DNA from: Batillaria attramentaria
Taxonomy: Eukaryota > Mollusca > Gastropoda > Batillariidae
Assembly (NCBI GenBank): GCA_018292915.2
Contig: JACVVK020000061.1
Location: forward strand, 1,357,501-1,421,500
Direction: 5' to 3'
Length of the DNA: 64,000 nt
The notes beneath the pieces are model-generated. The model had not been told where the DNA came from, did not search any database, and saw nothing but the letters and a program-made list of their open reading frames with translations. The first letter of the stretch is position 1. Every line of letters starts with the position of its first letter. Shown one piece after another: positions 1 through 64,000 of the stretch. A program made the position numbers and the translations under genes.

Positions 1-790
1 GTCTAGGCCGAAAGCAAGGCGACCAGTCGCCCTGCTCTGATCTACATACCCCCCCCCCCTCCACATCCCCCTCCCTCCCCTTTACCCCCTCTTTGCTGCG
101 CTTGTCAACTAGAGCTGGTAGAATCGTGGGGCCCGGTGAGGTCATCGTCTAGGATAGCTGGCAAAATCGATAAGACGAATCCCCCTGATTTTTCTGGCGT
201 CATCCCTCAACGAACCCCATTTTTAATTTTTTTTTTTCTAGTGTGCAGTTTTGGGATGATGCGCCGCTGAAAACGAGAACGCGTCGCACCACAGGCAGGG
301 GAGAATTTTCCAAACAACTTCCGGGATTGTCGTCTGTTCTTCTTGAAAAAATCAATCGAATGATTTCTGAGATTTTCCGTCGTATGTCACAAGACCACCC
401 CCTCGCCCACACCTCCACCCAAACACCCACCACCCTACCCCCCCCCCCACCCCCTCCTTTCTTCCTCTTTGCCTTTTCACTTCCCTCCTTCCCTGTCTGT
501 AGTTTACGGACGAAAAATTCAACTCTGAGGCATTTACATTTGCAGGCATTCTCTCCAAGGGACATTGATGTTGATTTTAAGAAGACGAATAATTGCAGCA
601 AAGATGTAACATGCCTGTTTATTTCTCCATGTGTCACAGCGACCCCCACCCACACCTCCCCCCTTCATAGGTTTCTTGTTGCAATTTTCCGCGACGTTTG
701 ACTAGATACATAACAGCAGACGTCACCCTACACATGCATATAAAAATAAAATTAAATTGAAACGCTGGATGATAATGATGGTTTACCCAT
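1..790. other. Unassigned; low-complexity C- and T-rich tracts
   Basis: Poly(C) at 47-60 and C-rich tracts near 100 and 435-465. Two overlapping ~150-codon frames on opposite strands are mutually exclusive and have no recognisable domain. No gene supported. Confidence 0.6.
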
Positions 791-795
791 CACCA

Positions 796-898
<103 letters not shown>

Positions 899-972
899 CT
901 GTCCCGGTTATCGTATCCTATTTTCCCCTTCATATATTTTCCTTCATTCTTCCCCTCTATGTATGTTACTAC

Positions 973-973
<1 letters not shown>

Positions 974-1061
<88 letters not shown>
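974..1061. repeat. (GT)n microsatellite, ~44 units
   Basis: Pure (GT)n. It is the complement of the (AC)n array at 796-895, so a transcript through both could fold on itself. Confidence 0.98.
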
Positions 1062-1064
<3 letters not shown>

Positions 1065-1219
1065 AAAGTCTAGTGTAAATGGATATGTACCTCATGGTCA
1101 TTCATGTAATTAAACTCTTTAAACTCTTTATTATGCCATTGTTTGGAAATTCGGGTCGACCCCCCCCCCCCACCCCCGACCCCCGGGTGGACTGCGTCGC
1201 CAGAAAAGAGCGCAACCCC

Positions 1220-1785
1220 TGTTTTTCCTGTATGCATGGTGTGTGACTGTTTTTCACTGTATGCATATGCATGGTGTGTGATTTTTTTCCCCTACATGCA
1301 TGGTGTGTGATTGTCGTTTTCCCTGCATGCATGGTGTGTGATTGTTTTTTTTCCCTGCATGCATGGTGTGTGATTGTTTTCTTCCCTGCATGCATGGTGT
1401 GTGATTGTTTTGTTCTGCATGCATGGTGTGTGATGGTTGTTTTCCCTGCATGCATGATGTGTGATTGTAGTTTTCCCTGCATGCATGGTGTGTGATTGTT
1501 GTTTTCCCTGCATGCATGGTGTGAGATTGTTTTTTCCCTGTATGCATGGTGTGTGATTGTCTTTCCCTGCATGCAAGGTGTGTGATTGTTGTTTTCCCTG
1601 CATGCATTGTGTGTGATTGTTTTTCCCCTGCATGCTTGGTGTGTGATCGTTGTTTTCCCTGCATGTATGATGTGTGACTGGTTTTCCCTACATGCATGGT
1701 GTGTGACTGTTTTTCCCTAGATGCACGGTGTCTGATCGTTGTGTGTGCTTGATTTTCCCTGCATGAATGGTGTGTGATTATTTTC
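1220..1785. repeat. 29-bp minisatellite with a palindromic TGCATGCA core
   Basis: About 18 units of the form TTTTCCCTGCATGCATGG plus TGTGTGATTG. The palindrome TGCATGCA is the most conserved part. Minus-strand frames give His/Met/Cys-rich repeats in all three registers because the unit is not a multiple of three, so protein coding is unlikely. Confidence 0.92.
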
Positions 1786-1794
1786 CATTTCTCG

Positions 1795-2035
1795 GACTCT
1801 CTCGTTCAGGATGAGATCTTTGACGTGCACACTTGATATGGTACGTGTTCGTGTACACGAAGGCGAAACAGGCACCGTAATCGACTCTGCACGTGAATTT
1901 GACTCAGTTTCGTACGGGAAACTCCCACCAAATTCTTGCCCATTGAGGGAAATCAAACCTGCGATTCAGATTCATGCTTAGTGGCCTCACACTATGCAGT
2001 AGACGTACGTCTTAGCCACTACGCCAAATCTTTTG
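1795..2035 (-). mobile_element. SINE F-like relic
   Basis: Minus strand: a tRNA-like head (GGCGTAGTGGCTAAGACG near 2030) is followed by a body containing CGGTGCCTGTTTCGCC and TCAAGTGTGCACGTC. The body motif recurs at 27.85 and 43.12 kb, so it is a repeat family. The A and B boxes are degenerate. Confidence 0.6.
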
Positions 2036-2039
2036 TCAG

Positions 2040-2690
2040 AACGGAGTAGGGGGGGGGGGGGGGGTGAGTTCGAATCCTAACAGGTACTTATCTGTTTCAA
2101 TCCATTCTCCACCCCCATCCCCCTCCCATCCCCAACCCCCTCAATCACCACCACATCCTCTTTGGTTGTGAGGTCACCGTATAGCTTGGACAGATAACGT
2201 CCATCCATTGTCATTACCCCCAGGATCATTGTGTCCTCTCTGATGCGTAAGCTCCGTCTGCAAATATTGATTGAAAGTGGTCATAGAAAGGCCATAATTT
2301 TCTTTTTATGTCGTAACAACCCCCGCTCCTCCCCCCTTCTACCCACCGACCCACCCACCCACCCAGCAACCACCACTTCGAAACTTTCTCTTTTTGTCTT
2401 CAGCTTCAGGTGATAAATCACCAGAGTTTTCGATGTTCAAACGCTGGTATATTTTCAAGCTGTTTAAGGGGTGCTATGGTTTATTATTGTGCGTTTATGT
2501 CCCCCGCTCCTTCCTCCCAAACGCTCCGTTCACCCCCTCCCCCCGCCCTTTCCACCGCCTTCCACCTCTTGTTCACTTCATCCAAACCACACCTGATCAT
2601 ACAGCTTTGGGCGACATTTTGCATCTCAGACGTAGACAAAAGAGGTGAATACTTCTCCAGGAAAAGATGATTGTATTCGGTCGAACAAAT
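2040..2690. other. Unassigned; C-rich linkers
   Basis: Poly(G) at 2050-2063, (ACCC)n-like stretches near 2105-2145 and 2340-2365. Short frames on both strands, none recognisable. Confidence 0.6.
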
Positions 2691-3400
2691 ACTATGACTC
2701 AATAGCTAATTTACGTCATGTTTTCTTCATTTACGTCACCTCTAATCTCTTTAGCCACATAGATTTGCAGAAGGATTACACTGTTAGAAATATCTTTATA
2801 CTCACTACTCTGGTGCCCATATTTCAAGAAAACGTCTGATCTTTCAAACTCAAATATCGTTATTGTCCAGTTATAAAATTTCAACAACAACAAAATTACC
2901 CTGGCGTACGTCACGCCGTCACTCTTCTGTCTTTATTGTCCAGTAATTTAGGACGCCGGTATATATGGGTGGCCATCTGTAACAACCAATCACTCGATTA
3001 GGCCAGGTGCTCCTCAAGTTTGTGGGGGATTTATCAATAAGCTTGTTTTATTCGTTTGATCAAAGAGATTAGAATTCGACTTTACGTCATACTTTACCCA
3101 TTTACGTCATCTCTACTCTCTTTAGCCACCAGGATTTGCAGAAGGTTTTGCTTGCTCTTGCATATGCTGACATCGAATTTCAGAAAGTGCCCTGAGCTTT
3201 TTGTTATACGTCATACTCCAACACGTTTTGAGATCGGTGTGTATGCGTGGCCATTAAAAAAGAAGAAGAGGCACTCGATCACATGCTCTCTAGTGTGCGG
3301 GCTTTATTAAGAGCTTGTTTCACTCAGTTGAACAAAGAGACTAGAATTTCTACTGCACGTCATATCGACCCTGTTCCGGATCTCTTTCGTCTGAACCCAG
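2690..3400. repeat. ~275-bp tandem repeat, about 2.3 units
   Basis: Blocks recur in order: TTTACGTCA with CTCTTTAGCCAC and GATTTGCAGAAGG (2711 and 3100), GCGTGGCCAT / GGGTGGCCAT (2967 and 3246), and GCTTGTTT with GAACAAAGAGACTAGAATT (about 3040 and 3312). The units are 10-25% diverged. Confidence 0.75.
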
Positions 3401-3665
3401 CATGTGTTTTCCTGTTTTGTGCCCTGCGTTGGATCCTGGAAACGTAAAACGCTCTTGAGTACTGGAGTGTCTGTACGTACAGACTTTTACGCTTTTAGCG
3501 AAATGCCAAGTTACGACAAATGAACAGACAGACCCCCCTACCGACCCACCCCTCCTCTACCGTGCCTATCCCCACACCTCAGACGAACCAACCCACAGAC
3601 AGATCGACGTATTGGTACATCCATAAACAGCCAGACACATCCGACACACCGACAACTGACAGATT

Positions 3666-3666
<1 letters not shown>

Positions 3667-3738
<72 letters not shown>
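3667..3738. repeat. (CA)n microsatellite
   Basis: Uninterrupted, about 36 units. Confidence 0.98.
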
Positions 3739-3739
<1 letters not shown>

Positions 3740-3787
3740 AAGCACCCAAGCACAGACAGATCGACCCTAAGACAGGTAGCTTAGCTG

Positions 3788-3970
3788 TTTGGGGGTGTTT
3801 TTCAGCTTGTTCCACCACATTACGGTAATATCAAATCCGGGCCACGAGGAAAAAATCCAGCACAGTTTTTTTTCGTTTTTTATTGTTGCCTTGAACCGGG
3901 GATCCGAACTCACCACCTGAGCAAATGAAAGTGGAGCGTTTTGTCAGCTCAATATCCCGGCTCCGTATCC
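3788..3970 (-). mobile_element. Diverged SINE A relic
   Basis: Weak but ordered similarity to minus-strand SINE A: a TGTTTGGGGGT tail-side motif, a CCACCACATTACGG segment, an AATCCAGCACA segment, then a B-box-like GGGATCCGAACTC. It contains a T-rich insertion and is probably old. Confidence 0.6.
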
Positions 3971-4369
3971 AAAGACAGACGCATCCGTTCACAGACATTA
4001 TCTACATTCAGCACGAAAACCAAAGACGGCTCCACGTCCAGGGTTTTAGACTCGGCGTTCCCTGTGATTCGAAAATACAAGGGTCCATGGGACAATCTCT
4101 CCATATTTTTGAGGGCGCTTTTTGTAAATAATAAGGGAGGCCATGGTCTTTTGGTATTTAAAAAAAGTCTAAAAGGCTAGACCATTTATTGTTGCTGTTT
4201 ACAAAAAGTATTCAAGTTGGAGCGACGTATGTGAATTCTAGCGTGTCAGGCATAGCGAATCGGCAAGGCGAGGAACCCCCACGCTTACCAAATAGTGCGT
4301 CCACTGTGACGCACTGTTCTCAAGTTTGTGCGTCAGTTTAAGAGTTTTGTGCGTACAAATACAAGTCAA

Positions 4370-4470
4370 GTCAAGTTTATTGAATGGCCAATGGCCTACA
4401 TCAATGGGCTGAGCTTTACCTGCAAAATAAAGTTCAAAATGATCATAACATAATACGGACTTAATCACAA
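4370..4470 (-). repeat. Retroelement 3' end with (CTTGA)n tail
   Basis: On the minus strand GGCCATTCAATAAACTTGAC is followed by repeats of TTGAC. AATAAA lies just before the tail. Confidence 0.55.
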
Positions 4471-4479
4471 ATACATTGG

Positions 4480-5020
4480 CAAGGTTAACTAACTAAATGG
4501 AATTTCCCTCATACGGAGGGCATAAAGTACAAACAGAGCCAGATTTCTCAACGTCGTAGAATTCCTGCGCACAAATACGCACACATGAGTGTAATCGGGA
4601 ACACTGAGACTTTTAAATGATAAATTCTGAGACATGAAGTATGGCCAGAAGAAACTCCACTACGATTCAAGCTCTACAGACACAGAGACGAGTTGGAGAA
4701 AACGACATCATGTATTTCACTATCCGACCTGACGGTGTAAATGGCGAACGACAAGAAGAAGACGACGACGACTAATAAAACATGGGCAATCTTTCTCACT
4801 CCAGAATATCAAAGTACGTAAGAAAGTAATTTACTCAAAACCACAGACTTTTGAATACAACAAGCAAAAACTTATTAATAATACTCTTTTTTTGAAGAAA
4901 AATTTTAAAAAATGCACACCTATTGACAATGAGGCTATGGGTTAAGAATGATAAAAGAAAGTGCTAACGTGCAGAAAAGGAAGCGGTATACGAGTGACAA
5001 CGATGTGGATTAGATGAAAC
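4480..5020. other. Unassigned, A-rich
   Basis: A short (GAC)n run near 4750-4772. No frame or repeat recognised. Confidence 0.6.
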
Positions 5021-5033
5021 AGCTAGAGGCAAC

Positions 5034-5203
5034 GGAGCCGGGGTGGTCGAATGGTAGAGCGTTGGACTTCTAATGCTCGGGTCGTGAGTTCGATCCCGGC
5101 TGGGGCCAAATATTTGTGCTGGCTTTTTCATCGTTGCCCCGTCTTTGATATCACCCTATGTGGTGGAAAAGGACGTTAAACCCCCAAACACCCACACCCA
5201 CCC
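5034..5203 (+). mobile_element. SINE A, full-length, tRNA-derived
   Basis: The head is tRNA-like, with an A box (TGGTCGAATGG) and a B box (GAGTTCGATCC); the CTTCTAA anticodon-loop-like segment suggests a tRNA-Arg(UCU) origin (inference). A conserved body and an (ACCC)n tail follow. The target-site duplication GCTAGAGGCAAC is perfect (5022-5033 and 5204-5215), which fixes both ends. The RNA polymerase III promoter boxes look intact, but a functional tRNA is not indicated. Confidence 0.93.
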
Positions 5204-5647
5204 GCTAGAGGCAACAAAGATACAAAAACCACTTACTGAGACACGCACAAGTCAATGTTTCTTCAACAATAAGAAATGGGACACTACTCTAAAAAACAAA
5301 AGACAACTCCGTTGCTAACGAACAGCAGAGGCCTACCTTGCAACTTTACTTCTTTCATTCGTGCAGAATCAGAATTTCTTGCTTCAAAGGGAAGCACTAT
5401 GGTATACTTTAATTTTTTTGTACAGTGAATGTAGACTATTTCGTTCAGGGGAAAAAAATCTCCAAGGTACGTGCTCAAGAATTATGATAACAGTGGTGCA
5501 TGTTTGTGAAGTACACACTTTGACTCGGCATCTATTTGATTCGGAAAAAAAATTAAAACGATTTTCCCAGTTAGGGACAAGCCGACGACATTTTATATTG
5601 AACAATATTGAATTATTATCATAATAACATAGAAGGTGTTATTAAAA

Positions 5648-5821
5648 GGGGAGCCGGGGTGGTCGAATGGTAGAGCGTTGGACTTCTAATGCTCGGGTCG
5701 TGAGTTCGATCCCGGCTGGGGCCAAATATTTGTGCTGGCTTTTTCATCGTTGCCCCGTCTTTGATATCACCCTATGTGGTGGAAAAGGACGTTAAACCCC
5801 CAAACACCCACCCACCCACCC
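5648..5821 (+). mobile_element. SINE A, full-length
   Basis: Nearly identical to the copy about 450 bases upstream, in the same orientation. It is flanked by a 12-13-bp duplication GTGTTATT(C)AAAA at 5636-5647 and 5822-5834. The different flank sequences show two separate insertions rather than a segmental duplication. Confidence 0.92.
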
Positions 5822-5834
5822 GTGTTATTCAAAA

Positions 5835-6600
5835 TGAATATTAGGGACCAAAATTGCTTCCCACAAAAAAGGGTCTTGGATTGTTTCAAATTTATTCACC
5901 GAAAACCTCAAAAACGAGATTAAACGTGTCATATTAACCCAGAAAAAGGAAAGAGGAAGAAGAAAAAAAAGAAAAAAAAGGTGGTGTATCCACAGAAAAA
6001 TGGAACAATATTTGAACACGTCCCACGCAAACGCCTACCCCAGACACCCTCACCCTCCACAATACACTAAGGAGTGGTACCGTGCGTGTGGCGGCGGAAA
6101 TGCCAGCTCTCCATTCAGAGTTAAACGCCCTTGAAGAGGTAATAACCCTCCTCACGATTCGATGCGGTTAACCACAAGTATGGGGAATGCACGCTCCCCA
6201 CACCGAGAATACAGACGCCTGTAGCCGACGTAGTCGGGGGTATGATAAAAACTTACGCGTGTAGAGTGATATGATAATGCTTATATATGCGTATTAAAAG
6301 AAGTTTTCAGCGCTTGGCTGGCTGTGGGCAGTTAACAAGCGCGGGGTAATTTATTACTGCTAAATAATAACAATAACATTCTCAAAGCAGAGGAGGAAGC
6401 CGGAGTACCCGGATAGAACTCTCGAACGGTGCCACGTCCGAGAAGAAAAACTTCACACATACATAAATAGAGATAAATGTCTTAAAGGTGTATCCTGTGG
6501 CCGTAGTCTGCTGGAGTTTGCATACGACATCTTTTTAACACTTTTGTGCAACTTGTCTGTCATACTTAAGAGAGAAAACAAAATCAGTGTGCAGGGACTA
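5835..6600. other. Unassigned apart from a SINE D scrap
   Basis: A-rich at 5940-5985. Otherwise no gene, RNA or repeat copy recognised in the window. Confidence 0.55.
6365..6450 (-). mobile_element. SINE D internal fragment
   Basis: A short match to the segment with AAAGCAGAGGAGGAAGCCGG and GAACGGTGCCACGTCCGAGA. Neither end is present. Confidence 0.65.
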
Positions 6601-6690
6601 GTTGTTTTGACCGACCCAGTTCTATGCCAGCTACAGTGGCATTCCTCCCAAGTAATGGATGGAATCTACGGAGGACCCAGAAATTAGCGC
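6598..6690 (-). mobile_element. SINE B 3' fragment
   Basis: Matches the tail-proximal segment of SINE B, including the GGCATTCCTCCCA and GGAGGACCC landmarks. No head is present. Confidence 0.65.
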
Positions 6691-6773
6691 TTTTTGTTTA
6701 AAGTACGACGATGTGCATGAGTGTGATTCCGCCATTACTGCAAATGTATTTTATTTCTGAGCAGTGTTTGGAT

Positions 6774-7045
6774 CCCCCCCCCCCTTCCAAAAAAACAAAA
6801 CAAAAAACAAACAAACCAAAACCAAAACCCAAAACAAAACAAAAGCAAATAATAATAATAATAATGAAGCAAAAAACAACCCCAAACAACAACAACAACA
6901 ACAGCAAACAACACACAAACGAAAACAAAACAAAACAAACAAGCAAAAAAAAAAAACAAACAAACAGACAAACCCCAGAAAACGACACAAAAAACAAACA
7001 AACAAACAACAACGACAAAAAAAAACCCAAAACCAAAAACATACA
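6774..7045. repeat. A/C-rich low-complexity tract
   Basis: Poly(C), then mixed AAAC, CAAA, AAT and AAC units for 270 bases. Lys/Asn/Gln-rich or Cys/Phe/Val-rich frames here are artefacts. Confidence 0.95.
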
Positions 7046-7104
7046 TTCAGAAATGTACACTGTCCAGTTTAGACAACTTTGGTTCCCTTTTTTGAGTTAC
7101 TGAT

Positions 7105-7256
7105 AAAAAGATATGATGCTGAGCACTATGGTGGTCCGCGTGGTTTGGGACTGCGTGACAAGGCCGTATTCCACTCCTCCTTCCTCTTCCTAAATGTCCC
7201 GGCGTGCACCAGGTCCGGGAACTACGGCAACTACAGTGCTTTCTATGCAGTGCCGT
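7105..7256 (-). mobile_element. SINE B internal fragment ending in a (GT)n array
   Basis: Minus-strand SINE B middle segment: a TGGTTTGGGACTGCG landmark, then the GTCCCGGCGT and AACTACGGCA segments. It breaks off at the (GT)n(GA)n microsatellite at 7256. Confidence 0.75.
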
Positions 7257-7270
7257 GTGTGTGTGTGTGT

Positions 7271-7340
<70 letters not shown>
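7256..7340. repeat. Compound (GT)n(GA)n microsatellite
   Basis: (GT)n to 7302 with one CA interruption, then (GA)n to 7340. Confidence 0.97.
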
Positions 7341-7343
<3 letters not shown>

Positions 7344-7379
7344 ATTGAATGCATTTATCATTATCTTATGCATTGTCAG

Positions 7380-7492
7380 AGGCTGTACGGCAGAAGAGAA
7401 AATTAATTTCTGTTTCGTAAAGTAAAATAGACAATAAAGATATTGTATTGTATTGTATTGTATTGTATTGTATTGTATTGTATTGTATTGTA
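7380..7492 (+). repeat. Retroelement 3' end with (TATTG)n tail
   Basis: TAGACAATAAAGA supplies a polyadenylation-like AATAAA followed at once by about ten TATTG units (7441-7490). No coding part is present. Confidence 0.6.
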
Positions 7493-7867
7493 ACCAGTCA
7501 CATCGTGACAAGAAAAGGCACCCTTCAAAGTATTTTTACTTCGTGTAGGTGTACGATCAAGCCAGACCGGTTTCTTTCTCTGTCCATCTTCCCACGCGCC
7601 CGGATACACCCGGCCCACTCCGCACCAATTCACATCACTAATTCAGACAAGCCGTGGTATATATGAGTGTTTGGCACGCCTACTGTGATGCTGTTTACAC
7701 TACACTACAACCGGGGTTCAACCTGAGTTTACCTCGACTCGGGCAGGACTCGGGCCAATAGCGTTTACACTACAGTCTCTGTAAGTCTAAATTTGACAAT
7801 GACGTACGTAGGAAAACTTACGTCATGCCCGCCGTCACACAATGACGAAACAATACTACTACCACTA

Positions 7868-8467
7868 ATAATAATAATAATGAATATTGTATAGGCGCTT
7901 TACCCAGTTTCGTGGGGGAGCCGGGGTGGTCGAATGGTAGAGCGTTGGACTTTTAATGCTCGGGTCGTGAGTTCGATCCCGGCTGGGGCCAAATATTTGT
8001 GCTGGCTTTTTCATCGTTGCCCCGTCTTTGATGTCATCCTATGTGGTGGAAAAGGAAGTTAAACCCCCAAACACCCAAAACCCACCCACCCACCCCCACC
8101 CACCCAATTTCGTGAATCGGCCCAAAGCGCCGCGAATTGAACCCTATACGCACGCTCACGTGAATCACACGCATCCTCTTACACATTGGACATAAACACG
8201 TTACAATCACGTGGTGCGGAGGGTCAGCTCAGCTATTTAAATTTCGGAATTTAGAATTGCATTTATTTTTTCAAATTTGCTGGGCTGAACATTTTCAAAG
8301 CAGAGGGGGAGGACGCCGGAGTACCCGGAGAGAACCCCCGACGATCGGCCCGCCCGAAGGAACGGTGCCACCTCCGAGAAGGAAAAATTCTTTGTCCCGA
8401 GTGGGACTCGATCCCGTGACCTTTCGCACTGGTGACAACTCTCTCAACCACTAGACCTCCAACTGCC
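7868..8467 (-). mobile_element. SINE D, interrupted by SINE A
   Basis: Read on the minus strand it begins with a tRNA-like head at about 8467 (box B-like segment near 8400-8415), passes through the SINE D body and ends in (TTA)n at about 7868-7880. It is split at 7914/8105 by a plus-strand SINE A whose target duplication comes from SINE D sequence. Confidence 0.85.
7915..8104 (+). mobile_element. SINE A inserted into SINE D
   Basis: Full-length SINE A with head, body and (ACCC)n-rich tail. The near-perfect duplication CCCAGTTTCGTG / CCCAATTTCGTG (7903-7914 and 8103-8114) lies within SINE D sequence, so the relative age is clear: SINE A landed after SINE D. Confidence 0.9.
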
Positions 8468-8884
8468 CCATAAAGCGTCGAACCATGACGCCAGGTGCAT
8501 GTCAAGTTTAGATATGAAATGTGAGTCGGCCCTTGACCCGGGTTCAACCCTGGTCCGTAGCAGGGTTGATGAACCCGGGTCGCTTTTAACGCGGGTTGGT
8601 GAAATCTAAACGCAGCAACCCGGGTTCAACCCGGTCACAAAATAGGCCGGTGTAAACAGACTCTGCATTTCAGTCCTGGCAATATCTACGAGTGTCAATT
8701 TGGAGTGTCACATGGTCAGTGTTCAAGGTAAGCTTACCTACTCAGGCTGAACTTTCAAGTCCAAATGCGCTATGCAGCTGATTACAAACTGATTCTGTTT
8801 TCGCCACTGTCGTTGATTTAAATAATAATAATAATAATAATAATTCTCGGTAGAGGGGACCTGATTGTAGTGTTGATATGTTGT

Positions 8885-9015
8885 GTGTTTTCTGAGGATG
8901 TACTGCTTGTTTGTATGTGACTGCATTCTTCTCTTTTTGTTTTCTTGCCAGTAAAGCGCTGTGAACTCTCTGCGAGAAAGAGCGCTATATAAATATCAAT
9001 GAATAATAATAATAA
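8885..9015 (+). repeat. LINE 3' UTR end
   Basis: AGTAAAGCGCTGTGAACTCT and GAGCGCTATATAAATATCAA run into (TAA)n. This is the same terminal design as the CR1-like fragments, but no coding part is present. Confidence 0.6.
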
Positions 9016-9394
9016 TAATAATGGGTATTACAGAGGCGTCTCGTCCAGTTTTACGGCTCAAAGCGCCGCTAACTGAACCCAGCACGCACGCTCACGTGAA
9101 TCAAACGCATTCTCTCACACATATAGGACGTCAACACATCACAATCCCGTGGTGCGAAGGGTCAGCTCAGGAATTTAAGTTTCGGAATTTAGAACTGCAT
9201 TTATTTTTCAAATTTTGTGGACTGAACATTTCCAAAGCGAGAGGGGGAGGGGGAGGGGAAGCCGGTGTACCCGGAGAGAACCCCCCGATAGGTGTCACAC
9301 ACGAGAAAGAAAGATTCGTTTCCCTGCGTGAGCCTCGAACCAGACCTCTCGCATTGGTAGCGAAGTCTTGACCGCTATACCACCGACCGCCCAA
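9015..9394 (-). mobile_element. SINE D, full-length
   Basis: Minus-strand copy with the head at about 9394 and the (TTA)n tail at about 9001-9022. The tail abuts a plus-strand LINE tail at 8,990-9,020, giving a tail-to-tail (TAA)n junction. Confidence 0.85.
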
Positions 9395-9514
9395 GTCATA
9401 ACCAGGTCTACATGTAATTAGTTTCTTCTTTCCGTGTTTTAGGCTAATCAGAACTGTTTGGTGTAAAACATTTGTCTGCCTTCCATGCAAGCTGGTAGCA
9501 CGTGCATTAATAAT

Positions 9515-9775
9515 AATAATAATAATACACTTGTAGAGCGCGGAGTTCTGCTTAGGAAAGCAATCAATCACTCAATGCGCTTTTTGCTCACGCACACACA
9601 CAACATTCACATGCACACATTCATACACATCAATACAACCGGTGGAGTTTAAACTTAAAGATTAACAGCTAGTTTGAAAAGATGTGTAGTGCTTTAAACT
9701 GTAGGAGGGAAGGGATGTTTCTCAGAGAAGATGGCAAGGAGTTCCAAACGTGGGGGGGGGGGGGGGGGGGGGCAC
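9515..9775 (-). pseudogene. CR1/L2-like LINE 3' fragment
   Basis: Minus-strand reading near 9752-9680 gives VWNSLPSSLRNIPSLLQFKA, the conserved C-terminal block. Then come a 3' UTR with a short decayed (GT)n and a (TTA)n tail at 9509-9527. The 5' edge is a G-run of about 20 at 9751-9771. Confidence 0.8.
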
Positions 9776-9889
9776 TATAACTGAAAGAACATTAAAATTC
9801 AGCATAGTTTTTGTGACGAGAGAACCTCCTATTGGAGACCTTGGATCCTGGGAATACGTTTGGTGGGTGCGCTTATGCTAGACTGTCGA

Positions 9890-10025
9890 ATCTGATTTAA
9901 CTCACTTCATGCCAAGTAAGCTTGGGGTTGTGCACCGGTGTCCTCACTTAAAAAAAAATCATGGATTTAAATTTGGCTTAGTGGGAGTGTTGCACTTTGT
10001 TTATACTCGTGTTTGCTGCAGTAAG
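9890..10025 (+). repeat. Repeat I, copy 1
   Basis: The blocks AGTAAGCTTGGGGTTGTGCA and GGAGTGTTGCACTTTG recur in order at 44.40-44.53 kb. Unclassified. Confidence 0.65.
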
Positions 10026-10480
10026 AGCCGTTAGGGAAAAAAAAATAAGAGAATTTTCTTTAAAAAATAGTGCCACGGCAATGATGTTCAACATCAGGAC
10101 ATCTGTGAGGCGTGGTGGTTCTTAGCACAGTTTGTGCTTTTGGCCGTTAAAAGTCGTTTTGTGAGTAACCCTCGAATAAGCTCCGATGCTTGAGTTTTAT
10201 CATGCATCAGTATGATCAGCATTTGACGGGTTTTTTTTTCAGAATGGGGTGCCGGGCAGTTAGTTAGTTAGGGCTTAACGCCGCGCAAGCAACAAAGACT
10301 ATTTCGTGGCTAAACCGAGCCCCATTCTGCCAGGTTCTTTAAAACATAAAAAGTCCAGCTGAAAACATGATGTAAATATATATTACGAATCTGTGTAGCT
10401 TAAAGGAAAACCAATACATGACTAATTTCTTTCCAGAGTCAAATGCTCAGGGGGAGTAAAACTATATCACAGATTGTATT
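10025..10480. other. Unassigned; possible SINE scrap
   Basis: AGTTAGTTAGGGCTTAACGC near 10260 looks like a short retroelement tail with (TTAG)n. The rest shows nothing. Confidence 0.5.
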
Positions 10481-10486
10481 GCACAG

Positions 10487-10776
10487 GGCACGTATATAGA
10501 ACTCGAGGTTAATTTAACCCACGGCTGACGGGCCTAACCCAGACTATGACAAAAGAAACCCCAAAACAAAATTAAATTAAAAAGGAAGCGAAGAAAGAAC
10601 GACAAGAATCCCTCCATACGGCATAGGCACCTTGCTGGAACGGACCCGCTTCCTGATTTAAAAAAAACAAACAAACAAAAAACAAAACAGAAAATCTAAC
10701 CCTAGAGCTAGTTTACTTCGAGGTTCGACTCTAACCCGGGACTAAACTCCCTAACCCCGACTTTTACATGCGGGCC
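10487..10776. mobile_element. PIF/Harbinger-type MITE, copy 1
   Basis: Non-autonomous DNA element with inverted ends of the GGSCCCGTATGTA type (left GGCACGTATATA, right TACATGCGGGCC). The 3-bp flanks CAG (10484-10486) and CTG (10777-10779) fit a CWG target duplication. CWG or TWA duplications and GGGCC-type ends are characteristic of PIF/Harbinger and Tourist-like MITEs (known family). The interior, with the landmarks AATTTAACCCACGG and GACAAAAGAAACC, carries no coding capacity. Confidence 0.82.
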
Positions 10777-10779
10777 CTG

Positions 10780-11420
10780 ATGTCTAAATTTTACAAAAGG
10801 GGTGCGGGGGACATACAAATGGTAAAAATCAGAGGAGAATTAACCACCTTCCTGGACACCATGGCCATACACTAGAAACTGACTGTGAATGTTCAGATGC
10901 TGTTCATTAGGTTGACTGCACTGGTTTAATTTGCAGCGAAAAAAATATATCTAGAAAATCTAGCTGCACAACTTCCGTAATGTCGCCAATAACAGATGAT
11001 CCTTTGTGCATGACTGATTCTGATGTGTCTGTTTTCATTCATGATTATATGCAAAACTGTGTGAAAATTGTGGCGTTTTGACATGATAACTACTTCCGGG
11101 GAAAATAAACAGGAAAAACCTTCAGAACGTTACTTTGTATTTTCATTCATCGTTATAGTTGCTGTTGTTGTTGCTGGTGGTAGTGTTGGTGGTGGTGGTG
11201 CTGATTTCACGGTGTTTCATAATAATAATAATAATAATAATAATATAGGAGACTTACAGGACGTATATGCATGTACACAACTGGCTCTACGCGCCGTACA
11301 TAACGTCGGAAGTCAAAGCAGGCACAATCGACGACACACAGGCAGCACAAACCAACCACGTAAGAACAAAATTTAATGTTACATACCTAAAAAACAAACG
11401 CAGAAAACTCATAGAAACCA
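10780..11420. other. Unassigned; short (GTT)n and (AAT)n runs
   Basis: Triplet arrays at 11160-11200 and 11219-11245. No recognisable protein. Confidence 0.55.
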
Positions 11421-11422
11421 GC

Positions 11423-11425
<3 letters not shown>

Positions 11426-11481
<56 letters not shown>

Positions 11482-11489
11482 CACACACA
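11426..11489. repeat. (CA)n microsatellite
   Basis: About 31 units with one CG step near 11475. Confidence 0.97.
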
Positions 11490-11732
11490 GGCACCCTGAA
11501 GGCAATGTACCAAACTGCAAGGTATGTGGAAGAAAACAGCAGACATACTAATCATCAGTTTTAAATAGATGGGTATTATGAGACAGCGTTTTAGACTGAC
11601 ACACGACACGGAAACACGTCTACATCGCACGGATTGGTTTTCTTTCAGCTCGGAATACGAAGTAACACTGAGCAGCTCAACACGATCAAAACCTCCAAAT
11701 CACGACATTTCAAACTTATGTGTCTGACCAAC

Positions 11733-11733
11733 A

Positions 11734-11811
<78 letters not shown>
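11733..11811. repeat. (CA)n microsatellite
   Basis: About 39 uninterrupted units. Confidence 0.98.
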
Positions 11812-11813
<2 letters not shown>

Positions 11814-11819
11814 TGGCGT

Positions 11820-12125
11820 AAGCCTGAGACTAGCCTGACTTGAGCTGAGACTGAAAGATTTATATTAGTACGTGTTGTGTGGAGATCGCAGCAAGTCCCC
11901 CTACACGAGTCGCAAATACACGCTGATGATAGTCTCGACGTGATAACTCTGAGACTATCCAGAGCTCCGTCTCTGACTAGTCTGGTCTCTTTCCGTGTAT
12001 AAGACCCTTGACCTACACGTGAAATACAGTCTTTGCACAGAGTCAGTCGGTTCTCTTTTCCCTTCCTACATTCATCTGACCAACTTAGACCTTGAGTAAA
12101 GGTTAGAATCATAGCTGACTAGACA
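11820..12125. other. Unassigned
   Basis: A minus-strand frame of 155 codons overlaps this stretch, but half of it is a (GT)n translation. The remainder shows no domain. Confidence 0.55.
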
Positions 12126-12130
12126 TTGAG

Positions 12131-12302
12131 GGTGGGATAGTGTTTGGGAGTTTAACGTCCTTTTCCACCACGTAAGGGTGATATCAAAGACGGGGCAACG
12201 AGAATAAGGCCAGCACAAATATTTGGACCTAACCGGGATTCGAACTCTCGACCCGAGCATTGAAAGTCCAACGCTCCACCATTCCGTTTACCCGGTTCCC
12301 CC
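12131..12302 (-). mobile_element. SINE A, full-length
   Basis: Minus-strand SINE A: tail-side segment near 12131, tRNA-like head ending near 12302. It has moderate divergence from other copies. I did not find a clean target duplication. Confidence 0.85.
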
Positions 12303-12349
12303 TCGGCTGACCAAACAGCGAATCTTCCCTGTTTTCAGTAACCTTTGTG

Positions 12350-12830
12350 GTAGACAAAACAACAACAACAACAACAACAACAAGCAAATCCTTCACCCCA
12401 CCCCAGTTACCAACTGTTTTTTTTTTTTCAAGTCGAGGCGCAAGCTACATTACCTCAGTCACGCCTACAACTGTCCCTAACGATGACAACATCAACCACA
12501 TCAACAACAACAGCAACAACAACAACAACGACAAGAAGCAAATCCTTCACCCCAACCCAGTTACCAACGTTCTTTTCAAGTCGAGGCGCAAGCTACATTA
12601 CCTCAGTCAAACCTACAACTTGTCCCACACGATGACACGTTCAAAATCAACCACAACAACAACAACAACGACAACAACAACAACAAAAACCGCAAATCCT
12701 TCACCCCAACCCATTTACCAACTTTTTTTTTTTTCTTTTTTTCAAGTCGAGGTGCAAGCTATATTACCTCATCCACGCCTACAGACTGTCCCACACAATG
12801 ACACGTACTACAGCTTCAAATTCATAATGC
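12350..12830. repeat. 154-bp tandem triplicate with (CAA)n
   Basis: GCAAATCCTTCACCCCA occurs at 12384, 12538 and 12692, exactly 154 bases apart. Each unit also has TTTTCAAGTCGAGGCGCAAG and a (CAA)n stretch. The 168-codon plus-strand frame crossing it is low-complexity and not a recognised protein. Confidence 0.9.
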
Positions 12831-12834
12831 CAGA

Positions 12835-13130
12835 ATGTCAGAAAAGCTATTGACCACATTCAACACAAGAGAACGCCCAGTCTGCGCTGTACAAATTATG
12901 CATCAAGTATGTCTCGCCTCTGGCCATTAAATGTCTTCATCACACCCATTAGGCCAATAGAATCATGTGATACCATCAACGTGAATGTCCGTAATCTAGG
13001 AAATAACTCATCACATGCAGACTTTTATTGCTTCCTGAACTAAAGTAGATGCATATTCCATGTTTTCGGAACGAGATACAGCTTGGCTCTTACGGTGCGT
13101 TTCCATCTCACGTCCGAGCGCTTGGCTGTC
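12835..13130. other. Unassigned
   Basis: No repeat or recognisable frame. Confidence 0.5.
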
Positions 13131-13145
13131 CCTTCTAATGTTCAG

Positions 13146-13330
13146 GGTGGGTGAGTGGGTGGGTGGGTTTTGTTTGGAAATTTAACGTCCTTACCAACCA
13201 CTACGGGTGATACCAAAGACGGGTCAACGATGAAAAAGCCAGCACAAATATTTGGCCCCAGCCGAGATACGTACTCACGACCCGAGCATTAGAAGTCCAA
13301 CGCTCTACCATTCGGCCACCCCGGCGCCCC
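13146..13330 (-). mobile_element. SINE A, full-length
   Basis: Minus-strand copy flanked by a 14-bp duplication CTTCTAATGTTCAG (13132-13145 and 13331-13344). The (GGGT)n-rich left edge is the reverse-complemented tail. Confidence 0.92.
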
Positions 13331-13582
13331 CTTCTAATGTTCAGAGTAAAAGCAGAATACAAATAAATCTTACCGATATCCGTCAAAAGCTAAAGAATAG
13401 ACAACTGAATAATATGTTTAATCGCCTGCCTTCGAAACTGAAGAGAAGACAGTTTACGAGAATGTCTACAAAATAGAATAGACATAATCATCAAGTGAAC
13501 CGTTCACCCTAAAATTGAGAGAACAGGCAAATCAAGTAAAACAATACCCCACGAACCGTCAGAATAGACAGTTTAAATAATT

Positions 13583-13591
13583 CCCCCTCCC

Positions 13592-13633
<42 letters not shown>
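13583..13633. repeat. Poly(C) run
   Basis: Over 40 consecutive C with one T break near the start. This is unusual for genomic DNA and could be partly a sequencing-length error. Confidence 0.95.
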
Positions 13634-13634
<1 letters not shown>

Positions 13635-13815
13635 TGAAGATAGATAAATAGTTCAATGAATCGTTACCCTTTAAAATAGATAAAAAGATCAATGAAGTGA
13701 ATCGTTAACCCTGAAAAGTGAAAAACAGACGAATAAGTGAATCGCCATCAGCACAAACAGAAGAACCGTTAACTCTTACGAGTTCAAACGCCTGCCCACT
13801 ATCAGTCTATGTGAC

Positions 13816-13965
13816 ACAACAGGTTGAAAAATACAAGCCACTGCGCACCAGAAGGATCCACTTCAACCCACTGTTACGCAAGGCGCGGGCCTTCCCCGCT
13901 AGACTGCAGATTGCATAATAGTGGCTTGAAGTGGCTTCTAGTGATCTGAAGATTTCAATTAAAAT
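13816..13965 (+). repeat. Repeat H, copy 1
   Basis: Contains CAAGCCACTGCGCACCAG, ACTGCAGATTGCATAATAGT and TGATCTGAAGATTTCAA. The same blocks occur in reverse at 43.49-43.63 kb. Nature unknown. Confidence 0.7.
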
Positions 13966-14250
13966 TGCGATGTTTGCTTGGGTTTTAAGAGGCTTTAAAA
14001 TGAATGGCTATCCAGTAAAACAGAATAATAGACCAATCAGTTGAAACGGACGAACAGACAGAGCAAGTGAATCGCTACCCTTCGGAACAGAAGAATATAG
14101 ACAGATATAGTGGCTGACTACCCCTCGAAACAGAAGAATACACATACACAGTGATTCAAGGCTCCTCAAAACAGAAGAATAAACACTTACAACGATTCCC
14201 TACCCCTCCAAACAGAAGAAAAGACTAGCCGTCTCCTTTTGAGACAGAAC

Positions 14251-14280
14251 CCCCCCCCAAAAAAAAAAAAAAAAAAAAAA

Positions 14281-14311
<31 letters not shown>

Positions 14312-14312
14312 A
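14251..14312. repeat. Poly(A) and (AAAT)n run
   Basis: C-run, poly(A), then (AAAT)n leading into the LINE tail at 14312. Confidence 0.95.
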
Positions 14313-14366
14313 ATAATGAATAGTACTTGTTTAACGCTTAATCTCGCAGGAAAGCAACTCATAGCG

Positions 14367-14444
<78 letters not shown>

Positions 14445-14665
14445 ACATGCACTACCCGGCCTGATGCAGATGAACAATTGCAGTCAAAGGCACTGAAACA
14501 ATGGCAGACTACTCATAAGTGTGAAAGGCCTGACGGAAGAGATGGGTTTTCAGGCTCGATCTGAACTGGGACAGTGTGCGAAGGTCACGAAGTTCGACTG
14601 GCAGCGAGTTCCAAACATTTGGGGCGAGGAAACTGAAGGAGCGTTCGCCTGCGGTTTTCATGTTG
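14312..14665 (-). pseudogene. CR1/L2-like LINE 3' fragment
   Basis: Minus-strand reading 14640-14505 gives ERSFSFLAPNVWNSLPVELR and LRTLSQFRSSLKTHLFRQAF, the conserved C-terminus of the same protein family as at 35.4-36.2 kb. A 3' UTR with a (GT)n array (sense strand, 14370-14442) and the tail ATTCATTATTATT follow at 14312-14330. Confidence 0.85.
14370..14442. repeat. (CA)n microsatellite in a LINE 3' UTR
   Basis: Lies between the C-terminal coding end and the tail of the minus-strand LINE at 14.3-14.7 kb. Confidence 0.98.
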
Positions 14666-14864
14666 CGGCTTGGGGACTTTAATTAAGGCGCTTTTCATCG
14701 GCGGAACGAAGTGTGCGAGATGGGTGGTAATGACAATGACAAGTAAACTTACCCTGAGTGTGCGAATGAAGTTTTGGTGGGGTTTAATGTTGTCAGCAAC
14801 TTGCATAGTGGGTCCAAAGTTAAAACCACCACCACGCAAAAAGACTAGAATTGAAGGGGCTTAT

Positions 14865-15112
14865 GCTACCATATTTATGTTCACAGTCGTCCTGAGCTGT
14901 TTTCGTGGTATCTATCATCAACCGACTTCGACACCTGGGCAGTGACAGCGTCTGTAATGTTGACACTGAGCCGGCAGAAAAAGAACTTGATGACCCAGCG
15001 ACCACACTGAGCCCTCCAGTAGTGTAACAACAGTCGTAGAATCTGAATGTTCGACCGCTCGCGCAAAGTATAAACAACATTGTTTCGCATTAACAGCTGT
15101 ACTATTCGTCAA
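14865..15112 (+). repeat. Repeat G, copy 1
   Basis: Landmarks ACAACAGTCGTAGAATCTGA and CGCTCGCGCAAAGTATAAAC match the other copies. It stops where SINE C begins at 15119. Confidence 0.78.
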
Positions 15113-15118
15113 GATTGT

Positions 15119-15424
15119 GGGTGAGCGGTGGTATAATAGGTAGCGCGTCGGATTTAGCCGCTGAGCTACTGAACGGCCGTCACCAGTGTCATGGCGATGA
15201 AGCGTGGGTTCGATCCCAGGTCGAGCTTGTGACAAGTGAAATCGGATTTTCCTGGCTACCGGGCTGCTCATCGGGGGTTTCTCTCCGGGTTATCCGGCTT
15301 TCCTCCCCCAGCAAAATTGTTTTAAAAAATGGGATAGGTATTGAGTGGCGCTGCACCGCAGCGACACGCTACCCCCGGGGGAAGCAGCCTGAATTTCTTA
15401 TTAAATAAAGTAGTAAAGAAAAAA
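15119..15424 (+). mobile_element. SINE C, tRNA-derived
   Basis: The tRNA-like head starts with GGGTGAGCGGTGG and has a long variable-arm-like stretch before a B box (GGGTTCGATCCCA), as in tRNA-Leu or tRNA-Ser derivatives (inference). It ends in an A-rich tail after AATAAAGTAGT. The second copy at 19.58 kb matches throughout. Confidence 0.85.
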
Positions 15425-16130
15425 TGACAGAGTATTTCCAGGAAAACTGGTCCAAAACTTAAGCTGGCTTAGCTAACATGGAAATAGCAAGTTTAATAAG
15501 AGAACGTCTGACATATCATATTCCCTATGTCCTTTGGCTGTGTCAGAGTATACCAGACATAATAACAGATGAAAGCTTCAACACAGCCATTCTGTGCGTG
15601 CCCAGACAGTTCCTTCACTGCCGCTCAGCAAACCGACTCTGCGGGCACTTGCCCTAAAGCGTCGCACGCATGCTGGGGGGCCTCTCACTCACGGCGTGAT
15701 ACCCGCAGCAACCAGACCACTCCTTCGATCTGCTCGCGTGGAGCGTCTCAGCCAACAGCAACTGGTACAATTATTTCAACGCTACACCGACGTAACGCCT
15801 CTGAAAAGTGTAGCCGATACACTTCGCAATGGCCCCGGATTGGGGTCACGGGACTGCAGAGCCAGTGCATGGAGCGGGAGTGTCGTTACCAACTTTGCGG
15901 GTGCAGAATGACGCAGTTGGCAGATGCCCCAAGATCAAGACGTTGACAGGCGTCTGTTAATTATTGCGTGCAACCCCTCTCGCTCCAGACATGATGAAGA
16001 CTACAACACACTTTGCAGTGAAGTCATGGCCTCAAGTTGCATGTTCTGACTGCGGCTGCACATTTACGTCCACGAAACAAAAAGTAATAATAATAATAAT
16101 TAAATAAAAATGTCAACGGCCACTTTCAAT
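15425..16130. other. Unassigned; two overlapping open frames without domains
   Basis: Plus-strand frames of 105-125 codons at 15569-15946 overlap in different phases. GC content is higher than the surroundings. Codon pattern and composition give no clear reason to prefer one, and I recognise no family. Confidence 0.5.
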
Positions 16131-16329
16131 TATACTCCATGTTTGTTCCGAACAAAAACGTCTCCCGTGTGACAGGAGCCTAACCGGTGGACTGGACTAA
16201 AACAAGACTTGCCTTTAGCTGGAGAGTTCTGCACAACGGCACGATGGCAGATTTGGCTGATGACGTCCTCACCATGACCACTCCTGTAACAAGAAGAAGT
16301 CGGAATACTCATTGTGGTACAAAGCAGTG

Positions 16330-16545
16330 GTGTTCTATAACTATATCCAGTATGGTATGGTGTGACATGATGTGGCATGGCATTGCATGGTATGGTGTGG
16401 TGTGGTATGGTATGGTATGGTATCGTATCGTATCGTATCGTATCGTATGGCATGGCATGGTATGGCATGGTGTGGCGAGGTATCGTATGGTTTGGTGTGG
16501 TAAGGTATGGTATGGTATGGTGTGGTCTGGTCTGATCTGGCAAGT
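16330..16545. repeat. Degenerate pentamer array, TATGG/TATCG type
   Basis: About 40 five-base units (TATGG, TGTGG, CATGG, TATCG) in a row. The His/Tyr/Thr-rich frames on both strands are its translations. Confidence 0.9.
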
Positions 16546-16806
16546 ATGATGTTACGGTAAGCTTCTTCTCGGAAACGCACAAGGCGTCGCTGGGTTATAG
16601 AATATTCAATTTCAAATTCAAAAGTACTTTCTTGTCCATTAAAATAGAAACTCATCTTTGGACTCACAGCTCGAAACAAAATAAGAATGAAAAATTAAGA
16701 TTCTAAGCCAGATAAAAACAAAATTGGTTTGGCATGTACAGCAACTTTACCCCCAAAACCCAAAATAATAATCAACTCGCAAACATCACATCCATCATAG
16801 CAAATC

Positions 16807-16868
<62 letters not shown>
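16807..16868. repeat. (CA)n microsatellite
   Basis: About 31 uninterrupted units. Confidence 0.98.
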
Positions 16869-16871
<3 letters not shown>

Positions 16872-16915
16872 AAGGCTGTGAAAGCCTACTCCTGCTACAG
16901 ACTAGTTTATTGCAA

Positions 16916-17017
16916 GGGTGGGGTGGGGGTTTAACGTCCTTTTCCATCACATACGGGTGATATCAAAGACGGGGCCACGATGAAAAAGCCAGCACAAATA
17001 TTTCGCTCCAGCCGGGA
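16916..17017 (-). mobile_element. SINE A, 5'-truncated
   Basis: Only the tail half of SINE A is present; the tRNA-like head is missing on the right, which is the 5' side. A perfect 13-bp duplication TAGTTTATTGCAA (16903-16915 and 17018-17030) still flanks it. The truncation therefore happened during insertion, as expected for LINE-type target-primed reverse transcription. Confidence 0.92.
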
Positions 17018-17030
17018 TAGTTTATTGCAA

Positions 17031-18000
17031 ACCTCCACCCTGCTATTCACTCCGGTGCATGCAACTTAACTATTTCTGTCAGTCAGTAAATTTCCGAGTC
17101 AGTAAATCGAGTACTTTTGTGCAGCAGTGTACATTGTAACCCAACCACACTTGTCAGCGCATTAAAATTACTACTGCTCATTCCACGGTGATCCCAAGTC
17201 GATGATCACCTGCGTTTGAAACTTCAGCGTATGTATACCGTGAACGAACGTCGCTGACCGTATGAACAGACGACAAGACTAGCCATGACTGACTCGGAGC
17301 CTAATTTCGACGCGCAGCCTTTCGTCAATGGAACTGAGACGAAGGTTTTGCCACATTATATATGAACATAAAAACAAAAACAGGAAAGCGCTTCGATAAT
17401 CGCAGTGACGAGTGGTGCGCAACCGTTCCACATCTAACACAATCGGGAAATGTGTGGGGCGAAGATATCAAAACGCGTTGGCTTGGGAACACACTGCACG
17501 CACCCAACCCTGTACGGGTACAGGGTTGGCACGCACCGTAACAACACTCACCGCTTGTCCTATCAGCACCGTCTCTGCAGCGAAAACACGAACCCAAATA
17601 CTGTCACTCCACAGCAGCACCAATCCCACTCTCATCGTCACACACTCCGTTGTCAATATTTATCAGAAATAATCCAGCAAAACCAGGTATTCAAACGTTC
17701 CCGCTGTAGAACTATCGACCGGCCACGCACATTCCAATGAGCCAGTGCGCACCTCGCTCGCCCTACGCACAGAAATGAGTGCCGTTTTTTGTTGTTGTTT
17801 GTGTTTTATTCTTGCCAAATTCGTTGACTGAAACCATTCATAATCTTCTTATCTAATGTGTTTGATTACTGAATAATTAAAAATTGCTCATGAAAATGTT
17901 CTTTGTCATGAGGTATTTGTTCATACGCATGAGGTATTTTTAGAAGTGACCTCTGTACAAGTAGCGAGACGAGTGAGTGAGCGTGTCACAGCTCGCAGCA
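17031..18000. other. Unassigned, non-repetitive
   Basis: Three overlapping short frames at 17325-17740, both strands, none recognisable. Holds the hairpin at 17504. Confidence 0.5.
17504..17529. other. Perfect short hairpin
   Basis: CCAACCCTGTA pairs perfectly with TACAGGGTTGG around a CGGG loop (11-bp stem). No T-run follows, so a bacterial-type terminator is not implied. The surrounding 17.04-17.76 kb has no recognised repeat. Confidence 0.6.
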
Positions 18001-18123
18001 CGGTAAGATTGTGTTTACAGTGACCACGATCTGTCTCTGTTTGTTGACTTCTCGGTGATCACTGCGGACATTTCGTGCTTTGCATGTCGGTGACATTGTT
18101 GCCTTCATTGGGCTCCATTACAG

Positions 18124-18521
18124 CAATAATAATGAGTATTGTATAGGCGCTTTACCCAATTTCATGAATCGGCTCAAAGCGCCGCGAACTGAACCCAACA
18201 CGCACGCTCAAGTGAATCACACGCATTCTCTCACACACTGGACATAAACACATTACAATCACGTGGTGCGAAGGGTCAGCTCAGCTATTTAAATTTCGGA
18301 ATTTAAAATTGCATTTATTTTTCAAACTTAGTTTGGTTTGCTGAACATTTCCAAAACAGAGGGGGAGGAAGCCGGAGTACCCGGAGAGAACCCCCGACGA
18401 TCGGCCCGAGTGAACGGGTGCCACATACGAGAAGGAAAAATTCTTTGCCCCGAGTGGGGAATCGAAACGCCGACCTCTCGCATTGGTGACAAGTCTCTTA
18501 ACCACTAGACCACCGACCGCA
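18124..18521 (-). mobile_element. SINE D, full-length
   Basis: One of the best preserved copies. The tRNA-like head reads GGTCGGTGGTCTAGTGG on the minus strand, followed by a B-box-like segment, the body, and a short TTATTATT tail next to AATACTCA. Confidence 0.9.
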
Positions 18522-19075
18522 TGATCACCTCGTAGTCAACCAGTTGAACAAATACACAGAGTTCACGGCCTTAAAAGTCTGCAATCTCAACAAACAGTGT
18601 GTTACAAAAAACAAACAAACAAACAAACAAACAAACAAACAAACAAACAAACTATCCGATTGTGCAAAATGCACTTACAGAGTCTTCAGCGTCTCCAAAA
18701 CCTCCACAAAAGCCACGGGCAGCCTGATTTCACAGCTCAGTTTGCGTTTTGACACTGAACGAGAAAATTCGCAGTGACTAGTCTTCTCGTGCAGCATAAA
18801 AACACCCGCTAGACGCTGTAGCGGTGAGTCTCGCTCACTGATCAAAACGACAATAAAGTCACCGCAAACGCACGCTCTGGGTTTATACGGGTCTCCGAAG
18901 GGCCGACAACTCTGTAACCGTCTGCATTATGCACAGTCGCAGTTTTTGAAAAACACAATGTTTACAAACTTTGCGGCTTTTTGTTGAGATTGCGACCTTT
19001 AATAATTGTTCAAATCCGAACGAGGGGCCAAGAGGCAAAGGTGAGTGGGCTGAGCTCGAAACAGTTAGGTCGAAG
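18522..19075. other. Unassigned apart from (AAAC)n
   Basis: No recognisable frame; SINE D ends at its left edge. Confidence 0.5.
18606..18651. repeat. (AAAC)n microsatellite
   Basis: About eleven tetramer units. Confidence 0.97.
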
Positions 19076-19091
19076 GTTCGACCCCCGATGC

Positions 19092-19268
19092 GGGGAGCCG
19101 GGGTGGCCGAATGGTAGAGCGTTGGACTCTTAATGCTCGGGTCGTGAGTTCGTATCCCCTGCTTGGGCCAAATATTTGTGCTGGCTTTTTCATCGTTGCG
19201 CCGTCTTTGTTATCACCCGCATGTGGTGGAAAAGGACGTTAAACCCCCAAACACCCACCCACCCACCC
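19092..19268 (+). mobile_element. SINE A, full-length
   Basis: Plus-strand copy with a perfect 14-bp target duplication TCGACCCCCGATGC (19078-19091 and 19269-19282) and an (ACCC)n tail. Confidence 0.93.
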
Positions 19269-19440
19269 TCGACCCCCGATGCTGAAATTTTACAGACCCT
19301 TTTTTCAGGCGATGCAATAAGAAAATTTAAAAATTTCGACAGCTCCAAAGTTTTTTTCAGGTTGTGTTCCGGTGGATACGTGCACAGTTGCAGAACAGTT
19401 GCAGATGTTTTGATACATTGCTGCTCACTTTATTTTATTT

Positions 19441-19513
19441 TGTTGTTGTTGTTGTTGCTGCTGCTGCTTCTGCTGCTGCTGCTGCTGCTGCTGTTGTTGT
19501 TGTTGTTGTTGTT
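19441..19513. repeat. (GTT)n(GCT)n microsatellite
   Basis: GTT, then GCT, then GTT triplets. Leu- or Val-rich frames are artefacts. Confidence 0.95.
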
Positions 19514-19516
19514 CCC

Positions 19517-20224
19517 GCTTTCCTAGTTCTTCGCCGGCTCCAGTGGCATTCCTCCATGCTTGGATGAAAATGATAGTATGACGGGGTGAGCGGTGGTCTA
19601 ATAGGTAGCGTGTCGGACTTAGCCGCTGCGCTACTGAACGGCCGTCACCATTGTCATGGCTATGAAGCGTGGGTTCGAGCCCAGGTCGACATGTGACACC
19701 GGTTTTTCCTGGCTACCGGGCTGCTCACTGAGGGTTTCTCTCCGGGTTCTCCGGCTTTCCTCCCCCAGCAAAACTTGAAAAATACGATAGGAATTGGGTG
19801 TTGCTGCACCGTGGCGACGCGCTTCCCTCGGGGGAAGCAGCCCGAATTTCCCGAAAGGCATAATAAAGTAGTTTAAAAAAGAAACGATGATGCTATCTAT
19901 GTGCATGTAGTTTGGGGCTGCGTGACAGGGCCTCGTTCCGCGGTTACTGTCATAAATATCCCGGCGCTTATCAGGCCCGGGAGCTACGGCACCTGCGGTG
20001 CCGGCCGTGTAATCTCAGTCCCACATCATGTGATGTGTCATAACAAGGGACACCACCCCTAAAGCCGCACCCGCGAAGTGGATAAGTCTTGGCTGTGCGG
20101 CAACAGCCTCCCCCATTGGGCCCATAGCACACCCGCTCTGGGCAGAAGCTGACCTAGGCTGGGATTCGAACCAGGGTCTCCCGGTCCGTGGTCCGAAGTG
20201 CTAACCACTACACTAAGAGGTCCG
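19517..20224 (-). mobile_element. SINE B, interrupted by SINE C
   Basis: The 3' part lies at 19517-19579 and the rest, including the tRNA-like head, at about 19885-20224. In the uninterrupted copy at 21.6-22.1 kb these parts are close together. A plus-strand SINE C fills the gap. Confidence 0.82.
19582..19882 (+). mobile_element. SINE C inserted into SINE B
   Basis: The head, body and AATAAAGTAGTTTAAAAAA tail align with the copy at 15.1 kb. The flanks on both sides belong to one minus-strand SINE B. No clean target duplication is visible. Confidence 0.85.
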
Positions 20225-20404
20225 GGTAGTTCTTACTGACTGTTATCCGATGGGTCCGGGCACAGTTGCAGATGTTTTTGTGAATCCACTTTTGTTTATT
20301 GTTAATCTAGCTGACATTTAATAAAACAAGCGCACAGGCCATTAATGGTTGTGTCATGCATGGTGTCTAAACAACATTCATAGCCAACCAGGATGTGAGC
20401 ACAC

Positions 20405-20762
20405 ATGAGCGGTTTTGGAATAATAATAATAATAATGGCGATTTTTACAGTGCCTATAAAATTTTTAAAGAGCTCAGGGTCCGTATGTATAAGTCGAGGT
20501 TAATTTAACCCACGGCTACGGGCCTAACCCAGACTAGGACAAAAGAAACCCAAAACCAAAATTAAATTAAAAAAGGAAGCGAAGAATGGAAGAAAAAAAT
20601 TCCTTCTGTAACAGCTTAGGCACCTTCCTGGAATGGGCCCGCTTCTTGATTTAAAACAAAAACCCACAGAAAATTTAACCTTAGAGCTAGTTTAGTTCGA
20701 GGTTAGACTCTAACCCACGGCTAAAAGCCATACTTCCGAGCCCTGGGCGCTTAACAGACACA
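20405..20762 (-). repeat. LINE 3' tail interrupted by MITE copy 2
   Basis: (TTA)n at 20410-20425, then a TATAGGCACTGTAAAAATCG segment in reverse, then GAGCT. The sequence resumes as GGGCGCTTAACAG after the MITE. Confidence 0.6.
20478..20742. mobile_element. PIF/Harbinger-type MITE, copy 2, in a LINE tail
   Basis: Same ends and interior as copy 1, flanked by CAG (20475-20477) and CTG (20743-20745). It sits inside a sequence related to the GAGCTCTGGGCGCCTTA segment of the 58.5-59.5 kb repeat. Those copies represent the unoccupied site and define the 3-bp duplication. Confidence 0.85.
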
Positions 20763-20933
20763 CATACAGACACACAAACACAACAAAAACAAAACAACCA
20801 CAATACGTATTACTTAAAAGCACATGTTTAGATTGATAGACACAGCTGTATTCATTTCCCAAACGATCTTACCGACGTTTCTCGTACACACATCTTGGAC
20901 GTCTTTCAAATTATGACATTCAAATAAACGATT

Positions 20934-20944
20934 CACACACACAC

Positions 20945-21020
<76 letters not shown>
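20934..21020. repeat. (CA)n microsatellite
   Basis: About 43 units with one CG step. Confidence 0.98.
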
Positions 21021-21024
<4 letters not shown>

Positions 21025-21111
21025 CAAACGTCGACGTGGTATCGAAAGTTTGAAACTTGTCATTAAATAATGATGACGATGACGATGATGATGATGATGA
21101 TGATGATGATG

Positions 21112-21275
21112 GTGGTAATAATAATAACTTTGCATTGTGCAGGCGCTTTACCCAGCGTCTTCAAATGCTCTGCGACTTGAACCAAACACGCACGCTGACA
21201 TGAATCGCACGCATTCTCTCACACACTGGACATGAACACATTGCAGTCACGTGTTGCGAAGTTCAGTCCTAACAA
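21112..21275 (-). mobile_element. SINE D, 5'-truncated
   Basis: The tail-side third of SINE D, next to a (GAT)n/(GAC)n array. The GGCGCTTTACCCAG and CGCATTCTCTCACACACTGG landmarks are clear. Confidence 0.78.
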
Positions 21276-21465
21276 GATTTCAGTTCCCGGCCACTGCCGC
21301 GCTACGACAGTCGCCGTTCTGTCTCGACGTTGCTAGTCGTTACAAGATTTTCTTGGAGTGATCTCCCTTTGAAACGGTTTCTGTCTTGACTGGTTACCGT
21401 TTTGTCCGTTTCTCATGCGGTTTATGCGGTAAAAAGATTGGCCAAAAGATGGCGGCTTGGTGTCA

Positions 21466-21466
<1 letters not shown>

Positions 21467-21500
<34 letters not shown>
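21467..21500. repeat. Poly(G) run
   Basis: About 33 consecutive G. Confidence 0.95.
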
Positions 21501-21578
21501 AGGGGAGCTAGCGTCAGACATATGATAGTAGCGTCGTTGTAAATTAGTAACTCAAAATAGAAATCGAACAGTTGCAAA

Positions 21579-22080
21579 GTTTTTTTTTTTTTTTTTTTGG
21601 CTGCCCCAACTCTTTGCCAGCTCCAGTGGTGTTCCTCCCAGGTCACGGGTGGAACCCACGGAGGATTCGGAAGCTGGGACAATTTTTATTATGCATGATG
21701 ATGGAGATGAGGATGATAGTGAGATGATGCTTTGGAGGTCCATGTGGTTTGGGACTGCGAGACAGGGCCGCATTCCACGCTTCCTGTCATAAATATCCCG
21801 GCATTAACCAGGCCCGGGAATTACGGCACCTGCGGTGCCGGCCGTGTATTCATCCACATCATAAGACGTGTCATACTAAGGGAAGCACCCCCAAAGTCGC
21901 ACCCGTGAAGTGGGTGAATCTCGGCTGTGTGGCAACAGCCTCCCCACCGGGCCCATAGCACACCCGCTCTGGGTAGGAGCCGACCTAGGTAGGAAAAATC
22001 CCGCTTGCCTCGGCAGGGATTCGAACCCGGGTCTCCCGGTCCATGATCCGAAGTGCTAACCACTACACTACGGGGGCCGG
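21579..22080 (-). mobile_element. SINE B, full-length
   Basis: Minus-strand copy: poly(T) at 21579-21598 is the reverse-complemented poly(A) tail, and the tRNA-like head ends near 22080 with an intact B box. It agrees closely with the copy at 42.5 kb over its whole length. Confidence 0.88.
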
Positions 22081-22330
22081 TAAAAGTTGCGAAGTTACTT
22101 TTGTCGCCTTGTGTCATTCCTGGTGCACTTTATTTTTTTTATTGTTATGGTGTCTGGGCCCTACATTTGCAGTTTCCCTTCATACGGGTAACGCGGCGGG
22201 AAAAATACTGTACATAACTGTGACAGATGTGTGTTGCTTTTGAAGTGTGGTGTTATTGTAAAGATGGCACACTGTCTGTGGCAAGCTGACCGTCTGGGTG
22301 ATATCATCTGCTGCACAGTTGAATGCCCTG

Positions 22331-22923
22331 GGCCCGTATGTAAAAGTCGGGGTTAATTTAACCCACGGCCACGGGCCTGACCCAGACTAGGACAAAAGAA
22401 ACCCGAAAGCAAAATTAAATTTTTAAAAAAGGAAGCGAAGAAAGGGAAAAAATCCTTCTATAACGGCTCAGTTGAATGTCCTGGGCCCGTATGTAAAAGT
22501 CGGGGTTAATTTAACCCACGGCCACGGGCCTAACCCAGACTAGGACAAAAGAAACCCGAAAGCAAAATTAAATTTTTAAAAAAGGAAGCGAAGAAAGGGA
22601 AAAAAACATCCTTCTGTAACGGCTCAGTTGAATGTCCTGGGCCCGTATGTAAAAGTCGGGGTTAATTTAACCCACGGCCACGGGCCTAACCTAGACTAGG
22701 ACAAAAGAAACCCAAAAGCAAAATTAAATTTAAAAAAAGGAAGCGAAAAAAGGAAGGGGGAAAAATCCTTCTATAACGGCTCAGGCACCTTGCTGGAATG
22801 GGCCCGCTTCCTGATTTAAAACAACAAAAAACAACAGAAAATTTAACCCTAGAGCTAGTTTAGTTCGAGGTTAGACTCTAACCCGGGGCTAAAAGCCCTA
22901 ACCTCGACTAGTACATACGGGCC
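22331..22923. mobile_element. PIF/Harbinger-type MITE, copy 3, 5' end tandemly tripled
   Basis: CTG flanks at 22328-22330 and 22924-22926. The 5' end plus about 20 bases of left flank recurs three times, with the GAATG-CCTGGGCCCG junction at 22321, 22474 and 22630 (periods 153 and 156). A single 3' half follows. The element is thus about 590 bp instead of ~290 bp. Confidence 0.85.
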
Positions 22924-22926
22924 CTG

Positions 22927-23318
<392 letters not shown>

Positions 23319-23319
23319 G

Positions 23320-24240
23320 TGCTAGGATGGTCTGTTTATGAGTATGCCATGTGTCAATCTTGTGCATGTATTGTGTGAAATGCCAAAAGTAAGATTTTTT
23401 TAACTTTCAAAGTCGACAAAAGATGAAGTGAAATATTTGTGTATGACAATACCGAGTGCAACACATACCCGTCACTTCATAATCAATTTGCGTACAAATG
23501 AACCAAAGAAAACAGGGGTCCACTGCATGAAAAAAGACTTTACTGGTCTGAGCTTCACCTCTAGTCTCGGATTTACTACGTCGGGACTATCATCGGCCTG
23601 TGTCACCGTTTAGTCCTTGAAACAATCGTAAACTTGCCTTAGTCTCCGCTTATGCATCTCGTACTTATCCTTTACTCTCAGCTTAGCCAAGCTTGCCTCG
23701 TACATACGTACTAGTCGCAAGAAAGGCTGCAACATCGGGACGCCGAGCGATGTGACGCAACATATTCCCGACATTTCATCACCAATTCGGAAACCGAAAA
23801 TGTTGTTTTTTTATACAATGTTTGGGGAGTTCAGTGGTGCGCTTCAAAGGATACACCACGACACACCACGTCAAAACTTCCTAGGAAATCAAGCATGACC
23901 CTATTATCGCATCACATGTTTTTGCGATAGTATCGCTCGATCTGCATGTCTGGACTCTACAGCACTTTGCACAACACTCAGACAACTGTTACACGTATCT
24001 TTCCGTACAACTGTTAAACGTATCTTTCCGTACAACTGTTACACGTATCTTTCCGTGGCAGCAGCTGTCCTGTTTTGTGGTTAATATTCAGAAGCACGAT
24101 GTAAATACTAAACGCTTCAGCGGTTTTAGCAAAACTATATTGTACACAGCTGTCGCTACTCCAACTGGGAATTTCCAAAGCCTGGATACGGAAGAACGCT
24201 TTGCCCTGACATCCATACAGCAATAGGACAAAATAGATGC
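23320..24240. other. Unassigned apart from a 25-bp triplicate
   Basis: No domain in the short frames. A small inverted motif CACGACACACCACGTC lies near 23860. Confidence 0.5.
23983..24058. repeat. 25-bp direct repeat, three units
   Basis: CAACTGTTACACGTATCTTT begins at 23983, 24008 and 24033 with one A/C change. The units are otherwise perfect. Confidence 0.9.
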
Positions 24241-24244
24241 AGTC

Positions 24245-25790
24245 CTACGCCTCAGCAGTAAGGCCAGTACTGGTACTAATATCAATGATAGTCACAATGC
24301 CAGTCGCAATACCACTGATAGCACCAGTTCTAATAACAGTCCCCCTACCGATGCCATTTCCAACAACGATTTCCAACGTCAGTACCAGTCCCAATACCAG
24401 TCGCAGTACGCAGTAATAGCACCAGTACCAGTTCTGATAACAGTCGGAATAATTCCTGTCCCAGTACCAATACCTGCCCCAGTAACAGTCACACTACCAG
24501 TCCCAATACCAGTAATAGTACCAGTCCCAATAACCGTCCCAACATCAATACCAATACCAGTAATAGCACCACTACCAGTTGTAATAACAGTCGAAATAAC
24601 TCATCAATACCGGCCCCATTAACAGTCACATTAACAGTAATAGTACTAGTCCTAATGCCAGTCGCAATACCAATACCAGACCCAGTAACAGTCACTATAG
24701 CAGTCCTATTACCAGAAATAGTACCAGTCCCAATACCAGTAACAGCACCATGTCGCAATACCAATACCAGTTGTAATAACATTCGAAATAATTCATGTCC
24801 CAATACCAATACCGGCTTCATTAGCAGGCACATTACCAGTAATAGTACCAGTCCTAATGCCAGTCGCAATACCTAATACCAGAAATAGTACCATTACCAG
24901 TCCTAAAACCAGACCCAGTAACAGTTACAATACCAATACTAATACTAGCCCCTATAACAGTAACAATGCCAGTCACAACACCACTGATAGCACCAATTCT
25001 GATATCAGTTCCACTACCAATGCCATTACCAGTAACAGTCCCAACATCAATACCAGTTCCAATACCAGTAATAGCACCAGTGCCAGTTCTAATAACAGTC
25101 GGAGTAATCCAATAACAGTCCCAGTACCAATACTGGCCCCAGTAACAGTCACACTACCAGTCCCAATACCAGTAATAACACCAGTACCAGTTCTAATAAC
25201 AGTCGGAATAATTCATGTCCCAATAACAGTCCCAACGCCAATACCGGTCCCAGTAACAGTCACAATTACAGTCCAAATACCAGACATAGTACCAGTCCCA
25301 GTAACAGTCCCAGTATCAGTACCAGTCACAGTAACAGTCACAATACCAGCCACAAGTAAGTAATAGTCCCAGTCCCAATAACAGTCCCAGCAAGAGTCAC
25401 AATACCATTCCTAATACCAGTAATAGTACCTGTCCCAATTGCAGTCCCAATACCATTACCAGTCCCAGCAAGAGTCACAATACCATTCCTAATACCAGTA
25501 ATAGTACCTGTCCCAATTGCAGTCCCAGTACCAGTACCAGTCCCAGCAACAGTCACAATACCAGCCCTAATACCAGTAATAGTGCCTGTCCCAATAACAG
25601 TCTAAATACCATTAACAGTCCCAGTTACAGTCACAGTACCAGTTCCAATACCAGTAATACTATCAGCACCTACAGTATAGCATAGTATCATCAGTCCTAA
25701 AACCACCCCCAGTGACAGTCCCAATACTATTTTTTTACCAGTACCAGTTCTAAAAATAGTCCCGTTATCAGGCCAAACACTAGTACCAGT
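24245..25790. repeat. Degenerate hexamer array, CCAGTA/CCAATA/ACAGTC type
   Basis: About 1.5 kb of six-base units such as CCAGTA, CCAATA, ACAGTC and AATAGT with irregular order. Open frames across it merely read the hexamer: Val-Pro and Ile-Pro alternations on the plus strand, Thr-Gly alternations on the minus strand. There are stops in all frames and no start context. A near-duplicate ~70-bp block at 25388-25460 and 25461-25530 shows recent local duplication. Confidence 0.9.
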
Positions 25791-26391
25791 AGCAGTGCGG
25801 GCGATACGCTGTCAGCTTTGAATACTATTACTTTGCGTATTTCTGCAGGTGGACTTCATGTAAATTTCAGTGGAATATACCCTTTGTTGGCAGCAGAAGG
25901 CAGAGTTTCTTTCCCGACTTTTCAGCTGCTCACTGGGCGTTTTCTGTCTTGGACTGGCAATGCTAGAATTCGATTCCCCTGACGACGTGAGCCAGACTTT
26001 TGTTGTCCGGTCTTTTAAACAAGGACGTTAGCTCCCCAAAACCCCTTTCCCCGCGCCCAATAAAAATATCCTCTCCAAGAAAAACTAATAATGACTTGAC
26101 GGGCAATGTTGCAAAGCAGCGATTCTCTCTTTGGAGAAGCTACCCAAAAAGCAGAAAGGGAAATTCAATCTTACAACAGGAGTAATAGAAGAAACGTTTC
26201 TTCTCTCTCTCCCTCCGCCCCCCCCCCCTCCCTCTCTCTCCCTCTCTCTCTCTCTTTAATTCCATTTCCCCAAAACATTTCTGCTTACTCTCAATTTCAT
26301 TCACCTATCCGTGTTAGCATTTAGTAATGGTATTTCCGAAATGTCTTTATCACGCTTGTACCCAACCCCATTTTACAATTTCTTCCCTCCC
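25791..26391. other. Sequence upstream of the hammerhead
   Basis: Possible eroded plus-strand SINE A at 25950-26045 (AATTCGATTCCCC, then AACAAGGACGTTAGC). A (TC)n-rich tract lies at 26203-26255. If the ribozyme belongs to a Penelope-like pLTR or retrozyme, its body should lie here or downstream; no coding is visible. Confidence 0.45.
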
Positions 26392-26460
26392 TGTCTTGGC
26401 CTAAGGTGGCTGAGGAGCCGGTGAAATTCCGGCGAAACGCGTCCCGCTAGGGTCAAGACA
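26392..26460 (+). ncRNA. Type I hammerhead ribozyme, complete core
   Basis: Self-cleaving RNA motif. Core strand CTGAGGA (26410-26416, matching CUGANGA) is followed by a perfect 5-bp stem II, GCCGG/CCGGC (26417-26421 with 26429-26433) around a 7-nt loop, then GAAA (26434-26437). Stem III is minimal: A26437-T26442 and C26438-G26441 with a 2-nt loop. The predicted cleavage triplet GTC lies at 26441-26443, so the cut falls after 26443. Stem I pairs GGTGG (26405-26409) with CCGCT (26444-26448), then after a small internal loop CCT with AGG and GTCTTG (26393-26398) with CAAGAC (26454-26459). Minimal stem III and an open stem I are typical of hammerheads in Penelope-like elements and animal retrozymes (known family). 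No reverse transcriptase is visible nearby, so this may be a solo pLTR, a retrozyme monomer or a relic. Confidence 0.85.
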
Positions 26461-26577
26461 ACCCTACAGCCTACCGTACTAAGCACCATTGTCTTGTATG
26501 TCGACGTGAACTTAAACTCGTGTAAAATACCTCTGGATGGGGTTTCTGGGTAAAGTCTGTGCTTTTTTTCCTTACAA

Positions 26578-26751
26578 GGGAGGGTGGGTGTTTGGGGGTT
26601 TAACTTCCTTTTCCACCACATAGGATGACATCAAAGACGGGGCAACGATAAAAAAGCCAGCACAAATATTTGGCCCCAACCGGGATACGAACTCACGACC
26701 CGAGCATTAGAAGTCCAACGCTCTACCATTCGGCCACCCCGGCTCCCCCTC
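26578..26751 (-). mobile_element. SINE A, full-length
   Basis: Minus-strand copy about 120 bases downstream of the hammerhead ribozyme. It is flanked by TTTCCTTACAA (26567-26577 and 26752-26762). Confidence 0.9.
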
Positions 26752-26789
26752 TTTCCTTACAAAGGGAGATTTAATCTTACAAAAGAATT

Positions 26790-27046
26790 AAAAATAATAA
26801 TAATAATAATAATAAGCAAATTAATATAGGCGCTATATATCCCGAATATTTGGCACAAAGCTAAACCCAACACGCACCCTCACGCGAATCACACGCATTC
26901 TCTCACACACTGGACATGACAGTACCCGTAGAGGACCCCCGACGGTCGTCGGTCAGAATGAACGGTGCCACATACGAGAAAGAAAAATTCTTAGCTCCGA
27001 CCTGACCTCTCGCATTGGTAACCAAGTCTTAACCACTTGACCGCCC
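26790..27046 (-). mobile_element. SINE D with internal deletion
   Basis: The tail-side half (GGCGCTATATATCC and CACACGCATTCTCTCACACA landmarks) and the head remain. The middle segment around the GCATTTATTTTTC landmark is missing. Confidence 0.8.
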
Positions 27047-27735
27047 CAATAAACATTTCTCGCTAAATCTGCAGGCAGAAAACGCCGGCTTATCCGATTT
27101 CTAACACATGTTATCCAAATAGCATAAAGCTCCTATTGATAATACATCTACAGAGGGGAGTGGGGTGGGGGTGGGGGGGGGGGCAGAGTGCGTAAGGGGC
27201 TGACGGAAATACACGTAAAAGGGGAGTTGTGATGGGGAGTACATGCAGAAGCGGTGGTCATAAACTTCAGGAAATCTACTGCTTGAATTGCGATACCATA
27301 CGCGGGGAGTGTGGATTCTTCATCACACAGCTGGCCCGACATTTCACTTTCCCTTGGGTCAGAGAATTTGAATACGGGGCAAGTATACATAGGAGACCGA
27401 GTGAAACTGATCTGCATCAGTCTCGACAGGCAGAAACCAACAGCCACTTATCATGCCAGCTCAACCACATAGTGTTTAACATACATCACACTGCGCCCTG
27501 TCTAGCAGCTGCCTCTGGCAGACGACAGACAAGACCCGGAAACCGGTTTGACTCATCCCATACAACTCAGCCAATGAGATACCGAGGAGCTTGTGGCGAG
27601 ATGCCCATTAGCATTTAAGCCCCGCCTTTGTGGACTTTATGTTTTCCCGTCCTTCCTTTTAGGTTTATTACGAGGGACAGTTAAAAAAAAAAAAAAAATG
27701 CCATGAGTTGAATCCCAACCTGAAATTTTCAAAGT
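27047..27735. other. Unassigned; one 129-codon plus-strand frame
   Basis: The frame 27229-27618 has Cys and His residues (CLNCDTIRGECG) but no spacing I recognise as a known finger, and no flanking gene signals. Confidence 0.45.
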
Positions 27736-27849
27736 TTGTCTGCTCAGATCCTCACATTGCCGCAGAGCACGTCGCGTGCCACGTCGCCAGCGACATCTAG
27801 TGATACGTGTACGCGTCTTGTCTTGTCGCCAGGACTGGCTATGTATTTT

Positions 27850-27965
27850 TCCTCACGAAATCGAGTCAAATTCACGTGCACACCCGTTTTACGGTGTCTG
27901 TCTTTCCATCGTGTAGTATGCACGCATGCAAAGATTTGAAGTGTGCACGTTAAAAATCCCGTCCC
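27850..27965 (+). mobile_element. SINE F body fragment
   Basis: Shares in order ACGTGCA, CGTTTTACGGTGTCTGTC and AAGTGTGCACGTTAAA with the copies at 1.8 kb (reverse) and 43.1 kb. No tRNA-like head. Confidence 0.55.
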
Positions 27966-28035
27966 AAGATACAAGATACGCATTCCTTTAGCCCTTTTGG
28001 GGGGTATGGAGAATATCAGGGAAAAGTATTAGCGG
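27962..28035 (-). repeat. Retroelement 3' end with ATCTTGT-type tail
   Basis: On the minus strand CTCCATACCCCCCAAAAGGG is followed by GCGTATCTTGTATCTTGG. It is related to the plus-strand copy at 44.12-44.19 kb. Confidence 0.6.
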
Positions 28036-28234
28036 CAGTTGAAGGGAAAGAAAATCATCAGAATACAACAGTATAATGTATAAAGGACAAGAGTCGATAA
28101 ATCCATCTGTTACCCAAAACAACGTGAACATCATGGGAATATAAAATGACGAATGCTGAAAGACAAATGAGCTGCGCAACCAACCAATCAAAACAAGTGC
28201 TGAATGACAAATACTGACAAGAAAACAACGCAGT

Positions 28235-28236
<2 letters not shown>

Positions 28237-28316
<80 letters not shown>
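28237..28316. repeat. (CA)n microsatellite
   Basis: About 40 uninterrupted units. Confidence 0.98.
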
Positions 28317-28318
<2 letters not shown>

Positions 28319-28319
28319 A

Positions 28320-28780
28320 CTGATGCTCATACCGCACCACTCGCCTTTCGAAACTTCGCAAGATTAAGTGCTACTTTCTTTGATTTGGTACCTATTAACT
28401 GACATAAGTATAAGTTGATTTGACTTTTCGGAACCGACATGCGATGAACTTGTTGCGTTCTGCCTGACCACTGCAGATGGACTGTCGAACAGAAGATGGA
28501 ACTCGTCTCCTAGCCGCGGCCATGTCGTCGGACTTCCCGGCTGCATAGGTATTGGAGGGACTGCGGCATGGACGACAACAAGCACATGCCCATGCATGAA
28601 GGAGAAAGGAAAGAAAATGGATGACGCTGCACCATCAGTGGCGAAGCTCTCCCCCCCCCCCCCCTCGCCCCCCCCGGAATTTCCGTTGCTCCGGTATGGG
28701 GCTGTAAGATATGCCAGTACCAGTGCGAATTAAGCCGCAAGCGACCACAGACTGCCAAAATTACGCACTGTGTGTGTGTC
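28320..28780. other. Unassigned; likely upstream LINE remains
   Basis: Directly precedes the LINE fragment at 28.78 kb but shows no readable reverse-transcriptase blocks. Poly(C) at 28650-28672. Confidence 0.45.
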
Positions 28781-29066
28781 TTTGAAGAGTGCCCCATCCC
28801 GTACCTTTCTGAACTGATCCAACTGTACACTCCGTCACGCTCCGTCCGGTCTTCAGCAGACACTCTTAGCCTCAAGATTCACCGCACTACTGAAACTTTC
28901 CACCGTTGGCACCAGAGCTTTCTCCTACACTGGTCCTTTAGCCATGAATTCTCTCCCTCTTTCACTCCGCCAAGCACCCTCCCTTGAAACTTTCAAGAAA
29001 AACCTGAAGACCCACCTGTTGTCTGCTCATAACAACATTTTGACTGTTCAGGTTTGCATCGTGTGT

Positions 29067-29102
<36 letters not shown>

Positions 29103-29252
29103 TTACATCCTGACCTTATGGCTTTGTAAATTTTTGTTCATAAATATAGTTCTTCCTATTCACTTTTTTAAAAGCTCTTAGAACTGTTATTAACTGATAG
29201 GTTATAGCGCTATATAAGTACTGTCATTATTATTATTATTATCATTATTAAG
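28780..29252 (+). pseudogene. CR1/L2-like LINE 3' fragment, frameshifted
   Basis: Plus-strand frames give PYLSELIQLYTPSRSVRSS near 28798-28860, then after a frameshift GTRAFSYTGPLAMNSLPLSL and SLETFKKNLKTHLLSAHN up to 29035. This is the usual LINE C-terminus. A (GT)n array (29060-29101) and a GCGCTATATAAGTACTGTC tail with (ATT)n at 29225-29250 follow. Confidence 0.85.
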
Positions 29253-29302
29253 AGTTAAAGAGAGGTAATGAACACCACCCGCAGACCTACACCAACTCAT
29301 GA

Positions 29303-29476
29303 GGGTGGGTGGGTGGGTGTTTGGGGGTTTAACGTCCTTTTCCACCACATAGGGTGATATCAAAGACGGGGCAACGATGAAAAAGCCAGCACAACTATTT
29401 GGCCCCAGCCGGGATCGAACTCACGACCCGAGCTTTAGAAGTCCAACGCTCTACCATTCGACCACCCCGGCTCCCC
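29303..29476 (-). mobile_element. SINE A, full-length
   Basis: Minus-strand copy with a perfect 14-bp duplication ACACCAACTCATGA (29289-29302 and 29477-29490). Confidence 0.93.
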
Positions 29477-29856
29477 ACACCAACTCATGAAGATTAGACA
29501 CTTGAAAGTAGACCAAAAAAAAACAACAAACAAGCAAAACTTCATTTCATTGGAATATATCCAGTGAAAGGTGGGCTGTTCTGAGTAACGCACAAAGATT
29601 CACGGAGCAAACATCTCCACATCACAACAGATCCCTGTCGCGGTTCTTGTTGCGAAATCACATTTTTGCACCTGGTGTTCCTGTTTGCCAGTTGTCTCCG
29701 GGTGTGCACGAATGTAAATGCATCACTTTATTCTTGCACCATGCGGTGAAAATATAGTCTGAGCATAACAGTGACATGGTCGTAAAAATATGTGCATAAG
29801 TGGAGAGATGTTCCCTGGGGATCGTACGTCTACACGCACTCACGCCGCACGCACGC

Positions 29857-29861
29857 ACACA

Positions 29862-29940
<79 letters not shown>
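29857..29940. repeat. (CA)n microsatellite
   Basis: About 40 units, led by CACGCACG steps. Confidence 0.98.
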
Positions 29941-29943
<3 letters not shown>

Positions 29944-30224
29944 ACGTGCACGATACAAATACGAAATATACCGATGCCCCTTTTTGACAGCAGCGATACA
30001 ATATAACTGATATCACTCATCGTGACGACTGTCGAGTAGTTTTTCACCAGACACTCCAGTTTACTGGAGAGCCATTTTCAAGCTTATCACGATCGGCCAT
30101 AATTGAAATGTCGCCGTGATTGACAGGTTATGCTATCCAATCAAAGTGAGAAAATACTCCGACAAGCTTACTCACACCTGTTGCCAAGTGTGTCGGAGTA
30201 TGTCTGGCAGAGAGATCAGAAGGT

Positions 30225-30325
30225 AAAAAAAAAAAAAAGTGCTGCGTACGGTTGCCATGGAGAAATCGTTTTAGTCAGTGGGCGTGGCTACAGACGTCTT
30301 GGCTACATATTAATTATGTGATTTA
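30225..30325 (+). repeat. Repeat J, copy 1
   Basis: GTTAGTCAGTGGGC-type core: TTAGTCAGTGGGCGTGGCTA then GACGTCTTGGCTAC. A relative is at 34.34-34.43 kb. Confidence 0.6.
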
Positions 30326-30340
30326 GCAACAACCTTAAAA

Positions 30341-30343
30341 AGG

Positions 30344-30383
<40 letters not shown>

Positions 30384-30470
30384 ACTTTATTTCCCAACGG
30401 TTAAAGTTTTGAGAGAGATGAACGTCAATTTACAAACTTGCCGTTGCTACACACTACTAAAACACATCTA
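30341..30470. repeat. (GAT)n-led repeat with AAACTTTATTTCCCAACGG
   Basis: A (GAT)n stretch, then AAACTTTATTTCCCAACGG, TTTACAAACTTGCCGTTG and CTACACACTACTAAAAC. Relatives lie at 32.17-32.28 kb and 47.06-47.15 kb (reverse). This is probably the 3' end of a retroelement on the minus strand, with AATAAAGTTTC-like sequence before the (ATC)n tail (inference). Confidence 0.6.
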
Positions 30471-30564
30471 GCAAAGAAAATTAAAACATTGAGCTCAAAT
30501 ATTTACAGGTGACTCTCTCTCTCTCCCCTCAAACTCAGAAACTCAGATACTTTTCCGAGTAGAC

Positions 30565-30669
<105 letters not shown>

Positions 30670-31225
30670 ACGCAACCACACTGCTTCACAGCAGAGCGAG
30701 TGAATGTGCAGAGTGAATACCATAAAGACTGTATCAATTAGTGTTTCATGTGACAGTAAATTGTATGTTTGCGATAGTGTGTTCTGTTTTTGATTTTAAG
30801 TCATTTTACTGGTCAAGACTGTTTGTTTTACTCAATTTTTCTTATGCTTATACTTGTAGTCTTATTTATTAAAATGTTGCTTGTGTGTTTACTAGTATGC
30901 GGGTCAGAAATGCAATTTCCCTTTTCGGGATCGCGCCAGGAATAAAGGACATTTGTGTAGAATATTGTCCACTGCGGTATGAAGCGCTGATAATTGCACC
31001 TTCATACAGTGACGTGTGTTTTTACACGTGGTCCTTGTATTTTTGTGAAGGGTATAGAGCCTCGAGGGAGCAATGGGATATCTGCGGCGGGGATCGCCAA
31101 TGGAGACGGCTCTTGTTCGCAAGGCAAGCATCAAAGATGGTGTGTGCACTTTGCAAGATTAAAAGGCGACGAGGAACATGTTGCAGAGGGGAACAGCCAA
31201 GGACACTGTGACTTGTGCCTGATCT
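30670..31225. other. Unassigned, non-repetitive
   Basis: Frames of 80-145 codons on both strands overlap and lack recognised domains. Confidence 0.5.
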
Positions 31226-31226
31226 T

Positions 31227-31228
<2 letters not shown>

Positions 31229-31314
<86 letters not shown>
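31229..31314. repeat. Compound (CA)n(GA)n microsatellite
   Basis: (CA)n to 31274, then (GA)n to 31314. Confidence 0.97.
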
Positions 31315-31316
<2 letters not shown>

Positions 31317-31465
31317 GGGGGACAAAGTGAGGGAGAGAGAGAGATTTATTCAGAACAACAACAACAAAAATACACCAATGACAACAAAACCCCAACACCA
31401 CCACACCTCTACGTCTTTGCAGGTGACATAGCAGTTGGCCAGCCACACGTAAGCACGTAAGCACG

Positions 31466-31466
<1 letters not shown>

Positions 31467-31541
<75 letters not shown>
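31467..31541. repeat. (CA)n microsatellite
   Basis: About 37 uninterrupted units. Confidence 0.98.
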
Positions 31542-31545
<4 letters not shown>

Positions 31546-31963
31546 AAGTGACCAGCAGTTGAACCCTCTGATCTTAAGGCAGAGGCGCCGTGTTCGTAAA
31601 CCAGATCATCAGCTCTGTAATCCTTTCAAAGAGAACAGGGGGCATTTAAATGGCATCGGAAAATTAAAGTGGAGCAAACGCACACGCAAGAAAGCAATGG
31701 TTGCCAGGTGTAATGCTAGGGTAACAGGTTAGCTTCCAGTTTCAATTCTCAATAGAGAAAGATCAGAGAGAGCAGGGATAAAACTCGGAGATGAAAGCTA
31801 TCGCACTCTGACTCGAAAACACGTGGCGAACGTGCTGCCTCTTGCTTCGGTCCCTCAGTGTGGAACACCTTGCCTGTCTCCATCCGTCATTCCCCTACTC
31901 TGTCCTGCTTCAAGTCCCGTCTTAAGACCCATCTCTTTCGGGAACCGTTTGATTAGTCTGTCC

Positions 31964-31966
<3 letters not shown>

Positions 31967-32027
<61 letters not shown>

Positions 32028-32040
32028 GTGTGTGTGTGTG

Positions 32041-32107
<67 letters not shown>

Positions 32108-32112
32108 GTGTT

Positions 32113-32172
<60 letters not shown>

Positions 32173-32192
32173 GATGATGATGATGATGATGA
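31967..32192. repeat. Compound (GT)n(GA)n(GAT)n array in a LINE 3' UTR
   Basis: (GT)n with TTG interruptions to 32138, (GA)n to 32167, then (GAT)n. Confidence 0.97.
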
Positions 32193-32359
32193 AACTTTAT
32201 TTATCAACGGTAAAAGTTTTGACAGGGAAGGTTCGTCAGTTTACAAACTTGCCGTTGTTAATACTAAAAAATGTAGTAAGTAGAAAAGCAAAAAGTTAAA
32301 CAACGAACAGTGTAAGGAATCTACGTATAAAGAAAGTGTACAGACACATGCACCGGGCC

Positions 32360-32360
<1 letters not shown>

Positions 32361-32409
<49 letters not shown>

Positions 32410-32458
32410 AAGCAGGGGGGGGGGGGGTCAGCACAATGTAGTTGTTTTGTTCTTGGTG

Positions 32459-32498
<40 letters not shown>

Positions 32499-32514
32499 TG
32501 TGTGTGTGTGTGTG

Positions 32515-32557
<43 letters not shown>

Positions 32558-32560
32558 GAC
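32361..32560. repeat. (GA)n, poly(G), (GTGC)n and (TCTG)n arrays
   Basis: Four different simple arrays follow one another in the same LINE 3' UTR. Confidence 0.96.
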
Positions 32561-32629
32561 TGTTAAGCACCTAGAGCAAGAATAGGCGCTCTAAAAATCG
32601 CCGTTATTATTATTATTATTATTATTAAC

Positions 32630-33130
32630 TGAGCTGACGGCAAAAACACTTGTTTTATCCCAATGCCCTCAGAAGGTGAGAACATAAAATGACTTGACTT
32701 CACTTGGCTAGTGACGCGTGTGTTTAAAGGGCCTAATCTAATGCTACCATATTTACGCTCACAGATCGATGATAAAGTGGTGATAAAATGGAGATCCGAT
32801 CATGAGAACATCTCTCATAATTTCATACATACACGACCTGGTTTTTTTTCCCCTGTGTTTTGTACCATTTCCAACTGTACAGTTGTCCGTCTGCTTACGA
32901 TGTTCGTCTCTCGGTCTACTTTTGGTACTGGTAAATGAACCGATTAGTCAGAACATCAAACAGGTACTTCACTACAACTTTGATACCCACCGCCCCCTCC
33001 CCCCTCTTTGTATAAGTTAGTTTAATTTGGGCTTTTTGTGCCCCCCCCCCCCCCCCAAAAAAAAAAAAAAAAAGAAATTGCCAAAAATGGCAAAACGCCC
33101 CCTATTTTTATCTCAGTTTAGAGTAAAACC
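32630..33130. other. Unassigned; possible repeat G-like scrap
   Basis: GCTACCATATTTACGCTCAC at 32741 echoes GCTACCATATTTATGTTCAC at 14871, so a piece of the same repeat may be here. Poly(C)/poly(A) at 33042-33073. Confidence 0.45.
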
Positions 33131-33365
33131 GCCTATTTTTTATTATAGCCGCAGGCAAACCCGCCTCGGGTTATTCTACTCCCGGGCAAACCCCCCGTGT
33201 GTTAGTGTACCCTCGGGCAAACCCCCCTCGTCTTGCTGTACCCCCGGGCAAATCCCCTTCGTGTTACTGTACCCTTGGGCAAACCCCCTCTGTGTTCTTC
33301 TATCGCCGGGCAAATCCCCGTAGTTTATTCGATCCCCGGGCAAACCTCCCCCGTTTTACCTGGGT
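33130..33365. repeat. ~32-bp minisatellite, seven units
   Basis: Units centred on CCCGGGCAAACCCCC plus GTGTTACTGTA. Frames through it read Arg-Ala-Asn-Pro repeats, an artefact of the unit. Confidence 0.88.
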
Positions 33366-33399
33366 GCGGGTTAGGGGGGGTTGGGTGGGGTGGGGGGTG

Positions 33400-33548
33400 G
33401 GGGAGGGCTTATCTTAGTACTCACCACTCGATTTCTGGCCGTGAAAATTCCCCTGGTGATAAGCGATCTCCGGCGGTTCTGGGGCTCGAACCCATGACCT
33501 GCGGATCTCCTGTCGAGAGCGCTAACCACTGCGCTACGGAGACCGCTA
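33400..33548 (-). mobile_element. SINE E, single tRNA-derived copy
   Basis: On the minus strand the segment begins with a tRNA-like head: TAGCGCAGTGGTTAGCG as A box and GGGTTCGAGCCCC as B box. A short body ends in a G/T-rich stretch. It is not related to families A-D and no second copy is seen, so the boundaries are approximate. Confidence 0.65.
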
Positions 33549-33612
33549 CAAAAGATAAAAACTTGAACTTGATGAGTGAAAAGGCGTGCTCTACTGTTGT
33601 TGTTGTTGTTTT

Positions 33613-34280
33613 GTGATCCTTCTGCACATTCCAGGGCTGAACCAAGTTGGCATGGAATACCTGTGGGATGACGAGGGCCTGCTGAAGCTGCTGACGATTC
33701 TGTCCCAGGTCCCTCAGTCTTCTTTTTCATTCATGATTGGGCTGACCTCTGGTGAGCTAGCAGACCATGGCAGAACTGGAACATAGTTGCTGCCTTGCTA
33801 TGCATGCATCGCCCAGAGAAATCACTTCCCTCAAAGCTCAGTGATGGTGCCACCGGCCACACTGATCTTGTCTTCATCAACTGAACGACAATCTGAACGC
33901 TGTGAGCTACCGGGACAACAATGTTCAGCAGCATGTGGTGCCTTACATACAGCGTCACCTCAACACCACTCTACAACATGACAATGCCAGTCCGCATGTG
34001 GCTCGAATTGTGGCTGTTGGTCTCAACTAGAACAATACTCCAGTTCTGCCATGGCCTATTAACTCACTACACCTCAGCCCAAACGAACATAATTGTGATA
34101 AAATGAAAAGAAGTGGGATCTGGCAAGACCACCACAGAATCGTCAGCAGCTCCAGCAGGCACCCGTCAACATCTGAATGCCATCCCACAGGCATTCCATC
34201 CAACCTGGTTCGTGAAAATGCGCAGAAGGATCACCGCCCGCATTGCCCCTCCTGGCGGACACACCAAATATTAACTCGAA
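33613..34280 (+). pseudogene. Tc1/mariner (Tc1-like) transposase relic with inverted arms
   Basis: Plus-strand frames, broken by stops and frameshifts, still read as the C-terminal half of a Tc1-like DDE transposase: YRDNNVQQHVVPYIQRHLNT, then LQHDNASPHVARIV (the second catalytic Asp region), VLPWPINSLHLSPNEHN (degraded SPDLNPIEH block), and a final GGHTKY-like end near 34260-34275. Tc1 transposases are about 340 residues; only about half is visible and many positions are wrong, so it is dead. The segment 33613-33782 is a reverse-complemented, diverged copy of 34039-34234, so the relic has inverted arms around a ~255-bp centre. Confidence 0.8.
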
Positions 34281-34339
34281 TGTGATTCAGGCTTGTGTCG
34301 ATTTTGAATGAATTTTTCCTCTGAGTGCAAAAGTGACCG

Positions 34340-34435
34340 TAATTGTAAAACATGATCGCCATGGCGGGTTCGGGTTAGTCAGTGGGCTTGGCTACAGGCG
34401 TCCGGGCTACAAGTCAACTGCGTGTGTGACCGGCT
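34340..34435 (+). repeat. Repeat J, copy 2
   Basis: TTAGTCAGTGGGCTTGGCTA then GGCGTCCGGGCTAC. It matches copy 1 at 30.2-30.3 kb and lies just beyond the Tc1 relic. Confidence 0.6.
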
Positions 34436-34900
34436 GTTGTGTTAAATGCTCACTTGTTTAAAATTTGTATTCAGCCTTAAAACTTCCGTAGAAGTTGCAT
34501 AAGTTGAAAATGGATTAAGAAAAAAAAAATCAAAATCGCCCAATTTGACACTCCATCTTTTGTTTCATCGGTTTTCTAAAAAAAAAAAAAAAAAAAAAAA
34601 AGGCTGTGCGACTTTGTCCCCCCATTTGTGAGTTTCCATCACAGTTATGAAATTCTGTAAATGGACAGTTTACTGACGTCTCAGTAGCTCAACACCTCAA
34701 GACGAGGACCTTATCTACAGACAATCCTGACGATACGTGAGCGTTGACAGGCACAAACAGGTGAAGAGCAACACGTGATAAGAAGAAAGCGTGAGAGATA
34801 AACGCACTAGGGTACGTTGTGGACGCAAACGCAAACGCAAATATCAAGCAAGCAATTTATCGAGCAAACAGCAAACCAAACTGATAATCAACCAGAAAAA
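34435..34900. other. Unassigned
   Basis: Poly(A) at 34578-34601. No frame or known repeat. Confidence 0.5.
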
Positions 34901-34901
34901 T

Positions 34902-35262
34902 AATAATAAGAAGAAGAAGAATTGTATACTGTGTAGGCGTTTTACTCAATTCAGTTCTTGAATCGGCTCAAAGCGCCGCGAGCTGAACCCAACACGCACG
35001 CTCACGTGAATCACACACATTCTCTGACACACTGGACATAATAAACACATTACAATTACGTGGTGCGAAGGGTCAGCTCAGCTATTTGAGTTTCGGAAGT
35101 TTGATTTGTATTTATTTTCTCCTGGGCAGAGGGGGAGGAAGCCGGAGTACCCGGAGAGAACCCCCGACGATCAACCCGAATGAACGGTTGCACGTACGAG
35201 AAGGAAAAAATGCTTTGCCCAGAGTGGGACTCGAACCTGACCTCTCGCATTGGTTACGAAGT
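34902..35262 (-). mobile_element. SINE D, head-truncated, joined to a LINE tail
   Basis: The body is complete, but the tRNA-like head breaks off at about 35262 where (TAA)n begins. That (TAA)n is the reverse-complemented tail of the CR1-like LINE at 35.27-36.24 kb. Confidence 0.82.
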
Positions 35263-35264
35263 AA

Positions 35265-35327
35265 TAATAATAATAATGAATACAGTTTACATAGCGCCTA
35301 TCGGTTTTCTACGAAACACTCTTTGCG

Positions 35328-35406
<79 letters not shown>

Positions 35407-36243
35407 AGTGCCGATGAAACAGTGGTCGGATTACAGCTCGAAAGCTTGCCTAAAGAGGTAGGTCTTTAAATGGGCTTTAAATTGAGTCAGCGTGGGAAGA
35501 TCCCTAATGGTGACAGGTAAAGCGTTCCAGACGGAGGGGGCGGCGTAAGAAAATGAACGATCGCCAGCTGAGTTCAGAGTTGTTCTTGGAACCTTTAACA
35601 GTTTTTCTGATGATGATGGGAGAGTACGGGAGGGCTGGTAGGTTGTAAGTATTGCAGACAGGTACAGAGGGAGAGAGCCATCGAAATGGCGGTAAGCCAG
35701 GGTTGCAATTTTGAATTGGACGCGGAAAGGGATTGGGAGCCTGTGCGGCTGTTTGAGAAGGGGTGTGGCATGGTCTCTTCTGCGTTTTCTAAGAATAAGG
35801 CGAGCGGCGTTGTTTTGCACGCGCTGTAGTCTTTGCATTTGCTCAGAGGAGATTCCATACAGGACAGAATTACAGTAATCTAGCCGGGAAGTAATGCTAG
35901 CATTAACAAGCGTAGCGGCAGCGGTTTCTGACAAGCATGAACGGATGGAGGAGATCCGCCTCTAGGCCATAAAGCATGAGCGACAGACCTGGCTAATGTG
36001 TTCCTCCACGAAAAGCGTCTGGTCAAGAGTGACACCGAGGTACACGACCGAGGGTTTGAACGCTATACTACCACCAGCTATGGACACCGAGTTGCCATCT
36101 ACCTGCTTCAGCCTGTGCTCTGTACCTGCCGGCATGACTTCTCTTAATTTAACCGCTAGACCCCCAACCGCCCCGGCTTTTTTGTGTAAAATTCTGAACA
36201 AAATATTACCATAAACTACCACCTCTACACCTACCGTCAGCAC
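35265..36243 (-). pseudogene. CR1/L2-like LINE, reverse-transcriptase C-terminal fragment
   Basis: Minus-strand non-LTR retrotransposon fragment. The frame 36243-35431 holds the segment just after the catalytic palm (VVYLGVTLDQTLFVEEHI), then SRLDYCNSVLYGIS, RLQRVQNNAARLIL, TLAYRHFDGSLPLYL, DRSFSYAAPSVWNALPVTIR and AHLKTYLFRQAFEL. These blocks mark the thumb and C-terminus of CR1/L2-clade proteins. An in-frame TAG at 35962-35964 breaks it and the YXDD motif is absent (5' truncation). The 3' UTR contains the microsatellite at 35331-35404 and the tail is (TTA)n near 35265. This is the best preserved coding fragment in the window. Confidence 0.9.
35331..35404. repeat. (CA)n microsatellite in a LINE 3' UTR
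   Basis: About 37 units, between the stop codon and tail of the LINE at 35.3-36.2 kb. Confidence 0.98.
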
Positions 36244-36249
36244 GCGAAA

Positions 36250-36905
36250 TAGTCTGTTGCATGCGCGGCTTTAAACGAGTTGATTCCATCTTTACTAAGC
36301 CAACTTACGTTTCGCAACAGTTTCGCTCGTGAGTGTGCCTGTACCCTCGCCCTACGCTATCTTGATGATTAGTACAGCTCTTCATGCGGTACAAAGTTGT
36401 TTACACTTTGCGCCAGCGGTCGAACACTTAAATTCTACAACAGTACTGTTGTTACAGTACTGGAGCGCTCAGTGCGGTCGCTTCGTCATCGAGTACGCTT
36501 CATTTGGCTGAGTGCCAGCGTTACAGACGCTGTCACTGTCCAGGGCCAGTATGTAGAACTCGAGGTTAATTTAACCCACGGCTACGGGCCTAACCCAGAC
36601 TAGGACAAAAGAAACCCCAAAACAAAATTAAATTTTAAAAAAGAGGAAGCGAAGAAAGAAAGACAAAAATCCTTCTATAACGGCTTAGGCACCATGGTGG
36701 AATGAATCCGCTTTCTGATTTTAAAAAACAACAACAAAAAACAAACAAAAAAACCCCCAGAAAATTTAACCCTGAAGCTAGTTTAGTTCGAGGTTAGACT
36801 CTAACCCGGGGCTAAACTCCCTAACCCTGACTTTTACATGCGGGCCCAGGTGTCTAAGTGGTGTGATGAAAGATACCACGAAAACATCTCAGGACGAACT
36901 GTGAG
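36250..36905 (-). repeat. Repeat G, copy interrupted by a MITE
   Basis: Unclassified dispersed repeat, seen in reverse relative to the copies at 14.87-15.11 and 56.64-56.97 kb. It has the landmarks GTTTACACTTTGCGCC and TACAGTACTGGAGCGCTC. The part beyond 36850 (GATACCACGAAAACA) continues the same repeat after the MITE. Confidence 0.8.
36544..36846. mobile_element. PIF/Harbinger-type MITE, copy 4, with empty-site relatives
   Basis: Inserted into repeat G with CAG on each side (36541-36543 and 36847-36849). The unoccupied sequence is present at 40541-40563 (CTGTCACTGTGCAGGTGTCT) and in reverse at 56.70-56.73 kb. The comparison directly shows a 3-bp CAG duplication. Confidence 0.9.
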
Positions 36906-37075
36906 TAGGAATACGTTAACGTTAGCCCTTGGAGCCCTCATTACTCTTTCTCTGTCCATCCACGCTTACCACATCCCCTTATGACAAATACCCTCCTCCG
37001 TAGATAAATCAGTCTCGGAAATAGAACTCCCTCACGACTGATATTCAGACAGGCAGAAAGCAGGTGAATAATAAA

Positions 37076-37272
37076 AATAAAAATAATAATAATTACTGTG
37101 TATTGTCTAGGCGCTTTACCCAGTTTCTTGAAAGCGCCGCGAACTGAACCCAACATGCACGCTCACGTTAATCACACACATTCTCTCACACACTGGACGT
37201 AAACACATTGCAGTCACATGGTGCGAATGCGGAATGGTCAGCTCAGCAATGTAAGTTTCGGAATTTAGAATT
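37076..37272 (-). mobile_element. SINE D, 5'-truncated
   Basis: Tail-side half only, ending at the AATTTAGAATTGCATT landmark where the next SINE D begins. Two SINE D copies lie head to tail here. Confidence 0.82.
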
Positions 37273-37277
37273 GCATT

Positions 37278-37683
37278 CAATAATAATAATGAGTATTGTA
37301 TAGGCGCTTTACCCAGTTTCATGAATCGGCTCAAAGCGCCGCGAACTAATCCCAACACGCACGCTCACGTGAATCACACGCATTCTCTCGCACACTGGGC
37401 ATAAACACAGTACAATCACCTGGTGCGAAGGGTCAGCTCAGGTATTTAAATTTCGGAATTTAGATTTGCATTTCTTTTTCAAATTTACTGGGCTGAACAT
37501 TTCCAAAGCAGAAAGGGGGGGGGGGGGGGGGGGCGGAGTACCCGGAGAGAACCCCCGACGATCGGCCCGAATGAACGGTGCCTCATACGAGAATGAAGAA
37601 TTCTTTGCCCCGAGTGGTACTCGAACCCCCGACCTCTCGCACTGGTGACAAGTCTCTTAACCACTAGACCACCGACCGCCCCA
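37278..37683 (-). mobile_element. SINE D, full-length, with a G-run in the body
   Basis: The complete order of head, body and (TTA)n tail is present. A G-run of about 20 at 37517-37534 replaces the usual GGGGGAGGAAGCC stretch. Confidence 0.88.
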
Positions 37684-37909
37684 TTTCTTTTGCATTAAAC
37701 ATTTAGCTAACCAAACAGCTACAAACAAACAAACAAATTTTGCGAAGATTCATAACATAAAAGCAGCAGACACTACAACACCCCCACTTTCACGTCCTGC
37801 TCGGTGGATATCCTCTAGGTTAAAGGAACATTGCGAAGGAAATGCCCGGGCAGTTTTTAGCGTTTCAGTTTATCAGGTACTGGCTGGATTCCACGAGAAA
37901 CACGAACAT

Positions 37910-40315
37910 TCAAATTATCAGAGAAACCGAAAGAAGATGAGAAGGGTTTAGATAAATGCCAGTAAGACACCAGATACAGATTCGGTTTTACCTGGCAACT
38001 TCAATTTGTTAGCTCACAAAATTAGTAACAGAACTATCTCACCATAGCTATCGGAGAACGCGGGAAAGATGTCGGCGATTCCAGTGAATTATTAGATACA
38101 GCATCTGCTCCACAAACCAACCGTAATTTGTATAGAAGACGGATGAGCACCATAAAACACCCAAATTATCAGAGAAGATTTGAAGGGTGTAGATAATTCC
38201 AGTAACACATCACATACACCGTCGGTACCACAATTTGCTTTTGTCAGTTTACATCATAGAAGGGTGTAGATAATTTCAGTAACTTGTCACATGCAGTGTC
38301 GGTTCCACATCTTGCTTTTGTTAGCCTACATCACGGAAAGGCGCAGATAACTCCAGTAACTTGTCACATACAGTGTCGGTTCCACAACTTGATTTTGTTA
38401 GCTGACCTCTTGGAAGGGTGTAGATAATTTTTATCACATACACCGTCGGTACCACAATTTGCTTTTGTCAGTTTACATCATAGAAGGGTGTAGATAATTT
38501 CAGTAACTTGTCACATGCAGTGTCGGTTCCACATCTTGCTTTTGTTAGCCTACATCACGGAAAGGCGCAGATAACTCCAGTAACTTGTCACATACAGTAT
38601 CGGTTCCACAACTTGATTTTGTTAGCTGACCTCTTGGAAGGGTGTAGATAATTTTTATCACATACACCGTCGGTACCACAATTTGCTTTTGTCAGTTTAC
38701 ATCATAGAAGAGTGTAGATAATTCCAGTAATTTGTCACTGACATGCAGTGTCGGTTCCACAACTTGCTTTTGCTAGCTGACATCTTGGAAGGATGTAGAT
38801 AATTCCAGCAGCGTATGGCATACAGCCTGAGTTCCAAAAGACGTCTTGCTGTTGTTAGCTTGCAACATGGAACGGTGTAGATAATACCAGTAACTTATCA
38901 TCCGCAAGACAACTTGCTGTTGGCAGCTTACATCACGGAAGGGTGAAGATAATACCAGTAATTTATCATCCACAAGACAACTTGCTTTTATTAGCTTTCG
39001 ACTTGGACGGGTGTAGATAATACCAGTAATTTATCATCCGCAAGACAACTTGCTGTTGGTAGCTTACATCACGGAAGGGTGAAGATAATACCAGTAACTT
39101 ATCATCCACAAGACAACTTGCTGTTGGTAGCTTACATCACGGAAGGGTGAAGATAATACCAGTAATTTATCATCCGCAAGACAACTTGCTGTTGGCAGCT
39201 TACATCACGGAAGGGTGAAGATAATACCAGTAATTTATCATCCACAAGACAACTTGCTTTTATTAGCGTGCAACTTGGACGGGTGTAGATAATACCAGTA
39301 ACTTATCATCCACAAGACAACTTGCTGTTGGTAGCTTACATCACGGAAGGGTGTAGATAATTTTTATCACATGCACCGTCGGTTCCACAACTTGCTTTTG
39401 TCAGTTTACATCATAGAAGGGTGTAGATAATTCCAGTAACTTGTCACATGCAGTGTCGGTTCCACAACTTGCTTTTGTTAGCTAACATCATGGAAGGGTG
39501 TCGATAATTCCATTAACTTGTCACATACAGCGTCGGTTCCACAAGACAACCTGCTTGTGTTGGCTTGCAAGATTGCAAGGGTGTAGATATTTCCAGTAAG
39601 TTATCACACAGACAGCGTCGATTCCACAAGACAACTTGCTACACCATGGAAGGGTGTAGATAATTCTAGTAACTTATCACATACAGCGTCGGTTCCACGA
39701 GACAGCTTGCTTTTGAATAGGAAGCGAAACTGACTGCAAGTGGAACTACAAACAACTAGCAGCAACAACAACAACAACAACAAAAAAAGGGAAATACGAA
39801 CCACTTATCTTACAAGACACATTTCACAGTTAACACGTCGACGTTTCGGCATTGTGCATTCATCACGACTGACACAAAAAAAAAAACCCAATGGGACATA
39901 GCTCTAAACATTTGTCCCATGTGTTTTTGTTTGTGAGTCCTTCTGACTTCACAATGCCGAAACTAACGCTGACGTGTTGCCTGTGAAATGTGACATGTAA
40001 GATAAGTGGTTCTTATTTTCCTTTTTTGTTGCTGCTAGTTGCTTTTGTCAGCTTACATCACGGACGGGTGTAGATAATTCCAGTAACATCAGAAATGTAC
40101 GGTGTCGGTTCCACAAGACAACTTCCTCTTGTTAGCTTACATCATGGAAGGGTGTAGATAATTCCAGTAACATCAGAAATGTGCCGTGTCGGTTCCACAA
40201 GGCAACTTGCTTTTGTTAGCTTACATCATGGAAGGGTGTGGATAATTCCAGTAACTTATCAGATACAGGGTCGGTGCCACAAGACAACATGCTTTTGTTA
40301 GTTTACACCACTAGT
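37910..40315. repeat. 66-80-bp satellite array with higher-order structure
   Basis: About 30 tandem monomers built on the landmarks GGAAGGGTGTAGATAATTCC, CAGTAACTTGTCACATACAG, TGTCGGTTCCACAA and CTTGCTTTTGTTAGC. The first units (37910-38180) are degenerate. 38209-38432 and 38433-38656 are two near-identical 224-bp blocks of three monomers. From about 38880 to 39350 a shorter (~68-bp) variant without the TGTCGGTTCCA segment dominates. A foldback element interrupts the array at 39716-40038. Confidence 0.92.
39716..40038. mobile_element. Foldback element inserted into satellite
   Basis: 323-bp insertion interrupting the 37.9-40.3 kb satellite, flanked by a perfect 9-bp repeat TTGCTTTTG (39707-39715 and 40039-40047) drawn from the satellite unit. 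The arms are long imperfect inverted repeats: CAACTAGCAGCAAC and ACCACTTATCTTACA on the left (39753-39885), and their complements on the right (about 39930-40041). Both arms hold a hammerhead-like GCCGAAAC motif. The left 37 bases (39716-39752) are outside the arms and recur in reverse near 49.34-49.38 kb. Confidence 0.75.
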
Positions 40316-40489
40316 AGTGCACCCCAAACCTTCTTCAGATTAACCATCTTAGCTTTGTGGGAATGGTAAACACCTCACTGACAAGAGAAAGATCTGACAA
40401 TGTCTGGGATAGCAAAAAAAAAACAAAAAAAAAACATGGAATCCACATGGAGAATTTCTGTACAATAGACTCGTCATGAAAGTTCAAGG

Positions 40490-40580
40490 ACCACCTTGCG
40501 TCGCCTGTACTCTTCTGTTGGCTCGGTGCCAGCCTCCGAGATGCTGTCACTGTGCAGGTGTCTAGGAGATCCGACGTTAG
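40490..40580 (-). repeat. Repeat G fragment with the empty MITE site
   Basis: Short segment containing GCCAGCCTCCGAGATGCTG and the unoccupied CACTGTGCAGGTGTCTA site. Confidence 0.7.
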
Positions 40581-40881
40581 ACACTGCCAAAGGATTTCAG
40601 AACGATGACTGAGTTGATGAAAGACGGGCCCTCATTTTCGAGTTCTGAGGGGGGAAACCTGCCGCTTACAAATCTCCAAGGCAGTTTGCCGAATGAACAG
40701 ATGTTCCTTTTGGCCATTAGGACCGTTTGCGTGACTTTGCGGTTTCTAATAATAGAGAAATATGACTCTCTTTGGCGTTCCATAACTGTACCATACGCCG
40801 ACAAGACCCAGTCACCAAAACTCACCACCTATCAGCGCTGTCTAGTTGGTCTTCAGTCCGCAACCAGATAGCATTGTCTGC

Positions 40882-41067
40882 GGGGTGGGTGGGGTGGGTG
40901 TTTGGGAGGTTTAACGTCCTTTTTCCACCACATACGGGTGATATCAAAGACGGGGCAACGACGAAAAAGCCAGCACAAATATTTGGCCCCAGCCGGGATA
41001 CGAACGAACTCACGACCCGAGCATTAGAAGTCCAACGCTCGACCATTCGGCTACCCCGGCTCCCCCT
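40882..41067 (-). mobile_element. SINE A, full-length
   Basis: Minus-strand copy flanked by GATAGCATTGTCTGC / GATGACATTGTCTGC (40867-40881 and 41068-41082), which differ at two sites. It has inserted just 5' of a LINE 3' fragment. Confidence 0.9.
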
Positions 41068-41079
41068 GATGACATTGTC

Positions 41080-41690
41080 TGCTCAGTACGCGGTACACCT
41101 CCACGTATGTAGAACAACACGCACGCCAAAATGAGTCACCGTAATGGTTTCAGTTGTTAGATTGTGTTCCGCTGACAACCGAACCGTGCCCCTTTTGTCC
41201 GACGGAGATGGAAAACGAGTATCATTTTCTGTTTTATCGTAAAGCTTACAACCACATCAGACCAAGAATGCTGAAACTTGATAATGTTGAAGATGTAAGA
41301 TTTAGTCAAGTCATGTCATGTAAAAATGAAAGCACAATACGACAGCTGGCGTGGTTTCTATTGAAAACTTTCCAGAGCAGAAGAAAAGCAAGTTTTCAAC
41401 AATATATGTTTACATGTGTTGCTCCAGCCAGGTTGGTGGGCTCGGTGTAATCAGCTTTCTCAGCCTTTTGTGCTTAAATTAAGTGTTCAATATTTTTTTT
41501 TTTTCTGATGAAAATGGGTCCTTTTCTCGCATGGTTTCTCGCAATGTTTTGATGAAGTGTTAAATTTATTCATTTTTTTGTATCATTTCATCTATGTATG
41601 CACATGTACTACAGCTTGTGAGACGTGTTGATATAGGCCAAGGCCTGAAAAACAATAAACTATTTCTGAGTCTGAGTCTGAGACTGGTTC
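41080..41690 (+). pseudogene. LINE-like C-terminal fragment with CCHC-type motif
   Basis: Plus-strand open frame 41154-41450: CPFCPTEMENEYHFLFYRKA followed by NHIRPRML and AWFLLKTFQSRRKA. A CPLC-x-EDE-HFL block of this type is common at the C-terminus of invertebrate LINE reverse-transcriptase proteins (family knowledge). The 3' UTR ends with AACAATAAACTATTTCTGAG and a short (TCTGAG)n tail at about 41665-41690. The upstream domains are missing. The clade is uncertain. Confidence 0.65.
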
Positions 41691-41839
41691 TGATGCATGG
41701 ATTAAGCGCATACAATGAACAGTGTTTTTTTTTTTTAAACAGCGTTGTTGAATGCCTAAGAACCATATTGAGAATTCAGGTTGTTTGTCTTGCACTGCGA
41801 CCTCGAGTAAAAATGGAGTGAAGTGAATTTAACCTGATG

Positions 41840-42085
41840 ATAAGTAATAAATAAAAATGATAAGTCACATTTATACAGCACATTTTTTTTTAACAATACA
41901 TAACATCAGAGCGCATTCACGTATCATTTACACTCACATAGAACACATCCTAAAACAGCAGACACCACACCACGGTTACATGAATCCGCAGAAGGCAAGT
42001 TGAAACAGATGAGTTTTGAGCTCTGGTTTGAAATATGACAGAGTAAGTTGCTGTCTAACGCTAGCAGGCGGTGAGTTCCCGACTG
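41840..42085 (-). repeat. Possible LINE 3' fragment
   Basis: The minus strand near 42035-42000 encodes FKPELKTHLF, the LINE C-terminal block, and the segment near 41855-41885 (TTTATACAGCACATTT) resembles LINE tails. Short and diverged. Confidence 0.5.
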
Positions 42086-42089
42086 TTGA

Positions 42090-42495
42090 TTTTATGTGAC
42101 TCTATCTTTTGTTTCCGTCAGCGATGTGAGCACAACTGCAATGCTCAACTCGAAATTATCTAGTTGTAAGGAAACAATACAATGCATTTTACCGTCCTCT
42201 GGGAAAAAGGGGTTAAGCGACATGGATCTGACAGCCTCTTAGACCCTTCTCCCAGGCGCTGGTAGCATTGTCAATGAAGCGTGGCACGGTTAGAGAGTTA
42301 AAAGCACATTGGCGAGAACAACAAACAACCCTGCATCAAACAATTAAAGACGTTGACTCGTCCGCTTGAGTGATTGTGAAAGCACAATTCTTGTAAGCCC
42401 AACTGACCAGAAACCTTCAAGGAAGTAAAACTCATCTCTTTCGCGTGCCAGCGCGCCATGGCACAGAATCGATAGTGGATTAAAAAGTCTTTGAG
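42090..42495. other. Unassigned
   Basis: A GAAACAATACAATGC tail-like motif near 42170. Otherwise nothing is recognised. Confidence 0.45.
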
Positions 42496-42498
42496 ACC

Positions 42499-43012
42499 GG
42501 GCCCCCGTAGTGTAGTGGTTAGCACTTCGGACCATGGACCGGGAGACCCCCGGGTTCGAATCACAGCCGAGGCATGCGGGATTTTTCCTACCCAGGTCGG
42601 CTCCTTCCCAAAGCGGGTGTGCTATGGGCCCAGTGGGGAGGTTGTTGTCACACAGCCGAGACTTACCCACTTCACAGGTACGACTTTGGGGGAGGGGGGG
42701 GGGGGTGCTTCCCTTCTTATGACACTTGCGGTTTGGATGATTACACGGCCAGCACCGCAGATTCCGTAGTTTCCAGGTTTGGTTAACGCCGGGATATTTA
42801 TGACAGGAAGCGCGGAATGCGGCTCTGTCAATCAGTCCTAAACCACATGGACCTCCATAGCATCATCGTCCCATCGTCCTCAGCCTCATCATCATGTATG
42901 ATTAAAAATTGCCTCAACTTTCCAAGCCCTCCGTTGATTCCACCCCTGACTTTGGGGGAATACCGCTGGAGCTGGCGATGAGCTGGGGCAGCAAAAAAAA
43001 AAAAAAAAAAAG
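42499..43012 (+). mobile_element. SINE B, full-length, tRNA-derived, poly(A) tail
   Basis: Starts with a tRNA-like head: A-box-like TAGTGTAGTGGTTAGC, then B box GGGTTCGAATC. A ~430-bp body follows and it ends in poly(A) at 42993-43011. This is the most complete copy in the window and about three times as long as SINE A. A poly(A) tail suggests a different LINE partner from SINE A and SINE D (inference). Confidence 0.9.
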
Positions 43013-43117
43013 TCTTGGAGTATGGGTTAAAGAAGGCAGGTCGGTTTGTCCTGTGAGGGGTCTGTCTTACAAAGAAAGACGAGAGGCAGAAAGGTTTTCA
43101 TTGTTACTGTTACTAAT

Positions 43118-43210
43118 AAACTAAATGTGCAGACCCGTTTACGGTGCCTGTCTCGCCTTCGTGTACACACGCACGCACACATATCAAGTGTGCACGCTAA
43201 AACCTCCATG
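43118..43210 (+). mobile_element. SINE F body fragment
   Basis: Contains CCCGTTTACGGTGCCTGTC and TCAAGTGTGCACGCTAAA in the same order as the other two copies. No head or tail is visible. Confidence 0.55.
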
Positions 43211-43487
43211 TTCATATTTCGAGGAAGAGTAGGCTGTGGCCGACGGCGTGGTAAACAGAAATACTGTCGCACGCACCAGAGTGAATAGCGATGTGGAGGT
43301 TTGCACAAGTAGCGCTTAGCGGCAGCAGGCTTTCACTACTTCGTCCTCCAGCCCTGCGGCGCCGTGAGCATTTCAGTAGAGATGGATACGTGGAGAAGTC
43401 TACCCTACCACACCATACCGTGCCATAATAAATAAATAAATGAACAGCGGATATTTCCTAAAATCTCGTGCAAAAGTCCCGTAATCC

Positions 43488-43635
43488 CGTATCTGCTTGA
43501 AATCTTCAGATCACCGGGAGCCACTTCAAGCCACTATTATGCAGTCTATAGCAGTCTCGTGCCTAGGTGGAAGTCGCACGCCTTGTGTAATAGTGGCTGC
43601 TACTGGTGTGCAGTGGTTTGTTCCTTTTTAACAAG
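43488..43635 (-). repeat. Repeat H, copy 2
   Basis: Reverse-oriented relative of 13.82-13.96 kb: CTTGAAATCTTCAGATCA, CACTATTATGCAGTCT and CTGGTGTGCAGTGGTTTG. Confidence 0.7.
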
Positions 43636-43850
43636 TTTTATCATCTAGGGGTGGTCCGGCTTGGGCTCTTAGGAGTTATAATGTCTTTGAGTCTAGGTAA
43701 ATGGAGTCAGTTAGACTTGTTTTGCGATGGGGGTTAATCTTACTCACGCAAAAAAGAAAGGTGCTCAATGTTACTGCTACCAAAAATAAATAAATAAATA
43801 GTTTAAATGATACCAGACTCAAATTTCTGGCATTCTTGTATAGGGCGCTA

Positions 43851-44002
<152 letters not shown>

Positions 44003-44104
44003 TTCAGAGGTTTCATAGATGGTTGCGCTTTCCTGTGTATAGATTATGTGTATGTTGTACATATATCTTCTGTCGTATCGTTCTGTGTATAATTATGTGG
44101 TCTT

Positions 44105-44190
44105 GGTTTGTTTGATTTTTTTTTGATATCCTCCATACCCCAAAAGGGGAAAAAGGAAAATAAAATCTTGAATCTTGAAGCTTGTGAGAA
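44105..44190 (+). repeat. Retroelement 3' end with AATCTTG-type tail
   Basis: TATCCTCCATACCCCAAAAG, then GGAAAATAAAATCTTGAATC with two or three AATCTTG-like units. Confidence 0.6.
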
Positions 44191-44394
44191 TGAGTTTCTC
44201 TTCACTACCCAGTACACAGGTAAAGAGGTGAACGTCTGTTTCACGTTCGTTCTCGTCTCGGTTTTTATTTTCTGACATCTTCCGTACAAACGCCTCCGCT
44301 TTCATCATTATATTTAACAAAGTGAACGAATGCGTTTGTTTTATGTTCACAACTGTTCTTATCAGAGACGCAACCATAATTCTTGAAGTGGTAT

Positions 44395-44535
44395 ACATTT
44401 ACTTTTAACTCAGTTCCTACTCAGTAAGTTTGGAGGTTGCGCACCAGTGGCCTCGACAAAGAAATCATAGTTAATTTATGTCCGCGTGGATGTAAACCTC
44501 GCTTAGTTGGAGTGTTGCACTTTGATTATACATGA
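44395..44535 (+). repeat. Repeat I, copy 2
   Basis: AGTAAGTTTGGAGGTTGCGC and GGAGTGTTGCACTTTGATTA match copy 1 near 9.9 kb. It lies directly before the zinc-finger LINE fragment. Confidence 0.65.
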
Positions 44536-44735
44536 GTCATATGTATTATCCACTAGAGCTGCCAGCAACTCCACAGCCGGATCCACACATGTATGTCCTA
44601 CCTGTGCAAAGGAATTCCGTGCCCGGACTGGACTCACCAGTCATCTCCGGACACATCGCATCCACTCAGCTCCAACAGACTGATGTCATAGTCACCATCG
44701 CTCGCGATGGACGAACAACAACAACATATATCATA
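44535..44735 (+). pseudogene. LINE C-terminal C2H2 zinc-finger fragment
   Basis: The frame at 44558-44670 reads THVCPTCAKEFRARTGLTSH then LRTHRIHSAPTD and stop: a single C2H2 finger (C-x2-C-x12-H-x3-H). This module with FRARTGL-SHLRTH ends many invertebrate non-LTR retrotransposon proteins (family knowledge). The 3' UTR segment GATGGACGAACAACAACAAC follows. Only the last ~40 codons are present. Confidence 0.7.
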
Positions 44736-45378
44736 CATATATGTAGCCGTCAAGGAACCGTTAATCATTCCCGATTTTAGCATACAGGGCCAAAACCGAA
44801 AAAGAGTCAAGAACGCGGGATACTCATGCGCGGTACGCTTGTTAATGGAAATGTTAATGTTTTAACGGACACGTACATTTTAAATTTTGAACTTCTCATT
44901 AAGACTGTTTTTCAGTTTACTTTCGTAGTCAAAACTGATAACAATTATTTGTTACAATGTGGGCCGTCTTCATTTATCTCATGGGCAAGATAAAAAAAAA
45001 AAAAAACTTTATTTCTCTTTAATCAATTTAATTTGATTTAATAATCCGTTCTTCCTTGGAATGCAAGTGATCATGACTGCACAACATTTCACATTTATCA
45101 CATTATAATTATAATTTTGTCGGATTATATCATGTTATCATGCCACTATGTAATAACATTAAAAGGGATGCCAATAATGATATAATTTCTGATATCTATC
45201 GTTGAAAAAGTGTTACGTTTAAAACAATTCATTGTCATGACTTTTCACACGACGGAAACTGTCTGTTTGAATCCTTCTAAGCACTATCGCAAAATTTTCA
45301 AATGCACCTGATAAATTGTATTAGTATGTTTGTGCTTGTTAGGTATTGTGTGTTGCTGAAAAGAGTCTAGAATAGGAC

Positions 45379-45382
<4 letters not shown>

Positions 45383-45449
<67 letters not shown>
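45383..45449. repeat. (CTAA)n microsatellite
   Basis: About 17 pure tetramer units after CGAAACTAA; possibly the tail of a retroelement. Confidence 0.97.
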
Positions 45450-45690
45450 GCATAAGTATTTACTATATTAACGCTAATGTGAAAATGCTAATGAGTAATT
45501 GAAGAAGTAGTTGAAGAGGGTTTAATATTGACTTCATCAGTACGAATGTAAATAATAATGCGTTTGAAGAATTCAAAAAGAAACCTGATTACGGTTTTAC
45601 TAAGTTAGTACGACTGCAATTAACACGTAAATTTAAGGACTCACTGAAGAAAGTTAATGCTACATTTATTTAGCACCCAGTCAGAGAATG

Positions 45691-45835
45691 AGTGGGTGTG
45701 TGTTTGGGAGTTTAACGTCCTTTTCCAACACGTTCGGGTGATATCAAGGACAGGGCAACAAGAAAAAGGCCAGCACAAATATTTGGCCCCAGCCGGGATT
45801 CGAACTCACTCCCATTCGGCTAGACCGTCTCCTCA
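45691..45835 (-). mobile_element. SINE A with internal deletion in the head
   Basis: Minus-strand SINE A lacking about 30 bases between the B box and the A box (the anticodon-loop part of the tRNA-like head). The outer parts are still present. The target duplication is not clear. Confidence 0.8.
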
Positions 45836-47059
45836 GTCAAATGATAATTATCAATAATGAGATATAATTTTCAATAAATAATTAACTTATGGATGGGGTG
45901 TTTTCTCGTGGGGGAAAATCTCTTTTAAGTTTAATTTCGTTGGAGTTTATTGAGATTAACGACATAGTCTTTTCCCCTTGTAACAGATATTAATTTTGAC
46001 ATTTCAGTCAGTACTATACATCTTGCACATGTTTGTTATTCCCTTTGCTATCAAATAAAAACGAACACAAAGAAATTTCGTCTCAAAAACGTGATGGGAA
46101 TGCGCAAAACAAATGATTATACACTTTTCTCATAAAAGGACATCTGGAAAATCGAACCATCCCTGGCGAAATGATTGGATCTGCTTTGTGTCCATTGTCA
46201 TGGCTTTATTCGTAATTCATACTTTATGTGTAATCGGGATGACATGGGAAATATTCCCACTTTGACAGCAAAATTACTGATTTAATGAAACAGACAAATT
46301 CTGATAACGCATTTAGTTTTAAGACTGCTTTCCTTGTTCTATGCAGCATATATACATATTCATATCCAGTGCTGGTAGGAAATGAAGAGAGCGAAACTGT
46401 ATAATATATTCAACCATGTTCAAGTGTTTATAGGTCGAAAGAAATACTGCAAACACGCCGAAAATATATACCTAAGCAATACAGCGGTTTTTGTTTGAAG
46501 GGAAATATGACGGCTGAATTTATTTTCGTTGGAAAGAATTAGTAAAATAGAGGAGAAAGTGTTAAACACTAAACTCTTTATGATTATTATGTTCGATAGA
46601 ATACATTTTAAAGTAATTTTTGAATTTCAGGAAAAATACTTGTAATTGTGTCTGTGATTTGTGAAGAGAATTTACTCGGGAATTCAACTGCAGTATACAA
46701 CATGTATTAAATTTTCTCATGACAAAAGTATGTATTTATGTCTTTCAACGCAAATTAAATCATAATCAAAGCACTGTAACTGATTATTATGAGAATGGCG
46801 TATTTTCTATTTTCTGAATACGCACATGTTATGGCGAATTAAAAGATTTGTCTATTTTCTCAAGAACCCGATGCACAAAATTTTACAGTCAATGTACATT
46901 TCGTTAAGTGATAACCACTAATGAAATTAACCACTTATTAAGTAATTAAGGCCGAAGTTTACAAATTTGTTACAAACTTACAAGCATGTATAGAACTCAC
47001 GAATACCGTGTACTGGACAACTCAAACGTTTCAGGAGTCTCTTTCTCTCTCTATATAAA

Positions 47060-47061
47060 GT

Positions 47062-47094
<33 letters not shown>

Positions 47095-47150
47095 TCTCTC
47101 TCTCTCTCTCTCTCTCTACCGTTGAGAAATAACGTTTCAATTCATTCATT

Positions 47151-47217
<67 letters not shown>
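47060..47217. repeat. (TCA)n and (TC)n arrays
   Basis: (ATC)n, (TC)n, a short segment with TACCGTTGAGAAATAACGTT, then a long (TC)n to 47217. Confidence 0.97.
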
Positions 47218-47219
<2 letters not shown>

Positions 47220-47499
47220 AGAAAAGTATACAAAATAAATACCATAAATCATGGTAAATCAGCATAGGAAATACTCAGAAAACATACTGAAATCTGATGT
47301 CGTAAATTTCGCGGGGAGATGCTCCGTTGTTTGGTGAAATGTACAGTTCAAACAACTGTATTTAGCTGATAAAAATTTCATGTTAAATAATTTCATAAAT
47401 GATTACAGCCTTTCCTTCGTGGACTCAGTAACAGGCCTTTCATTTTAATCGTCACTGAGACTTTTGTTTGTTAGAAGAGAAAGAAAAGTTAGAGTTGCG

Positions 47500-48300
47500 G
47501 AAGACACTTCTTCTCAATATTTGCAGCAATATGTCACAAAACCTGCCGCCTACCTGACGAAACATTTCATTTTAATCGGAATTTATCAGCGGAAAGTACT
47601 AGAAACTTGTGGAAAAGTCAACTATCCGCACTCCAGAGAGAAAGGAAAAGTAAAGTTAAAAACAAAGGATAATTCTTATCAATATTTGCAGCTATATGTC
47701 ACTAAACCTGCCGCTTATCTACAAAACGTTTAGTTTTAATCGGTATTTATTAACAGAAAGTGGTAGAAACTTGTGTACAATTAAAATCAGCTCTTCAAAA
47801 TGCAGAGAGAAAGGAATCTTTCAATGAAACGTTATTTATCAACGTTAGTAGAAGTATTTGTACAACAGCCAATTTTCATACCTGTCGTTGCCAATACTCA
47901 TGACGCCTAGCTGATAAAAGAAATGGTTGCTTACATATAACACTGTTATTAAAATTAAAATCAGCTCTTTAAAATGCAGGGAGAAAAGAATCTTTCAATT
48001 CAATGGAACGTTATTTATCAACGGTAGTAGAAGTATTGGCACAACAGCCAATTTTCACACCTGCCGTTGCTAATACTAATGACGCCTAGCTGATAAAAGA
48101 AATGGCTGCTTATATATATAACACCATTATTAAAATTAAAATCAGCTCTTCAAAATGCAGGGAGAAAAGAATCTTTCAATGTAACTTTATTCATCAAGGC
48201 CGGGTAGATGTTATTATACAACAGTCAATTTTCATGGATGCCTTTGCGAATACTAATGATGCTTAGTGATACAAAAAATGACTGGTGGTGATGTATAAAA
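47500..48300. repeat. Two interlocked ~165-180-bp tandem repeats in AT-rich DNA
   Basis: First set: TCAATATTTGCAGC with ATGTCAC and AAACCTGCCGC at about 47515 and 47680, echoed near 48375. Second set: AAAATCAGCTCTT at 47783, 47957 and 48138, each followed by GAATCTTTCAAT, TTATTTATCAACG and CAGCCAATTTTCA. The TTATTTATCAACGGTA motif is shared with the segments at 30.38, 32.19 and 47.12 kb. Confidence 0.8.
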
Positions 48301-49190
48301 TGCTGTTTACCTAATACCTAATAGAACGAGCGAGAGACAGGAAAACCGAGAACCACGAAGAATCTATAATTCTTATCGATATTTGCAGAAGTATGTTGCT
48401 GAGAAGTCTGTATCTAGGGTAGTCGATGGCTGGTGCTGTGCCGATCGGGGCGTGACCCCTGGTGACCGCTACGGTAGCCGGTTTGGCCTAATCCAGATAC
48501 CTGAAACAGTTGTAGCATCTCCTTCCTACCCCCATCACCACCCCCATCCCCCCTCCATACTAAGGGCTTATAGGCTCACATACTATTATACATACATCAT
48601 CACTTTATCTACCCTCCTCCGCAGAACGCTGACTAAACAACATCTTCAGCAGATTGAATGTGTTCATCATCAGAAAAAGGTGGATGGTTGTTTGTGAGTT
48701 TAACGTCCTTTTCCACCACATAAGGATGATATCAGAGACTGGGCAACGCCGGAAGAAAAAGCCAGCACAATTATTTGGCCCCCAGTCGGGGATTCGAACT
48801 CACGACCCGAGTATTGATAGTCCAACGCTCTACCATTCGGCTCCCCCAGAAGAAGAAGATCTATCTGACCAAACGTTTAGATGAGAAGTGAACAGCGTGA
48901 ACATGTCCGTCTGTCAGTTCGTTTTGGCAGACCGCGGTTCTCTGGTTCATTATAAAATGCGGCAATAGAAAATGCGCATAACCCTGTGAACAAATCCATA
49001 CATATTACCTGGACGTCGCGTTTCATCAGTGGACCGTGGTGGTCATGTCATTTTGATTGTTGGTGTGCATTGAGGTTGATTGATTATACTCAGATTTTTG
49101 ACTGTTTTGAGATTATAAACTGTTCTGTGGTTATGAGCCAGTACTGTACTTAGGCAATTTTAATCTATTTAGTTATTAAAACACTAGACG
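48300..49190. other. Unassigned apart from a SINE A
   Basis: No frame with a recognisable domain. Confidence 0.45.
48680..48847 (-). mobile_element. SINE A, full-length
   Basis: Minus-strand copy with imperfect flanking repeats around CAGAAAAAG / CAGAAGAAG. Moderately diverged. Confidence 0.82.
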
Positions 49191-49194
49191 CAAC

Positions 49195-49390
49195 AGAAAA
49201 GAAATATATAAACACTTAAATTGGATGACACTTCTCAATGTCAACAGCCAACGTTTCGGCCTGTACCTCTGTCAGGACAAACTGGCTATTTGTAGTCTAT
49301 AAGTGGTCTTTGTGTTTCGTTGTTGTTGCTTCTAGTTCTGTTGCGGTCAGTTTCACTTCCTTTTCTCTGTATTTATTTATTTATTTATTA
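49195..49390 (-). ncRNA. Decayed hammerhead-like relic, Penelope-type candidate
   Basis: On the minus strand CCTGACAGAGG (about 49279-49269) is followed by TACAGGCCGAAACGTTGG. This resembles CUGANGA, a short stem II, then GAAAC. The core has one extra base (CTGACAGA instead of CTGANGA), so activity is doubtful. The adjoining GAAGTGAAACTGACCGCAAC is shared with the foldback element at 39.7 kb. The layout suggests a piece of a hammerhead-bearing retroelement end (inference). Confidence 0.45.
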
Positions 49391-49475
49391 TTAATGAGAG
49401 CCAGGACCAAAACGGATTTCCCAGTAAAGGGATCGTAGTGAATAAAGTGGTCTTTATCTTTATCTAAATTGGTAC
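49370..49475 (+). repeat. Retroelement 3' end with (TTTATC)n tail
   Basis: GTAGTGAATAAAGTGGTC precedes TTTATCTTTATC. AATAAA again lies immediately before a short tandem tail. Confidence 0.55.
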
Positions 49476-49905
49476 TGGTACAAGTAATGGTATTAGTAAT
49501 GGTACATCTTATAATCCCATTACCGTGGTAAGAGAAATTCGCAGCCACAGTTCCGCGCCATCCTTTTTTTTGTACGGGAAGAACAAGTTTCTCGTAAATT
49601 TCAACAGTATCTGAAGAAATCGTATCACATCCCCCCCCCCCCCGCTCCCCGTTTAGGTATACTTCTTCTTCTCCTTTTTAAATTCTATTTTTGACATATT
49701 TGTCACATGCCGTGGTGCCTGCTGTTTTATGATATGTTCTATATGCATCGGAGTGAAGTGTTGTTCTAAGTGCGCAATGAGTTGATGTATTTTGAAGAAT
49801 TGCGCTGTATTTATGTGATTTCTGCTTCTTCTTGTTCTTACTGTTGTTGTTGTTGTTGTTATTATTAATATTATTATCAGTATACTGAAAGCCATCTCTG
49901 GTGGG

Positions 49906-50011
49906 CCCGGCTGGGGCCAAATATTTGTGCTGGCCTTTTCATCGTTGCCCCGTCTTTGATATCACCCTATGTGGTGGAAAAGGGCGTTAAAACCCCCAAA
50001 CACCCACCCAC
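49906..50011 (+). mobile_element. SINE A, 5'-truncated
   Basis: Begins at the end of the tRNA-like head and runs to the (ACCC)n tail. A perfect 14-bp duplication CCATCTCTGGTGGG (49892-49905 and 50012-50025) flanks it, so the missing 5' end reflects incomplete reverse transcription. Confidence 0.92.
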
Positions 50012-50346
50012 CCATCTCTGGTGGGTACTACTGTCTTACGATTATGTGTGATCATTAGTTGAAGTTTATCTGAATTCGCTCTCTTTCTTTATATGGTGAT
50101 TTATTCATTCACACTTCCTTCCACTCGGTTCAGAGTACTGGTGTAATTGTGAATGTTAGCGGACATTGTGGTTTCCAAAAATAACCTCATCTCCCTGGTG
50201 TCACAAAGAACGAATGCAACAAGTATTGATTGTTAATCGGTCCATGGACACACAACGGTTTGTGAGGCGCCTTTCAGGTACAAGACAGCAAAGTTGTCGA
50301 CCATATTGAACAGAAGGAAACGGCAAAGGAAACTCCAACCGCATCA

Positions 50347-50348
<2 letters not shown>

Positions 50349-50426
<78 letters not shown>
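50349..50426. repeat. (CA)n microsatellite
   Basis: About 39 uninterrupted units. Confidence 0.98.
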
Positions 50427-50430
<4 letters not shown>

Positions 50431-50467
50431 CCGACAAACAACACAACATGAACACCACTACCACCAA

Positions 50468-50800
50468 TAATAATAATAATAAAAAATAATAATGACAACA
50501 ATAATGATAATAGACGCTTTGTCCAACTTACTTGGCTCAAAGCGTCACAAACTGAACCCATCACTCCCGCTCACGTGAATCACGCGCATTCTCTCACAAA
50601 CCGCACATCAACACACTCTAGTTATGTGGTGAAAAGGGTCAGCTCAGGTATGTATGTTTCGGAATTTAGAATCATTTTGTATTCTTTTTGAATTTCTCTG
50701 GGCTGAACATTTCTAAAGGACAGGAGGAGGAAGCCAGAGTACCCGGCGAGACCCCCACTCCCCACCCCCTCCCGAATAAACTGTGCCACATACTGCATTC
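50468..50800 (-). mobile_element. SINE D, diverged, head missing
   Basis: Diverged tail-side two thirds of SINE D, including the GGTCAGCTCAGG and GGGCTGAACATTTC landmarks. It lies beside a (CA)n array and an A/T-rich linker. Confidence 0.75.
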
Positions 50801-51395
50801 TTCATAAAGAATAGTCCATTACATGTATAGTAAAGATGTGTCTATTTTAATTAACTACAGCCGTCGGTTTAATTAATATTGATTATAATATTTTTCTGGT
50901 AATAAAGTCTTATCCACCGTTTTCATGTGCTAATTATTGGTTCCTTTTTATATAGTATTGATGCATTGTGTCCCTCTTAATTAGCTGACGTCATTTTAGT
51001 TTGTTCGTCTTAACACATTAGTCAGAGATAGTTAAAGCTTTTGTACGTACTTTTTACCTTTGACTTATTGTTATGCCCCCTGACCGAAGACAAATTTGTA
51101 AGTAAAAGGACACAATAAAGTTGTTTGAACTTTGAACTTTAAACTTTGAACTTTGTCCCTAGTGGGACTGGAACCCCACCCTCTCCCTGGTGGTGGGGGA
51201 GTCGTCACTTCTACACCACCGACAAGCTGGATCTTTTGGGAATACCATCCCTACTTTATGGAACTCTTTGCCTGAGCATCTGAGCATCCAGTATTTCCGA
51301 TGAGCCCTAATACTTATTTCTTTCACTGAAACTGGCTGTCAGTGCAAACCACAGTTTTCTTGTTTCTCTTCACGTCTTTCGTTATATTTATTGGC
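50800..51395. other. Unassigned apart from a retroelement tail
   Basis: AT-rich. The segment at 51165-51235 (CTAGTGGGACTGGAACCCCA and CTTCTACACCACCGACAAGC) looks like an eroded SINE D head in reverse. Confidence 0.45.
51085..51155 (+). repeat. Retroelement 3' end with ACTTTGA-type tail
   Basis: GGACACAATAAAGTTGTTTG is followed by about four degenerate AACTTTG units. Confidence 0.55.
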
Positions 51396-51406
51396 GCAAG
51401 AAGCAT

Positions 51407-51517
51407 GGGGTTGGGCCAGATATTTGTGCTGGCCTTATTCTCGTTGCCCCGTCTTTGATTTCACCCTGATCTGGTAGAAACGGACGTTAAACCTTCCAAC
51501 ACCCATCCACCCAACCC
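51407..51517 (+). mobile_element. SINE A, 5'-truncated
   Basis: SINE A body and tail without the tRNA-like head, flanked by CAAGAAGCAT (51397-51406 and 51518-51527). Confidence 0.88.
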
Positions 51518-51527
51518 CAAGAAGCAT

Positions 51528-52095
51528 AAACTGTTGCCATGGACTAGCGCTTCACTATAGCAGTCAACACCGGATTGGACTGCAACGTCAGGTAGTGTTT
51601 GAAGCCTTTATATTCGTAACGCCGCTGATACGGCAAACCTGCCGCTTTCGAATGTCAATACACGTATTGAGACTTAAATGTTCCCACCACAAGAGTGATT
51701 GGGCAAACGACAGACAGAAAAGCCAATACACACGAGGAAACTTGATTTTCCCTGTGTCCACACTGTTATCGACTGACCACTTCCTGCTGTCAATCCCCTG
51801 AAGCGATCGGCAAACTAACGGTTAATTCGCCAAACAAAATAACAAAAAAGGGCCACTTGGGAAAGGGGAAACACCTGAACAGGTAATCAATGATTCATAC
51901 TGCTTGCGCCGTACCTGTAGCGCGCGACACTTTGCTCTAGACACACACACACGAACACGTGGAAATAGCCAGATCTGTCATAATAGTATAATGATTTAGC
52001 AGTCGTATTCTTTGGTTGCCTGCCTGCACTAATGCTTGCTTTTTAAAGTCTTTATTTTATTAACCATCAATTTGATGTTATCCCGCTTGGATCTG
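51528..52095. other. Unassigned, non-repetitive
   Basis: Short frames only; nothing recognised. Confidence 0.45.
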
Positions 52096-52097
52096 GA

Positions 52098-52221
<124 letters not shown>

Positions 52222-52224
52222 CAG

Positions 52225-52360
52225 TAGTAAAAGTAGTTGTAGCAGTAGAATATAGCAAGGACAAGACAGAAAAATGGACGTTGTGCCTAATCTTTCAACC
52301 TTGAAAAATAAAGTGTCATTGTCATTGTCATTGTCATTGTCGTTGTCGTTGTCATTGCCT
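52225..52360 (+). repeat. Retroelement 3' end with (CATTGT)n tail, copy 1
   Basis: GCAAGGACAAGACAGAAAAA, CCTAATCTTTCAACC and AAAAATAAAGTG precede about eight CATTGT/CGTTGT units. A second copy with the same pre-tail sequence is at 53.42-53.50 kb. Confidence 0.65.
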
Positions 52361-52514
52361 ATGCATCAGATATATCTACACACTCCAAAATTCCCAAACT
52401 CATAAATCACATGAAACACGTCAAAAACGCAAACTTTGTCATGACAGAATAATTACAGCGAACGTATTCTGAACCCTGGCCGTACGTCTCTGGGATTACC
52501 CACTTATGCATGAG

Positions 52515-52684
52515 TGGGTGGGCGTTTGGGGGTTTAACGTCCTTTTCCACCACATACGGGTGATATCAAAGACAGGGCAACGATGAAAAAGCCAGTACAA
52601 ATATTTGGCCCCAGCCGGGATACGAACTCACGACCCGAGCATTAGAAGTCCAACGCTCTACCATTCGACCATCCCGGCTCCCCC
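52515..52684 (-). mobile_element. SINE A inserted into a ~146-bp tandem repeat
   Basis: Minus-strand, full-length copy with a perfect 12-bp duplication CTTATGCATGAG (52503-52514 and 52685-52696). The duplicated bases are part of the surrounding tandem repeat, whose uninterrupted version is at 52831-52842. Confidence 0.94.
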
Positions 52685-52944
52685 CTTATGCATGAGATGT
52701 CTACACATTCCAAAGTTATCAAACTAATAAATCATATGAAACACGTCAAAACGCAAACTTTGTCAGTCATGACAGAATAATTCTAGCGAACGCATTCTGA
52801 ACCTTGGCCCTACGACTCTGGGATTACCTACTTATGCATGAGATGTCGACACATTCTAAAATTATCAAACTAATAAATCATATGAAACACGACAAAACGC
52901 AAACTTTGTCATGACAGAATAATTCTAGCGAACGAATTCTGAAC

Positions 52945-53045
52945 CTTAGGGGATCAACTGGACTGGAGTGGAAAGAGTAGCCCAGAACAGAGTGCGATGG
53001 CGAAGGGTTGTCGATGGCCTACGCTCCACGTGGAGCCATGGGTCT

Positions 53046-53076
<31 letters not shown>
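52945..53076 (+). mobile_element. RTE-like LINE 3' end, severely truncated, with target duplication
   Basis: Only the last ~90 bp of the element at 60.7-61.1 kb is present (GTGCGATGGCGAAGGGTTGT landmark), followed by a (TAG)n tail. It is flanked by ATTCTGAAC (52936-52944 and 53077-53085), which belongs to the surrounding ~146-bp tandem repeat. Confidence 0.85.
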
Positions 53077-53077
<1 letters not shown>

Positions 53078-53252
53078 TTCTGAACGTTGGCCGTACAACT
53101 CTAGGATTACCTGCCTATGCGTGAAATTTCCACACTTTTCGACACTATCAAACAAATCAATGCGCATCAAACACAAATTCTTAATTAGTCAGAGCTGAAC
53201 ACGTACAACCCTAACCGGCGAAAAGTCAAATAAAAAGTAATTTTCTGGCCTG

Positions 53253-53366
53253 CCTCTCTCTCTCTCTCTCTCTCTCTCTCGTATTCATTCTGTATTGGTG
53301 TCAGCCTGCACTAATACGTTTCTTAACGTTTTTCTTTTTACCATCAATTTGATGTTATTCCGTTTG

Positions 53367-53418
<52 letters not shown>

Positions 53419-53496
53419 GTAGTAGAATGTAGCAAGGACAAGATAAAAGAAAGGGCGCTGTACCTAATCTTTCATCATTGAAAAATAAAGTGTCAT

Positions 53497-53549
<53 letters not shown>
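53253..53549. repeat. (TC)n, (GA)n and (TC)n arrays in alternating orientation
   Basis: (TC)n at 53253-53280, (GA)n at 53370-53413 and (TC)n at 53500-53548. Complementary arrays could pair in a transcript. Confidence 0.95.
53415..53500 (+). repeat. Retroelement 3' end, copy 2
   Basis: Matches the copy at 52.23 kb (AGCAAGGACAAGATAAAAGA, CCTAATCTTTCATCATTG, AAAAATAAAGTGTCATTG). Here the tail has become a (TC)n array instead of (CATTGT)n. Confidence 0.65.
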
Positions 53550-53551
<2 letters not shown>

Positions 53552-53734
53552 CAAGCATGAATATGTGCGATTGAGTCTTAATAGGTCAGATTCCTTCTGG
53601 TCACTCACAGCACCAAACAAAGTATCCCGACGTCCGTATCAGATCGTTCTTTTGTGTCGTTTTCTAGACAAACCACAGAGAAGCAAAATAAGTACGTGTG
53701 AGACTCAATACTCATTTACTGCGAACTCCCGACA

Positions 53735-53852
53735 ACAGTTTTTCAAGGGTTTAATGTCGCTTTTCCTACCATGTGAAGGCCATACCAATGAGGAAAAGCA
53801 GGGAATTGAACTCACGACCCGAGCATTGATAGTCCATTGCTAAGACGAGAAT
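53735..53852 (-). mobile_element. Diverged SINE A relic
   Basis: The minus-strand SINE A landmarks appear in order: a GGGTTTAATGTC segment, a CCTACCATGTGAAGG segment, ATTGAACTCACGACCCGAGC and TTGATAGTCCA. Internal deletions shorten it. Confidence 0.65.
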
Positions 53853-53874
53853 CATTACTCACATGATTTCGCTT

Positions 53875-53896
53875 TTGGTTTAAGCAGGTTTATTGC
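53875..53896 (-). promoter_or_regulatory. Possible polyadenylation signal
   Basis: Minus-strand AATAAA (53889-53894) in non-repetitive sequence, downstream of the possible exon at 54.7-54.9 kb. It may instead be the end of an unrecognised retroelement. Confidence 0.25.
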
Positions 53897-54165
53897 AATA
53901 CAATTCGTACAAGTAAACAATGAGTAAGCATAAATAAACACCGCTTATGATAATGCTCAGGGGGGAAACAAGTACATATTGACAGTATTGCAATGGCAGG
54001 CGAAACTGGTCAGTAATTGTGATAAATTAAAACTACAGGGGGGACTTTGTAACTTGCCTTCATGGCAGTTGACTGTAGCATTACTCCAGTTTATACTCTA
54101 GTTTCAAGCTACTCTAGTTATGCCGGTTATACATGCACAATGTCTTTGTCCTTGTCATTGTATCG

Positions 54166-54167
<2 letters not shown>

Positions 54168-54235
<68 letters not shown>

Positions 54236-54276
54236 AAAAACAGAAGAAAAAAAAACTACAGGGGGGAAGAGAGAGG

Positions 54277-54307
<31 letters not shown>

Positions 54308-54335
54308 AGAGGGGCAAGGGGGTTCTATGTGTACC
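54168..54335. repeat. (AT)n and (GA)n arrays
   Basis: (AT)n at 54168-54232, about 32 units, then an A-rich linker and (GA)n/(G)n to 54310. Confidence 0.97.
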
Positions 54336-54741
54336 CACAACAACGACCAAACCTAAATCTCCGCTGGGCTGCGCTAGATTCTGTCAAATGCAAGTAACAT
54401 GTAACTAAAAACTAAAGACTTGGACAAAAGAGAAGAACATTTCACCCCTTTTCACAAGTTTTTCCAGTGAAGCTTTTTGAATTTGTAAGACAATAACTTG
54501 CAAAGCAGGGAGACAACACTGTGGTAGGTGAGAAAAAGGCTATTGTGGAACTGACACAAACCTTTTAGTCTACCTCCAAATATACACGTATAATAATGCA
54601 TGCTCCCAAGGTCAAAACGCCTACCTCCAAAGTGGAATGTTTGTGACACTTTAGAAACGAAAGTGATCAGGCATCCTACGTTGAAAAAAAAAAAAATTCT
54701 AAGAAAGGAAATGCCGTTTGATTACTTGATACACCTGAAGT

Positions 54742-54911
54742 GTCTACCTTTCCCATCAAATGTTGTTTCTGATGTTTTGTTAGTATGGCATCTCCACTGA
54801 TAACAGATTTTCCGTCAAATTCAGCCAAGCCCAAAGCAGTCCAACGACAAGAAATATTTCCCTTGAGGAATCTCGTTAACGTGCGTCCTAGTTCCAGGAC
54901 ATTTAACTGTA
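54742..54911 (-). CDS. Possible internal exon of an unrecognised minus-strand gene
   Basis: Not recognised. On the minus strand a pyrimidine-rich stretch with TTTGTAATGTACAG (acceptor-like, ending at 54912) precedes an open segment that reads LNVLELGRTLTRFLKGNISC then RWTALGLAEFDGKSVISGDA. It ends at GGGAAAG followed by GTAGAC (donor-like, 54741). A possible upstream exon in the same phase ends at GATGCTGAG/GTAAAATAC near 55185, next to the candidate promoter. Against it: there is no identifiable start codon in that phase and no domain match that I recognise. It could be chance. Confidence 0.22.
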
Positions 54912-54959
54912 CATTACAAAGAAGAAATACTATTAATAGACTTTCAAAATTCTCCAAAA

Positions 54960-56640
54960 TTTGAACAATATGATACCACCCTACTTAGTGAAAAGTCTGA
55001 CCACATAAAGTATGATTAACATAACATAAATTATACATGTGTGTACCATTTAGTCCGAGCTCAATCTTTTCAGTATCCTTTTAAGAAACTTCTTACCTCT
55101 CAGAGTTTTAAAGACAAATATAACCCCTCTGTACCATACTGCATCACATTCAGTGAAATTACAAAGCAAACAAAGTATTTTACCTCAGCATCTGCGCATT
55201 TTCTTGGATCTTGCAGCAGACGACACAGCTTTGGGGGCAGCAGACGGTGCACGAGCGTCTCTCCTGCCGAAAAGCAGACGCGAATATTTTAGTCGTGTCC
55301 ACGCGGCTACAGGATTGCGGCAAACAGGCGGGGCTATGTATGCAAATGTACGCGAGAGGGGGACATATATATAATGACGTCACCCGAAAATGGCCGACTA
55401 AGCAAAATCGAAGTAGACGGGTCAGACAGAGAGAAATATGTGTGCTTTTGTTGTCGAGTATGCTAAGGTTCGCTCTAAAGCTGATAATTGGTTTCCGTTC
55501 GGTAGGGGTCGGGATCGAACGAAAAAGGTACTCCCGTGTTTAGATTAGCGCAATACGTATCCGCATACCTCAGACTTGGACGGGAAAAGTTCAAGATATA
55601 TAGGGTAAAGGAAACTGGGATAAGTACCTCGTGGACACTGCATGCACTTTGCTCTATCTATGCAAGGAACTCTAAGTCTATCTAAACTAGGAACGAGCTG
55701 TGTGTGCCAAGGTCTACAGGTTACCTGGTGCATTTACAAGACGATAACAGAACCTACAGTCTAGGCCAGACAAGAACGTCTTTGTCTCACGTCATTTTTT
55801 GGACTAAGACCATTCTGCAACTCGGACAGGGGAAAACACGGGACCGAAGCAGCCCGCATTGGGAAAAGGGAGGGAATCCCTGTCCAGAGTGTGCGTTTGT
55901 AATGATTTGTCCACGAATAAGAGTCCCTGACAAAGCCGTCAGCGAAGAGAAACGTCTTCACGAGAAAGACGGAAAGTATCGTAGTATTTCCGTTTAGCGT
56001 TGCCTGTACCGCCTAACAACAATGGCGTGACATTTGACCTCAGTTCGTCGAGAACAAGGAGAGAGATTCCAGGAAACGACTAGCATGATTAGTACAGGCA
56101 CTTTTAGTTTGTGTTTTAGCGCAGATAAGTTCCTTTTTGCGTTATCTTTTCCAAATTCATTGGCGAAGATGGAAGTGAAGTAAGTGGAAAAGTGTATTGT
56201 GATACGGGAGAAACATCAGTAACCACCTGCAAAATTTTGAGATGCTCAGTTGGAAAGTTGTGCTTTGCGTCAGTGTTCTGCTCAGAGCTAGATGTGTAAG
56301 TTCTCTGTCATATCTTTGTATTTTCGTGCAGTCTAAGGCATGCATACTCGCACTTACTCATGCCCGGGGTACGGAATACATAAATTAGCTTACCCGTGCC
56401 GTGACCGGGTCATCTTGCCACTTGGCAACCACGGCCATATACCACACAGGAAACCGGTTGACGGCGCATGCGCGAGTCAGACACAGTTGGTTCGCCTTGG
56501 GCCATTCTTTTTCTTTTCCAGAAAATTAATCCTTACCTTTCCCTCTACTCCTGAAAAGGGGGAAATAGAGCGATGAAATACAAGAGCAAAGAAAAGACAT
56601 TCAAAATGACGGCTGTAGCTGAAGAAATTAATTTCAGCGG
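54960..56640. other. Least repetitive stretch; no recognised gene
   Basis: Frames at 55704-55997 (97 codons, plus) and 55545-55733 (62 codons, minus) show no known domain. It contains the candidate promoter. If a host gene touches this window, it is most likely here. Confidence 0.45.
55339..55394 (-). promoter_or_regulatory. Candidate promoter: CRE, TATA-like and octamer motifs
   Basis: A perfect cAMP-response element TGACGTCA (55375-55382) lies beside an (AT)-rich TATATATA (55365-55372). An octamer ATTTGCAT is at 55340-55347 and a YY1-like GGCCATTTT at 55386-55394 (minus-strand reading). This local cluster of motifs in non-repetitive DNA is the most promoter-like spot in the window. The direction is uncertain; the TATA-to-CRE order suits transcription to the left. 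Confidence 0.35.
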
Positions 56641-56970
56641 CTACTGCTACCATTTTTAATGCCCACAGATCGTTCTGATCTGTTTTTGTGGTAACTATCA
56701 TAACTTGACACCACGTAGACACCTGCTCAGTGACAGCATCTGTAATGATGGCACTGAGCCAACAGACGCGGCGACCGCCGGCACTGAGCGCTCCAGCACT
56801 GTAACAACAGTCGTAGAATTTGAATGTTCGCCCGCTCGCGCAAAGTGTAAACAACATTGTATCGCATGAAGACCTGTACTAATTATCAAGATAGAGTATT
56901 TCGAGCGTACAGGCGCACTCACGAGCGAAACTGTTTCAAAACATAAGTTGGCTTAACACAGATGGAATTA
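56640..56970 (+). repeat. Repeat G, longest copy
   Basis: The fullest copy. It runs from GCTACTGCTACCATTTTTAA through AACAGTCGTAGAATTTGAA to AACATAAGTTGGCTTAACA. It also preserves the unoccupied MITE site near 56715. Its nature is unknown; no inverted ends or coding sequence are recognised. Confidence 0.75.
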
Positions 56971-56974
56971 AGTC

Positions 56975-58530
56975 CGTTTAAGTGTAACAGCAGTTATACA
57001 CTGACTTGTAAGAAGAGGCTCGGTTTAGCTTTGAGTCGGTTAGAGTGACCCCAGTTCAGTGATGCAATCATTGCAATGCGGTTACTGGCTTTTCAGTCAC
57101 GAGTGTGATGCTCGATAAACTCAACATCGTATCCCTCAAAGCGCACAAAACTGTTGTATCGTTCATAAGTTAACATACTTGTAAGCAGGCATCGCGAATG
57201 CATTGGTAATTGTTTCACAGTTGAAAATGAACCATGAAGCGGCTCTCTGGAGACTCAGAGTTTTCATTTTTAGTGTCACATGTCTTTTCAATTGAAATCA
57301 GCATATCCTTGTACAATAAGGCAATCCCTATCCCACGGTGTACATCATGTAACTGGGAGTGCCGCCACACGCGTAATGTGAACAGCCAATGCAAGTAGGT
57401 GTGACCAGGTACAAGTAGTTAGGAAGGTCAGGCGTAGGCAGAAGTTTAGGTCCAGGTTGGCAAGTATGCAATGAGCGGCGATGTAAAAATGGCGACGCGC
57501 TTCCGCCGGACGTTGGTGGAGGGGGAGTGAGGGGGAGGGAGTCAGCCCATATTTCTCTTTCTACAGAAAGATAGTAATGATAATGCTTATGTGGCGCCTA
57601 CCCCTGGGACCAAGCTCTAAGCGCCTTACAATCTTAGAACAGTAAAGAAATGAAGTTAAAAAATAAAAGCAAATGCAGTCTCTCAACTTACGTTAGACGA
57701 ATAACAAGTTATAAAGTAAAAAAGCATAGATTAAGAACAAAAACAACAACAACAACAAAACACACAACGTAGGTGAACAACAACAACAACAACAAAAAAA
57801 CAACCAAAAAACAAGGACCAGCAGAGACAAAACACAAATAAATTAAAAACAAAGACCAAACACAAAGAAGAGATGATAAAAGAAAACACAAGTGAAATAA
57901 AAACAAGAAACTATAAACAAAAGCATAGACTGGACAGCATAATCAACTATGAGCCAGCTAAAACCTTTTAATATAGCAGTGGTGAACAGCTAGAAGCAAG
58001 ACACTATAAGACTTATTATACATGCATATGTTACAACCCCTGCGCATTTTGTAATCACAGCTAATACTTTTGTAGACAGCAACAGTCCATGCAGATCAGC
58101 CCAGATACTTTAAGAACAAGTGTGCCTTTAGATAGCACGTATACAATACCAATGCCAGTATCATTTTTGTTGTTATTGTTGTTGTTGTTGTATCATTTAT
58201 CATCATCTGCATTACATCTGTGTACATGTATACATGATACCAGTATCATGTTTTCGTTGTTGTTGCTGTTTTGAAAGATGTACCTGCATTTTCAGTTAAC
58301 GCACTTCACTGTCTATAGGGATGGTTGCAAGGCAAATATGCAACCAAAAACTGTCTCTTGTATACGTTAACTAAACACGAAAAGATCTCGGTCTTCTTCA
58401 GACGTTCTGGCGATGCACATACGACTGTCTTCCCATTGCTTGTGGGTACGTTTGATTACTCAACCACCCCAGCTGAACATTCAATGGTAACTGATGAGAT
58501 ATGTTTTGTTCCTGTTACTACTACTACTAC
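56975..58530. other. Unassigned apart from A-rich and LINE-tail scraps
   Basis: A/C-rich low complexity at 57715-57900. (GTT)n at 58167-58190. No recognised frame. Confidence 0.45.
57565..57650 (-). repeat. LINE 3' tail fragment
   Basis: Has TTATGTGGCGCCTACC and AAGCTCTAAGCGCCTTACAA, the same paired GGCGCC motifs as the tails at 20.4 and 58.5 kb. Confidence 0.5.
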
Positions 58531-59510
58531 TACTACTACTGTTTTTTTCTGGCGCCCAACCTCCTGCTGGAGCTCTGGGCGCCTTACAAGAGTAAAACCT
58601 ATACATACACACAGCCGTACATACAGTCTCAATACATTCTTACATGAGTTTCTTTTCTGTGTGCCTTATGTAATGCTGACAATGATAATAATGATGAGAA
58701 GAAGAAGAAGGAGGAGGATTTGTCCGGCTCCAAACCTGCTTGAGCTCTGGGCGCCTTAAAGAGCAAAACCTATACATACACACAGCCGTACATACAGTCT
58801 CAATACATTCTTACATGAGTTTCTTTTCTGTGTGCCTTATGTAATGCTGACAATGATAATAATGATGAGAAGAAGAAGAAGGAGGAGGATTTGTCCGGCT
58901 CCAAACCTGCTGGAGCTCTGGGCGCCTTACAAGAGTAAAACCTATACATACACACAGCCGTACATACAGTCTCAATACATTCTTACATGAGTTTCTTCTC
59001 TGTGTGCCTTATGTAATGCTGACAATGATAATAATGATGAGAAGAAGAAGAAGGAGGAGGATTTGTCCGGCTCCAAACCTCCTGCTGGAGCTCTGGGCGC
59101 CTTACAAGAGCAAAACCTATACATACACACAGCCGTACATACAGTCTCAATAAGTCTTACATGAGTTTGTTCTCTGTGTGCCCTAAGTAATAATGGCAAT
59201 GATAATAATTATGATAATAATAAGAAGAAGAAGAAGGAGGAGGAGGATTTGTCCGGCTCCAAACCTCCTGTTGGAGCTGTGGGCGCCTTACAATAGTAAA
59301 ACCTATACATACACACAGCCGTACATACGGTCTCAATACATTCTTACATGAGTTTCTTCTCTGTGTGCCTTATGTGATAATGACAATGATAAGAAGAAGA
59401 AGAAGAAGCAGAAGAAAGAGGATATGTCTGGCTCCAAACCTCCTGCTAGAACTCTGGGCGCCGGCTTACAACAGCAAAACCGTTACACACAGTCATACAA
59501 TATATTCTTG
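58530..59510. repeat. 171-186-bp tandem array, six units
   Basis: GAGCTCTGGGCGCCTTA or variants occur at 58570, 58742, 58913, 59088, 59274 and 59449. Each unit carries ACACACAGCCGTACATACAG, TTACATGAGTTTCTT, GATAATAATGATGAG and a (GAA)n(GGA)n stretch. The unit contains the GGCGCC-bearing LINE/SINE tail motif, so the array probably arose by duplicating a retroelement end (inference). Confidence 0.92.
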
Positions 59511-59574
59511 CAAACATCATGATCATGATGATGGTGATACATGTACAAGTGAAACAGTAGTACTCACATGATAG

Positions 59575-59651
59575 ATACATACATACATACATACATACAT
59601 ACATACATACATACATACATACATACATACATACATACATACATACATACA
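59575..59651. repeat. (CATA)n microsatellite
   Basis: About 19 pure tetramer units. Confidence 0.98.
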
Positions 59652-59929
59652 GTCTACATACGTAACATTTTACGAACATACGTGAAAAAGCAGCTGCTAC
59701 ATCCAGCGATGTCACGTAGACGATGACACAAATACGTGTCTGACACACGCTAAATCTCATTCAGAATCTCTGTTGACGCTGGTCAGAACTGTGATACCAG
59801 GGCAAAATCATTATGTCGTCAATGTTATTATATTGCCTTTAGGTGGGGATCACCTTCAGCCAAGCCTCTGCCATAACTGCCTCTCTCTGGCAACAGATCG
59901 AAATCCTCCATAGATAGATTGTGACTGCC

Positions 59930-60110
59930 CGTATTGATGATGATGATGGTGGTGATAATGATGATGGTGATGAGGATGATGATGAGGATGATGGTGAGGA
60001 GGAGGAGGAGGATGACGACGACGACGATGACTTGACACAGCGCACGTCCCCACCGTAACTATGTGCTCACGGCGCTTAGGGAGAGGTCTTGAAAGAAGAA
60101 TAGAAAGAGA
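59930..60110 (-). repeat. LINE 3' tail, related to the one at 62.06-62.21 kb
   Basis: Shares CTTTCAAGACCTCTCCCTAA and GCGCTGTGTCAAGTC (minus strand) with the copy at 62.2 kb and ends in a compound (ATC)n/(CTC)n stretch. No coding part is seen. Confidence 0.6.
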
Positions 60111-60401
60111 AAGTACCCCATCCGTGGTGACACACTTGAAAACCGCCACTACACGCAACCCTGAATGACCCTGGAAGCCAAACACCACAATCAACAACAC
60201 TGGAGAATAAAAACTTATACAGGTCAAAGACCACAAGTACACGAGTCCTCAAAATGCCTGTATATTCTCTGTGAGCCGCAGGCCTTTGCCTTAATCACTC
60301 CTAAACCTGCTTCAATCTAGAAACAAATATTACCATGCACAGACCAGTTAGGGGCACGCACAGGAGTTTAAAAAACAAAAATCGAATGTCTCCTTTACGC
60401 T

Positions 60402-60501
60402 TAATACCACACCACACCACACCACACCACACCACACCACACCACACCACACCACACCACACCTTGTATTGTATTGTATTGTATTGTATTGTATTGTATT
60501 G
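60402..60501. repeat. Two adjoining pentamer arrays, (ACACC)n and (TATTG)n
   Basis: About twelve ACACC units (60404-60463) run straight into about eight TATTG units (60464-60501). The TATTG part matches the tail at 7441-7490. Confidence 0.9.
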
Positions 60502-60714
60502 TTGCACATATATTATTTTTTTAAACATTTATATCAATATCCATTTTCTTTAGAAAAGAATGATTGTAGACGTAAGGACACAAACTGAGCGTGGAGGCAA
60601 AGGTGACGCGAGCGGATTTAGGTGAAGTGGCCTTCTGGCCTAAACAGAAAGTAGACCAGCACTACTCCAGTGAGGCTTGAGCGGAAAGGAGACATTCAAT
60701 TTTTTAACTCCTGT

Positions 60715-61145
60715 CAGGTACGTGCGAAACATGGAGGACAACGAAGACGATGCAGCAGAAGATCCAGACATTTCTCAACACCTGTCTGAGGCGCATCTTC
60801 AACATCCGATGGCCAGAGAAGATCCGGAACGAAGAGCTGTGGGAGCGAGCAGGGCAGGAACCAGCGGCCAAACAGATCCTGCGGAGGAAGTGGGGCTGGA
60901 TTGGACACACCCTCAGGAAGCCAGCATCCAGCACCACACGCCAAGCCCTGACATGGAACCCACAGGGGAAAAGGAAGAGAGCCCGGCCTCGCAACAGCTG
61001 GAGGCGGGACACTGAGGCAGAGTTATATAAGCAGGGAACCAACTGGACTGGAGTGGCAAGAATAGCCCAGAACAGAGTGCGATGGCGAAGGGTTGTTGAT
61101 GGCCTATGCTCCACGTGGAGCCAGGGGCCTAAGTAAGTAAGTACG
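60715..61145 (+). pseudogene. RTE-like LINE, C-terminal fragment
   Basis: Plus-strand open frame from about 60715 to 61136. It shows KIQTFLNTCLRRIFNIRWPE, LWERAGQEPAAKQILRRKWG, WIGHTLRKPASSTTRQAL, RPRNSWRRDTEAE and NRVRWRRVVDGLCSTWS. These blocks are typical of the extreme C-terminus of endonuclease/reverse-transcriptase proteins of RTE-type LINEs (assignment from family knowledge). The frame is intact for about 138 residues, but the endonuclease and reverse-transcriptase domains are absent. It ends at the stop in AAGTAAGTAAG, so the tail is (TAAG)n. A 91-bp relative lies at 52.95-53.04 kb. Confidence 0.85.
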
Positions 61146-62040
61146 GTACGTGCCCGTGCATCGTCTGCATAGTCGTGTTTATTTCTGTATTTCTATATAG
61201 GGGTGACTATGATGCCTGAGGCTAATAGGGAATATATAGGCATTTTGAGGCCTTGTGTATTTGTATACTTTAACCTGCAAATTCTAAATTTTCTGGTAAT
61301 TCTGAGTGGAAATTCCTCCGGATACTATGGACTGAGGAGGAGGGGAGGGAAGGTCTGTCCGCTACAGTACACATAGTCAGCGATATACGTAGACAGAAAG
61401 AACTTGTGGTAATATTCTAAGTTACAAAACTTTAGGCTTCAACTGTTCCTTACACAATGCTTTGATGACCACGTCACCATTTTTAATTTACTCCTTCGTA
61501 ATGCTACTTTTTTTTATAATCATGCATGATGATGATGAGAATGATGATGCCAAGACGGTCCATGTGGGTTGAGACTGGGTGTCAGGGCCGCATTCCACGC
61601 TTCCTGTCATAAATGTCCCGGTGTTAACCACGCTAGGTAACTACTTACTTTTAGGGATTTTTTTTCTTGGAGCATTCAGTCACTTGGGACACAATATTTA
61701 TAGCTTCTGCAACCATTGTGGTGTAGATGGCATACAGGGTTGTTGTTCTATGTACGTAGACGCAAACTCAGCAGACGACGTTATTTGGTTACGTACTGAA
61801 GACCAACTAGACAGTGCCGATTGGTGGCTATTTTTAGCGACTTGGTCGATCGACGTGTAGTACAGGTATGGAGGCGTTAGGCCAAATAAAGTCAGATTCC
61901 TCTACTGTTAGAAGCCGGAAAGTTACGAACATGGTCCCAGTACAGTGACCGAAACACCATACAGCATTATAAGCGGCAGTTTTTTGGCCTTCGGAACACA
62001 GTACGAACAGAGACAGGCTGTTACACTTTCCAAATTTACC
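61146..62040. other. Unassigned apart from a SINE B fragment
   Basis: ACGTACTGAAGACCAACTAG at 61791 echoes the CTATCAGCGCTGTCTAGTTG / GTCTTCAGTCC stretch at 40.83-40.86 kb in reverse, hinting at one more dispersed repeat. Confidence 0.4.
61500..61650 (-). mobile_element. SINE B internal fragment
   Basis: Shows the CATGCATGATGATGATG start, the TTGAGACTGG landmark and the CATTCCACGCTTCCTGTCAT segment of minus-strand SINE B. The head half is missing. Confidence 0.75.
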
Positions 62041-62044
62041 AGGT

Positions 62045-62335
62045 TGAACCTAGGTTGGTGATGATGATGATGATGATGATGATAATGACGACGACGATGA
62101 CCACGACAACGACGACGATGACGACGACGACGATGATGATGATGATGATGATGATGACTTGATATAGCGCACCCTAACTGAGTTCTCACGGCGCTTAGGG
62201 AGAGGTTTTGAAAGGAAAGATAGTTAAAAAAAAAAGAAAAAAAAAAAAAGAAGAAGCTGCAGATGATTACTGGCGTGAGGCACTGAAGAGATGAGTCTTC
62301 AGTTCCGGAATGCGGTTAACGGAATGCGGTAGGCC
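62045..62335 (-). pseudogene. CR1/L2-like LINE 3' end with (ATC)n tail
   Basis: Minus-strand reading near 62310-62275 gives IPELKTHLFSAS, the last conserved block. A 3' UTR with AAGCGCCGTGAGAACTCAG and GCGCTATATCAAGTC runs into an (ATC)n/(GTC)n tail at 62060-62158. Confidence 0.65.
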
Positions 62336-62369
62336 TAATGCTGACTGCCTCCTTCACTGTCTCACTTCT

Positions 62370-63165
62370 AACCAACCCGGGTTGAAAGCGACCCGGGTTC
62401 AACCCGCTGGACACGAGTCCAGGGCCAACTCGCATTTCAGATCTAAACAACCATGCAGCTGGCGTCATGATATGATGCTTTCGTCATTGCGTGACGGCGG
62501 GCATGACGTAAGTTGTCCTACGTCAGTCATTGTCAAGGTTAGACTTGCAGAGACTGTAGTGTAAACGGTATTGACCCCAGTCCAACCCGAGGCGAGGTAA
62601 ACTCGGGCTGAACCCGGGTCCAGCGCCAACTCGCATTTCAGATCTAAACATGCAGCTTGCGTCATTATATGATGCTTTCGTCAGGGCATGACGGCGTGCA
62701 TGACGTAAGTTTTCCAACGTCATTGTCAGGGTTAGACTTACAGAGAATGTAGTGTAGTGACCCGAGTCCAACCCGAGGCGAGGTAAACCACAGACGTAAA
62801 GAGATAGACGCACCGCCGCACGCTGCCACCGCTGCTTGCGAGGGTCGCTATCGCGGCCATCTTACTAATACCAGAACTCAGAGGCTCTGTGTATAGGACG
62901 CCTCGTTCGAAATACAAAGTTCTTTAGAAAGACGTCATCAGAAATGTGACGTTAAGATAAAGCGGACCAGTGCTATGCGCGCTATGTAAACAGCTGATAG
63001 CGTCTGGCCAATGCTATGCGCGCTATGTAAACAGCTGGCACTTCCAGGTACTAGCAACATGGCGCGCGGCGGCGTCACTTTTCCGGCACCGCGGTGCGTC
63101 TATCTCTATACGTCTGTGAGGTAAACTCAGGTTGAACCCGACTTGTGGTGTAAACAGCCTCAGAG
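62370..63165. mobile_element. MITE of the TGTTTACAC family, interrupted
   Basis: Related to the element at 7.69-8.66 kb by the AACCCGGGTTCAACC motifs, the CATGACGTAAGTT segment and the terminal GGTGTAAACAGCC at about 63150. The interior contains a ~201-bp tandem duplication (CCAACTCGCATTTCAGATCT at 62425 and 62626). It is split by a second MITE at 62789-63118. The left end is not clear. Confidence 0.65.
62789..63118. mobile_element. hAT-like MITE with 8-bp target duplication, nested
   Basis: 330-bp element beginning CACAGACGTAAAGAGATAGA and ending in its near-perfect inverted counterpart (TCTATCTCTATACGTCTGTG), an inverted repeat of about 28 bp. It is flanked by a perfect 8-bp duplication AGGTAAAC (62781-62788 and 63119-63126). 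An 8-bp duplication with CA...TG ends suggests hAT (inference; Merlin also makes 8-9 bp). The interior has a repeated ATGCTATGCGCGCTATGTAA segment and no coding capacity. Confidence 0.85.
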
Positions 63166-63356
63166 ACTTTATCCTAATGCAGACTTCCTCATTCCTGCTT
63201 ACGCTTAGGAGGTCGATGACACGTGTCTGATCAGTGCATCTGATCAGCAGTTGGCCAGAGGCTGATTCAGCGTCTGTGAATTTCTTATGAGGGATAAAAT
63301 ACTGCATATACATAACGAAGTCGTGCTGACAGGTTACAAAGACCCAGGTGACCGAA
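63166..63356. other. Unassigned linker
   Basis: Nothing recognised between the interrupted MITE and the SINE A cluster. Confidence 0.45.
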
Positions 63357-63370
63357 TAATTACACTTACA

Positions 63371-63544
63371 AGGTGAATGGGTGGGTGTTTGGGTTTAACG
63401 TCCTTTTCCACCACGTAAGGGTGATATCAAAGACGAGACAACGAGAAAAAGGCCAGCACAAATATTTGGCCCCAGCCGGGATTCGAACTCACGACCCGAG
63501 CATTGAGAGTCCAACGCTCTACCATTCGCCTATCCCGGCTCCCC
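63371..63544 (-). mobile_element. SINE A, full-length
   Basis: Minus-strand copy flanked by TAATTACACTTACA / TAATTACAGTTACA (63357-63370 and 63545-63558), one mismatch. Confidence 0.92.
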
Positions 63545-63598
63545 TAATTACAGTTACACAAATTTACACATTAAGATCTTTATCCGTACACATACATA

Positions 63599-63773
63599 AG
63601 GTTGGGTGTTGGGTGTTTGGGGGTTTAACGTCCTTTTTCACCACATACGGGTGATATCAAAGACGGGGCAACGATGAAAAAGCCAGCACAAATATTTGGC
63701 CCCAGCAGGGATACGAATTCACGACCCGAGCATTAGAAGTCCAACGCTCTACCATTCGGCCACCCCGGCTCCC
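63599..63773 (-). mobile_element. SINE A whose target duplication seeds a microsatellite
   Basis: Minus-strand, full-length copy. The left duplication CGTACACATACATA is at 63585-63598 and the right one at 63774-63787. The right copy runs directly into the (CATA)n array at 63781-63881, while the left copy is not expanded. Confidence 0.92.
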
Positions 63774-63780
63774 CGTACAC

Positions 63781-63881
63781 ATACATACATACATACATAC
63801 ATACATACATACATACATACATACATACATACATACATACATACATACATACATACATACATACATACATACATACATACA
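63781..63881. repeat. (CATA)n microsatellite grown from a target duplication
   Basis: About 25 pure tetramer units continuing the right-hand target duplication of the SINE A at 63599-63773. Confidence 0.97.
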
Positions 63882-63944
63882 GCTGTATTTATTCAACGGT
63901 TTGTCTCCCTATAATTCTATGCTAAAAAAATCGTTTTGGAGATG

Positions 63945-64000
63945 ACCCCCGTAGTGTAGTGGTTAGCACTACGGACCATGGACCCGGGTTCGAATCACAG
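63945..64000 (+). mobile_element. SINE B head, cut by the window edge
   Basis: The tRNA-like head with GTAGTGTAGTGGTTAGCAC and the B box GGGTTCGAATC is visible. The element continues past the end of the window. Confidence 0.85.

What the first reader, a model, noticed from the sequence alone, without database searches (positions are those of the whole stretch)
26392..26460. A complete, apparently active type I hammerhead ribozyme
Seen: CTGAGGA core, perfect 5-bp GCCGG/CCGGC stem II, GAAA, a minimal 2-bp stem III and a GTC cleavage triplet. A bipartite stem I adds GGTGG/CCGCT and GTCTTG/CAAGAC. All invariant core positions are kept although the surroundings are degenerate repeats. Known: minimal-stem-III type I hammerheads occur in Penelope-like elements and in animal retrozymes that make small circular RNAs. 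Inference: this may be a pLTR remnant or a retrozyme monomer not yet named in this species. No second ribozyme copy lies close enough to prove a dimer.
Basis: partly seen in the sequence, partly recalled or inferred. Interest (0 to 1): 0.88.

Follow-up and report, generated by a model that had tools for sequence, protein, structure and literature searches.

The report
Self-cutting RNA inside two transposons
The window holds a complete hammerhead motif, predicted to cut its own RNA, in an old copy of a scattered repeat that likely spreads through RNA; the same motif also sits inside a repeat with inverted ends that is likely moved as DNA, a setting for which I found no earlier report.

Summary
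The hammerhead is real: core, helix II and a long helix I are present, the window has no second match, and 0 of 60 simulated windows gave one with helices of 5 bp or more. It belongs to a dispersed family: 217 exact cores in the 715-Mb genome, reversed-pattern control 0.

The family has two settings. In the window it is a retroposon-like repeat with a fixed 3' end, variable 5' ends and, here, a 31-bp flanking duplication. In 11 of 30 fetched loci the same ribozyme lies inside an element with inverted ends next to TTA or TAA, i.e. a MITE-like DNA transposon. The genome holds 25 exact 'filled' copies and 32 of 'empty' length, whose insides were not seen.

Between the two settings the ribozyme is the least diverged stretch (net 0.017 against 0.097-0.216 outside); its one fixed difference is core position 7, which is free to vary. 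That suggests selection on the ribozyme.

Tandem dimers, a hallmark of retrozymes, were absent among 100 listed places. A Penelope origin stays open: the search for its nuclease did not complete. Cleavage is untested. New variant of a known kind.

The parts
26155..26185 (.). left copy of a 31-bp direct repeat (26 of 31 identical) read as the target-site duplication of the hammerhead repeat
   Evidence: score 37; 0 of 210 mismatched 5'/3' flank pairs reach it
26186..26263 (+). pyrimidine-rich stretch between the left duplication and the part that other copies share; origin not explained
26264..26577 (+). body of the hammerhead repeat shared with the other genomic copies
   Evidence: up to 90% identical copies elsewhere in the genome
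26393..26459 (+). type I hammerhead ribozyme, whole fold
   Evidence: least diverged stretch between the two settings
26393..26402 (+). helix I, outer, 5' arm (pairs with 26450-26459)
26405..26409 (+). helix I, inner, 5' arm (pairs with 26444-26448)
26410..26416 (+). catalytic core CUGANGA; 26414 is position 7, G here, T in most other copies listed
26417..26433 (+). helix II GCCGG/CCGGC with loop UGAAAUU
26434..26437 (+). GAAA, second half of the core
26437..26442 (+). minimal helix III: A-U closing the self-complementary loop CGCG (ACGCGU can pair with a second copy)
   Evidence: kept in 14 of 19 retroposon-type and 11 of 11 MITE-type loci
26443..26443 (+). C17; predicted cleavage on its 3' side
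   Evidence: by the hammerhead consensus quoted in PMC3088659
26444..26448 (+). helix I, inner, 3' arm
26450..26459 (+). helix I, outer, 3' arm
26563..26577 (+). 3' end of the repeat, TTTTTTTCCTTACAA, shared in closely similar form by other copies
26578..26750 (-). younger tRNA-derived SINE inserted at the 3' end of the hammerhead repeat, with its own duplication 26567-26580 / 26752-26765
26761..26791 (.). right copy of the 31-bp duplication

Best explanation
The window holds a type I hammerhead motif inside one old copy of a dispersed, non-coding repeat of about 0.4 kb that likely spread by reverse transcription, and whose ribozyme is predicted to cut its own RNA after 26443. Shown: the motif, the family of copies, the fixed 3' end, the flanking duplication of this copy, and the low divergence of the ribozyme between two lineages. 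Inferred: because helix III is a single A-U pair with the self-complementary loop CGCG, cleavage is probably slow in one molecule and faster when two copies pair through ACGCGU, as reported for amphibian hammerheads. All 19 retroposon-type loci contain sequence from both sides of the cut, so their RNA templates were uncut or re-joined there; I favour cleavage followed by ligation, in the manner of animal retrozymes, with a reverse transcriptase supplied in trans. Inferred too: one such repeat landed inside a TWA-targeting MITE-like DNA transposon, which then multiplied the ribozyme as cargo.
For: 217 exact cores, reversed control 0; 41 DNA matches, 40 of 798 candidates scored. Constant 3' end with variable 5' ends. 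Window duplication: 0 of 210 control pairs as good. O/Y net divergence 0.017 in 26393-26459 against 0.153, 0.216 and 0.097 around it; lowest of the 67-nt windows begins at 26392; the only fixed difference inside is 26414 = position 7 (17 O and 11 Y loci). MITE setting: 11 of 30 loci carry AGGCSATGTCACAC ends; all 20 ends present adjoin TTA or TAA, and 7 of 9 loci with both ends have the same triplet on both sides. Arms occur only in those 11 loci among the held sequences, the repeat body in both kinds. 25 filled copies and 32 copies of empty length, controls 0.
Against: No cleavage, RNA or circle was tested. Only 7 of 19 retroposon-type copies keep an intact ribozyme by my criteria (10 of 11 in the MITE). 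Within the O copies alone the ribozyme is not the least variable part (0.121 against 0.085 for 26371-26392). Covariation is weak: 2 pairs with changes on both sides, reached by 58 of 500 shuffles (14 of 23 distinct rows). Duplications were convincing in few copies: of 15 loci, 4 were matched by 0-2 of 210 controls and 11 were within the control range (the 3' end was misplaced for at least L039, whose duplication shows). No tail-to-head unit junction was found in held loci and the genome-wide search for it did not complete. The loci were chosen by similarity to a query that contains the ribozyme.
Confidence: 0.65

Rival explanations
1. The repeat is a Penelope-like element: 5'-shortened copies of a pLTR plus 'tail', whose minimal hammerhead lies shortly before the point where reverse transcription starts.
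For: Minimal hammerheads are the rule in PLEs (PMC6155905). In the Anolis element PAc the hammerhead lies at the start of the ORF, the first 172 nt of the ORF suffice as template and reverse transcription starts internally (PMC11167929); here too the 3' end of copies is fixed, roughly 130 nt after the cut (L063).
Against: No RT or GIY-YIG gene recognised by eye in the 60 longest frames printed from 18 ten-kb loci; the 600 bases read between the only close same-strand pair of hammerheads (C28, 4189 bp apart) hold no frame above 83 codons. No pLTR-ORF-pLTR arrangement was seen. None of this is a search of the genome for PLEs: the PF01541 search did not complete. Helix I here is long and helix II has 5 bp.
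Confidence: 0.22
2. It is a true animal retrozyme, whose tandem source arrays make circular RNAs; the window copy is a single insertion from such a circle.
For: Size, G+C below 0.45 (0.435), type I fold with a palindromic minimal helix III like axolotl HHR_Amex1 (PMC7229834), long target duplication, and copies unbroken across the cut.
Against: 0 of 100 listed exact cores has a same-strand neighbour within 1 kb; no unit junction in held loci; RNA not unusually self-paired. 117 of the 217 places were not listed.
Confidence: 0.2
3. The hammerhead has always been part of the MITE-like DNA transposon, and the TIR-less copies such as the window's are decayed or internally deleted relatives.
For: The youngest, most uniform copies are the MITE ones (92-99% to each other over up to about 800 bp).
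Against: 19 of 30 loci lack both arms, end at the same 3' point, and the window copy has a 31-bp rather than a 3-bp duplication; 32 TIR pairs occur at the length expected without the insert.
Confidence: 0.1
4. A chance or long-dead hammerhead-like sequence with no role.
For: Sub-threshold covariance scores; 12 of 19 retroposon-type copies broken.
Against: Motif statistics, family size and the selective pattern between the lineages. The window copy itself may well be dead as an element.
Confidence: 0.06

Closest known systems
Animal non-LTR retrozymes (Cervera & de la Pena 2020, PMC7229834; parts 1-3 of 6 read)
   Same: Type I hammerhead in a short (170-400 nt) non-coding, low-GC, dispersed retroelement; axolotl HHR_Amex1 also has a one-pair helix III with a palindromic tetraloop and works better as a dimer.
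   Different: There: tandem dimers to multimers, highly self-paired circular RNA. Here: single copies in the list seen, no unusual self-pairing, RNA not examined.
Penelope-like element hammerheads (Cervera & de la Pena 2014 and Lunse et al. 2017, neither held; PMC11167929 and PMC6155905, passages)
   Same: Minimal helix III, retroelement setting, fixed 3' end of genomic copies after the ribozyme.
   Different: No associated RT/GIY-YIG gene seen; long bipartite helix I; small element of about 0.4 kb.
Newt/salamander satellite hammerheads (as described in PMC6155905 and PMC7229834)
   Same: Weak helix III that can be completed by a second copy.
   Different: Dispersed single copies, not satellite arrays.
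PIF/Harbinger-type MITEs (TWA target site recalled; PMC2836001 seen in the listing only)
   Same: Setting Y: terminal inverted repeats, 3-bp TTA/TAA duplications, no coding frame noticed, many near-identical copies.
   Different: Carries a hammerhead repeat; no transposase was searched for.

Membership tests
Type I hammerhead ribozyme | invariant core C3 U4 G5 A6 N7 G8 A9 / G12 A13 A14 A15.1 / U16.1 H17 | tested here: met
Type I hammerhead ribozyme | three helices, helix I open-ended | tested here: met
   helix III is minimal
Type I hammerhead ribozyme | curated covariance-model match | tested here: not met
   best 20.2 bits to RF00008, gathering 48.5; the type I model RF00163 was never shown as best and its genome search had no ringing control. 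The model test is failed, the sequence definition is met
Type I hammerhead ribozyme | self-cleavage after C17 | not testable with these tools
   needs in vitro transcription
Animal non-LTR retrozyme | type I hammerhead in a repeat of about 170-400 bp, G+C below 45-50% | tested here: met
   longest copies about 0.4 kb, G+C 0.435
Animal non-LTR retrozyme | tandem dimers or multimers | tested here: not met
   0 of 100 listed places (of 217) with a same-strand neighbour within 1 kb
Animal non-LTR retrozyme | highly self-paired unit RNA | tested here: not met
   z -0.67 (L063) and 0.08 (L066)
Animal non-LTR retrozyme | circular RNA in tissue | not testable with these tools
   no RNA data
Penelope-like element | RT plus GIY-YIG gene between hammerhead-bearing pLTRs | tested here: inconclusive
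   none recognised by eye; domain search unanswered
PIF/Harbinger-type MITE (setting Y) | terminal inverted repeats | tested here: met
   18-nt arms, 89% complementary; both ends in 9 of 11 loci
PIF/Harbinger-type MITE (setting Y) | 3-bp TWA target duplication | tested here: met
   20 of 20 ends adjoin TTA or TAA; same triplet on both sides in 7 of 9 loci
PIF/Harbinger-type MITE (setting Y) | mobilised by a Harbinger transposase with matching ends | not tested
   no search made

The most novel reading that the evidence does not exclude
A DNA transposon as ribozyme carrier: a TWA-targeting MITE has taken in a hammerhead retroposon and spread intact self-cleaving ribozymes by a DNA route, so that one ribozyme lineage, held under selection, multiplies by both RNA and DNA transposition.
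Probability: 0.55. Interest if true: 0.78.

Novelty: new variant of a known kind. Interest (0 to 1): 0.6.

Why it matters
Animal hammerheads are known from retroelements and satellites. If the second setting holds, a catalytic RNA has crossed into a DNA transposon and is spread without any need for its RNA step, giving a natural experiment: the same ribozyme under selection in one setting and as passenger cargo in the other. It would also mean that insertions in introns or UTRs can bring a self-cutting site into host transcripts. The low divergence of exactly the folded stretch makes it testable whether cleavage is what selection keeps.

Tried and rejected
Retrozyme arrays: no tandem neighbours in the list seen. 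L042 looked like a tandem dimer, but the second copy starts in the middle of the unit directly after the first one's 3' end, so it is read as two adjacent insertions. The C28 pair of hammerheads 4.2 kb apart in one orientation looked like pLTR-ORF-pLTR; the 600 bases read between them show no long frame. Covariation as support for the fold: too weak. Full-length fold as a viroid-like rod: not supported. Viral contigs as a source of relatives: 28 core-pattern matches, 0 with both helices. Using a LINE protein to name the organism: 1200 relatives, 120 listed, no informative names. RF00163 over the genome: uninformative. One search contains one row taken on the wrong strand (L073) and is not used.

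Papers: PMC7229834, parts 1-3 of 6 read; PMC6155905, PMC6466107, PMC11167929, PMC3088659, PMC4918200, PMC8490949, PMC6431247, passages only; others listing only; PMC5785218 and PMC4209133 not held. The statement that I found no hammerhead in a DNA transposon or MITE rests on (6 papers with both terms; 14 papers), of which I looked at passages in three; subscription papers are mostly not held.

Full report
Observation. The window is eukaryotic and unnamed; it is G000:C61:1357501-1421500 of a 715,342,989-base assembly of 863 contigs. It folds with a 10-pair outer and 5-pair inner helix I, a 5-pair helix II and a one-pair helix III closing CGCG; the inner helix I forms in about half of the predicted ensemble and the rest in nearly all. 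It is not expected by chance, though the loose descriptor did give 13 minimal hits in 60 simulated windows. The curated RNA models score it far below their thresholds.

Family. A DNA search with 26270-26566 returned 41 matches; only 40 of 798 first-look candidates were scored, so this is a lower bound. The exact core pattern with the CGCG loop occurs 99 + 118 times, against 0 for the reversed pattern. Of the 100 places listed, 10 have the window's CTGAGGA and 90 CTGATGA; at least two of the 100 (C7:1788380, C114:991338) have unrelated letters in place of helix II and look like chance.

Setting O, to which the window belongs. 19 of the 30 fetched loci carry the repeat without MITE arms. Their 3' ends agree on a form of GTCGATGCTTTTTTCCTTACAAA, their 5' ends differ, and the longest ones reach about 0.4 kb. 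In the window a tRNA-derived SINE sits in this tail, and beyond it lies the right copy of a 31-bp repeat whose left copy is 26155-26185; no control pair of 210 scores as high. Between the left copy and the shared body lie 78 pyrimidine-rich bases that I cannot explain. L032, L035 and L053 (the last low in complexity) are matched by 1-2 of 210 controls, 11 other loci are not above the controls, and L039 has a clean short duplication that one search missed through a wrong 3' end.

Setting Y. In 11 loci the body lies between two arms with inverted ends AGGCSATGTCACAC. Where both ends are present without a later insertion the elements measure 721-791 bp (8 loci; L049 is 1450). All 20 ends adjoin TTA or TAA, with the same triplet on both sides in 7 of 9 loci; L049 and L052 disagree. 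L061 and L067 have a second such element inserted in their right arm at what looks like the same site. The arms were found in no other held sequence (360,636 bases). Genome-wide, 25 places have the ribozyme's second half and the right end at the filled spacing, and 32 have both ends at the spacing expected without the insert; both reversed controls are 0, and none of the 32 coincides with a listed ribozyme. The insides of these 32 were not shown, and the joined-arm search meant to check them did not complete.

Selection. Between 17 O loci and 11 Y loci net divergence is 0.017 in 26393-26459 against 0.153 (26275-26370), 0.216 (26371-26392) and 0.097 (26460-26560); among 67-nt windows taken every 3 nt the lowest starts at 26392; indel differences are 0.025 in the ribozyme against 0.299 and 0.151. 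The only fixed difference within the fold is 26414, position 7, the core position that may be any base; the next ones lie just outside at 26388, 26390, 26460 and 26461. So the source lineages kept the fold while the rest drifted. Limits: the loci were picked by similarity to a query that contains the ribozyme; within O alone the ribozyme (0.121) is more variable than 26371-26392 (0.085); 7 of 19 O and 10 of 11 Y copies are intact, L037 being scored broken for one extra loop base; paired changes are few.

Mechanism. Shown: anatomy, copies, ends, divergence. From established knowledge: such a core cleaves after C17, and hammerheads with a weak palindromic helix III act better as dimers (PMC7229834, PMC6155905). 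Inferred: the repeat's RNA self-cleaves, likely through pairing of two ACGCGU loops; copies spanning the cut come from uncut or re-joined RNA; a reverse transcriptase in trans makes the copies; a MITE later carried one of them. Whether the enzyme is of LINE or Penelope type is open.

Comparison. It works like a retrozyme or Penelope hammerhead but fails two tested retrozyme features (tandem arrays in the list seen, strong self-pairing) and its Penelope membership is inconclusive, so I file it only as a type I hammerhead, by its sequence definition, in a retrozyme-like repeat. The DNA-transposon setting is the unusual part.

Noticed in passing
window 26578-26750 and 16 further stretches with E below 1e-20, e.g. 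7914-8077, 5648-5817, 29307-29476, 63610-63774: A tRNA-derived SINE of about 170 bp, up to 97% identical between copies, extraordinarily dense in this window.
   Followed up: partly
window 22006-22077 (-): tRNA-like sequence: Rfam tRNA 34.3 bits, but ARAGORN cannot assign it and gives a 4-nt anticodon; possibly a SINE head.
   Followed up: no
window 35434-35961 (-): Reading frame with 1200 related proteins at E<=0.001, some annotated PF00078: end of a LINE reverse transcriptase.
   Followed up: no
L061 and L067: The MITE has inserted into its own right arm at what looks like the same TTA in two loci.
   Followed up: partly
L063:4568-4621: Perfect 27+27-nt palindrome in the left MITE arm, shorter or missing in other copies.
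   Followed up: no
G000 places with GTGAAAGTCC, e.g. C5:1773796, C28:633248, C113:1344057: A third ribozyme subgroup with a changed loop II, sometimes with a mismatch in helix II; its setting could not be read.
   Followed up: no
window 26186-26263: Pyrimidine-rich 78 bases between duplication and repeat body, absent from other copies.
   Followed up: no
window 24448-25685: Long degenerate array of CCAGTA/CCAATA-like units just upstream of the repeat.
   Followed up: no
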